A DNA stretch of 64,000 bases from Streptosporangium saharense (GTDB lineage: Bacteria; Actinomycetota; Actinomycetes; Streptosporangiales; Streptosporangiaceae). The stretch spans positions 1,178,001 through 1,242,000 of the forward strand of contig NZ_JACHJP010000002.1 in assembly GCF_014203715.1 (NCBI RefSeq). Direction: 5' to 3'. Both the position numbers and the translations under genes were made by a program. The notes under the pieces are model-generated. The model did not search any database, was not told where the DNA came from, and saw nothing but the letters and a program-made list of their open reading frames with translations. This document shows positions 1 through 64,000 of the stretch, piece by piece (position 1 is the stretch's first letter; each line of letters starts with the position of its first letter).

Positions 1-1445
1 ACCGCGGGCGGGAAGGCCTTGGACACCCTGTCGCCGAGCGCGTACGGATATCCAAGGACGCGAGCCGCGTCCTTGATGGCCGCCTTCGCCTTGATGGTGC
101 CGAAGGTGGCGATCATGGCGACCTTGTCGGCGCCGTACTTCTCCGTCACGTAACGGATCACGTCACCGCGCCGACGCTCGTCGAAGTCGATGTCGACGTC
201 GGGCATGGAGACGCGGTCGGGGTTGAGGAACCGCTCGAAGATCAGGCCGTGCGGCAGCGGGTCGAGGTCGGTGATGCCCAGCGCGTAGGCCGCCAGCGAG
301 CCCGCGGCCGAACCACGCCCAGGGCCGACACGGATGCCGTTGTTCTTGGCCCACATGATGAAGTCGGCGACCACGAGGAAGTACGAGGGGAACCCCATCT
401 GGAGGATGATGTCCATCTCGTAGTCGATCTGCCTGCGGTGGACCTCGTCCACGCCCTCGGGGTAGCGCCGCCGCATGCCCCGCTCGATCTCCTTGCGGAA
501 CCAGCTCTCCTCGGTCTCCCCCTCGGGCACGGGGAAGGTCGGCATCAGGTTCCTGAAGCCGAACATGCCGGTGGGATCGACCCGCTCGGCGACCAGCAGC
601 GTGTTCCTGCACCCCTCGGCCCACAGGTCCGAGGTGTCGACAGCCCGCATCTCGTCGGCGGTCTTGATGTAGTAGCCGCTGCCGTCGAAGCGGAACCGGT
701 CGGGGTCGGCCAGTTGCTTGCCGGTCTGGATGCACAGCAGCGCGTCGTGGGAGGTCGCGTCCGACTCGTAGGTGTAGTGGGAGTCGTTGGTGACCAGCGG
801 CGGGATGTTCAGCTTCCTGGAGATCTCGGTCAGGCCCTCGCGGACCCGGCGCTCGATGTCGAGCCCGTGGTCCATGATCTCCAGGAAGTAGTTGTCCCTG
901 CCGAACAGCTCCTGGTACTTGGCCGCCGCGGCGAGCGCCTCGTCGAACTGCCCCAGCCGCAGCCGGGTCTGGACCTCGCCCGACGGGCAGCCGGTCGTGG
1001 CCATCAGGCCTTCCGAGTGCTCGGCCAGGATCTCGGCGTCCATCCTCGCCCACTTGCGGACGAAGCCCTCGGTGTAGGCGCGCGAGGAGAGCTTCATCAG
1101 GTTCTTCAGGCCGCGCTCGTCGCGCGCCCAGATCGTCATGTGGGTGTAGTAGCCACCCGCGGAGACGTCGTCGCGCCGCTGGTGCGGCTCACCCCACAGC
1201 ACCGGCTTCTTCCGGTGCCGGGAGCCGGGCGCGACGTAGGCCTCGATGCCGATGATCGGCTTGATGCCGGCGCCGGTCGCCTGCCGGTAGAAGTCGTAGG
1301 CGCCGTGCATGTTGCCGTGGTCGGTCATCGCGATCGCCGGCATGCCCAGGTCACCGACCTGTTTGAACATCTGCTTCAGACGGGCGGCTCCATCGAGCAT
1401 GGAGTACTCCGTGTGAACGTGAAGATGCACAAACGAGTCGGACAT
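1..1445 (-). CDS. dnaE: DNA polymerase III alpha subunit, N-terminal part (cut by window edge)
   Basis: Replicative polymerase catalytic subunit. About 481 N-terminal codons are visible; the rest lies beyond the left edge. The protein opens [20 protein letters not shown], a PHP domain with its HxH metal motif, followed by MTDHGNMHG. Further in, the polymerase segment GRGSAAGS is followed by [12 protein letters not shown], which carries the catalytic aspartates of C-family polymerases. The ATG at 1445 is preceded by GGAGGAAAGAGG, a good ribosome binding site. It is divergent from the permease, leaving about 150 bp for two promoters. Nothing looks damaged in the visible part. Confidence 0.97.
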
Positions 1446-1593
1446 AAGGCCTCTTTCCTCCCCTGGTCGCGTGTCCGCGTGGGAAGCCTACGCCGTTCTC
1501 CGCTCTTCGGGGGCACCCGACGCCGCACACTCAGAGCGACGATTGGATACTGTCCGTAACGTTGTTTCCGGGGTGGTGCTGACGGGGGGACCC

Positions 1594-2982
1594 ATGAAGA
1601 CGGACGAGGGCGGCGAGGGCTACGTCCACGCGCTCGGCAACCGCCAGGTGCAGATGATCGCGATCGGTGGCGCGATCGGCGTCGGCCTGTTCCTCGGGGC
1701 GGGCGGGCGGCTGCACGCGGCCGGTCCCGCCCTCGTGCTGTCGTACGCCGCCGCCGGGCTCGCCGCCTTCTTCGTCATGCGGGCCCTGGGCGAGCTGGTC
1801 CTCTACAAACCGACCTCGGGGTCGTTCGTCGAGTACGCCGGTGACTTCCTCGGCCCGTGGGCCGCCTTCGCCAGCGGCTGGATGTACTGGGTCAACTGGG
1901 CCTTCACCGGCATCGCCGAACTGACCGCCATCTCCACCTATGTAGGGATGTGGGCGCCGCACTTCCCCCGCTGGGTGACCGCGCTCATCGCGCTGGCGTC
2001 CGTGCTGGTCGTCAACCTCCTGTCGGTGCGGCTCTTCGGCGAGCTGGAGTTCTGGTTCGCCATGCTCAAGGTCCTGGCCATCTGCGCCTTCCTGGTGGTC
2101 GCCCTGGCGCTGGTCGCCTTCGGCACCTCACTCGGCGGGAGTACGGCGGGCCTGGGCAACCTCGTCGCGCACGGGGGCTTCTTCCCCAACGGCTTCCCCG
2201 TGGTCCTGATGAGCATGCAGTCGGTGATCTTCGCCTACTCCGCGATCGAGCTGGTCGGCATCGCCGCGGGCGAGACGAAGAACCCCAGGCAGGTCATCCC
2301 GAGGGCGATCAACGGCGTGATCTGGCGGATCGCGATCTTCTACGTCGGCTCGGTGCTGCTGCTGGCCATGGTCCTGCCGTGGACGGCGTACGGCCCCGGC
2401 CAGTCGCCGTTCGTCACGGTCTTCGCCGCTCTCGGCGCCCCCTGGGCTGCCGACGTCATGAACCTCATCGTGATCACGGCGGCCATGTCGTCGTGCAACT
2501 CCGGCCTGTACTCCACCGGGCGCATCCTGCGGGCCATGGCCGTCAAGGGCGAGGCCCCGGCGTTCGCGGGGAAGATCGGCTCCCGTCACGTCCCCTACGG
2601 CGGCATCCTCATCACGGCGGGCGTGTTCGTGGCCGGGGTCGTCCTCTACTACTTCGTGCCCGAGCGCGCCTTCAACATCGCGACCGCGGTCGCCTCCCTC
2701 GGGGTCGTCACGACCTGGGGAACCCTGCTGATGTGCCAGATCCGGCTGCGTGAGGCGGCGGACAAGGGTCTGCTCGTCCGCCCCTCGTTCCGGATGCCCG
2801 GCGCGCCGTACACCGGCTGGGGCAGCCTGGCCTTCCTCGGCCTCGTGGTGTTCCTGATGCCGTTCGCCGACGACGACCAGCGCGTGGCCTTCTTCTGCAT
2901 CCCGCTGCTGGTCGCCGGGATCGTCGCCGGGTGGCGGATCGTCGGCTCACGCCGTTCGACCGGAACACCCCTTGATCAATAG
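1594..2982 (+). CDS. APC-family amino acid permease
   Basis: Proton-coupled amino acid importer in the cytoplasmic membrane, 462 residues. The N-terminus (GNRQVQMIAIGGAIGVGLFL) is the first transmembrane helix with the Gly-rich substrate motif of the amino acid transporter (AAT) subfamily of the APC superfamily. About 12 hydrophobic segments follow, and a conserved SAIELVGIAAGETKNP block lies after helix 6. The ATG at 1594 has GGGGGGA about 4 bases upstream; an upstream in-frame extension lacks family character. The substrate cannot be read from sequence; relatives move GABA, Asn, Pro, aromatic or D-amino acids. A PadR regulator follows 24 bp downstream and its promoter overlaps the end of this gene. 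Confidence 0.9.
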   Translation: MKTDEGGEGYVHALGNRQVQMIAIGGAIGVGLFLGAGGRLHAAGPALVLSYAAAGLAAFFVMRALGELVLYKPTSGSFVEYAGDFLGPWAAFASGWMYWVNWAFTGIAELTAISTYVGMWAPHFPRWVTALIALASVLVVNLLSVRLFGELEFWFAMLKVLAICAFLVVALALVAFGTSLGGSTAGLGNLVAHGGFFPNGFPVVLMSMQSVIFAYSAIELVGIAAGETKNPRQVIPRAINGVIWRIAIFYVGSVLLLAMVLPWTAYGPGQSPFVTVFAALGAPWAADVMNLIVITAAMSSCNSGLYSTGRILRAMAVKGEAPAFAGKIGSRHVPYGGILITAGVFVAGVVLYYFVPERAFNIATAVASLGVVTTWGTLLMCQIRLREAADKGLLVRPSFRMPGAPYTGWGSLAFLGLVVFLMPFADDDQRVAFFCIPLLVAGIVAGWRIVGSRRSTGTPLDQ

Positions 2983-3003
2983 TACGTTGCACGATATATA
3001 TCG
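2972..3003 (+). promoter_or_regulatory. padR promoter with 12-bp palindromic operator
   Basis: A -35 like TTGATC (2972-2977), a 17-bp spacer and a -10 TATATA (2995-3000) place the start of transcription at the padR GTG codon. The -10 is embedded in the perfect palindrome CGATATATATCG (2992-3003). ATATAT-centred palindromes are typical targets of PadR-type regulators, so autorepression is the likely reading (inference). Confidence 0.6.
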
Positions 3004-3006
3004 ACC

Positions 3007-3333
3007 GTGGGCTTACGCGAGCAGAGTTACCTGATCCTGCTGGCCCTTTCCGAGGGCCCCCTGCACGGATACGGCGTGACCAAAACCGTGCGGGAGCTGT
3101 CCGAGGATCGGGTACGGCTCGGCGCGGGCACGCTGTACGGCGCCCTGGACCGGCTGGCCACCGACGGCCTGGTGACCGTGGCGGGCGAGGAGGTCGTCGA
3201 GGGCCGCCACCGCCGCTACTACGACCTGACGGAGCACGGCCGCGAGGTCCTCACCGAGGAGACCGCCCGCCTGTCCCGTCTCACCGCGACCGCCCGCCGC
3301 CGCCTCGCCCTCCGCCCCGCGCCGGAGCCGTGA
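3007..3333 (+). CDS. PadR-family transcriptional regulator
   Basis: Short winged-helix repressor, 108 residues, the usual size of PadR subfamily 2. Visible features are the PadR N-terminal fold: the SEGPLHGYG turn, the GTLYGALDRL recognition helix, and the wing GRHRRYYDLTEHGRE. A C-terminal dimerisation helix follows. The GTG at 3007 has no ribosome binding site and sits at the expected +1 of the promoter, so the mRNA is probably leaderless. The adjacent permease is the obvious candidate target, though the operator seen lies only at the padR promoter. It is convergent with the chorismate mutase gene, with a 12-bp gap. Confidence 0.88.
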   Translation: MGLREQSYLILLALSEGPLHGYGVTKTVRELSEDRVRLGAGTLYGALDRLATDGLVTVAGEEVVEGRHRRYYDLTEHGREVLTEETARLSRLTATARRRLALRPAPEP

Positions 3334-3345
3334 GCCTTCCGAAGG

Positions 3346-4272
3346 TCAGTCGAGGCCCGAGGCGCGCTCCTCGGCGAGATGGAGCCCGGCCTCGATGACG
3401 GCGTTCATGATGGGGGCCAGGCGCTCCTCACCGAGGGTGGGGGCGCGGCGGGCCATCTCGGCGACCAGGCGGCGCTCACGGTCCATGTCGCGGCCCGCGA
3501 AACCGCCGACGGGCTTGAGCCGCTGGATGGTGCCCGCCAGCTCCGCGCGGCGCTCCAGCAGCACGGCCAGGACCGCGTCCACCCGGTCGATGGCGCCGCG
3601 GGCCTCGGGCACCGAACCCGGCCTCTCCCAGCGGACGACCACGCCGACGATCCTGGCGACCTCACCGGCGTCCAGCGCGGCCTGCTCGGTCGCCCCGGGG
3701 GCGAGCAGGAGGCCGTCGGCCCCCGCGGCGACCGCCGCCGCGGCCAGCGTGGGGTCCTCACCGAGATCGACCAGCACCGGCCTGCCCGAGCTCCGCCGCG
3801 CCTCCCGCATCAGGGCCAGGTCCAGGGGGTGCGTACGGCTGCCGCTCTCGCACAGCACCACCTGGTCGTTGCCCTCCGCCACGCAGTAGTCGGCGATGGC
3901 CAGCCACTCCTGAAGCGTCGCGGCGGGACCGCGCTGCACGACGACCGGAAGCCCGAGCCTGGCGACCGCCCTGACCAACTGGAAGTCCTGCATCCAGGCC
4001 GCGCCGATCACGACCCCGTCGGCGTTGGCCGCGATCTCCCGCAGGTCGGCGGCGGAGAACGGCTCGACCAGCAGGGGCCCCGACCATCCGGCGCGGGCCT
4101 CGGCGACGGCCCTGGCAGCGGGTATCCGCCCATGGTGGTCACGCAGGCTGATCCAGCGGGCCTGCGCCCCCTCGCCGCCGATCACCACGGCCGGTCCCGC
4201 TCCCACCGCGAGCGTCCCCACCCGTACGGCTCCGCGTTCCAGGTGGCGCTCCAGGTCTGCGGTCAACGACAT
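3346..4272 (-). CDS. AroQ-type chorismate mutase domain fused to a degenerate DAHP-synthase-like barrel
   Basis: 308 residues. The C-terminal part (about 222-300) fits an AroQ chorismate mutase: an N-terminal Arg, IDRVDAVLAVLLERRAELA, then a Lys and a D-x-x-RE segment, the usual active-site pattern. It would convert chorismate to prephenate for Phe and Tyr. The N-terminal part (about 20-205) aligns by eye with class I DAHP synthase (WMQDF, RGPAATLQEWL, EGNDQVVLCESGSRT), but expected catalytic and metal positions are changed: GPC reads GPA, KRG reads QRG, and the DPSH metal His is absent. The barrel may therefore be regulatory or inactive (inference). The second ATG (4272) is chosen because GGGAG lies 5 bases before it; the first ATG, at 4284, overlaps that site. 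Expression is preceded by a Phe/Tyr leader and terminator. Confidence 0.72.
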   Translation of the reverse strand: MSLTADLERHLERGAVRVGTLAVGAGPAVVIGGEGAQARWISLRDHHGRIPAARAVAEARAGWSGPLLVEPFSAADLREIAANADGVVIGAAWMQDFQLVRAVARLGLPVVVQRGPAATLQEWLAIADYCVAEGNDQVVLCESGSRTHPLDLALMREARRSSGRPVLVDLGEDPTLAAAAVAAGADGLLLAPGATEQAALDAGEVARIVGVVVRWERPGSVPEARGAIDRVDAVLAVLLERRAELAGTIQRLKPVGGFAGRDMDRERRLVAEMARRAPTLGEERLAPIMNAVIEAGLHLAEERASGLD

Positions 4273-4333
4273 CTCGGCTCCCATACTCAGCCGGCACGCA
4301 TTCCCATGGGCCGGCGAATCGTAAGAAACAAAA

Positions 4334-4358
4334 AAGGCAGAGACCCTGTCTCTGCCTT
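4334..4358 (-). terminator. Intrinsic terminator in the aromatic leader (attenuator)
   Basis: On the minus strand AAGGCAGAGAC pairs perfectly with GTCTCTGCCTT over 11 bp, around the 3-base loop AGG, followed by TTTTTTGTTT (to about 4326). It lies between the leader peptide stop (4392) and the chorismate mutase start (4272), so it terminates before the gene: the layout of an amino acid attenuator. Confidence 0.85.
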
Positions 4359-4391
4359 GTGCCGGCTCCGAACGGTCGCTACATCACGCTT

Positions 4392-4442
4392 TCACGACCG
4401 GCTCCCCGGAGCCGGCTCGGTAAACACGAAGTAGAACGTCAT
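4392..4442 (-). CDS. Phe/Tyr-rich leader peptide of the chorismate mutase gene
   Basis: A 16-codon frame reads MTFYFVFTEPAPGSRS then TGA. Four of residues 3-7 are Phe or Tyr (codons TTC TAC TTC, GTG, TTT), like the pheA leader of enterobacteria. No clear ribosome binding site precedes the ATG; a leaderless start is possible. Within and after the peptide, CCGGCTC (4415-4409) can pair with GAGCCGG (4404-4398). GCCGGCTCC (4416-4408) can alternatively pair with a second copy GGAGCCGGC (4369-4361) next to the terminator. I did not find a clean antiterminator that invades the terminator stem, so the switching mechanism is unresolved. The peptide, terminator and downstream chorismate mutase together argue strongly for Phe/Tyr-responsive control. 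Confidence 0.75.
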   Translation of the reverse strand: MTFYFVFTEPAPGSRS

Positions 4443-4591
4443 GAAAAAGACGATAGGGCATCCTCGTCCCAGGCGCCACTCGCAGGCCAGCGCACTGCGA
4501 GGGGTAGGGAGATCCAGATCTCCGGAGAGTCGATCACCCTCCTCGGCCTATGAGAGTATTCGGTGGTTCCAGAAAGGGGGAGGTGCGATCG

Positions 4592-6697
4592 ATGGCCGAA
4601 GCACAGCCTGAGGGACGTCGCGTCGCCTCCCGTTACCACCTGCTCGAACCCATCGGCCGGGGCGGGATGGGCATCGTCTGGCGGGCGCACGACGAGTTCC
4701 TCGACCGTGAGGTCGCCGTCAAGGAGGTCCGCTACGCCGACATGCTCGGCGAGGACAGCCAGGAGGACTTCAACCGCCGCACCAAGCGCGAGGCGCGGGC
4801 GGCGGGGCGGCTGACGCACCCCAACGTGGTCGTCGTCCACGACGTGGTCGAGGAGGACGGCAGGCCCTGGATCGTCATGCAGCTGGTCGAGTCCCGCTCG
4901 CTCGGCAAGGTGATTCGCCAGGAGGGGCCGCTGCCGTACCGGCGGGTGGCGGAGATCGGGTCGCAGGTCCTTGAGGCACTGCGCGCCGCCCACGCCCAGG
5001 GGGTGCTGCACCGTGACGTCAAGCCGGAGAACGTGCTGCTGGCCGACGACGGCCGGGTGGTGCTGACCGACTTCGGCATCGCGACGCTGGAGACCGAGAC
5101 CGCGCTGACCATGACGGGGATCGCGGGCACGCCCGCGTTCATCCCGCCGGAGCGGATCAAGACCGGGACCGCGCAGCGCGAGTCCGACCTGTGGTCCCTT
5201 GGGGCGACGCTGTACGCGGCCGTCGAGGGCAAGCCCCCGCACGACCGGGGCGGGGCGCTGCCGACCATGCACGCCGTACTGAACGACGAGCCCGAACCGC
5301 CCGTCCACGCCGGACCGCTGGCGCCCGTGCTCGAAGGGCTGCTGCGCAAGGACCCCGACCTGCGGATGTCCTACGACGAGGCGGCCCGGCTGCTGCGCCA
5401 GGTGGCGGAGAGCCCCCAGGAACGGCGCCAGCCCGCCAGGACGGCCGTCATGCCCGCCGTCGCGGGCGAGGCGAGCGCCGAGACCGACCCGGGCGTCCAG
5501 TACCGCCCGGAGGCCGTGCCCGCGACGGGAGTGAAGCTGGGCTCCTCCACGGCCGAGGAGCCCCAGGCGCGCGGAGACCGGCCCCCGGCCGCCCCCGTCT
5601 CCGGGGCGGCGAACCGGCCCGCCGCGAAGCCCCCGTCGAAACCGCCGTCGAAACCGGCCGCCAAGCCCGCCCAGCAGGCCGTACAGAAGAGCCCGCAGGC
5701 CGCACCGCAGCCGGTGACGCGCAAGGTCACGCCGAGGCCCGCCGCCAAGCCGGTGCCGCCGCGCCCCGTGAGTCCCCCCAGACCCGCCGAGCCCGCGGTC
5801 AGGCGTGAGCCCGCCCCATCGGTACGGCCTCCGGTGCCCGTCTCGCGTCCCGAGACCAGGTCCGTCCCCCCGGCGCCGTCCGTTCCCCCGGCCGTGGAGT
5901 TCTTCCCCACGTCGCCCTCGGGGGGCGGAAAGTCTCCCTGGAACTGGGACTCCATGCCGCCGCTACGGCGGTGGCTGCTGCTGCTCGTGCCCGTGCTGGT
6001 GCTCATCATGCTGGTCGCGGGCTATCTCGGGATGCGCTCCGGAAGGGCGGGCGGTCTGCCCGAGCCCAGGCCGAGCGGATCAAGCGAGTCGAGCGAGGCG
6101 GGCGGGTCGGGTGACTCCGTCGGGGCCGCCGACAAGCCCGCGGAGACGGCCACGGAGCCGGTCTCCGAGAACTCCACCGAGCCCGCGGAGAGCCCCAGTC
6201 CCAGTCCCACGGAGAGCACCCCCACGGACAAGGACGAAGAGAAGGAGAAGGAGTCCGGGCTGCCCGAGGGCTGGCGCACGCACAAGGACTCCAACGGGTT
6301 CTCCGTCGGCCTGCCCAAGGGGTGGGACGTCGACCGTCGTTCCGGCCCCTCGGTGTGGTTCCGCGGTCCCGACCGGGTGAGCTACCTGCTGATCGAGTAC
6401 ACCAACACTCCCAACTCCGACCCGAAGAAGGACTGGGAGGACCAGGAGCGCTACAGCAGGGGCAACTTCCCCGGCTACAAGCGCATCCAGATCGAGAAGG
6501 TCGACTACATGAAGAAGGCCGCCGACTGGGAGTTCACCTGGAACACGAGTTCCGGCAAGGCGCGCGTGATCGACCGGGGCTTCGTGACCGAGGGTGGCAG
6601 GGGCTACGCGATCTACTGGCACACCATGGCCGACGAGTGGGACAAGAACCTCGCCCTCTTCAAGGGATTCACGGCGACCTTCTCCTCCAAAAAGTAG
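4592..6697 (+). CDS. Transmembrane Ser/Thr protein kinase with LpqN/PsbP-like ectodomain (copy 1)
   Basis: 701-residue receptor-type Hanks kinase. Kinase domain about 12-275: P-loop GRGGMG, ATP-binding Lys in VAVKEV, HRDVKPEN catalytic loop, DFG, and PPER in place of the usual APE. A Pro/Lys-rich linker (KPPSKPPSK) leads to one transmembrane helix near 461-483, then an acidic Ser/Glu spacer and a C-terminal outer domain (about 557-701). That domain has FSVGLPKGW, ADWEFT, DRGF and YAIYW blocks. The lP-x-GW pattern resembles LpqN/DcrB/PsbP-like folds (inference); PASTA repeats are absent. The ATG at 4592 is chosen for the AAAGGGGGAGG site 9 bases upstream. A paralogue follows 51 bp downstream. 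Confidence 0.9.
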   Translation: MAEAQPEGRRVASRYHLLEPIGRGGMGIVWRAHDEFLDREVAVKEVRYADMLGEDSQEDFNRRTKREARAAGRLTHPNVVVVHDVVEEDGRPWIVMQLVESRSLGKVIRQEGPLPYRRVAEIGSQVLEALRAAHAQGVLHRDVKPENVLLADDGRVVLTDFGIATLETETALTMTGIAGTPAFIPPERIKTGTAQRESDLWSLGATLYAAVEGKPPHDRGGALPTMHAVLNDEPEPPVHAGPLAPVLEGLLRKDPDLRMSYDEAARLLRQVAESPQERRQPARTAVMPAVAGEASAETDPGVQYRPEAVPATGVKLGSSTAEEPQARGDRPPAAPVSGAANRPAAKPPSKPPSKPAAKPAQQAVQKSPQAAPQPVTRKVTPRPAAKPVPPRPVSPPRPAEPAVRREPAPSVRPPVPVSRPETRSVPPAPSVPPAVEFFPTSPSGGGKSPWNWDSMPPLRRWLLLLVPVLVLIMLVAGYLGMRSGRAGGLPEPRPSGSSESSEAGGSGDSVGAADKPAETATEPVSENSTEPAESPSPSPTESTPTDKDEEKEKESGLPEGWRTHKDSNGFSVGLPKGWDVDRRSGPSVWFRGPDRVSYLLIEYTNTPNSDPKKDWEDQERYSRGNFPGYKRIQIEKVDYMKKAADWEFTWNTSSGKARVIDRGFVTEGGRGYAIYWHTMADEWDKNLALFKGFTATFSSKK

Positions 6698-6748
6698 GCG
6701 AGCCTCCCAACCGGCTACGATGCGTGGGTTTGGGAGGGGCTGGAGAGA

Positions 6749-8716
6749 ATGACCGAACGGAAGGTCGCGGGCCGGTACCGCCTGCTCGAACCCATCGGCG
6801 AAGGCGGAATGGGCGTCGTCTGGCGTTCCCACGACGAGCTTCTCGACCGGGTCGTGGCGGTCAAGGAGGTCCGTTACCGCGGGATCGACGAGGCCGCGCG
6901 GGCCGACCTGAACCGGCGGACGATCCGGGAGGCCAGGAGCGCCGGACGGCTCGACCACCCCTCCGTGATCATCGTGCACGACGTGGTCGAGGAGGAGGGG
7001 CGGCCCTGGATCGTCATGCAGCTGGTCCGCTCGCGCTCCCTCGGCGAGGTGGTGCGCCGGGGCGGGCCGCTGCCCCCGGCGCGGGTCGCCGCGGTCGGGC
7101 TGCAGGTGCTCGGCGCGCTGCGGGCCGCGCACACGGCCGGGGTGCTGCACCGTGACGTCAAGCCGGAGAACGTACTGCTGGCCGACGACGGCCGGGTGGT
7201 GCTGACCGACTTCGGCATCGCCTCCATGACGCAGGAGACCGGGATCACCCGCACCGGGGGGATGGTCGGCACCCCGGCGTTCCTGCCTCCCGAGCGGCTG
7301 CACGGCATGCCCGCGACCCCCGAGTCGGACCTGTGGTCGCTGGGGGCGACGCTGTACGCGGCCCTTGAGGGGCGTCCGCCGTTCGAACGGCCGACGGCCG
7401 CGGCGACCATGATGGCCGTCCTGAACGGCGAGCCGAGCCCCATGTCCCACACCGGCTCCCTCGTCTCGGCGATCCTCGGCCTGATGGCCAGGGAGCCCGC
7501 CGCCCGGCTGAGCGCGGACGCGGCCGAGACGCTGCTCACCCGCGCCTGCACCGAGACGGCGGGGGCCGCGGGAGCCTCCCGGCACGGCCGTCCCGCCTCC
7601 CCTCTGGACGACCCTCTGAGCGACCCCCTCCCTCCCGCTCCGCCGTATCCGAGCGAGGCACCGTACGCGGACCCCCGCCACGGCGGTGAGGCCTGGCGGC
7701 AGCCGACCCCCCAGCCGGGGATCCCCCCGCAGAACGCCGCCCCGTGGCACCCCGGCCTGTCCGGGACGCCCCACGACCCGTCGGCCGCCGGGCAGACGCC
7801 GTACCCGCAGATCCGCGACGGCGGGACCCGGGCCGGGCAGCCCGCCTACCCCAACGACCCCTTCCAGGCCTACCATCCGGGTGGCCAGGCGCCTCCCGGC
7901 GAGCCCGCCCAGGCGGGTTTCCATCCCCAGGGGGGGTATCCACTGTCCGCCGACCCGTTCGGCGGGCACCATCCCGCGTCGTCCCACGGCACCGAGCCGT
8001 CGTACCGGAGGTCCGGTGGGCGGCGGGGCAGGCGTGCCGCGCCCGGTGAGCCGGTGACCTCGCGGCGGACGGCCGTACGGCGGACGGCCCTGATCGTGGG
8101 GATACCGGTGCTGGTCGCGGGGCTCGGCGCCGGAGGGTGGTTCCTCGTGGACAACCTCGGTGACGGCCGGACCGTGACCCCTCCCGCGACATCCGCCCCG
8201 CCGAGCCCGTCCGCCAAGCCGTCGAAGAGCCCGCGCCCGTCCCCCACGGCCTCTCCCACGGCGCGCCCGGCCAGGCTGCCCGAGGGCTGGCAGTACTACA
8301 AGGACCCGGTGATGGGCTTCACCGTGGCCCTGCCGCGCGGCTGGGCGAGCAAGCGCTTCCCCGGGCGTGACCGGGTGGAGTTCAGGAAGGCCGGTTCGTC
8401 CGCCCTGCTGTGGATCGAGTCGACCGACGACCCGGAGAAGGACCCGGTCAGGCACTGGGAGAAGCTTGAGAAGGACCGCGTGGTCGAGAAGCTGTGGCCG
8501 GGCTACGAGCGGATCGGCATCACACCGCTGCGCTACCGTGGTGTGGAGGCGGCCGACTGGGAGTTCACCTACCTGAAGAACGGCGTCCGGACACACGTCC
8601 TGGACCGGGGGTTCCACACGATCACGGGCCGTCCCTACGCGATCTACTGGGAGAGTCCCGAGTCCGAGTGGGACCGGGCGTTCTTCGACAGGTTCACCGA
8701 GACCTTCCGTCCGTGA
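6749..8716 (+). CDS. Transmembrane Ser/Thr protein kinase with LpqN/PsbP-like ectodomain (copy 2)
   Basis: 655 residues, clearly a tandem duplicate of the preceding kinase. The kinase domain (about 8-265) has GEGGMG, VAVKEV, HRDVKPEN and DFG, with long stretches identical to copy 1. The cytoplasmic linker differs: it is Pro/Gly/Tyr-rich rather than Lys-rich. One transmembrane helix lies near 446-466, then a Pro/Ser spacer and the same type of ectodomain (about 510-655; LPEGW, FTVALPRGW, ADWEFT, DRGF, YAIYW). The ATG at 6749 has GGAGAG just upstream. The stop overlaps the GTG of the AraC gene by 4 bases (GTGA), so the two are probably translationally coupled. Confidence 0.9.
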   Translation: MTERKVAGRYRLLEPIGEGGMGVVWRSHDELLDRVVAVKEVRYRGIDEAARADLNRRTIREARSAGRLDHPSVIIVHDVVEEEGRPWIVMQLVRSRSLGEVVRRGGPLPPARVAAVGLQVLGALRAAHTAGVLHRDVKPENVLLADDGRVVLTDFGIASMTQETGITRTGGMVGTPAFLPPERLHGMPATPESDLWSLGATLYAALEGRPPFERPTAAATMMAVLNGEPSPMSHTGSLVSAILGLMAREPAARLSADAAETLLTRACTETAGAAGASRHGRPASPLDDPLSDPLPPAPPYPSEAPYADPRHGGEAWRQPTPQPGIPPQNAAPWHPGLSGTPHDPSAAGQTPYPQIRDGGTRAGQPAYPNDPFQAYHPGGQAPPGEPAQAGFHPQGGYPLSADPFGGHHPASSHGTEPSYRRSGGRRGRRAAPGEPVTSRRTAVRRTALIVGIPVLVAGLGAGGWFLVDNLGDGRTVTPPATSAPPSPSAKPSKSPRPSPTASPTARPARLPEGWQYYKDPVMGFTVALPRGWASKRFPGRDRVEFRKAGSSALLWIESTDDPEKDPVRHWEKLEKDRVVEKLWPGYERIGITPLRYRGVEAADWEFTYLKNGVRTHVLDRGFHTITGRPYAIYWESPESEWDRAFFDRFTETFRP

Positions 8717-9594
8717 CCGGCCGGGGGTCGGGCCTGGAGAGACCACTGGAGACGAAGGAGACTGCGCACTTCTGGCGCAATCCGGCGCTGCCCGGGGTCG
8801 ATCTGCTCAAGGCGAGATACGTGACCCACTGGTTCACCCGGCACGCCCACGCGGGCTACGCGATCGGGGTGATCCTGTCCGGGGTCGAGGAGTTCGACTA
8901 CCGGGGGTCGCGGCACCGCGCGGGCGCGGGGAGCGTGGTCCTGGTCGATCCCGACCAGGCGCACAACGGGCACGCGGGCGAGCCGGGAGGCTGGGCGTAC
9001 CGGATGCTCTACCCCTCCGTCGAGGTGCTGACCGAGATCGCCGAGGAGCTGCTCGCCGGGCGGGGCACGCCGTACTTCCCCGAGCCCGTCGTCTCCAGCG
9101 CGCGGGGCGCCGCGCTGCTCAGGAAGGCGCACGACGCGGCCGAGCACGGTGACAGCCTGGCCTCCTCGACGCTGGCCCGCGCTGCCTTCGGCACGCTGCT
9201 GCGCCTGCACGCCGCCCGCCTTCCCCAGGAGAGCACCCATCCGGGCGACAACGACCTCGCCGTACGGCTCGCGCGGGAGATCCTGCACGAGCGGCTCGTC
9301 GATCCGCCGACGATCGAGGACCTGGCGCTGGCCGTGAGGGCGAAGCCGTTCGCCCTGATCAGGGCCTTCAAGGCGGCGACCGGGCTGCCCCCGCACGCCT
9401 ACCTGAACACGCTGCGGGTCGCCAGGGCGCGTGGCCTGCTCACCGCGGGAGTGCCCGCCGCCCAGGTCGCCGCGGACGTCGGCTTCACCGACCAGGCCCA
9501 TCTGACCAGGCACTTCAAGCGGATCGTCGGTGTCCCCCCGGCCGCGTACCAACGTGCAGGAACGTACAAGACCGAGCCGGAAAGCTCCACATAA
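8713..9594 (+). CDS. AraC-family transcriptional regulator
   Basis: 293 residues. The N-terminal cupin-like sensor domain (about 25-150) has ARYVTHWFTRHAHAGYAIGV and GSVVLVDPDQAHNG. The C-terminal double helix-turn-helix (about 195-285) has HAYLNTLRVARARGLL and DVGFTDQAHLTRHFKRIVG. The GTG start at 8713 overlaps the kinase stop by 4 bases; starting there gives the usual family length. It lies 10 bp before azlC, and AraC-AzlC-AzlD is a common actinobacterial arrangement. The likely job is to sense branched-chain amino acids or related compounds and control export (inference). Confidence 0.88.
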   Translation: MTGRGSGLERPLETKETAHFWRNPALPGVDLLKARYVTHWFTRHAHAGYAIGVILSGVEEFDYRGSRHRAGAGSVVLVDPDQAHNGHAGEPGGWAYRMLYPSVEVLTEIAEELLAGRGTPYFPEPVVSSARGAALLRKAHDAAEHGDSLASSTLARAAFGTLLRLHAARLPQESTHPGDNDLAVRLAREILHERLVDPPTIEDLALAVRAKPFALIRAFKAATGLPPHAYLNTLRVARARGLLTAGVPAAQVAADVGFTDQAHLTRHFKRIVGVPPAAYQRAGTYKTEPESST

Positions 9595-9604
9595 CCTCAC
9601 CAAC

Positions 9605-10285
9605 ATGGAAATATCCACTCGTTCCTCAGCGACAAGGGACGGACTGGGGGTGGGGATCGCCGTCGGACTGTCCGGCGTCGCGTTCGGCGCCAGCGCGGTC
9701 ACCGCGGGACTGAGCGTCGCCCAGGCGTGCGTGCTGAGCCTGTTCGCCTTCACCGGAGCCTCACAGTTCGCCCTGGCGGGCGTCATCGCGGGCGGCGGGA
9801 ACCTCCTCGCGGGCACCGCGGGCGCCCTGCTGCTGGGAGCCCGCAACAGCCTGTACGGCCTGCGCATGGCCGACGTGCTCGGCGCCAGGGGAAAAGCCAG
9901 GTTCCTCACCGCCCACGGCGTGATCGACGAGACGACGGCGGTCGCCCTGGCCCAGCCCGACGAGGAGTCGGCCAGGAGGGGGTTCCTCGTCACGTTCGCC
10001 AGCCTCTACCTGACCTGGAACCTCACCACCCTGCTCGGCGCGGTCGGCACCTCGTGGGTCGCCGATCCCGCGACGCTCGGCCTGGACGTGGTCGGGCCCG
10101 CGACCTTCCTGGCGATCCTGTGGCCCAGGCTCACCGGTGACGGCCCCGAGAAGGGCGCGCTGCGGCTGGTCGCGGGGGCCGGCGCCGCGATCGCGCTGGC
10201 CGTGACCCCGTTCACCCCTCCCGGGGTGCCCGTGCTGGTCGCCTCGGTGGCCGTACTCGCCGTGACCCTGAGGAGGCCCCGATGA
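9605..10285 (+). CDS. azlC: AzlC-type branched-chain amino acid exporter, large subunit
   Basis: 226-residue integral membrane protein. Family features are GLSGVAFGASAVTAGLS, FTGASQFALAGVIAGGG and LLGARNSLYGLRMA; together with AzlD it exports Leu, Ile, Val and analogues (LIV-E family). The ATG at 9605 is 10 bp after the AraC stop and gives the proper N-terminus; no strong ribosome binding site is visible. It is followed by azlD with an ATGA overlap (10282-10285). Confidence 0.9.
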   Translation: MEISTRSSATRDGLGVGIAVGLSGVAFGASAVTAGLSVAQACVLSLFAFTGASQFALAGVIAGGGNLLAGTAGALLLGARNSLYGLRMADVLGARGKARFLTAHGVIDETTAVALAQPDEESARRGFLVTFASLYLTWNLTTLLGAVGTSWVADPATLGLDVVGPATFLAILWPRLTGDGPEKGALRLVAGAGAAIALAVTPFTPPGVPVLVASVAVLAVTLRRPR

Positions 10286-10596
10286 GCGCCGCGTGGTGGG
10301 CCGTGATCGTCACCTGTGCCGGGTGCTACGCGCTGAAGCTGGCCGGGATCTCCGCGCCGCGCAGGCTGCTCGACCACCCCCGGGTGCAGCGCTTCGCCGC
10401 GCTGGTCCCGGTCGCGCTGCTCGCCGCGCTGATCGCGGTGCAGATGTTCGCGCACGGTCAGTCGCTGCACCTGGACTGGCCGCGTACGGCGGGGCTCGGC
10501 GCCGCCGTCGTCGCGCTGCTGCTGCGCGCCCCCTTCCTCGTGGTGCTCGCCAGCGCCGCCGTCGTCACCGCGGCGCTGCGCTGGCTGGTTGGCTGA
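10282..10596 (+). CDS. azlD: AzlD-type branched-chain amino acid exporter, small subunit
   Basis: 104 residues with about four hydrophobic helices, the typical size of AzlD. The sequence runs WWAVIVTCAGCYALKLAG, then VPVALLAALIAVQMF and LLLRAPFLVVLASAAVVTA. The ATGA overlap with azlC implies coupled translation of the two-component permease. A kinase gene follows about 100 bp downstream; no terminator was evident between. Confidence 0.88.
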   Translation: MSAAWWAVIVTCAGCYALKLAGISAPRRLLDHPRVQRFAALVPVALLAALIAVQMFAHGQSLHLDWPRTAGLGAAVVALLLRAPFLVVLASAAVVTAALRWLVG

Positions 10597-10693
10597 GCGG
10601 GGATGACCGGGCTTCATGACCGGACGCCAACTGTTGCGGTGATCTGCGTAGTTCATCCTGAATACCGGGACGTATCACGGGTAGACGAGGCCC

Positions 10694-12166
10694 ATGTCCG
10701 ACTCTGGAGAGGTCATCGGCGCCCGTTACCGGCTGCTCGAGCACATCGGCCGTGGGGGCATGGGCACGGTCTGGCGGGCGAAGGACGAGGTGCTCGGCCG
10801 CGATGTCGCGGTCAAGGAGGTCATCCCCTCTCCGGACCTGACGGGCCCGGAGCGTGAGGTCTTCACCGTCAGAACGCTCAGGGAGGCGCGGGCCGCAGGC
10901 AGGATCGGCCATCCGGGCGTCGCGACGGTCTACGACGTGATCGAGGAACGCGGGCGTCCGTGGATCGTCATGCAACTCGTCGAGTCCAGGACGCTCGGGG
11001 CGGTGGTCCGCGAGGACGGGCCGCTGCCCGCCGACCGGGCGGCCCGCGTCGGGCTCGACGTGCTCAGCGCGCTGGTGGCCGCCCACCACGCGGGCGTGCT
11101 GCACCGCGACGTCAAACCGGACAACGTACTGCTGGCCAGGGACGGCCGGGCCGTACTGACCGACTTCGGCATCGCCGTGCTTGAGGGCGACTCGTCGGTC
11201 ACCAGGACCGGAGCCCTCATCGGCACCCCGGCGTTCATCGCGCCCGAGCGGGCGGGCGGAGGACCGGCGGAGTTCGCCTCCGACCTGTGGTCGCTGGGGG
11301 TGACGCTCTACGTCGCGGTCGAGGGGCGCTCCCCCTTCGAGCGCGCCCACCCGCTGGCCACGCTCAGCGCGGTCATGCACGAGGAACCGGCCCCCATGAA
11401 GCTCGCCGGACCGCTGGGACCGGTGATCCACGGGCTGCTCCGTAAGGACCCCGCGCAGCGCATGGCCGCCCAGGACGTGCAGGTCCGCCTGCGCTCCATC
11501 GTGAACGGCATCGCCCCGCAGGAGACCATGCCGATCGACCTGCCCTCCCCACCGGCGACGGGGCCTGTGGGCGTGGTCGCCGCGAACGAGGCCGTGAACG
11601 AGGCCGTGGCCGTGGCCGGGCGGACTGTCGCCTCCGGCTCCCCGGCCCCTCGACGACGGCGGCGGGGTGTGGCCGCTGTCGCCGTCGCCGCGCTCGCGGT
11701 CACCGCGACCGCGAGCGCGGCGGCCTGGGTCGCCATGAGCTCCGCTCCCCCAGCCCTGCGGGGGCCGGTCACCCCGGCGGGGGTCTCTCCGAGCGAGCGC
11801 ACCCCCGCGACGAAGCCGGAGCAGGCACGGCTGCCCGCGAAGAAGGACCCCGCCCCAGAGCGGAAGCAGGAGAGCGGCGAGAGCCGTACCACCCCGGAGA
11901 CCCCGCAGAACAAGCCCGAGAAGCCGGCGGAACCCGAGAAGACCGGGAAGCCGGAGGCGAGCGAGTCTCCCGCTCCCCCGAAGAAGGAGAAGCCCCCCAA
12001 GGACGACAAGCCAGACAAGAGCCAGGACGAGGAGCAGGACCCCGGTCCGGCCGAGGACGGCGGCGAGGACATCCCCGAACAGGCCCCCGAGGACGACCAG
12101 GAGCAGGAGCCGGTCGGCGAGGTGGCCCCGGCCGACGCCCTGAACGCCCTCGCCGAGCTCTCCTGA
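10694..12166 (+). CDS. Transmembrane Ser/Thr protein kinase with charged low-complexity tail
   Basis: 490 residues. The kinase domain (about 8-270) is close to the two upstream kinases: GRGGMG, VAVKEV, HRDVKPDN, DFG and the same RPWIVMQLVESR block. A single hydrophobic segment near 325-346 is Ala/Val-rich. Unlike its paralogues it lacks the outer GW-motif domain and ends in about 130 residues rich in Pro, Glu, Lys and Asp. GAGG lies 3 bases before the ATG. The outer tail gives no obvious ligand-binding fold. It is convergent with rluD, with a 12-bp gap. Confidence 0.88.
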   Translation: MSDSGEVIGARYRLLEHIGRGGMGTVWRAKDEVLGRDVAVKEVIPSPDLTGPEREVFTVRTLREARAAGRIGHPGVATVYDVIEERGRPWIVMQLVESRTLGAVVREDGPLPADRAARVGLDVLSALVAAHHAGVLHRDVKPDNVLLARDGRAVLTDFGIAVLEGDSSVTRTGALIGTPAFIAPERAGGGPAEFASDLWSLGVTLYVAVEGRSPFERAHPLATLSAVMHEEPAPMKLAGPLGPVIHGLLRKDPAQRMAAQDVQVRLRSIVNGIAPQETMPIDLPSPPATGPVGVVAANEAVNEAVAVAGRTVASGSPAPRRRRRGVAAVAVAALAVTATASAAAWVAMSSAPPALRGPVTPAGVSPSERTPATKPEQARLPAKKDPAPERKQESGESRTTPETPQNKPEKPAEPEKTGKPEASESPAPPKKEKPPKDDKPDKSQDEEQDPGPAEDGGEDIPEQAPEDDQEQEPVGEVAPADALNALAELS

Positions 12167-12178
12167 CGCCCTACCGGA

Positions 12179-13111
12179 TTACCAGGACTCCTCGCCGACG
12201 ACCTTCAGCGCGTGGGCGAGGTCGTCGGGATAGTCGGTGGTGAAGGTCATCCACTCGCCCGTCACGGGGTGCTCGAAGGCCAGGGAGACCGCGTGCAGCC
12301 ACTGGCGGGAGACGCCGAGCCGCGCGGCCAGCGTGGGGTCGGCGCCGTACATCATGTCGCCGACGCACGGGTGGCGCAACGCCGACATGTGGACCCTGAT
12401 CTGGTGGGTCCTGCCGGTCTCCAGCTTGATGTCGAGCAGTGAGGCGGCGCGGAAGGCCTCGATCGTGTCGTAGTGGGTGACCGAGTCCTTGCCGCCCGCG
12501 ACGACCGCGAACCGGCCGTCCCCCGAGGGATGGCGGTCGATCGGCGCGTCCACGGTGCCGCGCAGCGGGTCGGGGTGCCCCTGGACCAGCGCGTGGTAGC
12601 GCTTCTCCACGGTGCGCTCCTTGAAGGCCCGCTTCAGCCGCGAGTAGGCGTGCTCGCTCTTGGCCACGACCATCGCGCCGGTGGTGTTGGCGTCCAGGCG
12701 GTGCACGATGCCCTGGCGCTCGGCGGCGCCGCTGGTCGCGACCCGGTGCCCGGTGCCGAGCAGGCCGCCGATCACGGTCGGGCCGGTCCAGCCCGTGGTC
12801 GGGTGGGCGGCCACCCCGATCGGCTTGTTGACGACGACGATGTCGTCGTCCTCGTGGACGATCGTCATGCCGGGGACAGGTTCGGCGACCGGGGTCGGCG
12901 CGCTCGGCGGGGGCGGCAGGGTGACGTCCAGCCACGCGCCCGCGTGGACCCGGTCGGACTTGGCCGCGGGCGAGCCGTCGACCAGCACGTCCCCGTCCAC
13001 GATCAGCTCCGCCGCCCGGGTCCGCGAGAACCCGAACAGCCGGGACAGGGCCGCGTCGAGCCGTTCGCCCTCAAGCCCGTCGGGGACGGGGAGACTCCGC
13101 TGCTCAGCCAT
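12179..13111 (-). CDS. rluD: RluD-like 23S rRNA pseudouridine synthase
   Basis: 310 residues. An S4 RNA-binding domain (about 15-75; [19 protein letters not shown]) precedes the RluA-family catalytic domain. The active-site motif [12 protein letters not shown] contains the catalytic Asp; KRYHALVQG and [11 protein letters not shown] are also conserved. It isomerises uridines in helix 69 of 23S rRNA if truly RluD. The start is placed at ATG 13111 (MAEQRSLPV) because AGGA precedes it and the start then overlaps the lspA stop by only 8 bases. An upstream extension would run deep into lspA. Confidence 0.92.
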
Positions 13112-13703
13112 CGTTCCTGCTCTCCGCCCTGTCGATGGAACCTTCCTCGTCCTGGATCTCCGGCTCCTGCTCGTCGTGGGCGCCGTCACGGGTGCCGTCG
13201 AGCTGGTAGCCGCGCCAGGCCAGGTAGACGGCCAGGATTCCGCCGCAGACGATCGCCGAGTCGGCGACGTTGAACACCGGGAAGTGGCTGGGGAAGACCT
13301 CGACGAAGTCGACGACGTGCCCCTGGAACCCGCCCGGAGCCCGAAAGAGCCGGTCGGTCAGGTTGCCCAGCGCCCCGCCGAGCATCAGGCCGAGCGTGAT
13401 GGCCCACGGAAGGCTGCGCAGCTTGCGCGCGGTACGCAGGATGGCGACCACGACGCTGGCCGCGATGATCGTGAACACGATGGTCATGCCCGTGCCGATA
13501 CTGAAGGCGGCCCCCGCGTTGAAGATCACCCGGAACTGGAGCAGCCCGGGGATCAGCACGAGCGGGTCCTTGCCCTCCAGGGTCCTCAGCACGGCCGTCT
13601 TCGTCGCCAGATCAAGGCCGTAGACGACCACCGCGAGCGCGGCCAGCAGCGCGACACGCCTCCTGCGCGGAGATCTCCGCGGGTCCCCGCCGGGACCCTC
13701 CAC
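13104..13703 (-). CDS. lspA: Lipoprotein signal peptidase II
   Basis: 199 residues, four transmembrane helices. It cleaves signal peptides of diacylglyceryl-modified prolipoproteins. The catalytic aspartates lie in GNLTDRLFR and [17 protein letters not shown] is the conserved substrate segment. The GTG at 13703 has GGAGAG about 6 bases upstream; in-frame codons above it lie within the preceding gene. The C-terminal tail of about 30 residues is acidic ([11 protein letters not shown]). It sits between the DksA-like gene and rluD in one unit. Confidence 0.93.
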
Positions 13704-13717
13704 GGTCGTCTCTCCGG

Positions 13718-14137
13718 TCAGCGCCGCTCCTCCCGCTGCTTGCAGGCCACGCACAGCGTCGCCCTCGGGAACGCCTGGAGGCGCTCCTTTCCGATCGGCT
13801 TGTGGCACGATTCGCACACTCCGTAGGTCCCTGCGTCGATCCGGGCGATCGCCCGTTCGTTCTGCGCGACCAGGTCGCGCGAATTCAGGGTAAGGGCGAT
13901 CTCGCGTTCCCGCTCATACGTCCGGGCACCCGCGTCGGCCTGATCGTCCCCGGCTCCGTCCGTGACGTCACCCGAGGCGATCTCGCTCTCGGCCTTGAGG
14001 ATCTCCTGGTTCAGCTCGTCGATCTCCGCGGTCAGCCTCTCGCGGACCTCGGCGAGTTCCTCGGCCGTCCAGGTGACGGTGCCGCCGTTCCCCGACGGGG
14101 CTACCGCGCTCTCGTCCGCGCGTACGGTCGCGGCCAT
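13718..14137 (-). CDS. TraR/DksA-type zinc-finger protein
   Basis: 139 residues. An N-terminal coiled coil (about 22-60; EELAEVRERLTAEIDELNQEI) leads to a C-terminal C4 zinc finger CESCHKP...LCVAC. Such proteins may act in the RNA polymerase secondary channel, but the actinobacterial members near lspA are mostly uncharacterised, so a ppGpp-cofactor role is only inferred. AAGGAGG lies 5 bases before the ATG at 14137. It ends 14 bp before lspA. Confidence 0.88.
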   Translation of the reverse strand: MAATVRADESAVAPSGNGGTVTWTAEELAEVRERLTAEIDELNQEILKAESEIASGDVTDGAGDDQADAGARTYEREREIALTLNSRDLVAQNERAIARIDAGTYGVCESCHKPIGKERLQAFPRATLCVACKQREERR

Positions 14138-14339
14138 GGCGGCCTCCTTGCTCGATCGGACCGTATCCGGTGTGGTAAACGGTGCGGGCAGCTTAGGTCC
14201 CCCATAACAGAACGGCAAACGACCCGCCGTGATGTTTACCACTCCCGTAACATCCGGCCCCCCTCCCCGGATTCCGCCCGAGCCTTGACATCGCCGGGGA
14301 AAATCGGGAAGTTTCGCGCGTGCCCGTACGTTAGGGTGT

Positions 14340-14609
14340 GAGCCTGCAAGGCGTTGATGGGGACGAGTACCTCCGAGCCCCTCGCACGAGCGACCCGGGG
14401 ACGGTGCGAGCCCGGGGCGATGCCCGGAGAGAAGATCACCCCTGAGCCGCCGGAGGAACGGCCGCGCGAACGGCGCCGCCCAGTAGAACCGGCAGCAGAC
14501 CCGAAGGAAGAGGGCCTTCTCGCGAAGGTCAAGGAGGGTGGTACCGCGGGGCCGTACGGTCTCGTCCCTCCACGCCACTGCCAGCGCCAGCGTGGAGGTC
14601 CAGCCCGTC
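14340..14609 (+). promoter_or_regulatory. T-box leader of ileS (translational type)
   Basis: The T-box sequence GGTGGTACCGCG is present (14537-14548); its TGGT (14539-14542) would pair with the tRNA acceptor end. The 5' element GTTGATGGGGACGAGTA (about 14352-14368) matches the conserved base of Stem I. A candidate Ile specifier ATC lies at 14435-14437, followed by A (tentative). Instead of an intrinsic terminator, CCTCCACGC (14567-14575) pairs perfectly with GCGTGGAGG (14590-14598), hiding the Shine-Dalgarno GGAGG. Uncharged tRNA-Ile should therefore open translation, as known for actinobacterial ileS leaders. Confidence 0.9.
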
Positions 14610-17600
14610 ATGTCCGCCTATTTCCGCTCTCTTCCCGCGCAGGTCGATCTTCCTGCGCTCGAACACGAGGTGCTCGGCCGCTGGCGGGACGGCAAGGTCT
14701 TCGAGCGCTCGGTCGAGCAGAACGCCGACGGCCCCAACTGGGTCTTCTACGAGGGCCCGCCGACCGCCAACGGCATGCCCGGCGTGCACCACGTCGAGGC
14801 CCGCGTCTTCAAGGACGTCTTCCCCCGCTACCGCTCCATGCTCGGCTACAACGTCCCCCGCAAGGCGGGCTGGGACTGTCACGGCCTGCCCGTCGAGGTC
14901 GGCGTCGAGAAGGAACTCGGCCTGTCCGGCAAGAAGGACATCGAGGCGTACGGCATCGCCGAGTTCAACGCCCGGTGCCGCGAGTCGGTGCTGCGGCACG
15001 TGGACGCCTTCGAAGAGCTGACCGAGCGCATGGGCTACTGGATCGACCTGTCCCAGGCCTACCGCACGATGGACCCCTCCTACGTGGAGTCGGTCTGGTG
15101 GTCGCTCAAGGTCATCTTCGACAAGGGCCTCCTCAGCCGTGACTTCCGGATCACGCCGTACTGCCCGCGCTGCGGCACCGGCCTGTCCGACCACGAGCTG
15201 GGCCAGCCCGGCGGCTACGAGACCGTGACCAGCCCGTCGGTCTACGTCCGGATGCCCGCGACCTCGGGCCCGCTGGCCGATCTCGGCGCCTCGCTGCTGA
15301 TCTGGACCACCACCCCGTGGACGCTGGTGTCCAACACGGCCGTGGCCGTGCACCCCGAGGTGACCTACGTCGCGGCGCGCCCGGCGGGCTCCGACGAGGT
15401 GCTGGTCGTCGCCGAGCCGCTGCTGGTCTCCGCCCTCGGTGAGGGCGCCGAGGTGCTGGCCACCTTCCTGGGCAGCGACCTTGAGCACACCACCTACTCG
15501 CGGCCCTTCGACCTGGTGGACATCCCCGGCGCGCACTATGTGGTGCTCGGCACCTACGTCACCACCGAGGACGGCACCGGCCTGGTCCACCAGGCTCCCG
15601 CCTTCGGCGCCGACGACATGACCACCTGCAAGCGGTACGGCCTGCCCGTGGTCAACCCGATCGGCCCCGACGGGCGCTTCCTCGACGACGTGCCCCAGGT
15701 GGGCGGCCAGTTCTTCAAGGACGCCGACGAGGGCCTGACCGCCGACCTGCGGGACCGCGGCCTGCTGTACCGGGGCGACCACTTCGAGCACAGCTACCCG
15801 CACTGCTGGCGCTGCCACACGGCGCTGCTGTACTACGCGCTGCCCGCGTGGTACATCCGCACCACCGCGGTCAAGGACCAGATGCTCGCCGAGAACGAGA
15901 AGACCAACTGGTTCCCCGAGACGATCAAGTGGGGCCGCTTCGGCGAGTGGCTGCGCAACAACGTGGACTGGTCGCTGTCCCGCTCGCGCTACTGGGGCAC
16001 CCCGCTGCCGCTGTGGGTCTGCTCGGCGGACGACTCCCACGTCACCTGCGTCGGCTCTCTTGAGGAGCTCGGCGGCCTGGCGGGCCAGGACGTCTCGGCC
16101 CTCGACCCGCACCGCCCCTACGTGGACGACGTGACGCTGCCCTGTCCCACCTGCGGCGCCGAGGCGCGCCGGGTGCCGGACGTGATCGACGCCTGGTACG
16201 ACTCGGGCTCCATGCCCTTCGCCCAGTGGGGCGCGCCGTACCTCAACGAGGACGTCTTCGCCAAGGCCTATCCCGCGCAGTTCATCTGTGAGGCGACCGA
16301 CCAGACGCGTGGCTGGTTCTACTCGCTGATGGCGGTCGGCACGCTGGTCTTCGGCAGGTCGTCCTACGAGAACGTGCTCTGCCTGGGCCTGATCCTCGCC
16401 GAGGACGGCCGCAAGATGAGCAAGCACCTGGGCAACGTGCTGCAGCCGATCCCGCTGATGGACAAGCACGGCGCCGACGCGCTGCGCTGGTACATGGCCT
16501 GCTCCGGCTCCCCGTGGGCCGCCCGCAGGGTCGGGCACGCCGCCCTTGAGGAGATCGTCCGCAAGGTCCTGCTGACCTACTGGAACACGACCTCCTTCTT
16601 CACCCTCTACGCCAACGCCGAGTCCTGGTCGCCGGCCCAGCTCGCCGAGGCCCCGCCGTACGACGAGCGGCCGCTGATCGACCGCTGGGCACTCGCCGAG
16701 CTGCACCGTACGGTGGCCGAGGTCACGGCGTCGATGGAGGAGTTCGACACCGCGAAGGTCGGGCGGCGCCTCGCCGACTTCCTCGACGACCTGTCCAACT
16801 GGTACGTGCGCCGCTCCCGGCGCCGGTTCTGGTCCGGCGACACCTCGGCGTTCGCCACGCTGTACGAGTGCCTGGAGACCGTCACCCGCCTGATGGCCCC
16901 GGTGACGCCGTTCCTGACCGACTACGTCTGGGACGTGCTCCGCGACACCGGTGCCCCCTCCTCGGTACACCTGACCACCTGGCCCACGGTGAAGGAGGAG
17001 CTGCTCAACCGTGAGCTTTCAGAGCAGATGGCGCTGGTGCGCCGCCTGGTCGAGCTTGGCCGCTCCGCCCGCGCCTCCTCCGGCGTGAAGACCCGGCAGC
17101 CCCTCGGCCGCGCGCTGGTCGGGGCCAGGGGCTGGGGCGCGCTCTCCCAGGAGCTGCGCGACCTGATCGCCGAGGAGCTGAACGTGCAGCGGCTTGAGAA
17201 CCTCGGCGGCGTCGAGGCCGACCTGGTCTCCTTCACGGTCAAGCCCAACTTCCGCGCCCTGGGCAGGCGGTTCGGCTCGCAGACCAAGCTGGTCGCCTCC
17301 GCCGTCGGCGCGGCCGACGCCGCCGGGCTGGCCCGCGCGCTGCGCTCGGGGTCGGCCGTCGCGGTCGAGGCGGGTGAGCTGGGCACGGTCGAGCTGACCG
17401 CCGAGGAGGTCATCGTCACCGAGCAGCCGAAGACCGGCTGGGCTGTGGAGACCGGGGCGATCGACACCGGCACCGGTGAGACGGTCGCGCTCGACCTGGC
17501 CATCACCGACGAGCTGCGCAGGGCGGGTCTGACCCGCGACGCCATCCGCCTGCTCCAGGACGCCCGCAAGTCCACCGGCCTGGCCATCACCGACCGGATC

Positions 17601-17774
17601 GAGGTGTGGTGGTCGGCCGCCGACGCCGACCTGGCCGAGGCCCTGCGCGCCCAGGGCTCGGTGATCGCCGCCGAGATCCTCGCCGACTCCCTCACCGAGG
17701 GCTCGGCGGAGGACCTGCCCGTCCACCACGACGCCGACCTGGGGCTGACCTTCCAGCTCCGCCGTACCGTCTGA
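14610..17774 (+). CDS. ileS: Isoleucyl-tRNA synthetase
   Basis: 1054 residues, class I synthetase charging tRNA-Ile. Visible are the HIGH-region (GPPTANGMPGVHHV), the PRKAGWDCHGLPVE segment, the editing-domain motif WTTTPWTL, the DQTRGWFY block and KMSKH (KMSKS equivalent). The HIGH variant and the length resemble the eukaryote-like type 2 enzymes, which are often mupirocin-insensitive (inference). The ATG at 14610 follows the sequestered GGAGG by 11 bases; earlier in-frame ATGs lie inside the T-box structure. A strong hairpin follows the stop. Confidence 0.97.
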   Translation: MSAYFRSLPAQVDLPALEHEVLGRWRDGKVFERSVEQNADGPNWVFYEGPPTANGMPGVHHVEARVFKDVFPRYRSMLGYNVPRKAGWDCHGLPVEVGVEKELGLSGKKDIEAYGIAEFNARCRESVLRHVDAFEELTERMGYWIDLSQAYRTMDPSYVESVWWSLKVIFDKGLLSRDFRITPYCPRCGTGLSDHELGQPGGYETVTSPSVYVRMPATSGPLADLGASLLIWTTTPWTLVSNTAVAVHPEVTYVAARPAGSDEVLVVAEPLLVSALGEGAEVLATFLGSDLEHTTYSRPFDLVDIPGAHYVVLGTYVTTEDGTGLVHQAPAFGADDMTTCKRYGLPVVNPIGPDGRFLDDVPQVGGQFFKDADEGLTADLRDRGLLYRGDHFEHSYPHCWRCHTALLYYALPAWYIRTTAVKDQMLAENEKTNWFPETIKWGRFGEWLRNNVDWSLSRSRYWGTPLPLWVCSADDSHVTCVGSLEELGGLAGQDVSALDPHRPYVDDVTLPCPTCGAEARRVPDVIDAWYDSGSMPFAQWGAPYLNEDVFAKAYPAQFICEATDQTRGWFYSLMAVGTLVFGRSSYENVLCLGLILAEDGRKMSKHLGNVLQPIPLMDKHGADALRWYMACSGSPWAARRVGHAALEEIVRKVLLTYWNTTSFFTLYANAESWSPAQLAEAPPYDERPLIDRWALAELHRTVAEVTASMEEFDTAKVGRRLADFLDDLSNWYVRRSRRRFWSGDTSAFATLYECLETVTRLMAPVTPFLTDYVWDVLRDTGAPSSVHLTTWPTVKEELLNRELSEQMALVRRLVELGRSARASSGVKTRQPLGRALVGARGWGALSQELRDLIAEELNVQRLENLGGVEADLVSFTVKPNFRALGRRFGSQTKLVASAVGAADAAGLARALRSGSAVAVEAGELGTVELTAEEVIVTEQPKTGWAVETGAIDTGTGETVALDLAITDELRRAGLTRDAIRLLQDARKSTGLAITDRIEVWWSAADADLAEALRAQGSVIAAEILADSLTEGSAEDLPVHHDADLGLTFQLRRTV

Positions 17775-17789
17775 CCGGCTCCTGACCCC

Positions 17790-17824
17790 GAGGGGGCGGG
17801 TGGCACCACGCCGCCCGCCCCCTC
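17790..17824. terminator. Hairpin between convergent ileS and arsR
   Basis: GAGGGGGCGGG (17790-17800) pairs with CCCGCCCCCTC (17814-17824). The stem extends inward with one G-T wobble to a 5-base ACCAC loop. There is no U-tract, common for high-GC actinobacterial terminators; it probably serves both genes. Confidence 0.65.
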
Positions 17825-17830
17825 GCCCGT

Positions 17831-18133
17831 TCACGCGGGAGGTTTCAGCACCAGGTCGAGCAGGCCGGGGAAGCGGGTCTCCAGGTCGTCGCGGCGCAGC
17901 GTGAGATAAAGCCTGCGGCCCTCCCTGCGCTGGCGGATCACCCCGCTCTCACGCAGGGCCCGCCAGTGGTGGGTCATGCTCGACTTGGGAAGGTCGGGCA
18001 TGATCTCGCCACAGAACCGCTCCTCCCCCGATGCCAGGGCTCGCGCGATGTCCAGGCGCACGGGATGCCCGAGCGCGGCGAGCACGTCGACCAGCTCGAT
18101 CTCCCCGGCGGCGGGATGGTGCAGTACGGCCAC
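17831..18133 (-). CDS. ArsR-family transcriptional repressor
   Basis: 100-residue winged helix protein. ELVDVLAALGHPVRLDIARAL is helix 1-2, LPKSSMTHHWRALRESGVI the recognition helix, and REGRRLYLTLRRDDLE the wing. There is no CxC metal site; the single Cys (ERFCGE) suggests a non-metal or redox/ligand sensor (inference). The GTG at 18133 is chosen because it gives the family length and leaves the operator region free. It is divergent from the hydrolase gene with three operator-like repeats between. Confidence 0.88.
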   Translation of the reverse strand: MAVLHHPAAGEIELVDVLAALGHPVRLDIARALASGEERFCGEIMPDLPKSSMTHHWRALRESGVIRQRREGRRLYLTLRRDDLETRFPGLLDLVLKPPA

Positions 18134-18141
18134 GCCAACAC

Positions 18142-18237
18142 TGTACGGGATTCTCGTACAACCGCTTCCCCCAACTTGACACCCTCGATTCGACTGTACG
18201 AACATCTCGTACCGTCATAGTACGAAATTACCGTACA
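18142..18237. promoter_or_regulatory. Three 19-bp inverted-repeat operators in the arsR-hydrolase intergenic region
   Basis: The pattern TGTACG-N7-CGTACA recurs three times: 18142-18160 (perfect arms), 18195-18213 (TGTACG/CGTACC) and 18219-18237 (AGTACG/CGTACA). The spacer is 7 bp in each. Box 1 abuts the arsR start and boxes 2-3 precede the hydrolase start, so one repressor could control both directions. Confidence 0.75.
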
Positions 18238-18257
18238 GTCGAACCAAAAGGAACGCC

Positions 18258-19175
18258 GTGAACACGTCCCTGCACGACGCCGCGCTCGCACACTCGCTCG
18301 AAGGGTCCTTCTCCAGCCGCCACGCGCGGGTGAACGGGGTCGGCCTGCACTATGTCGAGGGCGGCGAAGGCGAGCCGCTGCTCCTGCTCGGCGGCTGGCC
18401 GCAGACCTGGTGGCAGTGGCACAAGGTCATGCCCGCGCTGGCCCGCCGGCACCGGGTGATCGCCGTTGACCTGCGAGGAATGGGCGGCTCTGACAAGCCC
18501 GATGACGGCTACGACAAGAGGACCATGGCCGAGGACATCCACGCGCTCGTCCGCCACCTGGGCCTGGAGACCGTCAGCGTCGTGGGTCACGACATCGGCG
18601 CCATGGTCGCCTACGCCTTCGCGGCCAACCACCCCGAGGCGGTCGACAGGATCGCACTGCTGGACGTCGCCCACCCCGACGAGACCTGGACCTCCTTCGG
18701 CCTGCTCCCCGGCCCCGACCAGCACGTCGGCTCGGTCATCGAGGCCGGAGCCCGCCCCTACCTGTGGTGGTTCGCCTTCAACCAGGTTCGCGGCCTGCCG
18801 GAACAGTTGCTCGACGGCCGCAGCCGGCTGCTCGTCGACTGGCTGTTCGACCGCCAGGCCAAGGACCCGGCCACCATCGACGAGCACTCCCGGCGGGTGT
18901 ACGCCCACGCCTACTCGACGGCCGACGCCGTACGCGCGGGCAACGGCTGGTACCAGACCTTCAACCGCGACATCGAGGACGAACGGACCTACGGCCGGGT
19001 GAAGACGCCGATGCTCGTCCTCGGTGGCGACGAGAGCAACCACGCCTACCTGAGCGAGCTGATGCCCTCGAAGGGCACCGACGTGACGGTCGTGGAGGTC
19101 GCGGCCTGTGGCCACTACGTCCCCGAGGAGCAACCCCAGGCCGTCATCGACGCCCTGACCGCCTTCCTCTACTGA
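18258..19175 (+). CDS. Alpha/beta hydrolase, epoxide-hydrolase-like
   Basis: 305 residues, alpha/beta hydrolase fold. The nucleophile elbow is GHDIGA with Asp as nucleophile, as in epoxide hydrolases and haloalkane dehalogenases. GGWPQTWWQW supplies the HGxP-like oxyanion loop (here GGWP), and GCGHYVPEEQP carries the catalytic His. The GTG at 18258 has AAAAGGA 6 bases upstream. The substrate cannot be told; dehalogenase and esterase activity remain possible. It is probably repressed by the divergent ArsR protein. Convergent with the next gene, with a 3-bp gap. Confidence 0.85.
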   Translation: MNTSLHDAALAHSLEGSFSSRHARVNGVGLHYVEGGEGEPLLLLGGWPQTWWQWHKVMPALARRHRVIAVDLRGMGGSDKPDDGYDKRTMAEDIHALVRHLGLETVSVVGHDIGAMVAYAFAANHPEAVDRIALLDVAHPDETWTSFGLLPGPDQHVGSVIEAGARPYLWWFAFNQVRGLPEQLLDGRSRLLVDWLFDRQAKDPATIDEHSRRVYAHAYSTADAVRAGNGWYQTFNRDIEDERTYGRVKTPMLVLGGDESNHAYLSELMPSKGTDVTVVEVAACGHYVPEEQPQAVIDALTAFLY

Positions 19176-19178
19176 GGC

Positions 19179-20573
19179 TCAGGTGGCCGGTCGGCAGACG
19201 GAGCAGCTGCGCATGCCCGCGGCCTCGGCGTCGGCCAGGGGGAGGGTCTCCAGGCCGCTGCCGACGCTCTTCATGACGTCCAGGCCCCTGATCAGGGGAC
19301 AGGTGGGGCTGTGGAAGCGGCGGGTGCCGACGATGATCTTGACCATCTCGGGCTCGTCCGTCTCAGACTTCTCCTCGGCCGCGTCACCTTCGACGGCGGC
19401 CTTCTTCCCGGCCTCCGGCTTCACGGCATCCGGTACGGCGGGCCGCTCGGGGTCCGTGGAGGTGGAGCCGACCGGCACCGGTCGCCCGGCGCGCCCGGGT
19501 CCGGTCTCGGCCGGCTCCACCGGCTCGGTGCCCTCCGCCGTGCCCGGCGTGGGAGCGGGTTCGGCCGTCTTGTCCGAGGACTCCTCCGCGGGGGCGGCGT
19601 CCTTCTTCTCCTGTCCGGCCTTCTCCTGACCGGCCGCGGACGCGTCATCGGGCACGAGATGCCGGACGATGTCACGGCTGAACCAGCTTGTGGCGTTGGG
19701 GTCCTCCGCCTTCCCGGGCTCGGGGGCCTGCGCGGAAGGCTGGGGAGGAACGGGTGACTCGGCGGCGCGCAGCGGGGGCGTGGTCCGCTCCTCGGTCCGC
19801 GGACGCTCCTGGCCCGGCGGGCGGGCGGGCTGTTCCGCGGCGGGCGGCCGTCCCGCGCCCTGATCCGTCCTGCGGGCCTGCTCGGGAGGGAGCGAGGGGC
19901 CCTGGACGTAGGGGCGGGTCACCGGGGTGTCGGGGGCGCCGGGCGAGACCGGCGTGCGGGAGGTGGGTCCCGCGACGTCCTTCCGGTCGGAGGAGCCCGG
20001 CCCCTGGGGGGAAGGGGACACGGGTTCCCGGGTCTCCGGCGGGGCTTCCTGCTGGAGTCCCGCGGTGAACTCGGGCAGGCACGTGGTGCAGGGCGTGAAG
20101 CCCTCCTCCCGCGCCTCCTCGTGAGTGAGTTCCTCATGATCCCGGCCGGCCAGCTGACGGCATCCGGCGACGTGGTAGCGCTTACGTCCGGGAATCACCA
20201 GGACGAGCGCCTCGTCGCCGAGGGAACCCCGCCTCGCGGCCGCCGTACGGCCCGGCCCCGGCTGGGGCACGACGGGGGTCGGCTGCCTGACGCCGTGCGG
20301 CACCGTGGGCAACGGCGCCTGCAGGACGGGCTGGTTCGGCACGGGCGGCCCCGGCGGAACCGTCCCCTTGCGCGGAGGCGGCGGAGCTGCCCCGCCGCGT
20401 CCGCCAGCGGGGAACAACTCGTGGCGGCGTAGCAACGCACCGATCACCAGGAAGACCGCGGACAGCACACTGACCGCGATCGACCACATGACCAGGAATG
20501 GCTGGGACATCACGAATCCCGCGATGAGCAGGACGATGGCCGTGAGCACCAGACCAGCGCTGATAAGGATCAC
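19179..20573 (-). CDS. Membrane protein with two Cys-rich (Ada finger-like) modules, unknown function
   Basis: 464 residues. Two transmembrane helices at about 4-25 and 29-48 are followed by a large hydrophilic Pro/Glu/Lys-rich region. It has two similar modules of the form H-x(3)-C...A-x(4)-G-x-x-x-C-x-x-C: one at about 130-175 (KRYHVAGCRQL...FTPCTTCLPE) and one at the extreme C-terminus (RRFHSPTCPLI...MRSCSVCRP). The spacing resembles the small metal-binding modules related to the Ada N-terminus. A central WFSRDIVRHLVPDD block may be a short interaction motif. The gene lies directly after divIVA on the same strand, so a link to polar growth or division is possible but unproven. Confidence 0.7.
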   Translation of the reverse strand: MILISAGLVLTAIVLLIAGFVMSQPFLVMWSIAVSVLSAVFLVIGALLRRHELFPAGGRGGAAPPPPRKGTVPPGPPVPNQPVLQAPLPTVPHGVRQPTPVVPQPGPGRTAAARRGSLGDEALVLVIPGRKRYHVAGCRQLAGRDHEELTHEEAREEGFTPCTTCLPEFTAGLQQEAPPETREPVSPSPQGPGSSDRKDVAGPTSRTPVSPGAPDTPVTRPYVQGPSLPPEQARRTDQGAGRPPAAEQPARPPGQERPRTEERTTPPLRAAESPVPPQPSAQAPEPGKAEDPNATSWFSRDIVRHLVPDDASAAGQEKAGQEKKDAAPAEESSDKTAEPAPTPGTAEGTEPVEPAETGPGRAGRPVPVGSTSTDPERPAVPDAVKPEAGKKAAVEGDAAEEKSETDEPEMVKIIVGTRRFHSPTCPLIRGLDVMKSVGSGLETLPLADAEAAGMRSCSVCRPAT

Positions 20574-20631
20574 AGAGGAACTCCTGGATACGGGTCAGAC
20601 GGATGACCCGAAACCCTAGCGGCGGCGGTCG

Positions 20632-21489
20632 TCAGCGGCGGTCGTTGTGCGGGCCGTCGACTCCCTGGAAGGCACCGGAGTGCTGCGTGGGCTCGCCGCC
20701 GAAAGGACCGGCCGCGGCCTGGATGGACGGCTGGCCGCCCGGAGCGACGGCGTGGGACATCGCGGGCGGGCCGCCCACGATCGGGAACCCACCGCTGCCC
20801 TCGGCGGCGACGGTCAGCTCGGCGAGCTGGTTCTCCAGGTAGAGCTTCAGGCGGCTGCGGTACTCCCGCTCGAAGCTGCGCAGCTCCTCGACCTTGCGCT
20901 CCAGCTCGTCACGGGTCTGCACCAGCGACCCCATGGCCTGGCGGTGACGCTCCTGGGCGTCGCGCTCAAGCGTCTCGGCGCGGGCACGGGCGTCGCCGAT
21001 GACCTGCTCGGCCTGGCGGCGCGCCTTCCCGAGGATGTCGTCGGCCTCACGGCGGGCCCTGGTCACCGTCTCGTCCGCCTCCCGGCGGGCGTCGGCGATC
21101 GCCTGGTCGGCGGTCTGCTGGGCGAGGGCGAGGACACGGGCCGCGGTGTCCATGTTGTCCTCGGCGGGGGGCATGCCCATCGCGACGGGGACGGGCTGCT
21201 GGTGCGGCACCGGCTCGGGGGGCCTGATCGGCTCAGGCTGCTGCATCATCATCTCGGGTTTGGGCTCGGCCACCGGAGCGGGCGCCATGGACATGCCCAT
21301 TCCGCCGGGCACCTTGCCCCTGAGGCACTCCGCCAGCTTGGCGCGGAGCTCCTCGTTCTCCTGGATGAGGCGGTCGAGCTCCGACTCGACCTCGTCGAGG
21401 AAGGCGTCAACCTCCTCCTCGTCGTATCCCGGCCTCAGCCGGGTCGTACTGAATTGCTTGTTCCGCACATCAGCGGGCGTCAGCGGCAT
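20632..21489 (-). CDS. divIVA: DivIVA/Wag31 polar growth scaffold
   Basis: 285 residues. The N-terminal DivIVA domain (MPLTPADVRNKQFSTTRLRP, then YDEEEVDAFLDEVESEL) carries the membrane-binding loop and first coiled coil. A Met/Pro/Gln-rich linker (about 60-110) precedes the second coiled coil (about 112-225; ADARREADETVTRARREADD). A Gly/Pro-rich tail ends the protein. It recruits wall synthesis to negatively curved poles in actinomycetes. AAGGAG lies 6 bases before the ATG at 21489. This is the normal position downstream of sepF and yggT. Confidence 0.96.
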   Translation of the reverse strand: MPLTPADVRNKQFSTTRLRPGYDEEEVDAFLDEVESELDRLIQENEELRAKLAECLRGKVPGGMGMSMAPAPVAEPKPEMMMQQPEPIRPPEPVPHQQPVPVAMGMPPAEDNMDTAARVLALAQQTADQAIADARREADETVTRARREADDILGKARRQAEQVIGDARARAETLERDAQERHRQAMGSLVQTRDELERKVEELRSFEREYRSRLKLYLENQLAELTVAAEGSGGFPIVGGPPAMSHAVAPGGQPSIQAAAGPFGGEPTQHSGAFQGVDGPHNDRR

Positions 21490-21537
21490 TTCGGTCTCCT
21501 TGGCGCGCTTGGAGTCTGTCCGGAGGACGGTACCCGA

Positions 21538-21825
21538 TCAACGAAGCGCGGACACGAGTTGGATCAAGCCCAAGACCCCAATGAACAGCAGGGTGAAGCT
21601 TAGGTCAAAGGCCACCGTACCCAACCGGAGTGGTGGAATGAAACGTCGGAGGAACTTGAGAGGTGGGTCGGTCAGTGTGTACACGACCTCCGCCAGGACC
21701 AGGACGATCCCGGTGGGGCGCCACTGGCGTGCGAACGACTGCACCATCTCAAGCACGATCCTGCCGATCAGCAGAATCAGGTAGAGGGACAGGACGGCGA
21801 CCACGATCTCACTAACGATCCCCAC
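21538..21825 (-). CDS. YggT-family membrane protein
   Basis: 95 residues with two hydrophobic segments and the family signature TDPPLKFLRRFIPPLRLGTVAFDLSF, split by a loop. Found next to sepF and divIVA in most actinobacteria; a role in division-site or osmotic functions is suggested for the family but not established. GTG start at 21825. Confidence 0.9.
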   Translation of the reverse strand: MGIVSEIVVAVLSLYLILLIGRIVLEMVQSFARQWRPTGIVLVLAEVVYTLTDPPLKFLRRFIPPLRLGTVAFDLSFTLLFIGVLGLIQLVSALR

Positions 21826-21910
21826 GGCCTGCGCCCGCCTCCACTCCGCTGTTCCGCCGCCCCCGGTCTCGTAGTGACCCGTCCGGCCGGTAACTGTTCA
21901 TGGTGGAACT

Positions 21911-22414
21911 CTAGCTCTGGTTGAAGAACCCGCGTTCCGCGATTCGAGCCTTGTCCTCGGCGGTCACCTCGACATTGGCAGGGGACAACAGGAACACCTT
22001 GTTGGTAACACGTTCAATGCTGCCATGTAGGCCAAAGACAAGACCTGCCGCGAAATCCACAAGACGCTTCGCGTCACTGTCAACCATCTCGGTCAAATTC
22101 ATGATGACCGGAGTACCGTCGCGGAAATGCTCACCGATCGTACGGGCCTCGTTGTAGGTCCGAGGGTGAAGTGTGGTGATACGCGCCAGATCGGTCGTAC
22201 GACGCTCCAGAACAGCCGTCGAGGGCCTCGGGGCGGGCACCCCCGGGTCGGTCTCGTCCTCACGGTCGTGGACCGTGCCAGACCTCTCGTCGCCGGGTCG
22301 GCGCGCGTCCTCGAAATCCTCGTACTCGTCGTCGGGATAGCTGTCGTATCTCTCGTAACGGTCGTCCTCGACAAGACCGAGGTAGACCGCCATCTTGCGC
22401 ATCGCGCCGGCCAT
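21911..22414 (-). CDS. sepF: SepF cell division protein
   Basis: 167 residues. [18 protein letters not shown] is the N-terminal amphipathic membrane anchor. An acidic linker with many Asp, Glu, Tyr and Arg follows, then the SepF core (about 82-165; [37 protein letters not shown]). It anchors and bundles FtsZ; actinobacteria lacking FtsA and ZipA depend on it. ATG 22414 is chosen over upstream codons because GGAGGAAG precedes it and the amphipathic helix begins there. Confidence 0.95.
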
Positions 22415-22534
22415 CGCTACTTCTTCCTCCGCCTTACCTCGACCTGTCTGGGGCGGTAGCCGTACCCCCTTGGAGCTCACCACCGAACGACCTCTGTATG
22501 TGTATGTGGACGCCAAGGTCCACTTGAAGGGACA

Positions 22535-23239
22535 TTACCTGACGAAGGGCTTTCTGCGACCGAGCAACGCCGTACCGACACGCAGGTGTGTCGCGCCGTT
22601 CTCGACGGCCTCGGCCAGATCACCGCTCATCCCCGCGGAGATGACGTCCGCCTCCGGATGGTCCGCCCGTACGGCTCGCGCGATCTCCCTCAGCCGCGCG
22701 AACGCCCTGCCGGGCTCCTCCCCGAGCGGCGCCACGGCCATCACCCCGCCGAGCCGCAGGCCCTCGGCCTCGGCAATCGCGTCCGCGAGCGCCTTGACCT
22801 GGGCGGGAACGACCCCGCCCCGCCCCGGATCGTCGTCCAGGGCCACCTGCACCAGACACGTGATCTCCCTGCCCGCCCGGACCGCCTCGTGGCTGAGCGC
22901 GGTCACCAGGCGCGGGCGGTCGACCGAGTGGACGACGTCCGCGTATCCGACCACGGAACGGACCTTGTTGGTCTGCAACTGACCGATGAAGTGCCAGGTG
23001 AGCCCCAGGTCCGCGCACTCGCGGGCCTTGACGGAGGCCTCCTGGTCACGGTTCTCCCCCACGTCCCGCACCCCGAGCGAGGCCAGCAGGCGCACGTCGG
23101 AGGCGGGGTAGGTCTTGCTCACCGCGACGAGTGTCAGCTCCTCGCGTGTACGGCCCGCGGCCCGGCAGGCCTCGGCGATGGTCGCCTCGACCCCGGCCAG
23201 ACCGGCCGCGATCTCGTCACGTCGTGTTGTCTCCGTCAC
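22535..23239 (-). CDS. yggS: YggS-type PLP homeostasis protein
   Basis: 234 residues, single alanine-racemase-like PLP barrel. VAVSKTYP contains the PLP-binding Lys; FIGQLQTNKVR, GMSGDL and VRVGTALLG-like (LRVGTALLG) motifs are conserved. It buffers pyridoxal phosphate and amino acid pools. GTG at 23239 with GGAG just upstream. It follows ftsZ by 90 bp. In many actinobacteria a pgeF/yfiH gene sits between ftsZ and yggS; none fits here. Confidence 0.93.
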   Translation of the reverse strand: MTETTRRDEIAAGLAGVEATIAEACRAAGRTREELTLVAVSKTYPASDVRLLASLGVRDVGENRDQEASVKARECADLGLTWHFIGQLQTNKVRSVVGYADVVHSVDRPRLVTALSHEAVRAGREITCLVQVALDDDPGRGGVVPAQVKALADAIAEAEGLRLGGVMAVAPLGEEPGRAFARLREIARAVRADHPEADVISAGMSGDLAEAVENGATHLRVGTALLGRRKPFVR

Positions 23240-23329
23240 ATCTCCGCCGCTCGCACGCTGGGGAATTGGCGGAGCCCATTCTTCCCGCCACGGCCAGGTG
23301 GTCCGTCGCCCGCCCGGCCGTGAGCAATG

Positions 23330-24751
23330 TCACTTCAGGAAGTCGGGAACGTCGAGCTCCTCCTCCTGCTCCTCGAAGACCACCCGAGGCCGCCTGGCGG
23401 GGTCGGGGACCCTCGCGGAGATCGGGGTCGGCTGCGGCGGCTCGGGGGCCGGGCGCGGGATCGACACCGGCGGGGCGGCGGGCTCCTCCGCCCTGTGCGG
23501 CTCGGTCTGCTCGGCCGCGGGCGGCGTGTGCGGGACGGGCGGCGCCGGGGAGACGTGGTGGAACGGCTGGGGCGCGGGCTGCGGGGTCTCGACCACGGGC
23601 GGCGGAGGCGGCGTGCTGACCACCGGCCTGACCGGGGCGGCGGGCTGCTCGGCCCTCGGCTCGACCCTGGGCTCGACCTTCACCGTCGGCGCGGGCGGGC
23701 GCATCTGCACACCGACCGAGGGGGGCGGCGAGACCTGCGCGGGACGCGCCGCGGGCTGCTGGCGCGGCGGCGGCTGCGCCGCCACCTCCTTCTTCTCCGC
23801 CACCTCGGGCTCGTCGAACCCGGCCGCGATCACCGTGACCCGCACCTCGTCGCCCAGCGCGTCGTCGATGACCGTGCCGAAGATGATGTTGGCGTCGGGC
23901 GCCGCCGCGTTCGAGACGAGCTGGGCGGCCTCGTTGATCTCGAAGAGCCCGAGGTCGGAACCACCCGCGATCGACAGCAGCACGCCGTGCGCGCCGTCGA
24001 TGCTGGCCTCAAGCAGCGGGCTGGAGACGGCCATCTCGGCCGCCGCGACCGACCGGTCGTCGCCGCGCGCGTGCCCGATGCCCATCAGGGCCGAGCCCGC
24101 CCCGGACATGACCGACTTCACGTCGGCGAAGTCGAGGTTGATCAGACCGGGAGTGGTGATCAGGTCGGTGATGCCCTGGACACCCGAGAGCAGCACCTGG
24201 TCGGCCGCCTTGAAGGCGTCGAGCACGCTCACCTGCCGGTCGGAGATCGACAGCAGCCGGTCGTTGGGAATCACGATGAGGGTGTCGACCTCCTCGCGGA
24301 GCGTCTCGATGCCGGCCTCGGCCTGCATCGCCCGGCGCCTGCCCTCGAAGCTGAAGGGCCGGGTCACCACGCCGATGGTCAGCGCGCCGAGGGAGCGCGC
24401 GATGTTGGCCACGACCGGCGCGCCGCCCGTGCCCGTGCCACCGCCCTCTCCGGCGGTGACGAACACCATGTCGGCGCCCTTGATGACCTCTTCGATCTCC
24501 TCACGGTGGTCCTCGGCCGCCTTGCGCCCGACTTCGGGGTTGGCCCCCGCGCCGAGGCCGCGGGTGAGTTCACGCCCCACGTCGAGCTTGACGTCGGCGT
24601 CACTCATCAGCAGCGCCTGGGCGTCGGTATTGATGGCGATGAACTCGACGCCCTTGAGTCCCTCCTCGATCATCCGGTTGACGGCGTTGACTCCGCCTCC
24701 GCCGATTCCTACAACCTTGATGACCGCGAGGTAGTTCTGCGGTGCTGCCAC
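23330..24751 (-). CDS. ftsZ: Cell division GTPase FtsZ
   Basis: 473 residues. The start at GTG 24751 gives the family N-terminus (M/V)[19 protein letters not shown]. The tubulin signature is [12 protein letters not shown] and the T7 loop [11 protein letters not shown]. After the globular domain (to about 315), a long Pro/Val/Glu-rich linker of about 140 residues ends in the conserved tail [11 protein letters not shown], the SepF-binding peptide. The linker is longer than in Mycobacterium. The ribosome binding site is weak (AAAGG, 14 bases upstream). A 220-bp leader with its own promoter-like sequence separates it from ftsQ. Confidence 0.97.
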
Positions 24752-24890
24752 GACGAGGGGCCTTTCCGCTCGTTGACTTGCAATTTCATGCGGCACGGGG
24801 CCCGTGCCGTCGTTTCCAAAACCCTCACCCTCAAGTTGAGATTTAGATTTATGTCAACCTGAGGAGTGATACGGACAGTAGGAGTTGCCT
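24752..24890 (-). promoter_or_regulatory. ftsZ promoter and leader region
   Basis: On the minus strand TTGACA (24857-24852) resembles a -35, followed by a direct repeat AAATCTAAATCT and CTCAACTTGAGGGTGAGGG (to about 24822). A clear -10 at 17 bp is missing. Nearer the gene, CGGCACGG (24809-24802) and CCGTGCCG (24798-24791) form an 8-bp hairpin about 40 nt upstream of the GTG. ftsZ probably has at least one promoter of its own here, as in Streptomyces. Confidence 0.45.
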
Positions 24891-24974
24891 CCAGGTGGGT
24901 CAACTAACCGCGCCGCAAGCGTGCCCGGCGTGTCGCGGGCCGTCCCTTTCCGGGAACGCCCGCCGAGCCGTCGA

Positions 24975-25643
24975 TCACTTCACCGTCACGACGTCGGGCG
25001 AACTCACGTCGTAACTGTCGGCCGGACGTTTCAGCAGCGTGGCGAGGATGCCCGCCTTGTCGGCAGGCCTGTCGGGACCACCCCACACGACCTCCCGGCC
25101 GTCCTTGAGGCGCAGGGAGACCGTCTCCGGCGAGGGAGCGCGGACCTCGGCCACCTTCGGGACCAGGCTCCGCGGCAGCGCGCCTATGACGGTCAGCGCC
25201 GCGACCGTGGCGGGATCACCCGTCTGCGGGTGATCGACCCGCAGCAGCGGAAGCATCGGCGGCGCCGTGGCCGCCACCTCGGTGACCACGCCGTGCCGGT
25301 CGACGACCGCGAACTTCCCGCCGACCGGGATCGCGGCGACCGCCTCACGCTCGACCACCTTCACCCGCAGGGTGCCCGGCCAGTCGCGGCTGACCGCGAC
25401 CGACTCGACCTGCCTGATCCGCCTGAGCCTGTCCGCGACCTCCGCGACGTCCACGGTGGCCAGCGGCGCGCCGTCGGCCACCCCCGTCGCCTGCCGGATC
25501 TGCTCGGCGGGGAGGGTGAGGTTGCCCACCACCTGGATGTCCCGCACCCCCAGCACCGAGGAGAAGAACACCAGCCACGCGGCACTGCCGACCACCCCCG
25601 CGGTCAGCAGCGCCAGGAAGGCGGGCCGCCACGCCCCGTTCAT
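24975..25643 (-). CDS. ftsQ: Cell division protein FtsQ
   Basis: 222 residues. One transmembrane helix (about 5-27; AFLALLTAGVVGSAAWLVFF) is followed by the POTRA domain (VLGVRDIQVVGNLTLPAEQIR) and the FtsQ core (RVKVVEREAVAAIPVG, FAVVDRHGVV). It bridges the divisome through FtsL and FtsB/DivIC. The ATG at 25643 has GGTGAGG closely upstream; a GTG at 25661 (six codons earlier) with GGAGG is an alternative. It is preceded by murC. Confidence 0.93.
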   Translation of the reverse strand: MNGAWRPAFLALLTAGVVGSAAWLVFFSSVLGVRDIQVVGNLTLPAEQIRQATGVADGAPLATVDVAEVADRLRRIRQVESVAVSRDWPGTLRVKVVEREAVAAIPVGGKFAVVDRHGVVTEVAATAPPMLPLLRVDHPQTGDPATVAALTVIGALPRSLVPKVAEVRAPSPETVSLRLKDGREVVWGGPDRPADKAGILATLLKRPADSYDVSSPDVVTVK

Positions 25644-25722
25644 CGCCTCACCCCGTCCCACGCCTCCACCCCGTGACCCCTGCGGCCCCGACGCCCGTGC
25701 CCCGTGGCGTCCGCGGCCAGGG

Positions 25723-27129
25723 TCACCGTACGGCCAGCTCCGCCACGATCAGGGGACCGAGTTCGGTCACGTCACCCGCGCCCATGGTGAGCACGATGTC
25801 GCCCGGCCTGGCGCGCCCGGCGACCAGGGCCGGGACGCTCTCCCGCTGCGGCGCGTAGACCACCCGCTCCCCGGGCAGCGGCACCCTGTCGGCGACCATG
25901 GCGCCGGAGACCCCCGGCTCCGGGTCCTCGCGGGCGCCGTAGACGTCCAAGACGACGGCCTCGTCGGCCAGGCCGAGGGCGACGCCGAACTCGTCGGCGA
26001 AGAACCTGGTGCGCGAGTAGAGGTGCGGCTGGAAGACCGCGATCACCCGGCCGGAGCCGGAGAAGGACGCCACCACGTCGCGGGCCGCCCGCAGGTCGGC
26101 GGCCAGCTCGGTCGGGTGGTGGGCGTAGCTGTCGAAGACCGCCACTCCCCCCGCCTCGCCCTTGGCCTCGAAGCGGCGCTTGGCCCCGGTGAAGGCGGCC
26201 AGCCCGTCGCGGATCTCGTCGAAGGAGACCCCCAGCTCCGCCGCGACCGCGACCGCCGCGGCGGCGTTGAGCGCGTTGTGGCGGCCGGGGACCGAGAGCC
26301 TGACCTCCCCGTGGCCGACGACCGTGAAGCACACGCCCAGGCCGTCGGGGACGATCTCGGTGATCCTGAGGTCGGCCCCCTCCGCCTCGCCGTACGTCGT
26401 CACCTTCAGGCCGCGCGCCCTGGCGATCGGGATCAGGGCCGCGGAACCGGGGTCGTCGGCGCAGGCGATCAGCGTCTGCCCGATCCGCTCGGCGAACCTG
26501 GCGAAGCTGTCGTAGACCGCCCGGGGATCACCGTAGTTGTCCAGGTGGTCCGGCTCGACGTTGGTCACCACCGCTATGTCGGGGGCCAGCATGAGGAAGG
26601 AGCCGTCGCTCTCGTCGGCCTCCGCGACGAAGACCCCGCCCGCGCCCTCGTCGGCGCCGAGACCGGTGGTCACCAGCTGGCCACCGACGCAGTAGGACGG
26701 GTCGGCCCCGCACTTCTGCAGCGCGACCGTGAGCATCGAGGTCGTGGTGGTCTTGCCGTGGGTCCCCGCGACGGCGATCCCGGTACGGCCCGCCATGACG
26801 GAGGCCAGCGCGGCGGCCCTGGGAATCACCCGCAGCCCCTGCCGCAGCGCCTCGCCCAGCTCGGGGTTGGAGTCGCGGATCGCGGTCGAGACCACGACCG
26901 TGTCGACGTTCTTGATGTGCGAGGCGGCGTGGCCGATGTGGATCCTGCCGCCCAGCTCCCGCAGCTCGTTCACCAGCTCCGAGCCGCGCGAGTCGCTGCC
27001 GGACACGGGAACGCCGCGCTTGAGCAGGATGCGGGCGATGCCCGACATTCCGGCGCCGCCGATCCCGATGAAGTGCACCCGGCCGAGCTCCTCGGCCGCG
27101 ACCGGATCGACCAGCTTGACCAGACTCAT
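25723..27129 (-). CDS. murC: UDP-N-acetylmuramate-L-alanine ligase
   Basis: 468 residues, cytoplasmic Mur ligase adding L-Ala to UDP-MurNAc. N-terminal Rossmann motif FIGIGGAGMSGIA, ATP loop GTHGKTTTT, EADESDGSF metal-binding segment, and H/YAHHPTE near the C-terminal domain. Length and motifs are standard. ATG at 27129. It lies between murG and ftsQ, with small gaps on both sides. Confidence 0.97.
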   Translation of the reverse strand: MSLVKLVDPVAAEELGRVHFIGIGGAGMSGIARILLKRGVPVSGSDSRGSELVNELRELGGRIHIGHAASHIKNVDTVVVSTAIRDSNPELGEALRQGLRVIPRAAALASVMAGRTGIAVAGTHGKTTTTSMLTVALQKCGADPSYCVGGQLVTTGLGADEGAGGVFVAEADESDGSFLMLAPDIAVVTNVEPDHLDNYGDPRAVYDSFARFAERIGQTLIACADDPGSAALIPIARARGLKVTTYGEAEGADLRITEIVPDGLGVCFTVVGHGEVRLSVPGRHNALNAAAAVAVAAELGVSFDEIRDGLAAFTGAKRRFEAKGEAGGVAVFDSYAHHPTELAADLRAARDVVASFSGSGRVIAVFQPHLYSRTRFFADEFGVALGLADEAVVLDVYGAREDPEPGVSGAMVADRVPLPGERVVYAPQRESVPALVAGRARPGDIVLTMGAGDVTELGPLIVAELAVR

Positions 27130-27208
27130 CGCCCGTCCACCCCTCCCCGGCCTTCGAGGACCCGTCTCCCGGCCATGAACCGCTCCCCCCGCTCGCTCAA
27201 CCCGCTGT

Positions 27209-28297
27209 TCATCGTCTCGCCTCGGCCGCGATCTGCAGCACCCTGCGGGCGAGCGTCACGTCGGCGTCCTTGCGGCCCATCCTGACCGCGGCCTCCGACA
27301 TGGCGACCACGCGGTTGGGGTCGGACAGGATGGGCAGCACGTTCTGGATGATCCACTCCGGTGACAGGTCCGCGTCGTCGACCATGAGGCCGCCGCCCGC
27401 CTGCACGATCGGCTCGGCGTTGAGCCGTTGCTCGCCGTTGCCGTGCGGAAGCGGGATGTAGGCCGCGGGCAGGCCCACGGCGGTCAGCTCCGCGCAGGTC
27501 ATGGCGCCGCTGCGGCACAGGGCGAAGTCGGCCGCCGCGTAGGCCAGGTCCATCCGGTCCACGTACTGCAGCACGACGTACTGCGGGTCGCCCGGGGGCG
27601 GCTCCACCTCAAGGGTGTTCTTCGGGCCGATGACGTGCAGCACCTGCACCCCGGCCCTGCGCAGCGCGGCGGCGGCACCCAGGGCCGCCCCGTTGAGCGA
27701 GCGCGCGCCCTGCGAGCCGCCGGTGACCAGCAGCGTCGGCAGGTCGGCCTCAAGCCCGAACCAGGAACGCGCCTTGTCTCCCATGGAGAGCCGGTCCAGC
27801 CCCACGATCTCGCGGCGGAGCGGGATGCCCACGTACTGCGCCTTGGGCAGCGGCGTGTTCGGATGACCGGTGAACACGTGGTCGGTGAGCCGGGCGCCGA
27901 GCCGGTTGGCCAGGCCCGGCCTCGGGTTGGCCTCGTGGACCACGATCGGCACACCCCGCCTGCGCGCCCCCAGGTAGGCGGGGGTCGCCACGTAACCGCC
28001 GAAGCCGACCAGCACGTCGGCCTGGACCCGCTCCATGATGCCCGCGGCCGTGTTGATGGCCCCGGCCAGGCGTCCCGGCACGGTGAGCAGCTGGGGCGTG
28101 AGGGCCCTGGGCAGCGGGACGGCGGGCACGAGCTGTAGCTCGTAGCCCCGGGCCGGCACCAGCCTGGTCTCCAGGCCGCGCTCGGTACCGAGGCAGGTGA
28201 TCCCGATGTTCGGGTCCAGTTGGCGCAGCGCGTCGGCCAGAGCCAGCGCCGGCTCGATGTGTCCGGCCGTCCCGCCGCCTGCGAGGACCACCCTCAT
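27209..28297 (-). CDS. murG: Undecaprenyl-PP-MurNAc-pentapeptide GlcNAc transferase
   Basis: 362 residues, GT-B glycosyltransferase making lipid II at the inner membrane face. [12 protein letters not shown] is the N-terminal glycine loop, [12 protein letters not shown] the membrane/acceptor side, [11 protein letters not shown] the second loop, and the UDP-GlcNAc site is [14 protein letters not shown]...[11 protein letters not shown] at 28297; ftsW ends 14 bp upstream. Confidence 0.97.
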
Positions 28298-28311
28298 GTC
28301 GGTCCTTTCAC

Positions 28312-29622
28312 TTATCGTCTCTCTCGGGCCGGCCGTCGTTTCCGCGCCGGACCACCCAGGCCAAGCCAGCTTAGGCCCCGCGCAACCGGTCCGGGGCCAC
28401 GCAGGGCGAGAGCCTCGCGCGCTCCCGGCTCCTGTTTGGCGAAGGAGAGCAGCATGCCGAGGGCGGCCAGGGTCGGCAGGAGGGCCGACCCTCCGTAGGA
28501 CACCAGGGGCAACGGGATGCCGGTGATGGGCAGCACCCCGATGACCGCCCCGATGTTCACGATCGCCTGCCCTGCGATCCAGGCGACGGCGGAGGCGGAG
28601 GCCAGGCGGACGAAGGGGTCCTTGACCCTGGTCGCCACCCGCAGGCCCGCGTAGCCGAGCAGGCCGAACAGGGCGATCACCACCAGGGTGCCCATCAGGC
28701 CGAGCTCCTCACCGAGGATGGAGAAGATGAAGTCGCTCTCCGCGTGCGGGAGCCTGCCCCACTTCGCCCTGCTCGATCCGAGTCCCAGCCCGAACCAGCC
28801 GCCGCTGCCGATCGCGATCTGCCCCTGGACGGCCTGGTAGCCGGTCGTCTGGGCGTTGGCCCACGGGTTGAGCCAGCCCTCGATGCGGTCGGAGCGGTAG
28901 CCCTCTGTGCTGATCATGATGATGGTCGCGAGCATGGCGACCGCCAGGACGCCGCCGAACAGCCGCAGCGGGGCTCCTACCACCCACAGCAGCGACAGGA
29001 AGATCAGCAGCAGCACCAGCGTGGTGCCGAGGTCGCGTCCCAGCATGACCATGACGGCAACGATCACGGTGCCCGGCATCAGCGGGATGAACAGGTTGCG
29101 CCACTCGATCAGCCCGCCCCGCGCCTTGCGGGCCAGCAGGTCGGCGCCCCACAGCAGCAGCCCGAGCTTGGCGGGCTCCGAGGGCTGCAGGTAGATGGGC
29201 CCCAGGTCGATCCAGCGCTGCGCGCCAAGCTGGGAGGTGCCGACGAACAGCACCAGGACCAGCGCGAGCACGGACAGGACCATCAGCGGGTATCCGGCGA
29301 GCCTGAAGAACCGCTGGGGCAGCATCGAGCAGATCCACATGAGCGGGATGCCGAGCCCGACGGAGACCGACTGCTTGAAGAACCAGTAGAACGGGTTCCC
29401 CTTCTCCTGCAGGGCCTCGATGCTCGACGCGGAGAGCACCATCATCAGGCCCAGGGCCAGCAGCAGCGCGCTGCAGCCGAGGATCAGGTAGTAGGAGGTC
29501 AGGGGGCGGTTGAGCAGCTCACGGAAGGCGGCCAGCTGGTCGTGCACCCTCGTGCCCCCGGCCCGCGTCTCAGGCGCCGCCGGCCTGCGGCGCCCGACGC
29601 CCTCCTGCGCCGTGGTGCTCAC
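28312..29622 (-). CDS. ftsW: SEDS glycosyltransferase FtsW
   Basis: 436 residues, about ten transmembrane helices. It polymerises lipid II at the septum together with FtsI. Signature blocks are [44 protein letters not shown] and [14 protein letters not shown]. The C-terminus is short and basic. The GTG at 29622 overlaps the murD stop by 4 bases (GTGA), supporting this start. Confidence 0.96.
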
Positions 29623-31007
29623 TCGGGCCCGCCGTCACGTCCGTCCGCGAGCCGGTGTACGGCCCGCGCGAACGCCTCCCCCCTCGCTGGATAACCGGCG
29701 AACATGTCCAGGGAGGCTCCCGCGGGGGCCAGCAGCACGGTGTCCCCGGGGGCTGCGAGCCTTGCGGCTTCGGTGACGACACGGTCCATGACCCCAGTGT
29801 CTTGCCCCGCCACCTCAACCACAGGAACATTCTCGGCGTGTCGCGCCAGAGCCTGACGAATTCGCGCACGGTCGGCGCCGAGCAACACTGCGCCACGCAG
29901 GCGTGGGGCGGCCCGCCGTACCAGGTCGTCCACCTCGGCGCCCTTGAGCTGTCCTCCGGCGACCCAGACGATCGACGGGTAGGCGGCCAGGGAGGCCGCG
30001 GCGGCGTGCGGGTTTGTCGCCTTCGAGTCGTCAACGTAGTCGACCTCGCCCACCCTGGCGACGTGCGCGATCCGGTGCGGGTCGGGGACGAAGTCGAGCA
30101 GGCCACGCCGTACGGCCTCCGCGGGCACCCCGTAGGACCTGGCCAGCGCCGCGGCGGCCAGGGCGTTGGCCACGTTGTGCGGCGCGAAGGGCCTGACGTC
30201 GGACAGGGAGGCGAGCTCCTCGGCCTCGCGGACCGGGTCGGCCACGAAGGCCCGGTCGACGAGCAGGTCCTCGACTACCCCGACCTGCCCGGGCCCCGGC
30301 ACCCCGAGGGTGAACCCGACCGCCCGCCCTTCTTCGAGGTACGGCAGCGCCAGCCGGGTCGGCCACTCGTCGTCGGCGTTGTAGACGACAGTCCCCGCCC
30401 TGACGAAGATCTCCCCCTTGACCCTGGCGTACTCCTCAAGGGAGCCGTGCCAGTCGATGTGGTCGGGGGCGACGTTGAGCAGGGCCGCGGCGTGCGGGGC
30501 TATGCCCGGCGAGCGGTGCAGCTGGAAGCTGGACAGCTCGACGGCCAGCACGTCCCAGGGGCCGGTGACCGCCTCGACGACGGGGGTGCCGACGTTGCCG
30601 ACGGCCAGCGCCCTGTGCCCCGCGGCGTTCAGCATCGAGGTGAGCATCCGGACCGCGGTGGTCTTGCCGTTGGTCCCGGTCAGCGCCAGCCACGGCGCGG
30701 CGCCCTCGGGACGCAGCCGCCAGGCCAGCTCGACCTCGCTGACGACCTCGACCTCCGCCCGCGCCGCGGCGCGCATCAGCGGGTGGCTCGGCGGCCAGCC
30801 GGTGGTGACCACCAGGCCGGTGCCGTCGGGCAGCTCCTCGACGGAGGCGCCGAGGCGGACCTCGACGCCCGCCTCGGTCAGCTCGGCGGCGCTCCGCCGG
30901 ATGCGGTCGCCGTCGCCGCTCTCGACGACGACCACCTTCTCTCCCCTGGCGGCCATGGCACGGGCGGCCGCGGCGCCGGAGACGCCCAGACCGGCGACGC
31001 AGATCAT
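29619..31007 (-). CDS. murD: UDP-N-acetylmuramoyl-L-alanine-D-glutamate ligase
   Basis: 462 residues. Rossmann motif VAGLGVSGAAAARAM, ATP loop TGTNGKTTAV, NVAPDHIDWHG, and the C-terminal domain VDDSKATNPHAA. It adds D-Glu to UDP-MurNAc-Ala. The ATG at 31007 overlaps the mraY stop (TGATG), favouring reinitiation; an ATG at 31025, or a GTG at 31010, would also be in frame. No clear ribosome binding site was seen for any of them. Confidence 0.95.
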   Translation of the reverse strand: MICVAGLGVSGAAAARAMAARGEKVVVVESGDGDRIRRSAAELTEAGVEVRLGASVEELPDGTGLVVTTGWPPSHPLMRAAARAEVEVVSEVELAWRLRPEGAAPWLALTGTNGKTTAVRMLTSMLNAAGHRALAVGNVGTPVVEAVTGPWDVLAVELSSFQLHRSPGIAPHAAALLNVAPDHIDWHGSLEEYARVKGEIFVRAGTVVYNADDEWPTRLALPYLEEGRAVGFTLGVPGPGQVGVVEDLLVDRAFVADPVREAEELASLSDVRPFAPHNVANALAAAALARSYGVPAEAVRRGLLDFVPDPHRIAHVARVGEVDYVDDSKATNPHAAAASLAAYPSIVWVAGGQLKGAEVDDLVRRAAPRLRGAVLLGADRARIRQALARHAENVPVVEVAGQDTGVMDRVVTEAARLAAPGDTVLLAPAGASLDMFAGYPARGEAFARAVHRLADGRDGGPE

Positions 31008-32065
31008 CACTGCTTCGGCATCCATTCGACGTAGAACAGTCCGAGCCCGGCCGCGGCGCACAGGGCCGCGATGAGCCAGAAGCGGACCACGATGGTCGTC
31101 TCCGCCCAGCCTGACAGCTCGAAGTGGTGCTGCAGTGGCGCCATCCTGAAGACGCGTTTGCCCGTCATCTTGAACGACCCGACCTGGATGATCACCGAGA
31201 GGGTGATGACCACGCACATACCGGCCAGGATGATCAGCAGGAGCTGGGTGCGGGTGGTGATGGCCAGGCCCGCGATCACGCCGCCCAGCGCCAGCGACCC
31301 GGTGTCGCCCATGAAGATCTTGGCGGGCGGGGCGTTCCACCACAGGAAGCCGAGCAGCGCCCCGAGCACGGCCGCGGCGACCACCGCCAGATCGAGGGGG
31401 TCGCGGACCCAGTAGCAGTTGGGGCCGAGCTGGGTGCTGCAGTTGTTGCGCAGTTGCCAGTTGCCGATCAGGACGTAGGAGGCGAGCACGACGCCGGTCG
31501 CGCCACTGGCCAGGCCGTCCAGGCCGTCGGTGAGGTTCACCGCGTTCGAGAAGCCCACGATCATGATGAGCACCCAGATCGTGAACCCGACGATGCCGAT
31601 GGAGGGCCCGAAGTCCCGCAGGAACGACAGGCGGGTGTCGGCCGGGGTGACCAGGTAGGCGTTCGGGAAGCGCGTCACCAGGATCGCGAAGACGGCGCCG
31701 ACGACGAGCTGGCCCAGGGCCTTGGCACCGCTGCGCAGACCGAGGCTGCGCTGCTTGTAGATCTTGATGAAGTCGTCGAGGAAGCCGACCGCGCCCAGGC
31801 CCGTCATCAGGAACAGCACCAGGCTCGCCGAGGGGGTCGGCGGGGTCCCGCTGTAGAGGTGGGCGCAGGCGAAGCCGAGCAGCGCCGCGATCACGATGAC
31901 GGTGCCGCCCATGGTCGGCGTGCCGCGCTTGTCGTGGTGGCCGGAGGGGCCCTCCTCACGGATGCTCTGGCCGTAGCCCCGCCGGGAGAACAGGCGGATC
32001 GCCAGCGGAGTGCCGAACATCGACAGCAGCAGTCCGACCGCCGCCGCGATGAGGATCTCCATCAT
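31007..32065 (-). CDS. mraY: Phospho-MurNAc-pentapeptide transferase
   Basis: 352 residues, about ten transmembrane helices; makes lipid I from UDP-MurNAc-pentapeptide. Conserved DDFIK (preceded by FL), the Mg site [25 protein letters not shown] and the APLQHHFE loop with the HHH-like motif. ATG at 32065 overlaps the murF stop by 4 bases. Confidence 0.97.
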
Positions 32066-33498
32066 TGGCGCTCACCCCCGGTCAGGGCCTGCGCGACGCG
32101 TTCGAGACCGGTGGCGCGCGGTCCCTTGACCAGCACCACGTCTCCGGGGGCGAGCAGCGCCGCCAGCCCGGCCGCGGCCTCCTCGACGTCGGCCACGTGC
32201 ACGACCCTCGTCCGGGAGGAGGCTCCCGGTGGCGGCCCCGGTGGCGGTCCCACCTCGGGGGCCTCGCCGGTGGCGGACGCGGCGCCCGCCAGGACCGGGT
32301 CGGCGTCGGGGCCGACCACGAACAGGGCCTCCAGGCCCGAGCTCGCGGCCATGTGCCCGACCTCGGCGTTCAGCGCGTCGCCGTCCTCGCCGAGCTCCCG
32401 CAGGGCGGCGATGACCGCGAACCTGCGCCTGCCGCCCGCGAGGGCGTCCAGGGCGCCGAAGGCCGCGCGCATGGAGTCGGGGTTGGCGTTGTAGGCGTCG
32501 TTGATCACGGTGACGCCGTCCGGCCTGTCGGTGACCGCCATCCGCCAGCGGCTGCGCGGCTCGGCCTCCGACAGCTCCTCGGCGATGACGGCGACCGGCA
32601 GGCCGAGCTCGTAGGCGACGGCGGCGGCGGCCAGCGCGTTCTCCACGGCGTGCTCGCCGTACAGGCGCAGGGTGACCGGCGCGACCCCCGAGGGGGTGCG
32701 CAGGACGAAGCGGGCGCGGCCCCGCTCGTCGAGGGTCACCTCCTCGGCCCGCACGACCGCCTGCGGCCCCCTGCCGAACCAGGTGACGCGGGCGGCGGTG
32801 CGCCCGGCCATCCCGGCGACCAGCGGGTCGTCGGCGTTCAGTACGGCCACGCCGTCCGGGGGCAGTGCCTCGACCAGCTCGCCCTTGGCCTGCGCGATCG
32901 CCTCCTTGCCGCCGAAGACGCCCAGGTGGGCGGTTCCGACGTTGAGGACGACGCCGATCTTCGGCGGCGCGATGCGGGCGAGGTCGGCGATGTGGCCCGC
33001 GTGCCTGGCACTGAGTTCGAGCACCAGGTAACGCGTGTCCTCGTCGGCCCGCATGACGGTCAGGGGGTGGCCGATCTCGTTGTTGAACGACTCGACGGGG
33101 GCGATCGTCGGGCCCAGCCTGGCGGCGAGCCTGGCCAGCAGGTCCTTGGTCGTGGTCTTGCCCGCGGAGCCGGTCACCCCGATGACCGTAGCCTGCGGCA
33201 GTTCGGCGGCCACGGCGGTGGCCAGCGCGGCGAGGGCCGCCAGGACGTCGCCGACGACGACCGCGGGGGCGTCCACGGGCCTGGAGGCCAGGACCGCGAC
33301 GGCTCCCGCCTCGACGGCCCCGGCGGCGAAGTCGTGCCCGTCCGACCGCGTGCCCTTGATGGCCACGAACAGCGACCCCGGCTCCACGGCTCGGGAGTCG
33401 ATGACGACCGGGCCGCGCACGACGGCACGGGGATCGGCCATGCCGGCGAGGGCTCCCGAGGTGATCTCGGCGATCCTGGCCAGCGGCAACGGGATCAT
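32062..33498 (-). CDS. murF: UDP-MurNAc-tripeptide-D-Ala-D-Ala ligase
   Basis: 478 residues. Substrate domain [22 protein letters not shown] loop [23 protein letters not shown] and [14 protein letters not shown] are classical MurF motifs. A Gly/Pro-rich insert ([15 protein letters not shown]) near residue 415 is unusual but lies in a surface region. ATG at 33498, 12 bp after murE; its stop overlaps mraY. Confidence 0.97.
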
Positions 33499-33510
33499 GA
33501 TGAGTCTTCC

Positions 33511-35073
33511 CTACTCTCCATACGTGCTTGTGTGCTGGGGCCGGTCGCCTCGCCTGGCGATCGCGTCGGCGACGACCTGCCTGTCGTCGAACGGGAGCAC
33601 CCGGTCCCCGACGTACTGGCCCTGTTCGTGCCCCTTGCCCGCCACGACGACGACGTCGCCGTGGCCCGCCCTCGCGACGGCGAGGTCGACGGCGGCGGCA
33701 CGGTCCGGCTCAATGATCACATGTGCGCGTTCGTCCTGGGGCACGGCGAGGACCCCGTCCAGCATCTCGGCGAGGATCCGCAGCGGGTCCTCCGAGCGTG
33801 GATTGTCACTGGTGAGGACGGCCACGTCCGCGAGCCTGGCCGCGGCCTCCCCCATCATGGGGCGTTTCCCCTTGTCACGGTCGCCGCCACAGCCGAGCAC
33901 CACGGTCAGCCTGCCCTCGGTGACCGCGCGCAGGGCGTTCAGCACCGACTCGACGGCGCCGGGTTTGTGCGAGTAGTCGACGACCACCTGGAAGCCGTCG
34001 CCGCCCGGCACCCGTTCCATCCGGCCGGGCACCCCGGCCAGCGTCGCGACGCCCGCGACCGCGACGCGCAGCGGCACCCCGGCCTCGACGAGGGAGACGA
34101 TCGCGCCCAGCGCGTTGGCGACGTTGAACGGGCCCGGCAGGGCCACGCTCGCCTCCTCCTCGACGCCTCCCGGACCCGCCACGCGGAAGGAGCTGCCCTC
34201 GGCGCCCAGGCGGACCTCGACGGCCCGCCAGTCGGCCTCGGCCGCGCCCGTCGCCGAGAAGGTGGTCATCGGGATCTTGCCGATGCCGAGGAGCTCACGC
34301 CCGTGGGCGTCGTCGAGGTTGACGACGCCCATCCGGCTCATCTCCGGGGTGAAGAGCCTGGCCTTCGCCGAGAAGTAGTCGTCGAGGTCGCGGTGGAAGT
34401 CGAGGTGGTCCTGCGACAGGTTCGTGAACAGCGCGACGTCGTAGAAGACCCCGTCGACGCGGCCCAGCGCCAGGGCGTGGCTGGAGACCTCCATCGCCGC
34501 GGCCGTCACGCCCTGCTCCCGCATGAGGGCGAGCAGCCCCTGCAGGTCGCTCGCCTCCGGCGTGGTGAGCTTCGGGGTGACGCGCAGGTCGCCCGCGTGG
34601 ATCTCGACGCCGCCGATCAGGCCCGTACGGTGCCCGGCGGCCCGCAGCCCGGCCTCCAGCATGAAGGCGATCGTCGACTTGCCGCTGGTCCCGGTGACGC
34701 CGATGAGCATCACGGCCTCGGCGGGCCTGCCGTACACCCAGGCGGCGACCTTGCCGAGCACGGCGCGCGGGTCGGGCACGACGAGGACCGGCAGGCCGGT
34801 CGCGACGGCGGCCGCACGCCCCGCCGGGTCGGTCAGGACCGCGCAGGCCCCCGCCGCCAGGGCTTGGGCGGAGAAGTCGGCGCCGTGGGAGGTGCTTCCC
34901 GGCAGGGCGACGTAGAGATCGCCGCGCCGGACCTGGCGCGAGTCGATGGTGACCCCGGAGATCGGGGCCAGCGGCGCCCGTGACGTGCCCGAGGGCGCGC
35001 CGAGCAGGCTCGCCAGTCCCGAGAGCGGGCGGGGTGAATTGTTCGAAGGTCGCATGGACGACGGGGAACGCAC
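33511..35073 (-). CDS. murE: UDP-MurNAc-L-Ala-D-Glu:meso-diaminopimelate ligase
   Basis: 520 residues. GVTIDSRQVRRGDLYVALPG opens the substrate domain; GVTGTSGKST is the ATP loop; LTTPEASDLQ binds UDP-MurNAc. The amino-acid selectivity motif is DNPR (TSDNPRSEDPL), which indicates meso-diaminopimelate rather than Lys. The start is taken as GTG 35073, behind GGAGGGAAGG; ATG 35055 is an alternative with a poorer upstream context. It lies 22 bp after ftsI. Confidence 0.96.
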   Translation of the reverse strand: MRSPSSMRPSNNSPRPLSGLASLLGAPSGTSRAPLAPISGVTIDSRQVRRGDLYVALPGSTSHGADFSAQALAAGACAVLTDPAGRAAAVATGLPVLVVPDPRAVLGKVAAWVYGRPAEAVMLIGVTGTSGKSTIAFMLEAGLRAAGHRTGLIGGVEIHAGDLRVTPKLTTPEASDLQGLLALMREQGVTAAAMEVSSHALALGRVDGVFYDVALFTNLSQDHLDFHRDLDDYFSAKARLFTPEMSRMGVVNLDDAHGRELLGIGKIPMTTFSATGAAEADWRAVEVRLGAEGSSFRVAGPGGVEEEASVALPGPFNVANALGAIVSLVEAGVPLRVAVAGVATLAGVPGRMERVPGGDGFQVVVDYSHKPGAVESVLNALRAVTEGRLTVVLGCGGDRDKGKRPMMGEAAARLADVAVLTSDNPRSEDPLRILAEMLDGVLAVPQDERAHVIIEPDRAAAVDLAVARAGHGDVVVVAGKGHEQGQYVGDRVLPFDDRQVVADAIARRGDRPQHTSTYGE

Positions 35074-35095
35074 GGCGAGAGCGTACCTTCCCTCC

Positions 35096-37681
35096 TCATT
35101 CCCCGGCGCGTATCCGCACCGCGGGCGGCCGGGTTCCGGTTGGCGGGATCTTCTTGCTCTTCAACGCGAACGTCATCACTTTCTTGAAGACGGGAGCGGC
35201 GATCTCCCCACCGTAGTATCCCCGGTGGGGGTCCTGGACCACCGCGAGGACGACCAGGCGGGGCTTGTCCGCGGGGGCGAAGCCAACGAATGTCGCAGTG
35301 TATCCGCAGTAGCCCTGGCACCTGGCGTCGTAGCGCATCGCGGTGCCGGTCTTGCCCGCCACGCGGTAGCCGTCGATGGCGGCGAGGTTGCCGGTGCCCT
35401 CCGCGCTCACGGCGGCCTCCAGCATGTTCGAGATCTGCGTCGCGGTGTTCTGCCCGATCACGCGGGTCCGCGCCGCAGGCGCCGAGGGGGTGAAGTCGCC
35501 CTCCCCGTTGGTCGTCCCCGCCACGATCTGCGGGGTGACGCGCACGCCGCCGTTGGCGATGGTCTGGTAGACGCTCGCGGTCTGCAGCGCGGTCACCGAG
35601 ACACCCTGGCCGTAGGCGACCGTGCAGCGCTGGCTGCCCGACCACTTGCGCCAGTCGGGCAGCAGCCCCGCCTCCTCGCCCGGCAGCCCGGTGCCCGGCT
35701 TGGCACCGAAGCCGAAGCGCTGCAGCATCTCGTAGAGCTTCTGGTCGCCGACCTTCTGCGCCGCCAGGATCGTGCCGACGTTGCTCGACGTCGCCACGAC
35801 GCCGGAGAAGGTCAGCCGCTCGACCGGGTGCGGGTGGGAGTCCCTGAGCACCTGGTCGGCGCAGCGGATGTTGTCCCTGACCGAGAAGACGCTGTCGGGA
35901 CTGACCGCCCCCGACTCCAGGGCGGCCGCGGCCGTGATGACCTTGTTGGTGCTGCCCGGCTCGAACACGTCCGTCACCGAGCGGTTGACCCAGTCCTCGG
36001 GGGCGGTCTTCTGCCAGTTCTTCAGGTCGAGCTCGGGCGCGTTGGCCATGGCGAGCACGTGCCCGCTCTGGACGTCCAGGACGATGGCGCTGCCGGTGCG
36101 CGCACCGACGGCCTTGACCTGGTCGGTGATGGCCTTCTGCGTGGCCCACTGGATGTCGCGGTTGATGGTCAGGCGCACGCTTCCGCCGTTGACCGGTGTC
36201 TGCAGCGTGTTGCCGGTCATCGGGATGCGCTGTCCCTCGATGCCCGTCTCGACGAGCTGCTCCCCGTCGCGGCCCGCGAGCAGCTTGTTGTAGGTGCTCT
36301 CCAGGCCGCTCAGGCCGCTGCCGTCGGCGCCGACGAAGCCCAGCAGGGTGCCCGCGAGGTTGCCGCCGGGGTAGTCGCGCCGGTAGCGGTGCTTGCTGCC
36401 GACACCCTTGAAGTCGCGGTCCATGATCCGCTGGGCGATGACGGGATCGACCGCCGCCGCCACCTGCTGGTAGCGGCCGCCCGCGGCGAACTTGGCCATG
36501 ATCTGCTCTTTGGGCACGCCCAGCTCCGTGGCCAGGGCCGTGGCCACCCGGTCACGCTGCTGCGGGGTGGTCACCACGCCGGGATCGACGAAGATCTCGC
36601 GCGCCTCAAGGGTCAGCGCGAGTTCGTGGCCGTTGACGTCGGTGATCGCCCCGCGCCGCGCGGGCAGCTTCTCCGGCCTGATCCGTTGCTCTGCCGCCTT
36701 GGCCGCGTAGACCTTGGAGTCGAGTCCCTGGAGCTGGATCAGCCGCCCGGCGAAGATGGACAGCACGAAGGTCATCCCGATCAGGCCGATGCTGATGCGC
36801 CGCCCGGGATTGCCCAGGCGCAGTACGGCGGGCGGCCTGGACGGCGGCCCCGGACGGAACCTGCCGGGCTCACCCGTCCCGGTGCCGGGCCGGACCTCCC
36901 GCAGCATCTGGGCGAAGGGCGCGTGCCACGGGTTCCTGGGGCCTCGCGGCGCGCCAGGTCCGCGCCGGGTGGGGTTCCCCTGCGAGGGGCCGGACGCCGG
37001 CGCCTGGCGGGGCCGTCCCCGGGGAGGCGGGGCCTCGGCCCGTGATCCGGTCGTCCTCGGTCCCGTCGGCCTGCCGGTGTTCCGTGTGGAGCCGTCCTGG
37101 GAGGCTCCCTGACGGGGACGGCCCGACTGCCCGCCACCCCTGCCGGTCGTCCGTTCCTGGCGCGGCCTGCCCGTCCCCTGGGACCCGGCGCCCGTCCCCT
37201 GGGAGCTCCCCTTGGAGCCGCCCTGCCTGCCCTGGGCGCCCGAGCCACTCTGCTTCCCTGCGCCACCCGGCTTGCCCGAGCCGCCCTGCTTGCCTGAACC
37301 GCCCTGCCTGCCCGAGGTGCCCGGTTTGCCGGACGTGCCCTCCGGGCGTGCCTGCCTGCCCGAGCCGCCGCCCTGGGCCGCCTGCCTGCCCGGCCGTGCC
37401 GTACCGCCCGATCTGCCGCCCGCGCCGTCCTGGCGTGGCCTGCCCGCGCCGTCGCGGCCCGAGCCCTGCTGCCTGCCGTCCCCGCCCTGTCCCTCGGGAC
37501 GCCGGGGACGGCCAGGCTCGCCGGACCCGTCCTGGCGGGAGGGGCGGCCCGTGCCGTCCTGGCCCGGGGGTCTTCCGGTACGGCTCGGCCCGCCCGGACC
37601 CCTGCGGCCCGGGTTTCCGGCGGGTCCGCCGCCCGAGCCGCCCCTTCCGGGGCCCGGGCCCCGTCCGCCGGCGTCCCTCAC
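35096..37681 (-). CDS. ftsI: Septal transpeptidase FtsI (PBP3) with long disordered N-terminal tail
   Basis: 861 residues; actinobacterial FtsI proteins are more often about 600-680. Residues 1 to about 285 are a Gly/Arg/Gln/Ser/Pro-rich, basic, low-complexity cytoplasmic tail with short repeats such as GGSGKQ and GGSGKPGG. The transmembrane helix (about 296-318; ISIGLIGMTFVLSIFAG) is followed by the PBP dimerisation domain and the transpeptidase. Active-site motifs are SxxK in EPGSTNK (Ser near 577), SSN, and KTG in VAGKTGTA. The GTG at 37681 overlaps the ftsL stop (GTGA), so the tail is very likely translated and not a start-site artefact. Confidence 0.95.
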   Translation of the reverse strand: MRDAGGRGPGPGRGGSGGGPAGNPGRRGPGGPSRTGRPPGQDGTGRPSRQDGSGEPGRPRRPEGQGGDGRQQGSGRDGAGRPRQDGAGGRSGGTARPGRQAAQGGGSGRQARPEGTSGKPGTSGRQGGSGKQGGSGKPGGAGKQSGSGAQGRQGGSKGSSQGTGAGSQGTGRPRQERTTGRGGGQSGRPRQGASQDGSTRNTGRPTGPRTTGSRAEAPPPRGRPRQAPASGPSQGNPTRRGPGAPRGPRNPWHAPFAQMLREVRPGTGTGEPGRFRPGPPSRPPAVLRLGNPGRRISIGLIGMTFVLSIFAGRLIQLQGLDSKVYAAKAAEQRIRPEKLPARRGAITDVNGHELALTLEAREIFVDPGVVTTPQQRDRVATALATELGVPKEQIMAKFAAGGRYQQVAAAVDPVIAQRIMDRDFKGVGSKHRYRRDYPGGNLAGTLLGFVGADGSGLSGLESTYNKLLAGRDGEQLVETGIEGQRIPMTGNTLQTPVNGGSVRLTINRDIQWATQKAITDQVKAVGARTGSAIVLDVQSGHVLAMANAPELDLKNWQKTAPEDWVNRSVTDVFEPGSTNKVITAAAALESGAVSPDSVFSVRDNIRCADQVLRDSHPHPVERLTFSGVVATSSNVGTILAAQKVGDQKLYEMLQRFGFGAKPGTGLPGEEAGLLPDWRKWSGSQRCTVAYGQGVSVTALQTASVYQTIANGGVRVTPQIVAGTTNGEGDFTPSAPAARTRVIGQNTATQISNMLEAAVSAEGTGNLAAIDGYRVAGKTGTAMRYDARCQGYCGYTATFVGFAPADKPRLVVLAVVQDPHRGYYGGEIAAPVFKKVMTFALKSKKIPPTGTRPPAVRIRAGE

Positions 37682-38217
37682 CGGCCCGTGCCCGGCGCTC
37701 GCTCCTGCCCCGTGGGCCTCTCGTCACTCCCGGTGGTGCCCGTGGAGGCACCGTCCTGGGCCGTTCCCGCGGCGGGACGGTCGGGGACCATGACGTTCGG
37801 GTTGTCCCAGTCGGGCGCAAGCCCCTGCTTCTCGACGTTGCCCGCCAGCCACTCCGGGGTGTCCATGAGGGCGTTCTGGTGCTTGAGCGACTCCTTCTTC
37901 TGACGGAGCTCGTTGTTGCCGTTGCGCAGCTCGTTGGCCCTGAAGGAGTCCTGGTTGAGGATCGTGTTCAGCACCAGGAGGCTGACCAGACCGCCACAGA
38001 GCAGGCCGACGACGAGCAGCACGAACGGCGTGCGCGGCGCCTTGCGCCCACGGGACGCCGACGCGGAGGCCGCGGCGGGCCTGGCCGCCCCGGCCGCTCC
38101 CGCGGCGGGAACGTTCCTGGCCGGGCGCGTCCTGCGCACCTGGGGTGTCGTGCGGGGCCGTCCGCCGCGAACCGGCGTGCTGCGGACGTCTTGCTCACTC
38201 CTCGTCAACTGCCTCAC
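37678..38217 (-). CDS. ftsL: FtsL-like divisome protein
   Basis: 179 residues. A basic cytoplasmic N-terminus (1-60), one transmembrane helix (about 64-86; [20 protein letters not shown]) and a periplasmic leucine-zipper-like coiled coil ([21 protein letters not shown]). The C-terminal 35 residues are Gly/Thr/Asp-rich. It would activate FtsW-FtsI together with FtsQ and DivIC. The start GTG at 38217 overlaps the rsmH end by 23 bp. Called from position and architecture, since FtsL sequences diverge strongly. Confidence 0.88.
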
Positions 38218-39187
38218 GGATCCTCTCTGCCGCCCGGCACCGGGCGGAGGCCGCCCGCGGGTTGCGGGCGATCTCCTCTTCGCTCGGGAGCTCGGCTCCC
38301 CTTGTCAGGAGGGCGAACCTCGGCTGGTGAGCCGGCAGCGGGACGGGCAGCCCGGGGGGGCCCGTCTCCTTGGTTCGCGCCGCGAGGACCCGCTTGGTCA
38401 GCCGGTCCTCAAGGGAGTGGTAGGCGAGCACGACCACGCGCCCGCCGAGCGTCAGCGCGTCGAGCGCCGCGGGGAGGGCGCGTTCCAGTGCCGTCAACTC
38501 CCCGTTCACCTCGATCCGCAACGCTTGGAAAGTCCTTTTGGCCGGGTTGCCCCCGGTTCGTCGAGTGGCGGCGGGGATGGCCTCACGGACAATCTCCGCA
38601 AGCCGCTTAGTCGACGTTATGGCCTCCTTGGCCCGTTCCTTGCCGATTAGGTGCGCGACACGCGGGGCGAATCGCTCCTCGCCGTAATCCCTGAGGATCC
38701 GGATCAGGTCGGGGACCGGGTAGGTGTTGACCACGATCTCCGCGGTCAGCTCCTGCTCCCCGTCCATCCGCATGTCCAGCGGCGCGTCGTAGGAGTAGGC
38801 GAAGCCCCGCTCGGCCTCGTCGAGCTGGGGCGAGGAGACGCCCAGGTCGAACAGCACCCCGTTGACCCGGGGGCGCCCGGCCTCGGCCAGCACCTCGGTC
38901 AGCTCGTCGGAGACGGCCTTGACCAGCGTGATCCTGTCGGCGTACGGCGCGAGCCTGGCCGTGGAGCGCTCGATGGCGGTCGGGTCCCGGTCGATGCCGA
39001 CCAGGTGCAGCGCGGGGTGGGCCGCGAGCAGTGCCTCGGCGTGGCCTCCCAGACCGAGGTTGGCGTCGACCACGACGGGAGCGGGCCCGGAGAGCGCGGG
39101 TGCGAGGAGCTCAAGGACCCGGTCGAGCATCACGGGAACATGGCCACCCCGGCCCTGGGAATCTCTCTTGTCGTCTTCGGCGCGCAT
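38195..39187 (-). CDS. rsmH: 16S rRNA (cytosine-1402-N4) methyltransferase
   Basis: 330 residues (MraW). [13 protein letters not shown] is the N-terminal signature, [14 protein letters not shown] the SAM loop, [12 protein letters not shown] motif [23 protein letters not shown] and [14 protein letters not shown] conserved family blocks. ATG at 39187. A 215-bp stretch without a recognisable gene separates it from mraZ. Confidence 0.96.
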
Positions 39188-39402
39188 GAAGCGCCAACCC
39201 CCTCTCGCCGCGTCTCCCGCGGCGGACGCTCACCGGTGTCTTTCTCCTGGCTCCCACCCCCGGGGGCCGTCCGGCCAGGTCCCCATCCGCCCCCGCGTTC
39301 CGCCGCCACCTGACACCGGGGAAGGTGCATCAGCTGGCGGACATGTGGTTGCGGGTGGAGACCTCGCCGAACGACGTTTTCACCGATGAGTCGACCGTGC
39401 AG

Positions 39403-39834
39403 TCACAGAATCCCTGGCAGCACCTCCTCCGACAGATCGGAGAAGGCCTGCTCCTGGTCGGCCAGGTACTTGTCCCAGGCCTGGGCGTCCCAGATCTCCA
39501 GCCGGGTGTTGGCGCCGATCACGGCGCAGTCACGGCTGAGTCCGGCGTACTCGCGCAGGGCCTGTGGGACGGTGACCCGGCCCTGTTTGTCGGCGACCTC
39601 GTCGGAGGCGCTCGCGAAGAAGACACGGCTGTAGTCGCGGACCGCCTTGGCGGTCACCGGCGCTGTGCGCAGAGCCTCGGTGATGCGCTGGAACTCCTCT
39701 ACGGGGAAAACGTAGAGGCAGCGCTCCTGGCCTTTGGTGATCACCAGACCCTCCGCCAGCTCCTCACGGTACTTCGCCGGCAGGAACAGCCGTCCCTTGT
39801 CATCGAGGCGCGGGTAATGAGTGCCGAGGAACAC
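39403..39834 (-). CDS. mraZ: MraZ transcriptional regulator of the division cluster
   Basis: 143 residues, two SpoVT/AbrB-like halves: [20 protein letters not shown] and [17 protein letters not shown], each with a DxxGR core. It forms a ring-shaped oligomer that binds repeated GTGG-type boxes in its own promoter. The GTG at 39834 is preferred because GGGAGG lies 8 bases upstream and the length equals mycobacterial MraZ; the GTG at 39843 would touch the ribosome binding site. Confidence 0.94.
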
Positions 39835-40345
39835 CGGCCTCACCTCCCGTGCCTAGCGGAGCACCTGGCGCTGTGGCCCCTGCCCTCCACTGCGCACCAC
39901 CATACTCCACTTCTCCCCACCGTCAACTGATTCCGTGGCTCTTAGCGAGGGGTTTCGCCGTTATTTCCCCAGCTCAGAACAGGTGGGGCGGAGTGGAGGG
40001 GGTAAGGCGCCCCCCGCTATGTCACGGGCGTGTCGGGAAGGTAAGCGATAGCCGGACAATCGAGGAATGAACCAATCGACGGCGGCGCGGGAGGAAAGTG
40101 GAGCGCGCGACCGTCGGAAGGCCTTGCCCCACGGCCCGTCACGAGATCCGGACACACCCTCCACATGAACGGAACGCTCAGCTCACACACTGTGGCTGTC
40201 CATCCAGAAACAGCCCTAATACCCACATAGAGTCGCTCTGGAACCTCGGGCGTCGTAGTGTCGGTACGCACAATGGAAAAGGGCCTATAAAGTCCCCCAA
40301 ATACCAACCCCCGGCGTGAAACCGCCGCAGCTTCATGGAGGCCTG
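39835..40345. other. Divergent mraZ-moxR intergenic region
   Basis: About 510 bp with no credible gene. The left end carries the mraZ promoter and boxes. A second pair of boxes, GTGGGG (39983-39988) and GTGGAG (39993-39998), lies on the plus strand with the same 10-bp step. The right part, towards moxR, is less GC-rich and contains TATAAAGT near 40287 as a possible -10, then GGAGG at 40336-40340 before the moxR GTG. Confidence 0.5.
39885..39926 (-). promoter_or_regulatory. mraZ promoter with four MraZ boxes
   Basis: -35 TTGACG (39926-39921), 16-bp spacer, -10 TATGGT (39904-39899). GTGGNG occurs four times at an exact 10-bp step on the minus strand: GTGGGG 39920-39915, GTGGAG 39910-39905, GTGGTG 39900-39895 and GTGGAG 39890-39885. 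The boxes cover the spacer, -10 and start region, so MraZ binding should repress the dcw operon. Confidence 0.82.
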
Positions 40346-41323
40346 GTGGCAGTAACCCATGACATCTCCCCCCGGCTCGATGATCTGGTCGTCACGGCGC
40401 ACCGCATCCGCCAGGCGATCGAGTCGGTGATCGAGGGCAAGGGGGACGCCGTCCGCCTGACCTTGACCGTTCTTCTGGCGGAGGGGCACCTGCTCATCGA
40501 GGACGTGCCCGGTGTCGGCAAGACCATGCTCGCCAAGGCCCTGGCCCGCTCCATCGACTGCCCGGTCCGCCGTATCCAGTTCACTCCCGACCTGCTGCCG
40601 AGCGACATCACCGGGGTCAGCGCCTACAACCAGCAGACCAGGGAGTTCGAGTTCAAGCCCGGCCCGGTCTTCGCCAGCATCGTGGTCGGCGACGAGATCA
40701 ACCGCGCCTCGCCGAAGACCCAGTCCGCGCTGCTGGAGTGCATGGAGGAGCACCAGGTCACCGTGGACGGCGCGACCTACGCGCTGGAGAGCCCCTTCAT
40801 GGTGATCGCGACGCAGAACCCCATCGAGATGGAGGGCACCTATCCCCTCCCCGAGGCGCAGCGCGACCGCTTCACCGCCAGGATCGCGATGGGCTACCCC
40901 GAGGCGAGCGCCGAGTTGGAGATGCTCGACGTGCACGGGGCGGCCTCACCGCTGGACAAGCTGGAGCCGGTCGCCACGACCGCGGAGGTGCGGACCCTCA
41001 TCGAGGCGGTGCGCGCGGTCTACGTCTCACAGCCGATCAAGAAGTACGCCGTCGACCTGGTGACCGCGACCCGGCAGAGCCCCGAGCTGCGCCTGGGCGC
41101 CTCGCCGCGATCGACCCTGCAGTTGGTCAGGGCGGCCAGGGCGCACGCCGCGCTGGCCGGGCGCGACTACGTCATCCCCGACGACCTGCAGGACCTGTGC
41201 GTGCCGGTGCTGGCCCACCGGCTGCTGCCCAGCGTCGAGGCCCAGGGCCAGCGGCGCATGCCGGAACAGGTGGTGGCAGACCTGGTCCGCCGGGTGCCCG
41301 TGCCCGAGGTCCAGACGAAGTGA
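40346..41323 (+). CDS. MoxR-family AAA+ ATPase
   Basis: 325 residues. Walker A DVPGVGKT, Walker B VVGDEINRA, sensor ATQNPIEMEGTYPLPEAQRDRF, and the RSTLQLVRAARAHAAL lid. MoxR ATPases act as chaperones for partner complexes, typically with DUF58 proteins encoded next door. The GTG at 40346 has GGAGG 5 bases upstream. The stop overlaps the DUF58 start (GTGA). Confidence 0.94.
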   Translation: MAVTHDISPRLDDLVVTAHRIRQAIESVIEGKGDAVRLTLTVLLAEGHLLIEDVPGVGKTMLAKALARSIDCPVRRIQFTPDLLPSDITGVSAYNQQTREFEFKPGPVFASIVVGDEINRASPKTQSALLECMEEHQVTVDGATYALESPFMVIATQNPIEMEGTYPLPEAQRDRFTARIAMGYPEASAELEMLDVHGAASPLDKLEPVATTAEVRTLIEAVRAVYVSQPIKKYAVDLVTATRQSPELRLGASPRSTLQLVRAARAHAALAGRDYVIPDDLQDLCVPVLAHRLLPSVEAQGQRRMPEQVVADLVRRVPVPEVQTK

Positions 41324-42576
41324 CCTCGGGCCTCAGAGCGCTCACCGCCCGCGGCTGGTCCTTCCTCGCCTCCGGCACCGCGGCGCTGCTGTGCGCCTTC
41401 TTTCTCGGCGAGCACGACCTGCTCAGGATCGGGGTGCTGATCATCTCGCTGCCGCTGCTCGCGGCGATGGTGGTCAGCCGTACCCGCTACCGGCTGAGCT
41501 GCGCGCGCCGTCTGGACCCGCCCCGGGTCCCGGTCGGCGGCGAGGCCACCGTGACGCTGCGCCTTGAGAACGTCACCAGGCTGCCGACCGGCCTGCTGAT
41601 GATCGAGGACACCGTCCCCTACGCCCTGGGCGCCCGCCCCAGGTTCGTCCTGGACCGGGTCGAGGCGCTGGGGGTCCGCGAGATCGACTACCGGGTCAGG
41701 TCCGACCTGCGCGGCCGCTTCGGCATCGGCCCGCTCACGGTGCGGATCACCGACCCGTTCGGTCTGGTCGAGCTGACGAGGTCCTTCACCATCAGCGACA
41801 CGCTCGTGGTGACGCCCCAGGTCGTGGCGCTGCCCCGGGTCCGTCTCTCCGGGGAGCTGGCCGGCGGGGGCGAGAGCCGTACCAGGAGTGTGGCGGCGGC
41901 GGGTGACGACGACGTCGCGCCGCGCGAGTACCGGCAGGGCGACGACCTGCGGCGGGTGCACTGGCGCTCGACCGCGAGGTACGGCGAGCTGATGGTGCGG
42001 CGCGAGGAGCAGCAGTGGCAGAGCAGGGGCGCGCTGCTGCTGGACACCCGCAGGTACGCCCACCGGGGTGAGGGGCCCCGTTCCTCCTTCGAGGTCGCGG
42101 TCTCGGCGGCGGCCTCCATCGGCGTCCACCTGGCCCACGAGGGGCTCGGCCTGCGCCTGGTGACCGACCAGGGCGCGGAACGGCTCCCGGAGACCGGATT
42201 GAGCTGGGCGCTGCTCGACACCCTCGCCGAGATGCGCACCAGCTCGGCCCGCTCCCTGGAGTACGGCACGGCCGCCCTGCGGCAGGGCGGCGGCGAGGGC
42301 CTGATCGTCGCCGTGCTCGGCGCGCTCGACGTCGAGCAGGCCCAGGCGCTGGCCAGGATCAGGCACGGCAACATGACCGGGGTGGCCGTGACGCTGGACA
42401 TCGCGGGCTGGGACCGGCCCGAGTCGGGCGAGGACGAGGGTCAGCTGGCGGCCCAGGCGGTGCTGGCCGGGGCGGGGTGGCGCGTCGTGCCGCTGCCCTC
42501 AAGCACGACGATCGCGAACGTGTGGCCGAAGGCCGCCCAGGGCGGGCGGTTCGCATTCAGTGGGGGCGGCTCATGA
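41320..42576 (+). CDS. DUF58 domain protein
   Basis: 418 residues. Two N-terminal hydrophobic helices (about 12-50), a beta-rich segment with VPVGGEATVTLRLEN, and the DUF58 core REYRQGDDLRRVHWRSTARYGELMVR, divided here into its main parts, followed by a VWA-like domain. DUF58-MoxR pairs are thought to assemble or activate membrane complexes; the substrate is unknown. GTG 41320 overlaps moxR, and its stop overlaps the transglutaminase start (ATGA), so the three form one unit. Confidence 0.9.
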   Translation: MTSGLRALTARGWSFLASGTAALLCAFFLGEHDLLRIGVLIISLPLLAAMVVSRTRYRLSCARRLDPPRVPVGGEATVTLRLENVTRLPTGLLMIEDTVPYALGARPRFVLDRVEALGVREIDYRVRSDLRGRFGIGPLTVRITDPFGLVELTRSFTISDTLVVTPQVVALPRVRLSGELAGGGESRTRSVAAAGDDDVAPREYRQGDDLRRVHWRSTARYGELMVRREEQQWQSRGALLLDTRRYAHRGEGPRSSFEVAVSAAASIGVHLAHEGLGLRLVTDQGAERLPETGLSWALLDTLAEMRTSSARSLEYGTAALRQGGGEGLIVAVLGALDVEQAQALARIRHGNMTGVAVTLDIAGWDRPESGEDEGQLAAQAVLAGAGWRVVPLPSSTTIANVWPKAAQGGRFAFSGGGS

Positions 42577-44981
42577 GACTTCCGATCGCGGCGGGCGCGG
42601 CGACCATGGCGGTCACCATCGCGCTGTATCCCCTCTTCCAGGGCGGCGCCTGGTTCTGGGCGAGCCTGGGGGCCGTGGCCGTGGTGACGGCGGTCGGCGT
42701 GCCCGTCAGCCGCTACAGTCTGCCTCCCTGGCTGGCACCGCTCGGCCAGGCCGTGGCGATCTGGATCTACCTGACCGCCGTCTTCTCCCCGGAGAAGGCG
42801 TGGGCCAGGGTGGTCCCGACCAGGGAGTCGGCCGTGGGACTGGCCAAGATGCTGGTCACCGGCTTCGCCGACATCCAGCGCTTCGCGGCGCCCGTGCCCG
42901 CCAAGCCCGCCATCACCCTGCTGACCTGCGCGGGCGTCGCGCTGATCGCCATCGTGGTGGACGTGCTCGCCTCCCGGACGCGCAGGGCGGCGCTGTGCGG
43001 GCTGCCGCTGCTGGCGCTGTTCACGGTCCCCGCGGCGGTGGCCACCGAGCCGATCAGCTGGCCCGCGTTCATCCTCGCGGCCGTCGGCTATCTCGGGCTG
43101 CTGGTCGCCGACGGCAGGGAGCGAGTAGGCCACTGGGGCAGGGCGGTGCTGGTGCGCCGCTCCTCGGTGACGTCGCGGGCGGTCGCCGACGTCGGCCCCC
43201 TGCGCCTGTCGGGCAAGCGCATCGGGCTCACCGCGGTCGTGCTCGCGATCCTGCTGCCCGCGCTGCTGCCCACGCTCGAACCCTCCCCGCTGTTCGGCTT
43301 CGGTGTCGGCAACGGCAGGGGGAAGGGCACCAACTCGATCAGCATCTCGAACCCGATCGTCAGCCTGCGGGGCGAACTCTCGCTGCCGAACAACTCCGAG
43401 GTGCTCAGCTACACCACGACGGACAACCTTCCGCGCTACCTGCGGATGTACGCGCTGGACATCTTCGACGGCCAGCAGTGGACGATGACGGGGTCGAGCG
43501 GCCTGCCCGAGGACCGGATCTCGCAGGAGCCGCTGCCCCCGCCGCCCGGCCAGAGCCGTCAGGTGCCCGCCGTGACGGTGACGACGAAGATCACGGTGAG
43601 CCCCGCCATCAGGGGCATGGAGTTCCTGCCGCTGCCGTACCCGCCGAGCCGCGTCCAGGTCGAGGGCGACTGGCGCCCCGACCGCGACACCCTGATGGTC
43701 TTCTCGACCGAGGACACCGCGGGAGGGCTGACCTACACGGTCGTCAGCGACGAGCCCAAGCCGACCGCCGAGGCGCTGAGGTCGGCCGCTGCGGCGCCCA
43801 GGGAGATCGCCGAACGCTACCTGCAGTTGCCCAGGGACCTGCCCAGGGAGGTCAGGGACCTGGCGGTGCGCGAGACCGCGGGTGAGACGAACCCCTACGA
43901 GCGGGCGATCAAGCTCCAGGAGTTCTTCACCAGCAAGGGCGGCTTCACCTACACCCTGGCCGCCCAGGGGCACGACGAGCAGGCGCTGACGGACTTCCTG
44001 ATCCGCAACAGGGCTGGATACTGCGAGCAGTTCGCGGCCTCGATGGCGGTGCTGGCCAGGGTGCTCGGCATCCCCGCCAGGGTCGCCGTCGGCTACACCG
44101 GGGGCGCCAAACTCGGTGAGCGCTGGCAGGTGCGCACGCACGACTCCCACGCCTGGCCCGAGCTCTACTTCGAGGGGACGGGCTGGCTGCGCTTCGAGCC
44201 GACCCCCGCCGGCCTCACCGGACAGGGCAGCGCCACGGTCCCCGCCTACAGCCGCGCGCGGGCCGCGGACGCGCCCGACGACCAGCCCTCCGCCGCTCCG
44301 GCGACCGGTTCGGACTCCTCCGACCCGGCCAGCGGGTCGGCGAGCAACCCCCGCAACCGCAGGCCCGACCTCGAGTACGGCGGCAGCGGGCCCATCGTGG
44401 TCGAGGAGGGCACGCCCCTGGCGGCCAGGATCGGTCTCGGCGTGGTGGCCGCGGCGCTGGTCGCGCTGATCCCGGCGATGCTCCGCTGGCAGCTGCGCGC
44501 CCGCCGCCGCAGGGTCTCCTCCCGCGCGGCCCGGCCCGCCGTCGTCGTGGCGGAGGCGCCGGGCGCCGTCACGGTCAGGACGAGCCTGTGGCACCAGGCG
44601 ACGACGGCCACCTGGGCGGAGCTCTGCGACACCCTGTACGACCACGGCGTCTCACGCGGCCCGAGCGAGAGCCCCAGGGCGCTGGCCGTACGGCTGGCGG
44701 CGCAGCACGGGTTCGACGCGCCGGCCGAGGAGGCCGTAACGCGGATCGCCACCTCCGCCGAGCGGATGCTCTTCGCCAGGACCCCCGGCGAGAACGGCCC
44801 CACGCGTGAGGACCTCCGGGTGGTACGGCGGGCACTGGCGGCCTCCGTGCCCCGGGGCAGGAGGATCCGCGCCGTGCTGCTGCCGCCCTCGACGCTCGCC
44901 AGGGCGCGGGCCGTCGGCACCGGGCTGCTGGACGTCTTCGACCGGCTGGAGAACCTCCGCCTCACCGGCAGGAAGGCCTGA
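42573..44981 (+). CDS. TgpA-like membrane transglutaminase
   Basis: 802 residues. Several N-terminal transmembrane helices (to about 235), a DUF3488-like outer region, and a transglutaminase core with Cys484 in AGYCEQFA and His526 in DSHAWPELY. A Ser/Ala/Asp-rich linker leads to another transmembrane helix near 615-635 and a C-terminal cytoplasmic DUF4129-like region. The architecture matches TgpA, an essential protein of unclear substrate in Pseudomonas. ATG overlaps the DUF58 stop by 4 bases. It is convergent with a DUF3040 gene; the 160 bp between hold no gene. Confidence 0.9.
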   Translation: MRLPIAAGAATMAVTIALYPLFQGGAWFWASLGAVAVVTAVGVPVSRYSLPPWLAPLGQAVAIWIYLTAVFSPEKAWARVVPTRESAVGLAKMLVTGFADIQRFAAPVPAKPAITLLTCAGVALIAIVVDVLASRTRRAALCGLPLLALFTVPAAVATEPISWPAFILAAVGYLGLLVADGRERVGHWGRAVLVRRSSVTSRAVADVGPLRLSGKRIGLTAVVLAILLPALLPTLEPSPLFGFGVGNGRGKGTNSISISNPIVSLRGELSLPNNSEVLSYTTTDNLPRYLRMYALDIFDGQQWTMTGSSGLPEDRISQEPLPPPPGQSRQVPAVTVTTKITVSPAIRGMEFLPLPYPPSRVQVEGDWRPDRDTLMVFSTEDTAGGLTYTVVSDEPKPTAEALRSAAAAPREIAERYLQLPRDLPREVRDLAVRETAGETNPYERAIKLQEFFTSKGGFTYTLAAQGHDEQALTDFLIRNRAGYCEQFAASMAVLARVLGIPARVAVGYTGGAKLGERWQVRTHDSHAWPELYFEGTGWLRFEPTPAGLTGQGSATVPAYSRARAADAPDDQPSAAPATGSDSSDPASGSASNPRNRRPDLEYGGSGPIVVEEGTPLAARIGLGVVAAALVALIPAMLRWQLRARRRRVSSRAARPAVVVAEAPGAVTVRTSLWHQATTATWAELCDTLYDHGVSRGPSESPRALAVRLAAQHGFDAPAEEAVTRIATSAERMLFARTPGENGPTREDLRVVRRALAASVPRGRRIRAVLLPPSTLARARAVGTGLLDVFDRLENLRLTGRKA

Positions 44982-45143
44982 CCCGTCCGCCCGCGCCTCG
45001 GGGGATCCGTGGCGCGGGCACGGCCTGACCGGGGCTCCTGGCGGGGGCTCCGGTCGGGGGCGTGGTTGGACCGGACGGGGCGAGGACTCTGTCTCTCAGG
45101 GACCGCGCCGTCTTCTGGACCGTCTCACCGGGGCCGTGGGGGC

Positions 45144-45539
45144 TCAGCGCTCGTCGTGGCGACGGCGCCAGCGCTCCTCCATCCGCTCCATGAAACTCGG
45201 CCGGGGACCGCCTCTGCGACCCGGCCTGCCCGCCTGGCGGGAGGGCCCGGCCCCGGCGGTCTCGCCGAAGCCGTTCATACGCTTCCAACTGGACAGACCC
45301 CACAGACACGCGGCGAGCATGACCACGAAACCGCCGACTCCGAGCGGGATGTAGTTCACGACGCCGACCATCAACAGGACGACACCCAGGACGAAGCCGA
45401 TGGAGGCCTTCACCAGGCGGCGCTTGTAGTGGCTGCGTGGATCACTGATCCTTACGGTATTGGCCCACTTCGGGTCCTCGGCGTAGAGGGCCTGCTCGAT
45501 CTGGTCGAGCAAGCGCTGCTCGTGCTCAGAGAGCGGCAC
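45144..45539 (-). CDS. DUF3040 small membrane protein
   Basis: 131 residues. PLSEHEQRLLDQIEQALYAEDPKW is the DUF3040 signature, followed by two transmembrane helices (about 45-90) and a basic Arg-rich tail ending in RRRHDER. The family is actinobacterial and often lies near the division cluster; function unknown. The GTG at 45539 has GGGAGG 4-5 bases upstream and starts the domain directly. Confidence 0.88.
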   Translation of the reverse strand: MPLSEHEQRLLDQIEQALYAEDPKWANTVRISDPRSHYKRRLVKASIGFVLGVVLLMVGVVNYIPLGVGGFVVMLAACLWGLSSWKRMNGFGETAGAGPSRQAGRPGRRGGPRPSFMERMEERWRRRHDER

Positions 45540-45634
45540 GGCGCCTCCCAAGGACAGCCCCAGTACGGGGAAGACGGTGACGGACGACACGGGGTGTCCG
45601 AACCTCGCGGTCGGTTATCCCCAGAATACGAGGC

Positions 45635-45663
45635 TGTAGACGTAGACGAAAGAAAACGTCCAA
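45635..45663 (-). promoter_or_regulatory. Candidate promoter of the DUF3040 gene
   Basis: TTGGAC (45663-45658), 17-bp spacer, TCTACA (45640-45635), read on the minus strand about 95 bp before the start codon. A second TTGGAC lies just upstream (45674-45669). Confidence 0.45.
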
Positions 45664-45686
45664 CGTAGTCCAAACCGGAGGCGGTG

Positions 45687-46925
45687 TCATAGATCTATTT
45701 CACCAAACGACGGGCGAACAAGCGACGCCGGGAGCACCGCATCGGGACCGAACCTGCGGGCCGCCCTGTCCATCGCCTGCTCGGCCTCCCGCCAGCCCGT
45801 CTCACGCTCTCCCAGGCCGAGTTGCCTGGTCATCCCGGCCGCGGGGACGAGGTTCTCCACCCGCACCCCGACCAGGCGCAGCCGTACCCCCTCAAGGCCC
45901 GCCGCGCCGTACAGGTCGCGGGCCGTGGAGTAGAGCACCTGGGCGACGTCGGTCGGCTCCCTGAGGGTGCGGGACCTGGAGATGGTGCTGAAGTCGGCCC
46001 TGCGGAGCTTGACGCTGACCGTCCTGCCCGCGTGGCCCCCCTGCCTGAGCCTGGCCGCGACCCGCTCGGACAGCCGCAGCAGCTCCCGGTGGATCCGCTC
46101 GGGGTCGTTGACGTCTGTGGCGAATGTCTCCTCGGCGCCGATGCTCTTGTCGGGGGTGTGCGGGGTCACCCTGCGCTCGTCACGGCCCCAGGCGAGCGCG
46201 GCCAGGTGTGCTCCGACGGCCTGGCCGAGCTCGTGCTGGAGCGTCTCGACGGGGATCCTGGCGAGGTCACCGACCGTCCTGACCCCCAGGCGCGCCAGGG
46301 ACTGCTCGGTGCGCTCCCCGACCCCCCACAGCGCCGCGATGGGCAGCGGGTGCAGGAAGGCGACGACCTGGTCGGCGGGGACGACCATCAGGCCGTCCGG
46401 CTTGCAGTGCTGTGAGGCGAGCTTGGCCACGAACTTGCTGTTGGCCACCCCGACGGAGCAGGTGATCTCGTGCTCACGGGCGACCCGCTCGCGGATCATG
46501 GCGGCGATCACGGCGGGCGGGCCGAGTCTCCTGCGTGCCCCGGCGACGTCCAGGAAGGCCTCGTCGGAGGCGATCGGCTCGACCTCGGGGGTGAAGGTTC
46601 GGAAGATCTCCATCACGCCCCTGGAGACCTCGGAGTACTTTCCCCGGCTCGGCGGGATGATCACGGCCCGGGGGCACAGCCGTCTGGCGCGGGTCATGGG
46701 CATGGCCGAGTGCACCCCGAACCGCCTGGCCTCGTAGGTGGCGCTGAGCACCACCCCGCGCGGGCCGGGGGCGCCGACGATGACGGGCAGGCCGCGCAGC
46801 TCGGGACGCTCACGCAGCTCGACGCTGGCGTAGAAGGCGTCCATGTCGACGTGGAGGATCGGACAGCCGGTGTCGTCCATGCCCAGCGCGGAGACCGGAC
46901 GGGGCACCTGCTGTTTCCTCGACAC
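45687..46925 (-). CDS. dinB: DNA polymerase IV (Y-family)
   Basis: 412 residues, translesion polymerase. HVDMDAFYASVE and ASDEAFLDVAG hold the catalytic Asp and Glu residues; CSVGVANSKFVAKLASQ and LWGVGERTEQSLARLGV (helix-hairpin-helix) follow, then the little-finger domain. No clear C-terminal beta-clamp QLxLF motif was seen apart from TRQLGLGE near 355. GTG 46925 lies 6 bases after a -10 TACAAT, so the mRNA is probably leaderless. A LexA box is immediately upstream. Confidence 0.94.
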   Translation of the reverse strand: MSRKQQVPRPVSALGMDDTGCPILHVDMDAFYASVELRERPELRGLPVIVGAPGPRGVVLSATYEARRFGVHSAMPMTRARRLCPRAVIIPPSRGKYSEVSRGVMEIFRTFTPEVEPIASDEAFLDVAGARRRLGPPAVIAAMIRERVAREHEITCSVGVANSKFVAKLASQHCKPDGLMVVPADQVVAFLHPLPIAALWGVGERTEQSLARLGVRTVGDLARIPVETLQHELGQAVGAHLAALAWGRDERRVTPHTPDKSIGAEETFATDVNDPERIHRELLRLSERVAARLRQGGHAGRTVSVKLRRADFSTISRSRTLREPTDVAQVLYSTARDLYGAAGLEGVRLRLVGVRVENLVPAAGMTRQLGLGERETGWREAEQAMDRAARRFGPDAVLPASLVRPSFGEIDL

Positions 46926-46931
46926 GAGGCC

Positions 46932-46962
46932 ATTGTACGAGACGCATGGGAACACACGTTCG
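46932..46962 (-). promoter_or_regulatory. dinB promoter with LexA (SOS) box
   Basis: On the minus strand CGAACGTGTGTTCC (46962-46949) matches the actinobacterial LexA pattern CGAAC-N4-GTTCG at 9 of 10 defined positions. A -10 TACAAT (46937-46932) follows, so the box lies at the -35 and LexA would block polymerase. Confidence 0.78.
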
Positions 46963-46971
46963 GCGAAAGGC

Positions 46972-47730
46972 TCACTTTCTGCCGAGGACGTGGAGCTGGG
47001 TGGCGATGTCCCTGAGCACGGGGTGGGCGGCGGCTGCCTGTTCGAGGGCGACCAGGGCACGCGCGGCCCCCGGCTCCCCGTCGAGCAGGCGGCTGGGCAC
47101 CAGGTCGGCGAAGATCCGCACCCCGTGGACCTCGCCGGGGGTGAACCCGGCGGCGGACAGGAGCATGGCCAGGGCCTCGCGGGTGAAACGCCGCGGCGTG
47201 GGGTCGCGCTCGCCCCAGCGGCCCTCGGGGTCGTCCAGGACCTGCAGGGCCTCGTCGAAACGGCCCGCGATGGAGCGGTGCAGCGCGGCGGCGAGCGGGT
47301 TGGCGGCCAGCACGCTGATGGCGCCCCCCTCGCGCAGCAGGCCCGCGATGGCGCTCAGCGCGCCCGCGGGGTCCTCCACGTACTCCAGGACGCTGTGGCA
47401 GAGCACCAGGTCCGCCCCGTCGGTGGGGAGGATCTCCTTCAGGTCGGCGGCGTCCCCCTGCAGGGCGCGCACCCCGACCCCGGCCTCGGCGGCCCTGCGT
47501 TCGAGGGCGGCCAGCGAGTCGGGACTGGGATCGACGACGGTGACGGCGTGCCCGAGCCCGGCCAGCGGTACGGCGAAGCCGCCCGTGCCCCCTCCGGCGT
47601 CGACGATGTCGAGCCGATCCCTGCCGGTCGCGGTCACCCGGTCGGCGAGCACTGCCCGCAGCACGTCCCACACGACGGCGGTGCGAACCGCCGGGGTGGC
47701 TGACGGGCGTGAGATGCCTACGGCGCGCAA
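46972..47730 (-). CDS. SAM-dependent class I methyltransferase
   Basis: 252 residues. IVDAGGGTGGFAVPLAGLG is SAM motif I, VTVVDPSPDSLAAL motif II, GADLVLCHSVLEYVEDP motifs for the 11/25 methyltransferase-type fold. The substrate is unknown; small molecules or tRNA are possible. The start is uncertain: TTG 47730 lies 9-10 bases after GAGGAGG and begins the conserved part. dinB starts 46 bp downstream and has its own promoter. Confidence 0.82.
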   Translation of the reverse strand: MRAVGISRPSATPAVRTAVVWDVLRAVLADRVTATGRDRLDIVDAGGGTGGFAVPLAGLGHAVTVVDPSPDSLAALERRAAEAGVGVRALQGDAADLKEILPTDGADLVLCHSVLEYVEDPAGALSAIAGLLREGGAISVLAANPLAAALHRSIAGRFDEALQVLDDPEGRWGERDPTPRRFTREALAMLLSAAGFTPGEVHGVRIFADLVPSRLLDGEPGAARALVALEQAAAAHPVLRDIATQLHVLGRK

Positions 47731-47881
47731 CTTCAGATCGCCTCCTCTTTCGCGGTACGAGCCCCAGCCTACGCCGGGCCGTACCCGGTGCCGTCCGGGA
47801 GGAACCGATCCCGGCACGGGCGGGCGCGCGTGGTTCAGGAAGGCGTTATTCAAGCAAACAGATCAGGAAAAATCCGTATAA

Positions 47882-47912
47882 GCCCACCCGCGGAGAGTCT
47901 CCACGGGTGGGC
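47882..47912 (-). terminator. Terminator after nusB
   Basis: GCCCACCCG (minus, 47912-47904) pairs with CGGGTGGGC (47890-47882), with an inner GGAGA/TCTCC stem, followed by TTATACGGATTTTT. It starts 12 bases after the nusB stop. Confidence 0.75.
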
Positions 47913-47923
47913 CTGGAACGTCC

Positions 47924-48334
47924 CTAGAGCGCCAGGGAGGGCTTGAGCTGCTTGAAGCGGGCCATCAGGCCGTTGACGAACTGCGGGGACTCGTCGGTCG
48001 ACAGCTCAGAGGCCAGCCCGACCCACTCGCTGATCACGACGCCCTCGGGCACGTCGGGCATCCACAGCAGTTCGTAGGTGCCGCCGCGCAGGAGGTTGCG
48101 GTCAACCGCGGGCATGCGGTCGAGCGTCCATCCCTCGGCGTAGGTGGTGATCAGCTCGTCGATGCGCGCGCGGTGCCTGCACACGCCCTCGACGATGGTC
48201 GTGGTGTACTCGTTGACGGGCGGCTCCGCCCTTTCGAGACGCTCGGCCAGGACGGCGAGCGGGTCCTGGCTGCGCGCCTCGGCCTCAAAGAGGATGTCCA
48301 GCGCGCGCCTGCGCGCCTTACCCCGTGCCGACAT
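47924..48334 (-). CDS. nusB: Transcription antitermination factor NusB
   Basis: 136 residues, all-helical RNA-binding protein that pairs with S10 in rRNA antitermination. ARRRALDILFEAEARSQDPL, RIDELITTYAEGW, MPAVDRNLLRGGTYELLW and VISEWVGLASELS are typical blocks. The ATG at 48334 overlaps the efp stop (TGATG). It is the last gene of the pepP-like-efp-nusB unit. Confidence 0.96.
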   Translation of the reverse strand: MSARGKARRRALDILFEAEARSQDPLAVLAERLERAEPPVNEYTTTIVEGVCRHRARIDELITTYAEGWTLDRMPAVDRNLLRGGTYELLWMPDVPEGVVISEWVGLASELSTDESPQFVNGLMARFKQLKPSLAL

Positions 48335-48894
48335 CAGGCGCGGCCGAGGTATTCGCCGGTGCGGGTGTCGACCTTGACCTTCTCGCCGGTCGTGATGAAC
48401 AGCGGCACCTTGATCTCGGCGCCGGTCTCCAGCTTGGCGGGCTTGGTGCCACCGGTGGAGCGGTCGCCCTGCAGACCGGGCTCGGTCTCGGCGATGATCA
48501 GGTCGACGGCCGCGGGAAGCTCGATGTAGAGCACGTTGCCCTCGTTGACCGCGACGGTGGCGAGCATGTTCTCCAGCAGGTAGTTGGCGGTCTCGCCGAC
48601 GGCCTCGCGGGAGACGTTGAGCATGTCGTAGGTCTCGGTGTCCATGAAGACGAACTCGTCGCCGTCCATGTAGGAGAACTGCATCTCGCGCTTGTCGACG
48701 TTGGCCACCTCGACCTTGACGCCCGCGTTGAAGGTCCTGTCGACGACCTTGCCCGACCGGATGTTCTTCAGCTTGGTGCGGACGAACGCACCGCCCTTAC
48801 CAGGCTTGACGTGCTGGAACTCCACAACGGTCCAGAGCTCACCGCCGTCGAGCTTGAGCACCAGGCCGTTTTTGAGGTCGTTCGTCGTCGCCAC
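48334..48894 (-). CDS. efp: Translation elongation factor P
   Basis: 186 residues, three beta-barrel domains. [19 protein letters not shown] begins domain I. The loop at the tRNA-facing tip reads KPGKGGAF, with Lys at the position that other bacteria modify. It rescues ribosomes stalled at polyproline, relevant here because many neighbouring proteins are Pro-rich. GTG 48894 has AGGAG 6 bases upstream. Confidence 0.97.
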
Positions 48895-48919
48895 TAGTTT
48901 CTCCTGCGTACGGCCGCTC

Positions 48920-49990
48920 TTATAGGACAAGCAGCTCTTTGGTCGTCCGTGTGAGAAGCTCCGGTCCGTCATCACGCGTCACGAGCGTGTCCTCGATGCG
49001 GACGCCGCCCATACCCGGCAGGTAGACACCAGGCTCGACGGTGACCGGAACTCGATCCTCTAGTCTAGCGTGCTCGGCATCGCTGTCTGGCTTCGGCGGA
49101 GCCAGGAACGGCACCTCGTGGATCTCCAGTCCGACCCCGTGTCCCAGGCCGTGCCCGAAGCAGTCGCCGTGCCCGGCCGCGGTGATCAGGTCGCGCGCCG
49201 CGGCGTCCACCTCGTGGGTGAGCGCGCCTGGCCGTACGGCGTGGCGGCCGGCCCGCTGGGCGGCCCTGACCAGGTCGTAGAGCTCCCGCTGCCAGGCGGC
49301 GGGCTCCCCGATCGCCACCGTCCTGGTCATGTCGGCGTGGTAGCCGCCGTACAGCGCCCCGAAGTCCATGGTCACGAGGTCTCCCCCGCGCAGGGGGCGG
49401 TCCGTTGGCGAGTGGTGCGGGATCGAACCGTTCGGGCCGGAGGCGACGATCGAGTCGAAGGCGGGCTTGTCGGCGCCGAGCTCGATCATCCGGGTCTCCA
49501 GCGCCCTGGCGACCTCCCGCTCCGTAATGCCGGGCCGCAGCCTGGGCAGCACCTCGGCGAAGGCCTGGTCGGTGAGCGCGCACGCGGTGCGGATGAGGTC
49601 GATCTCCTCCTCGTCCTTGACCCTGCGCACCGACTCGACAAGCCCGCTCACCCTGGGCAGGTCCCCGCCGAGGCGGAAGTAGTCGGCCACGGACATGTGG
49701 TGCGCCTCGACGGCGGTCCTGCCCGTGGAGCGCGCGGCCAGGCTCGCCGCGACGTCGCGTTCCTGGAGCACCTCGACGTCCGAGCACAGGCGCCTCGCGG
49801 TCTCGGTGTAGCGGGAGTCGGTGGCCAGCGTGGCCGTGCCGTCCGCCGTGACCAGCACCGCGGCGTTCGAGCTGGCCAGGCCGGTCAGGTAGCGCACGTT
49901 CACGTCCCGGGTGACCAGGACGGCGTCCACCTCGTGGGCGGGCAGCAGTGCCGCGAGACGCTCACGGCGCAGGGCGTGGGTGGAGGTCAT
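48920..49990 (-). CDS. M24B aminopeptidase P / Xaa-Pro dipeptidase
   Basis: 356 residues. A creatinase-like N-terminal domain precedes the pita-bread fold. Metal ligands are visible: two Asp in [19 protein letters not shown], His in [13 protein letters not shown], Glu in TVEPGVY and Glu in RIEDT. It cleaves peptides at proline. ATG 49990 is preferred as it starts the conserved domain; ATG 49999 is possible. It lies 25 bp before efp, the usual actinobacterial pairing. Confidence 0.92.
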
Positions 49991-50074
49991 GCTTCGCATG
50001 CTATTGACCCCGTCCGCCCGTGTCTCCACCCCGGGCGGTGGCGGGTCCGGGAAGGGACCCGCCACCGCCGGGCG

Positions 50075-51370
50075 TCAGGCGGGAGCGGGGGCTCCCCCGG
50101 TGACCAGCGGCCTGGTGGACACGTCGTCCAGGGGGACGGGCGGGGCGTTCAGCACCGCCTCGTCGAGACGGCCCTCCGAGCGGGCGACGAGCACCGGCAC
50201 CACGATCTGCCCCGCCACGTTCGTCGCGGTGCGGATCATGTCGAGGATCGGGTCGATGGCCAGGAGCAGGCCGACGCCCTCAAGGGGCAGACCGAGCGTG
50301 CTCAGGGTGAGGGTGAGCATCACGATCGCGCCGGTCAGGCCCGCGGTCGCGGCGGAGCCGACCACGGAGACGAACGCGATCAGCAGGTACTGGCCGAGGC
50401 CGAGCGGCACGTCGTACACCTGGGCCACGAAGATCGCGGCCAGGGCGGGATAGATCGCGGCGCAGCCGTCCATCTTGGTGGTCGCCCCGAAGGGCACCGC
50501 GAAGGAGGCGTAGTCGCGGTCGACGCCCAGGCGCTCGACGGTGACCCGCTGGGTCAGCGGCAGGGTCCCGATCGAGGAGCGGGAGACGAAGGCCAGCTCG
50601 ATCGCGGGCCAGGCGTTGCGGTAGAAGGTGAGCGGGCTGACCTTGCCGACGAGGGCGAGCAGCGCCGGGTAGCTCACCAGCAGCACCAGCAGGCAGCCGA
50701 TGTAGACGCCCGCGCCGAGCTTGGCCAGCGGGGCGAGCAGGTCCCAGCCGTAGGCGGCCACGGACTTGCCGATCAGGCCCGCGGTGCCGATCGGGGCCAG
50801 CCTGATGACCCACCACAGGGCTTTCTGCACCAGTTCGAGCACCGAGCGGCTGAGCGTGAGGAACGGCTCGGCCGCCTCGCCGACCGCCAGGGCCGCCGCG
50901 CCGAGGACGACCCCGATGAAGACGATCTGCAGGACGTTGAGCTCGGTGAAGGCGGTGACGAGGTTGGTGGGGATGATCCCGGTCACGAAGTCGAGCCAGG
51001 TTCCCGCGCCTTCGAGGTCGGGTGCCTTGGCCCCCGCCGTGGAGATCGTGACGCCCTCGCCGGGGTTGATGACCAGGCCGAGGCCGAGTCCGATGGCCAC
51101 CGCGATCAGCGAGGTGACCAGGAACCACAGCAGGGTCTTGCCGGCGAGCCTGGCGGCCCCGCCGACGTTGCGCAGGTTGGCGACGCTGACCACGACGGCG
51201 GTGAGGACCAGCGGCGGGACGGCGAGTTTGAGGAGTTGGACGAAGATCCTGCCGATCTCGGTCAGGGTCGTGGTGAGCCAGGCGATCTCGCCCGCGCGGG
51301 CGAGGAACCCGAGGGCGGCGCCGATCACCAGACCGAGCAGCAGCTGCAGGGAGAAGGAGATTTTCTTCAT
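50075..51370 (-). CDS. Dicarboxylate/amino acid:cation symporter (DAACS family)
   Basis: 431 residues, about eight transmembrane helices plus two re-entrant loops. The Ser-rich hairpin is SRSSIGTLP; the substrate/cation segments are PFGATTKMDGCAA (family NMDG-like) and IDPILDMIRTATNVAGQ (DRxRTxxNVxGD-like). It imports glutamate, aspartate or C4-dicarboxylates; the exact substrate is not readable. ATG at 51370. A possible Crp-type site lies about 190 bp upstream. Confidence 0.92.
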   Translation of the reverse strand: MKKISFSLQLLLGLVIGAALGFLARAGEIAWLTTTLTEIGRIFVQLLKLAVPPLVLTAVVVSVANLRNVGGAARLAGKTLLWFLVTSLIAVAIGLGLGLVINPGEGVTISTAGAKAPDLEGAGTWLDFVTGIIPTNLVTAFTELNVLQIVFIGVVLGAAALAVGEAAEPFLTLSRSVLELVQKALWWVIRLAPIGTAGLIGKSVAAYGWDLLAPLAKLGAGVYIGCLLVLLVSYPALLALVGKVSPLTFYRNAWPAIELAFVSRSSIGTLPLTQRVTVERLGVDRDYASFAVPFGATTKMDGCAAIYPALAAIFVAQVYDVPLGLGQYLLIAFVSVVGSAATAGLTGAIVMLTLTLSTLGLPLEGVGLLLAIDPILDMIRTATNVAGQIVVPVLVARSEGRLDEAVLNAPPVPLDDVSTRPLVTGGAPAPA

Positions 51371-51558
51371 GAACGCGACTCCGGCGTGAGAACGTGCCCG
51401 CGCGGGGCGGGAGGGGAGCGGGAAATGCGTTCAGTGACAGAGCTGGCCGTTCAGGCGGCACAGGTCGATGTACGGCCGCCCGACGAGCAGGGGGGTCACC
51501 GGGGAGAACCTCACAGGGCGTGAAACCACCTATTCTGGTAGGAAATTTCGCCTCCAAC

Positions 51559-51574
51559 TGTGATCCATATCATG
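51559..51574. promoter_or_regulatory. Possible Crp-like binding site
   Basis: TGTGATCCATATCATG matches the left half of TGTGA-N6-TCACA fully and the right half in part (TCATG). It lies in the 235-bp stretch between the symporter and the F420 oxidoreductase gene. Only a suggestion. Confidence 0.25.
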
Positions 51575-51605
51575 TTCTCCCCGGGCAGAGAAGGCCCGGC
51601 CAGGC

Positions 51606-52646
51606 TCAGGAGGCCAGTTCCCTGATCTTCTCGACGAGCCGGACGCGCTCGGCATGGGTACGGCCCAGTGGGGTGACGTTGACGGTCGTGACGCCGGAGT
51701 CGCGCATCGCCTGCAGACGGTCACGCACGTGTCCCTCGGGCCCGATCAGCGAGACCGCCTCAAGCAGTTGCCTGGGGACCAGCGCCGCCGCCTCGTCCTT
51801 CTTGCCCGCGAGGTAGAGGTCCTGAATCTCCTCGGCCTCCTTCTCGTAGCCGTAGCGGCGGGCCAGGTCGTTGTAGAAGTTCCTGCCCCTGGCCCCCATG
51901 CCGCCGATGTAGAGGGCCGCGACGGGACGGCCGAGGTCGACCAGGCCGGAGACGTCGTCGCCGATGGCCAGCGGGGCCTGGGCGATGACGTCGAGGGCGC
52001 CCAGGGAGGGGTCACGCCTGGCCGTGCCCGAGGCCAGGGAGGGGCCCCAGACCTCCGCGGCCTTCTCCGGCATGTAGAAGATCGGCTCCCAGCCCTCGGC
52101 CAGCTCGGCGCACAGCTCGACGTTCTTGGGGCCGATGGCGGCGATCACGATGGGGACGCGCTCGCGGACGGGGTGGTTGATGAGCTTGAGGGCCTTGCCC
52201 AGGCCGGTCCCCCGCTCCCCGGGCAGCGGCAGGGTGTAGTGCCTGCCCTCGTACTCCAGGCGCTCGCGCCGCCACACCTGCCTGCAGATCTCCACGACCT
52301 CCCGGGTCCTGCCCAGCGGCGCGGTGTACGGCACGCCGTGGAAGCCCTCGATCACCTGGGGCCCGGAGGCGCCGAGGCCCAGGGTGAAGCGGCCCCCCGA
52401 GACGTAGTCCATGCCAGCGGCGGTCATGGCCAGCAGGGCGGGCGTGCGCGAGTAGATGGGCAGGATGCCGGAGGCGATCTCCAGCCGCTCGGTCCTGGCC
52501 GCGATGTAGCCCATCTGGCTGACCGCGTCGAAGCTGTAGGCCTCGGCGACGAAGACGATGTCCAGCCCGGCCCTCTCGTAGTCGGCCAGCTCGTCCACGG
52601 TCTCCTTGAAGCCCTCCGAGTAGCTCAGGGCCATACCGATACGCAT
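51606..52646 (-). CDS. LLM-class F420-dependent oxidoreductase
   Basis: 346 residues, luciferase-like TIM barrel. VFVAEAYSFDAVSQMGYIAA, LEIASGILPIYSRTPALLAMTAA and GRFTLGLGASGPQVIEG are typical of actinobacterial F420-dependent members. F420 rather than FMN is inferred from the subfamily look. Substrate unknown. ATG 52646; divergent from the phosphatase-family gene with a shared 170-bp promoter region. Confidence 0.88.
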   Translation of the reverse strand: MRIGMALSYSEGFKETVDELADYERAGLDIVFVAEAYSFDAVSQMGYIAARTERLEIASGILPIYSRTPALLAMTAAGMDYVSGGRFTLGLGASGPQVIEGFHGVPYTAPLGRTREVVEICRQVWRRERLEYEGRHYTLPLPGERGTGLGKALKLINHPVRERVPIVIAAIGPKNVELCAELAEGWEPIFYMPEKAAEVWGPSLASGTARRDPSLGALDVIAQAPLAIGDDVSGLVDLGRPVAALYIGGMGARGRNFYNDLARRYGYEKEAEEIQDLYLAGKKDEAAALVPRQLLEAVSLIGPEGHVRDRLQAMRDSGVTTVNVTPLGRTHAERVRLVEKIRELAS

Positions 52647-52815
52647 CGTCAGGATCGTCCTTCCCGCGCCACAGGAACCGAATGTTATTCCGTTCTCTCT
52701 GCGCAGAAGGCTATCGACTCCCTCCGGTCCGCTCCAAGCCCCGCACCGCCCGTACGGGGCCGGTAGCGTACGGATCTCGGGTGCGGGAAGCCCACAAGCA
52801 CGGACGGGGAGCGGT

Positions 52816-53712
52816 GTGCTGAGGCGGTCGATCATGGTGGTCGCGGGGGTGCTGGCCCTCGTTCTCGGCGGCCACGGGCTCCTGCCCGACCTCGGCGGGT
52901 TCACCCCGGTGCTGGAGAGCCTGCTGCCCTGGCTCGGCGTCACCGTGCCGTTCCTGCTGGCCGCCGCCCTGTTCACCCGGTCGTGGCCGGTGGTCGTCGC
53001 GGCGCTGCTGCCCGCGACCGTCTGGGGGGTCATGTTCGGCCCCACGCTGCTGCGCTCCCCGCCCGGCGGCCCGAGCGACGTCTCGGTCGCCACGATCAAC
53101 GTGGGGGCGACCAACGGCGACTCGGCGCAGGCCGTACGGAACGTCTCCGGCGGGCGGGACCTGGTCGCCGTGCAGGAGCTGACCGAGGGCGGCCCAGCGG
53201 CCAAGGAGCTCGACGCCCGCTTCCCGCACCGCTACCAGGTGAACACGGTCGGCCTGTGGAGCAGGTTCCCGATCCGGCAGGCCCGCAGGGTGGACATCGG
53301 CCTCGGCTGGGCCAGGGCGCTGCGGGCGGTCGTCGAGACGCCGAAGGGCAAACTGACCGTCTACGTGATGCACCTGGCCTCGGCCCGTCCCGGCCAGACC
53401 AGCCAGCGGGACGAGACCCTCACCCAGGCGGGCAAACTCGTCGAGCGTGACCGCAGCGAGCACCTGCTGCTGCTCGGCGACCTCAACACGGCCACGACCG
53501 ACCGCAAGCGCTCCGGCCTGGTGCCGCCGCTGCTGGACGCCCAGCAGGAGGCCGGGTCCGGCTTCGGCTTCACCTGGCCCGCGTCCTTCCCGGTGACCAG
53601 GCCCGACCACATCCTCTACCGGGGCCTCACCGCGACCACCGCGGGCGTCGAGGCGGCGGCGGGCAGCGACCACCGCGCCGCCGTCGCCTCCTTCCGCCTG
53701 GCGCCCTCCTGA
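52816..53712 (+). CDS. Membrane endonuclease/exonuclease/phosphatase family protein
   Basis: 298 residues. Three N-terminal transmembrane helices (to about 77) are followed by an EEP domain: DLVAVQELT (metal Glu), VYVMHLASA, LLLGDLNTAT (Asp/Asn) and the terminal SDH of GSDHRAAVA. The topology puts the catalytic domain outside the cell, so a phosphodiesterase or lipid phosphatase role is more likely than DNA repair (inference). GTG at 52816, preceded by GGGGAG. Confidence 0.86.
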   Translation: MLRRSIMVVAGVLALVLGGHGLLPDLGGFTPVLESLLPWLGVTVPFLLAAALFTRSWPVVVAALLPATVWGVMFGPTLLRSPPGGPSDVSVATINVGATNGDSAQAVRNVSGGRDLVAVQELTEGGPAAKELDARFPHRYQVNTVGLWSRFPIRQARRVDIGLGWARALRAVVETPKGKLTVYVMHLASARPGQTSQRDETLTQAGKLVERDRSEHLLLLGDLNTATTDRKRSGLVPPLLDAQQEAGSGFGFTWPASFPVTRPDHILYRGLTATTAGVEAAAGSDHRAAVASFRLAPS

Positions 53713-53713
53713 G

Positions 53714-54289
53714 TCACGCCCGCCGCCAGGCCTCCAGGTCAGCGGGGGTGTCGATGTCGGCGGGATCGCCCACGTCGTCGCAGGGCACCTCGACGACCAG
53801 CTCGGGACGGGCCCGCAGGAAGGCCCTGGCGCCCACGTCGCCGACCGCGAGGGCGGCGGCTTCGGCGAAGTGCTCCCTGGCGACCAGCACCGGGTTCCTC
53901 CGCCTGCCCGCGTAGGTCGCCACGGCGACCGAGGCCCCGCCGCGCGCCGCCTCGACCAGCCGCAGCACGGCCTCGGGCCGGACGGACGGCTGGTCGGCCA
54001 GGGCGATCACCACCCGCTCCGCGTCGCCGGGAAGCGCCGCGAGGCCGACCCGCAGCGAGGAGCCCATGCCGGTGCGCCAGTCCGGGTTGTGCACGACGAC
54101 CGCCCCGCGCACCTGCGCGTCCGCGGCCCCGAGCACGACGATTACCGGGTGGCAGCCGCCCTCGCGCAGCAGCCTGACCCCGCGGTCGACCAGCCGCTCG
54201 CCGTCCAGCTCGACCAGCGCCTTGGGCTCGCCGAGCCGGGAGCCGCCCCCGGCCGCCAGCAGCAGCCCCGCGCTCTCCGCCCGCGTCAT
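53714..54289 (-). CDS. MobA/MocA-like molybdenum cofactor nucleotidyltransferase
   Basis: 191 residues. LLLAAGGGSRLGEPKALVEL is the NTP-binding loop of the MobA superfamily; NPDWRTGMGSSLRVGL and IALADQPSV follow, a pattern closer to MocA (CTP:molybdopterin) than to MobA. It would finish the cofactor of xanthine-dehydrogenase-family enzymes. The ATG overlaps the xdhC-like stop by 4 bases, linking the two. Confidence 0.85.
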   Translation of the reverse strand: MTRAESAGLLLAAGGGSRLGEPKALVELDGERLVDRGVRLLREGGCHPVIVVLGAADAQVRGAVVVHNPDWRTGMGSSLRVGLAALPGDAERVVIALADQPSVRPEAVLRLVEAARGGASVAVATYAGRRRNPVLVAREHFAEAAALAVGDVGARAFLRARPELVVEVPCDDVGDPADIDTPADLEAWRRA

Positions 54290-55392
54290 GTCCGGTGGCC
54301 CGGCGCGTGGATGCGGCCGGAGCCGCCGCTCAGCGGCTGTCCCGAGCCGCCCCAGCGGAGCTGGATCAGCTCGGCGGCGATGGAGACCGCGGTCTCCTCG
54401 GGGGTCCGCGCGCCCAGGTCGAGGCCGATCGGCGAGCGCAGCCGCCCCAGCTCCTCCTCCCCCAGGCCCGCCTCGCGCAGCCGTGCCAGCCGGTCCTCGT
54501 GCGTACGGCGTGAGCCCATCGCCCCGACGTAGCCCGCCGGGGTGCGCAGTGCCACCTCAAGCAGCGGGACGTCGAAGCGGGGGTCGTGGGTGAGCACGCA
54601 GATCGCGGTCCGCTCGTCCACGGTGACCGAGCTGAGGTAGTCGTGCGGCCACTTGACGACCACCTCGTCGGCCTCGGGGAAGCGCCTTGCCGTGGCGAAG
54701 ACCGGGCGGGCGTCGCACACCACCACGTGGTAGCCGAGGAACTTGCCGATCCTGGCGACCGCGGCGGCGAAGTCGATGGCGCCGAAGACCAGCATCCTGG
54801 GCGGCGGCGTGAAGGAGTGCACGAAGACCGCCAGGTCGTCCAGGCGCCGCTCGCCGTGCGGGCCGTACCTCCTGATGCCCGTGAGCCCCTGGGCGAGCAT
54901 GCCCCGGGCGTCGTCGTCAACCGCGTCGTCCAGCCTGGCCAGGCCGAGTGAGCCCGAGGCGCGCTCGGGGCCGACCACCCGGCGTGCCCCGACGGCGCCG
55001 GAACCGGACAGCACGGTCGCGACCGCGACAGGCCCGTGCTCCCTGACCGTCTCGGCGACCTCCCCGAGCTGGGGGAACATCTCGCGCGAGACCGGCTCGA
55101 CGAAGACATCGAGGACGCCCCCGCAGGTCAGCCCGACGGAGAAGGCGTCGTCGTCGCTCACCCCGTACCGCTGCAGCACCGGGGTCCCCGAGGCGGCCAC
55201 CTCCCGGGCCAGCTCGTAGACGGCGCCCTCCACGCAGCCCCCGGAGACGCTGCCGACCGCCTCCTCCCCGAGGACCGCCATCGCGGCGCCCGGCGGGCGG
55301 GGCGCGCTGCGGAAGGTCTCGACGACCGTGGCCAGGCCGAACGTCTCGCCCGCCTCCCACCAGCGCACGATCTGCGAGAGGATGTCACGCAC
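54286..55392 (-). CDS. XdhC/CoxF-like molybdoenzyme maturation protein
   Basis: 368 residues. The N-terminal XdhC domain has GSVSGGCVEGAVYELA. The C-terminal Rossmann domain has VFGAIDFAAAVARIGKFLGY, VVVCDARPVF and GYVGAMGSRRTHEDRL. XdhC proteins bind molybdenum cofactor and promote its sulfuration before insertion into xanthine- or CO-dehydrogenase-like enzymes. Overlaps the neighbouring VWA gene by 8 bp upstream and the MobA-like gene by 4 bp downstream. Confidence 0.9.
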   Translation of the reverse strand: MRDILSQIVRWWEAGETFGLATVVETFRSAPRPPGAAMAVLGEEAVGSVSGGCVEGAVYELAREVAASGTPVLQRYGVSDDDAFSVGLTCGGVLDVFVEPVSREMFPQLGEVAETVREHGPVAVATVLSGSGAVGARRVVGPERASGSLGLARLDDAVDDDARGMLAQGLTGIRRYGPHGERRLDDLAVFVHSFTPPPRMLVFGAIDFAAAVARIGKFLGYHVVVCDARPVFATARRFPEADEVVVKWPHDYLSSVTVDERTAICVLTHDPRFDVPLLEVALRTPAGYVGAMGSRRTHEDRLARLREAGLGEEELGRLRSPIGLDLGARTPEETAVSIAAELIQLRWGGSGQPLSGGSGRIHAPGHRT

Positions 55393-56491
55393 GGCGCCCT
55401 CCCAGCAGCCGGGCCAGCGCCTCGAAGGCCGCCAGGCTGTGCCCCGCCACGAAGTCGTCCACGTACGGCAGCGCCGCCCGCATCCCGGCGGTGAGCGGGA
55501 GATAGCCCTCCTGCCCCTTGTGCGGGTTCACCCAGACCACCCGGTAGGCCGTCCTGGACAGCCTGGCCATCTGCGCGCCGAGCAGCGCGGCGTCACCCCG
55601 CTCCCAGCCGTCGGAGGCGATGACGACGGTCGCGCCCGCCGCGTCGTGCAGCCGCAGGAAGCTCCGCAGCTCCTCACCGAGGCGGGTGCCGCCGCTCCAG
55701 TCGGGGATGGCGGCGGAGACGGCCTCCATCGCGGCGGCCGGGTCGCGGCGGCGCAGTTCGGCGGTGATCCTGGTCAGGCGGGTGCCCACGCTGAACACCT
55801 CGGTGGCCCTCGGCTCGGCGCGGACCACGGCGTGCCCCAGGCGCAGCAGCGTGTCGGCGTAGGGGCTCATGGAGCCGCTGACGTCGACGAGCAGCACGAC
55901 CCCGCGGGGCCTGGTCCGGTGGGCGCGGTGGCGCAGCCGTACGGTCTGGCCGCCGTGCCGCAGGGTCTCGCGGATCGTCGCCCCGCCGTCGAGGCGGCCC
56001 CTGCGGGAGGGGCCGAACCGCCGCGACCTGCGCCGTTCGCGGCCGACCCGCAGCAGGGCGAGCAGGCGCCGTACCTCGGCCAGTTCCGCGGCGGTCATCG
56101 CGGCCACGTCCCTGGTGCGCAGGACCTCGGCCGGGCTGGCGGCCGCCGCCCGATCCTCCCGCTCCCTTTCCTGTCCCGGGATGCCGGACAGGGTCGTGAC
56201 GCTCCGGGTGACGGTGACCATGGGCGGGGACGCGGGGCGCGGACGGGTGCCGCCGAAGTAGGCGTCGAAGACCCGGTCGTAGCGGGGCAGGTCGTCGGCG
56301 GAGGCGCACAGGGTGAGCCTGCCCGCCCAGTAGACCCCGCGCGGGCTGTCCGCGCCGAGGACGGTCAGCGCGCGCAGCAGGGCCTGGGTCCGCTCGTGGT
56401 CGGCGGGCACCCCGGCGGCGCGCAGCGTCCTGGCGAAGCCGGTCATGACCGCCACCAGGTCACGCTCGCCACCGTGGGCTCCCTCAGCCAT
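55385..56491 (-). CDS. CoxE-like VWA domain protein
   Basis: 368 residues. A C-terminal von Willebrand A domain has the MIDAS motif DVSGSMS (in VLLVDVSGSM). Arg-rich central segment RRSRRFGPSRRGRLDGG. CoxE works with the MoxR ATPase CoxD to mature the active site of CO dehydrogenase. ATG at 56491 overlaps the ATPase end by 8 bp. Confidence 0.88.
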   Translation of the reverse strand: MAEGAHGGERDLVAVMTGFARTLRAAGVPADHERTQALLRALTVLGADSPRGVYWAGRLTLCASADDLPRYDRVFDAYFGGTRPRPASPPMVTVTRSVTTLSGIPGQEREREDRAAAASPAEVLRTRDVAAMTAAELAEVRRLLALLRVGRERRRSRRFGPSRRGRLDGGATIRETLRHGGQTVRLRHRAHRTRPRGVVLLVDVSGSMSPYADTLLRLGHAVVRAEPRATEVFSVGTRLTRITAELRRRDPAAAMEAVSAAIPDWSGGTRLGEELRSFLRLHDAAGATVVIASDGWERGDAALLGAQMARLSRTAYRVVWVNPHKGQEGYLPLTAGMRAALPYVDDFVAGHSLAAFEALARLLGGRRA

Positions 56492-57371
56492 CGGGAAACC
56501 CCCTCCCGAGGACCGTCTCGTGGTCCTCGCGGTGCTTGAGCAGGGCGCCGAGGGTCGCCGCGGCCAGGCCGGGGTCCAGCTCGCGGGCGCCGAGGGTCAG
56601 CAGGGCCTCGGCCCAGTCGATGCTCTCCGCGACACCGGGCGGCTTGACCAGACCGGCGCCGCGCAGCCGTCCCACGGCCCCGGCCACCTGCTCGGCCAGG
56701 GTCCGCGAGCAGCCGGGGAGCCTGCGCAGCAGGATCGCCACCTCCCGTTCGAAGGAGGGGTGTTCGAGCCAGTGGTAGAGGCAGCGGCGCCTGAGCGCGT
56801 CGTGCAGCTCACGGGTGCGGTTGGAGGTCAGCACGACGACCGGCGGGCTCTGCGCGCGGACCGTGCCCAGCTCGGGGATGGAGATCGCGAAGTCGGAGAG
56901 CACCTCAAGCAGGATCGCCTCGAACTCCACGTCGGCCCGGTCGACCTCGTCCACGAGCAGCACGCTCGGCTGGGTCTCCACCGCCCTGAGCAGCGGCCTG
57001 GCGATCAGGAAGCGCCGGTCGTAGACCTCGCCCTCAAGGCGTGCCGCGTCGGTGGCCCCGCTCGCCTCGGCTGCCTTGAGGTGCAGAAGCTGGCGGGCGA
57101 AGTCCCAGTCGTAGAGCACCTGGGGCCCGTCGAGCCCTTCGTAGCACTGCAGCCGGATCAGTGGCGCGCCCAGCACCGTGGCGAGCGTCCTGGCCAGCTC
57201 GGTCTTGCCGACCCCGGCCTCACCTTCGAGCAGCAGCGGGCGGCCCATCCGCAGCGCCAGGAACGCCGCCGTGGCCAGCCCCTCGTCGGCGAGGTAGGCA
57301 CACCGGTCGAGGAGTTCTCCGAGGTGTCCCGGGGACTCCACGTCCGAGGCCTTGACCGTCCCCCTCAGCAT
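56484..57371 (-). CDS. CoxD-like MoxR AAA+ ATPase
   Basis: 295 residues. Walker A LEGEAGVGKTEL, Walker B VLLVDEVDRAD, sensor 1 VVVLTSNRTRELHDALRRRCLYHW with the split arginine-finger segment. It belongs to the MoxR group paired with VWA proteins. The ATG at 57371 follows TGAGG; GTG 57374 is one codon earlier. First gene of the four-gene maturation set; divergent from trkH. Confidence 0.9.
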   Translation of the reverse strand: MLRGTVKASDVESPGHLGELLDRCAYLADEGLATAAFLALRMGRPLLLEGEAGVGKTELARTLATVLGAPLIRLQCYEGLDGPQVLYDWDFARQLLHLKAAEASGATDAARLEGEVYDRRFLIARPLLRAVETQPSVLLVDEVDRADVEFEAILLEVLSDFAISIPELGTVRAQSPPVVVLTSNRTRELHDALRRRCLYHWLEHPSFEREVAILLRRLPGCSRTLAEQVAGAVGRLRGAGLVKPPGVAESIDWAEALLTLGARELDPGLAAATLGALLKHREDHETVLGRGFPDG

Positions 57372-57448
57372 CACCTCAGGCTACGCCCGCACGGGCCGCC
57401 CACGCCCCAACGGCACGGAATGGTGGACCGGGCGTATTCTCACCCCTC

Positions 57449-58789
57449 GTGAAGAACGTTCTGCGGCGGATCAACACGCCGTCGAGAGTCGTCGTGGCCG
57501 CCTTCCTGGTCGTGGTCGTGGTGGGCTCGACGCTGCTGTCGCTGCCCGTCGCGGTCGAGGCCGGGCAGCGGGCCTCGTGGACGTCCGCGCTCTTCACCGC
57601 GACGTCCGCGGTCTGCGTGACCGGCCTGGCCGTACAGGACACCGCGACGCACTGGACGCTCTTCGGTGAGCTGGTGATCCTGGCGCTGATGCAGATCGGC
57701 GGGTTCGGGATCATGACGCTGGCCTCCATCCTGGCGCTGGTCGTCTCCGGCAAGCTCGGCCTGCGCGCCAGGCTCAACGCCCAGGCCGAGACCAGGACCC
57801 TGGGCCCCGGCGAGGTGCGCAGGCTGATCGCGGGCGTCGCCAAGGTGACACTGGCCGCCGAGGCGCTGACCACCGCCGTGCTCGCCGCCCGCTTCTTCCT
57901 CGGGTACGGCGAGCCGCCCGGCCGTGCCCTCTACCAGGGGCTCTTCCACGCGGTCTCCTCCTTCACCAACGCCGGGTTCGCCCTGTGGCCGGACAGCATG
58001 ATGCGTTTCGTCCACGACCCGTGGATCTGCCTGCCGCTGGTGGTCTCCGTGGTGGTCGGGGGGCTCGGCTTCCCGGTCTACACCGCGCTGCGCCGGGGCC
58101 CGTTCCATCCGGGGCGCTGGTCGCTGCACGCCAGGGTCACCGTGGGGATGACCGCGGTCCTGCTGTTCGGCGGGACGCTGGCCGTACTCCTCACCGAGTG
58201 GGACAATCCCGGCACCTTCGGACCGCTGCCGCCCGGGCAGCGGATCATGGCCGCCCTCTTCCACAGCGCCATGACCCGCAGCGGCGGCATGAACTCCGTG
58301 GACGTCTCGCAGATGCACGAGAACACCTGGCTGATCAGCGACGTGCTGATGTTCGTCGGGGCGGGCAGCGCGAGCACCGGCGGCGGAATCAAGGTGACGA
58401 CGTTCGCGCTGCTCGGCTACGTCATCCTGGCCGAGCTGCGCGGTGAGCCCGACGTCACGGTCGGCCGCCGCCGCCTGCCCGAGCAGCTCCAGCGGCAGGC
58501 GCTGACCATCGCCCTGCTCAGTGTGGCCTCGGTGGTCGCGGGCACGTTCGTGCTGATGATGCTGACGCCGTTCAAGCTCGACCAGGTGCTGTTCGAGGTG
58601 GTCTCCGCGTTCGGCACGGTCGGCCTGTCCACCGGGATCACCGGCGACGTCGGCACCGCGGGGCACCTGGCGCTGACGGTCCTGATGTTCGTCGGCAGAC
58701 TTGGACCCGCGACACTCGGCGCGGCGCTGGCACTGCACGTCCAGACCCGCAGGTTCCGTTACCCGGAGGAGGGCCCCCTCGTTGGCTGA
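57449..58789 (+). CDS. TrkH/KtrB-type potassium transporter
   Basis: 446 residues with four M1-P-M2 repeats. Selectivity-filter glycines appear in AVCVTGLAV, FTNAGFA, RSGGMNS and FGTVGLST. It imports K+ with its RCK partner encoded next. TATTCT (57435-57440) 8 bases before the GTG suggests a leaderless mRNA. The stop overlaps the trkA start by 8 bp. Confidence 0.93.
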   Translation: MKNVLRRINTPSRVVVAAFLVVVVVGSTLLSLPVAVEAGQRASWTSALFTATSAVCVTGLAVQDTATHWTLFGELVILALMQIGGFGIMTLASILALVVSGKLGLRARLNAQAETRTLGPGEVRRLIAGVAKVTLAAEALTTAVLAARFFLGYGEPPGRALYQGLFHAVSSFTNAGFALWPDSMMRFVHDPWICLPLVVSVVVGGLGFPVYTALRRGPFHPGRWSLHARVTVGMTAVLLFGGTLAVLLTEWDNPGTFGPLPPGQRIMAALFHSAMTRSGGMNSVDVSQMHENTWLISDVLMFVGAGSASTGGGIKVTTFALLGYVILAELRGEPDVTVGRRRLPEQLQRQALTIALLSVASVVAGTFVLMMLTPFKLDQVLFEVVSAFGTVGLSTGITGDVGTAGHLALTVLMFVGRLGPATLGAALALHVQTRRFRYPEEGPLVG

Positions 58790-59450
58790 CAGGAAGGACC
58801 GCGGCGACGCGGTCGCGGTGATCGGTCTCGGCAGGTTCGGCAGCGCGCTCGCGCTCGAACTGGCCGACCGCGGCGTCGAGGTGCTCGGCGTGGACAACGA
58901 CTCGAAGAACGTGCAGCAACTGTCCGGGCAGCTCACCCACGTGGCCTGCGCCGACTCCACCGACCCGGACGCGCTGACCCAGCTCGGCGTCGAGGAGTTC
59001 GGCAGGGCCGTGGTCGGCATCGGCAACGACATCGAGGCGAGCATCCTGACCACCTCGATCCTGGCCGACTTCGGCGTGCCCGACATCTGGGCCAAGTCGA
59101 TCAGCCGCCAGCACAGCAGGATCCTGCAGCGGGTCGGCGCGCACCACGTGGTGCAGCCCGAGCACGACATGGGAGAGCGCGTCGCGCACCTGGTGACGGG
59201 ACGGATGCTCGACTACGTGGAGATCGACGAGGACTACGCCCTGGTCAAGACCAAGGCGCCCGGCTGGGCGGTGGGAAAGACGCTGGGCGAGCTGGGCATC
59301 CGCACGAAGTACGGCGTGACCGTGGTCGGGATCAAGAGCCCGGGAGGCAGGTTCACCTACGCCACCTCCGAGACCACCATCCACGGGCACACCGTGCTGC
59401 TGGTCGCGGGTGAGACGGGCATGGCCGAGCGCTTCGCCGAGGAGACCTGA
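58782..59450 (+). CDS. TrkA/KtrA-type RCK regulatory subunit
   Basis: 222 residues. RCK_N with Rossmann loop VIGLGRFGSALALEL and acidic VDND at the ribose position; RCK_C (about 140-220). It gates the membrane subunit by NAD(H) or ATP/ADP. The start is a TTG at 58782: GGAGGAGGG lies 9 bases upstream and no ATG or GTG gives a full Rossmann fold. Confidence 0.93.
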   Translation: MADRKDRGDAVAVIGLGRFGSALALELADRGVEVLGVDNDSKNVQQLSGQLTHVACADSTDPDALTQLGVEEFGRAVVGIGNDIEASILTTSILADFGVPDIWAKSISRQHSRILQRVGAHHVVQPEHDMGERVAHLVTGRMLDYVEIDEDYALVKTKAPGWAVGKTLGELGIRTKYGVTVVGIKSPGGRFTYATSETTIHGHTVLLVAGETGMAERFAEET

Positions 59451-59451
59451 C

Positions 59452-59910
59452 TCAGCGACCTTCCCCCGCCTCGCCGCGCTCTTTGATGAGCGCGGCGAGC
59501 TGGCGGACCTGCTGGACCGTCCGCTCCTTCTCCGAGCCCTGCAGCCCCATGGCGCCGATCGTCGCGCCGTCGGTGAAGTCGATCTTCGCCCAGGGCTCGC
59601 TGTCGGTCAGCGTCACCGCGAGCACCTCGGGCCACTCGTAGCGGTGCACCCGCAGCGCGTTGACCAGGGTGATGCCCGTCTCGTCCGCCTCGACCCGGCA
59701 GCGGCCGAGCAGGTGCAGCACCCCGGCGATGGCGGCGCCGAGCACCACCATCGCGATCTTGTCGACCAGGGTGAACGGCGGCGGCAGGAAGATCGCCAGG
59801 ATGACGGCTCCCACGATGACCAGCCCGGCGAAGCCGTACGCCACGACGCGTCCCTTCCGCGGCCGCCACACGACGGGCAGCGGGGGGGCCGGGACGTTCT
59901 CTGGACTCAC
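59452..59910 (-). CDS. Membrane PH-domain protein (DUF2581-like)
   Basis: 152 residues. Two transmembrane helices (about 22-70) separated by a short loop, then a bacterial PH-like domain (CRVEADETGITLVNALRVHR, YEWPEVLAVTLT). Such proteins are common just upstream of riboflavin genes in actinobacteria; function unknown. GTG 59910 is the likely start; no strong ribosome binding site, and longer TTG/GTG starts are possible. Confidence 0.75.
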   Translation of the reverse strand: MSPENVPAPPLPVVWRPRKGRVVAYGFAGLVIVGAVILAIFLPPPFTLVDKIAMVVLGAAIAGVLHLLGRCRVEADETGITLVNALRVHRYEWPEVLAVTLTDSEPWAKIDFTDGATIGAMGLQGSEKERTVQQVRQLAALIKERGEAGEGR

Positions 59911-59996
59911 CTGACGATCACGTTCCTTCGGGAAACCACCGGTCACAGCGATACGCAACCTACCGCACGGCCAGGGCGCCCCCGCTTCCGAGGACC

Positions 59997-61677
<1,681 letters not shown>

Positions 61678-61681
<4 letters not shown>

Positions 61682-62340
61682 ACAGCCTCCTTGGGAACGA
61701 GCACGGTCCTGGACCGGTACTCCTTGAGCCAGTTGAAGAATCCGATGAGGACGAGGACGAAGAAGACCCCGTAGACGGCCCCGGAGACGACGAGACCGGA
61801 GCTGAAGGCCAGGGGCACGCCGACCAGGTCCACGGCCACCCAGATGATCCAGAAGTCCACCAGCGCGCGTCCCTGGGCCCAGGTGGCCACGGCGCTGCCG
61901 ACGAAGATGTAGGCGTCGGCGGCGACCAGCAGGTAGCCCTGCGGCGGCGGCACGAGCGCGCCCCAGGAGAGTTTGGCGACGAAGAACAGCACGCCGACGG
62001 CGGCGGTGCCCAGCAGCATCGTGCCGGCCATCGCGAGCCGTTCCCGCCCGGTCGCGGGCCGTACGGCGAGGGCCTGGCCTGACCGGGTCCCGCGGGTCCA
62101 GCGCCACCAGCCGTAGACGGCCAGCGCGCCGAACATGAGCTGCTTGAGGGCGTTTCCGGTGATGTGGGCGCTGAGGGAGGTGACGAACAGCAGGACCGCG
62201 GCGGTGAGCTGCACCGGCCAGGTCCAGATCGACCTGCGGATCGCCAGGAGCACGGTGGCCAGCGCGGCCACGTTGCCGACCAGGTCGGTCCACAGGACCT
62301 TGACCCCGAGGAGCTGGAAGCCCTCGTTGACCCAGTTCAT
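61678..62340 (-). CDS. ribM: PnuC-family riboflavin transporter RibM
   Basis: 220 residues, about seven or eight hydrophobic helices. PnuC-family features are [26 protein letters not shown] and [15 protein letters not shown]. PnuC proteins usually import nicotinamide riboside, but members inside FMN-riboswitch operons (RibM/PnuX) carry riboflavin, as shown in Corynebacterium and Streptomyces davawensis. The operon order ribE-ribM-ribBA-ribH is the same as in S. davawensis. Confidence 0.88.
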
Positions 62341-62945
62341 GACCCGTTCCCCGAGGTGTAGGCGCTGACGAGCCGCTCCACGTGCTTGGCGATCACGTCG
62401 ACTTCGAGGTTCATCGGGTCGCCGGGCTGCTTGGCGCCGAGGGTGGTCAGGCGCAGCGTGGTGGGGATGAGGCTGACGGAGAAGCCCTCGTCGTCCACGC
62501 CGACCACGGTCAGGCTGACGCCGTCCACGGCGATCGAGCCCTTCTCGACGACGTAGCGGCCCAGCCCGGCGGGCAGCGAGATCCGGACGACCTCCCAGTG
62601 CTCGTCCGGCTCGCGGGCGAGCAGCACGCCGGTGCCGTCCACGTGGCCCTGCACGATGTGGCCGCCGAGGCGCTGGTCGGCGCGGACCGCGCGCTCCAGG
62701 TTGACCCTGGAGCCGGGACGCAGGGCGCCGAGGCTGCTGCGGTCGAGGGTCTCCTTCATCACGTCGGCGGTGAAGACCTCCCCCTCGACGTCGACCACGG
62801 TCAGGCAGACCCCGTTGACGGCGATCGAGTCGCCGTGCCCGGCGTCGGCGGTGACGACCTCGCCGCGGATCGACAGCCTGGCGGCGTCGCGCAGCGTCTC
62901 GATCTCCGCGATCTCGCCGAGCTCCTCAACGATTCCGGTGAACAT
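62337..62945 (-). CDS. ribE: Riboflavin synthase alpha chain
   Basis: 202 residues, duplicated barrel. [12 protein letters not shown] is the N-terminal signature; [14 protein letters not shown] and [14 protein letters not shown] are the two repeat halves; [13 protein letters not shown] is conserved. It dismutates two lumazines into riboflavin. Named ribC in some genera. ATG at 62945; ATGA overlap with ribM. Confidence 0.96.
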
Positions 62946-63289
62946 TCACAGCTCCTTCGCAGGGGGCGCGTAGGTGACATCGGGAGTGAACCCGCGCGGG
63001 GCCGCCTGTCTTCCTGATCCGGCCGGGATTCCCGGGTTTCCCGGCGGGTTTCCTGCAACGGACAGGCGGGCACGGCGGAGGACCGCGGGACCACACGCGG
63101 CGAGAAGGGAGAGGGGACCGGCGGCGCCGCGACCACGCGCGGGCAGGCCGATCGGTTGGCGCGGGTGCGCCCGACCAGACATCCGGGACTCCTACTCGCC
63201 GGTAGCGTTCTGCCACGGCGGGCCCCGGGGGATCACAGGCACGTACACCCATCGGCGGCCGGGTCACCCCCGAAGGGGACGTCCCTGCC
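62946..63289 (-). other. Long leader between FMN riboswitch and ribE
   Basis: About 345 bp with no credible gene. It contains a stable UUCG-type hairpin, CCCC-TTCG-GGGG (minus, around 63278-63267). There is no U-tract terminator, so how the aptamer controls expression (translation, Rho or long-range pairing) is not visible. Confidence 0.45.
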
Positions 63290-63425
63290 GCCCGCGCGCT
63301 TCCTCCCATCCGGACTTTGACCGTCGGTCCTGGAGTTTCACCAGGTCAACCGGTCGATGGCTTCGACCGGGTCGCGGACTTTAACCGCCGGCTCGGAATT
63401 TCACCGACCCCGGAGCACGCTGCTC
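63290..63425 (-). promoter_or_regulatory. FMN riboswitch (RFN element)
   Basis: On the minus strand the conserved RFN blocks appear in order: GGTGAAATTCC (63405-63395), GCCGGCGGTTAAAGTCCGCGA (split; ends 63372), CTGGTGAAACTCCAG (63344-63330), GACCGACGGTCAAAGTCCGG and GGATGGGAG (ending 63303). Binding of FMN should switch the downstream ribE-ribM-ribBA-ribH operon off. Confidence 0.93.
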
Positions 63426-63430
63426 TCCCC

Positions 63431-63926
63431 CCAGTGTGCCACGTCCGGCAAATGAGACGAGTCCCCCTCCCACCAGATGGAACAACCGGACGCTTGCTCG
63501 GATGCCGTACGGCACGGCGTCCCACGCTTCGAACAACCCTTCGCACGGGGGTGGGGCCGGTGGTACGAAAGAGGGAGGGGGCTCAGGACGCCGGAACGTG
63601 ACCTTCGCGGGTCGCCCTTTCCCCGCGCCCGGGCGGGCGACGCCCTACCCTGCCTGCGGACATACGCGCGGCGAGGGGTGACACGACGACCGCACAGACC
63701 GTCATGGTCGTGTCATAGGTATGTCACAAATCCGTGAATAACAGACGGTGGGGAATCTCATCATTCCATCTGACCCCCCACCCAGGTCAATGGAATTGCA
63801 GCTACAACCTGATCTATATTGCACAACAAAAAAACAAGTAACAGCTAGGCCATTGATTTGCCCCTGACTGTTTTGCAATGGTTCCCCCAGATCCCGCTCA
63901 GTCATGCCGTTGGGGGCTCCCGCACG
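63431..63926. other. Intergenic region with an AT-rich block
   Basis: About 495 bp between the divergent rib operon and the last gene. The left half is GC-rich and without a supported gene. From about 63705 to 63890 the base composition turns AT-rich, with AACAAAAAAACAAG and TATATT. CAATGG occurs at 63788-63793 and 63876-63881 and its inverse CCATTG at 63850-63855. It probably holds the promoter of the last gene; no exact -35/-10 pair could be fixed. Confidence 0.45.
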
Positions 63927-64000
63927 ATGACCATCCCTGCACCTGCCGCGACCACCGCCGACGAGGCGCCCGTGGTGAAGGCACCGGAAACGGTGGGCCG
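63927..64000 (+). CDS. Start of an unidentified gene (cut by window edge)
   Basis: ATG at 63927 preceded by GGGGG about 9 bases upstream; the open frame begins MTIPAPAATTADEAPVVKAP and continues to the window end (24 codons). The Ala/Pro-rich start gives no hint of function; many actinobacterial membrane or regulatory proteins begin this way. Confidence 0.55.
   Translation, partial: MTIPAPAATTADEAPVVKAPETVG

Follow-up and report, generated by a model that had tools for sequence, protein, structure and literature searches.

The chorismate mutase (CM) gene in the window, i.e., the whole 64,000-nt stretch of Streptosporangium saharense DNA analyzed here, is preceded on the minus strand by a 112-nt RNA element (4442-4331, as delimited by the covariance-model match) which, judging by its conservation among orthologues, probably operates as a ribosome-mediated transcription attenuator of this gene, responding mainly to charged tRNA-Phe and secondarily to tRNA-Tyr. 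The element represents an RNA family that spans several actinobacterial families within the class, is found before genes of both DAHP synthase and CM, and is absent from Rfam 15. The sensing part of the putative attenuator is well supported by comparison of the leaders, from which we also infer a leaderless start, ribosome stalling and a response to amino acids. The following features make up the locus, in the 5' to 3' order of the minus strand:

4450..4455 (-), probable -10 box TATCGT of the TANNNT type, 7 nt before the leader ATG (sequence and spacing in orthologues)
4392..4442 (-), leader open reading frame (ORF) MTFYFVFTEPAPGSRS*, 16 codons, with ATG at 4442-4440 and stop codon TGA at 4394-4392 (sequence and translation)
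4422..4424 (-), gate codon UUU (Phe7), 5 nt before arm A (codon counts over 101 orthologue leaders)
4406..4416 (-), arm A (GCCGGCTCCGG), partner of D (helix P1) or, in part, of B (covariation counts)
4394..4399 (-), arm B (GGTCGT), partner of C (helix P2), overlapped by the end of the leader ORF (covariation)
4374..4379 (-), arm C (GCGACC) (covariation)
4361..4371 (-), arm D (TCGGAGCCGGC), partner of A (covariation)
4334..4358 (-), terminator hairpin AAGGCAGAGAC-AGG-GTCTCTGCCTT (terminator scan and covariation)
4330..4335 (-), T run of the terminator (sequence)
4290..4315 (-), possible hairpin P3 (GCCGGC...GCCGGC) between the terminator and the Shine-Dalgarno sequence (by eye)
4278..4282 (-), probable Shine-Dalgarno sequence GGGAG of the CM gene (by eye)
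3346..4272 (-), CM gene, comprising a partial DAHP_synth_1-like part and a CM_2 domain (Pfam)

Read from 4442, the minus strand runs ATG ACG TTC TAC TTC GTG TTT ACC GAG CCG GCT CCG GGG AGC CGG TCG TGA, so that Phe or Tyr fills four of the five positions 3-7, as the initial annotation had proposed for a minus-strand leader located before the CM gene. The perfect 11-bp terminator stem followed by a T-tract, claimed there as well, is borne out: the hairpin at 4358-4334 features 11 pairs and a 3-nt loop followed by the T run, and it is the only terminator-like site in 3300-4700, where shuffled sequences lead to an expectation of 0.3. The two alternative pairings suggested for 4416-4408, with either 4405-4398 or 4369-4361, are both possible in the sequence, and the first arm of P3 (A') is also complementary to D. 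The leader ORF is probably leaderless because its ATG is situated only 7 nt past the TANNNT box. On the opposite side of the leader promoter, there are two tandem genes, 4550-6697 (+), a Ser/Thr kinase according to Pfam, and 6749-8716 (+), similar to it by eye.

In the CM protein, Pfam recognizes DAHP_synth_1 at residues 66-191 (profile positions 85-229 of 270) and CM_2 at residues 229-301, the latter being the single CM_2 match genome-wide. The N-terminal part covers no more than about the central half of the profile of DAHP synthase and is possibly a non-catalytic, regulatory remnant. As for the translation start, ATG 4272-4270 behind GGGAG is more likely than ATG 4284 since relatives (e.g., L004) lack the upstream ATG. 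The protein is present in 16/16 genomes of the genus and, at E 1e-40, in 83/200 genomes of the family, 111/249 of the order and 12/296 of the class, these samples of genomes overlapping.

The comparison of orthologous upstream regions, which the initial annotation had suggested as a check, came out in its favor. It encompassed 119 oriented CM loci including that of the window; it revealed the same arrangement in 107 of them, and the helices covary. A pattern requiring a start codon, an in-frame Phe codon, arm A and the terminator retrieved 101 leaders, and the covariance model R1, built from 50 CM leaders, added six more (L069, L071, L075, L086, L089 and L110; E 6.4e-15 or better). There is also one weak or split copy in L012 (L012:2485-2767), where R1 gives two separate, weaker matches (E 1.9e-6 and 2e-5), as though the leader were split by an insertion. 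Two loci are unable to hold a leader (L118 is cut by a contig end, L134 starts within the gene), and the R1 search found the element to be absent from nine of the 117 judgeable loci: L057, L091, L121-L125, L078 and L084. The first seven all come from genus g33, whose CM loci harbor a 259-aa open frame matching the CM protein from residue 65 only and no leader; the leader and the N-terminal part seem to have been lost together in this genus.

A short leader ORF with a Phe gate codon characterizes 100 of the 101 leaders aligned. This codon, the final Phe codon ahead of arm A, reads TTT in 98 leaders and TTC in two and is missing from L092; in 100/101, exactly 5 nt separate it from arm A; the Phe codons of five window genes comprise 64 TTC and no TTT. 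The distance from the TANNNT box to the start codon is 6-8 nt in 98/101 leaders, 75 of them having a spacing of 7 nt. A stop codon between B and D was found by script in 94/101, the other seven being flagged by a loose pattern. The pattern that defined the 101 leaders had required an open frame, hence the reading frame was re-tested without this condition: the gate was found from RNA features alone, and the nearest upstream TANNNT-N6-8-start was taken. With a chance expectation of 1/3, the gate was in frame with the start in 103/103 CM loci possessing a box and a start (16/119 have none) and in 69/70 DAHP-synthase loci (3/73 lack them; L216 is out of frame), although these loci are related and the counts are not independent trials.

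The Phe/Tyr richness of the leader is a less constant trait. Tyr occurs in 44 of the 67 distinct N-terminal parts of CM leaders, and some leaders keep the gate Phe alone (e.g., MTCRHAF, MKRCSVF, MTCHQAF); the occurrence of several leaders devoid of Tyr and with just one Phe codon counts against the attenuator reading. Overall, the idea of Phe/Tyr attenuation of the CM gene gains from the deep conservation of the leader, from the near-invariant in-frame UUU at a fixed distance and from membership in an RNA family also found before DAHP synthase. The Phe/Tyr richness that the initial annotation pointed to is not kept, several orthologues having the last Phe only.

The helices covary. P1, P2 and the terminator comprise 27 pairs, for which 98.1% of cells of the 101-leader alignment are paired, and both sides have changed in 10/27 pairs; none of 500 shuffles scored as high (the sequences are related, and the shuffles are uncorrected for relatedness), and slid controls pair in at most 44.7%. 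Likewise, P1 and the terminator, the two helices compared there, covary in 18 DAHP-synthase leaders. An intrinsic terminator with a covarying stem is thus present between the leader and the CM gene. A length variation of 1 nt past arm A is tolerated among the CM leaders. In two A-U pairs of the terminator, the 5' arm has changed to G in 9 and 15 leaders, and the U of the 3' arm has been kept in each; in alignment A1 (column pairs 140-172 and 142-170), the 3' arm CUCUG is near-invariant next to the A to G changes of the 5' arm. The constraint on the 3' arm exceeds the need of a plain terminator. Universality of the terminator stem sequence was considered and rejected, given the deviating L158, L176 and L181. 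A hairpin between A and B was likewise dismissed as the switch: 98.3% of cells pair, with just one both-sided change in the CM alignment and none in the DAHP-synthase leaders, and the A:B pairing may be a by-product of the GCCGG core common to both arms.

The proposed attenuator would work as follows. Transcription would start at or adjacent to the leader AUG, and the leader peptide would be translated by a ribosome. With charged tRNA-Phe (and probably tRNA-Tyr) plentiful, the ribosome would reach the stop codon, P1 (A:D) and P2 (B:C) could form, and transcription would end at the hairpin 4358-4334. Under Phe scarcity, the ribosome would halt with the conserved UUU in the A site. The footprint of a ribosome in this position would extend over approximately the first half of arm A. 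Since arm A starts 5 nt downstream of UUU, the stalled ribosome is expected to overlie the base of A and open P1, which would favor read-through into the CM gene.

An antiterminator excluding the terminator stem was sought by folding 14 leaders free, masked by a ribosome at the gate or masked at the stop (the segments of L162 and L184 are too short), and none was found: the minimum-energy folds, the masked ones included, keep the terminator in 12/12 judgeable leaders, those with a complete or almost complete hairpin, in agreement with the initial annotation, where no antiterminator invading the stem had been seen. Several truncated folds suggested the pairing P0, formed by UUU and the terminator 5' arm (AGAC), as an antiterminator. 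It was rejected: 96.0% of cells pair, yet no both-sided change occurs. P0 is also lost, by eye, in mycobacterial-type leaders with GGCAGUGAC.

The RNA family was delineated with two models. In the own genome, R1 found nothing beyond the element, the other matches having E 0.099 or worse and including two that overlap the element on the opposite strand. Across the class, it matched 71 places in 49/296 genomes (E 0.01); among the 40 places read, 39 precede a DAHP synthase or CM gene, and L178 ends before its gene. By NCBIfam, two of the genes at these places are DAHP synthases (aroFGH, E 1.6e-54 and 4.3e-50), and two others are stand-alone CMs with best E values of 3.7e-9 and 4e-9; Pfam detected CM_2 in 7/7 CM genes analyzed; L148 is a CM orthologue by the class protein search, and the remaining gene identities were judged by eye. 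The second model, R2, derives exclusively from DAHP-synthase leaders (18 of them), and it matches the CM leader of the window with E 2.2e-8, its sole match in the own genome at E 0.1. Hence, a single RNA family serves both genes.

At E 0.001, R2 matched 48/292 genomes of the class and 11/396 of the phylum; one of the phylum matches (L198 in G719) looks false and was rejected as a leader, its position resembling a tRNA gene. Of 80 named DAHP-synthase loci among the matches listed, 28 are actinobacterial, and R2 matched 18 of these (E 2.8e-8 or better); R1, applied to the 28 loci only, added three (E 2.1e-4 or better). The carriers named among the matches listed include Mycolicibacterium, Gordonia, Dietzia, Williamsia, Tsukamurella, Arthrobacter, Isoptericola, Glycomyces, Catellatospora, Paractinoplanes, Amycolatopsis, Rhodococcus and one Streptomyces, in which the last aromatic leader codon is TAC (Tyr) instead. 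The listed actinobacterial loci matched by neither R2 nor R1 belong to two Nocardiopsis, three Bifidobacteriaceae, Gryllotalpicola and one Streptosporangiales bin, and R2 matched 0/52 of the listed non-actinobacterial loci at E 0.001 (best 0.0035). In family f6, a DAHP synthase match was obtained in 198/231 genomes searched, and an R2 or R1 match was present in 20/20 upstream regions checked. The loci L230-L234 of this family were matched below E 0.01 by R1 only (3.2e-6 to 8.3e-3); no separate terminator hairpin was discerned by eye in these DAHP-synthase leaders, where a nearby CCGGCTCG offers a partner for D and there is no T run.

The families of Rfam 15 include the T-box and the Phe leader. 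Searched against Rfam 15 at gathering scores, the window gave no match at the element, the only hit being an FMN riboswitch elsewhere, and ten loci of the RNA family gave none at E up to 1. The FMN riboswitch, at 63292-63422 (-) with 95.5 bits, is close to the window end.

DAHP synthase feeds the synthesis of Phe, Tyr and Trp, whereas CM feeds that of Phe and Tyr only. Leader peptides were parsed for 70/73 DAHP-synthase loci (L216, L232 and L252 were left out) and 112 CM loci. Up to the gate, Trp is encoded in 43/58 distinct N-terminal parts of DAHP-synthase leaders (e.g., RWYWRF, YWRF, YFWF) vs. 0/67 of CM leaders, a contrast with Fisher p 4.5e-21, uncorrected for relatedness; past the gate, Trp occurs in two CM leaders (L053 and L061). 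The contrast agrees with the prediction from the pathway, but it is a lead rather than proof since lineage confounds it: the CM leaders come mostly from one family and the DAHP-synthase leaders mostly from others. In genera g105 and g126, the DAHP-synthase leaders (RRYPYF and similar) are devoid of Trp, like the CM leaders there; in g105, the element precedes both genes, and neither leader has Trp. The enrichment of Trp in DAHP-synthase leaders points to a role of the codons preceding the gate as well.

In the pheL-pheA and trpL-trpE attenuators of Escherichia coli, a leader peptide with codons for the end product and a terminator precede the gene (the product of pheA is chorismate mutase-prephenate dehydratase), and the antiterminator has an arm in common with the terminator. 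The CM gene of the window likewise follows a leader peptide and a terminator, but no antiterminator sharing a terminator arm was found in its leader. A leader, aroR, is reportedly situated before aroF (DAHP synthase) in Corynebacterium glutamicum, as described by Neshat et al. in 2014. In genus g393, taken for Corynebacterium by protein likeness, the RNA precedes the DAHP synthase gene in 4/4 genomes checked of the six with the gene; R2, a model derived from other DAHP-synthase leaders, matched all four loci (E 9.9e-13 to 5.2e-5), and Phe-Tyr-Phe is encoded in three of the leaders (L215, L216 and L218; not in L217). Judging from these loci, aroR-aroF of C. glutamicum is a likely relative that may belong to the same RNA family. 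The aroF leader of C. glutamicum encodes Phe-Tyr-Phe (PMC4046766), and aroR controls aroF, the operon being upregulated on Phe limitation with no effect of Tyr (PMC11802643, which also mentions pheL-pheA and trpL-trpE). Common to aroR and the window leader are the aromatic peptide and its position before a gene of the aromatic pathway, with a Phe response reported for aroR; they differ in the target, DAHP synthase in the former and CM in the latter. The published response to Phe alone suits the gate, but the simple gate model fails to cover both this response and the Trp enrichment.

An aromatic attenuator in actinobacteria has a precedent in the published aroR-aroF of C. glutamicum (PMC11802643, PMC4046766). 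Among the titles and abstracts listed from the mainly open-access literature searched, none points to an attenuator located ahead of a chorismate mutase gene in actinobacteria. PMC1262725 and PMC8079986 describe actinobacterial Trp, Leu and Ilv attenuators with often leaderless leader ORFs, a TANNNT box and hairpins thereafter; the window leader resembles them in these three traits and differs in the amino acids. No conserved RNA structure before actinobacterial Phe/Tyr operons is stated in the former, and the eight leaders of S. lividans given in the latter include none for DAHP synthase or CM. Attenuation of ilvB1 in M. tuberculosis is the subject of another source (PMC13236596).

Among other explanations, a post-transcriptional one has a small though real chance of being correct: the leader ribosome would decide on the partner of D, either A or, on the far side of the terminator, A' by the ribosome-binding site of the CM gene, and thereby set the translation or stability of the read-through mRNA, the terminator acting as a fixed brake. 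D is indeed complementary to the stretch past the terminator (mean -18.8 vs. -13.1 kcal/mol for shuffled sequences; rank 0.05 or better in 74/101 leaders), in L230-L234 it can pair directly with the downstream CCGGCTCG, a separate terminator hairpin not being seen by eye, and the aroR control is called translational, via Phe and Tyr, in PMC7356990. Pairing of D past the terminator cannot prevent termination, but it could act later. On the other hand, the complementarity of D and A' exhibits no lineage-specific co-change and may be due to repetition of the GCCGG core, the Shine-Dalgarno sequence lies outside the P3 hairpin, and the terminator is kept at high sequence identity.

A ligand-binding RNA, i.e., a riboswitch whose coding appearance is a by-product, would agree with the strong sequence conservation of several stems, that of the terminator included. 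It is very improbable in view of the gate lying in frame with the start (103/103 and 69/70 loci), the free length after arm A, the retention of a rare UUU, the confinement of Trp codons to DAHP-synthase leaders and the lack of an Rfam match for the element. Least credible of all is a constitutive terminator or a short stable RNA exerting no amino-acid control, which is in line with the failure to find an antiterminator but leaves unexplained the conserved leader ORF, the gate codon, the covarying P1 and P2 and the common use of the element before two genes of the aromatic pathway.

Building on the transcription attenuator as the preferred reading, a broader picture can be offered tentatively, its odds being clearly below even: the leaderless attenuators before DAHP synthase and CM would constitute an RNA regulon extending across the actinobacterial class and using a switch of a non-classical type, its codons tracking the pathway branch served. 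In this regulon, a ribosome on the rare UUU exactly 5 nt before P1 would move D between A and a downstream partner, with no antiterminator invading the terminator. With no classical antiterminator found in it, the element lends itself to a clean test of alternative means by which a terminator may be spared by a stalled ribosome, and the Trp-codon contrast between the target genes is a lead on the choice of leader codons. The published aroR case would extend to an RNA family distributed across several actinobacterial families and missing from Rfam 15. If true, a single RNA family couples tRNA charging to both the entry of the shikimate pathway and its Phe/Tyr branch in actinobacteria, including producers of antibiotics and amino acids.
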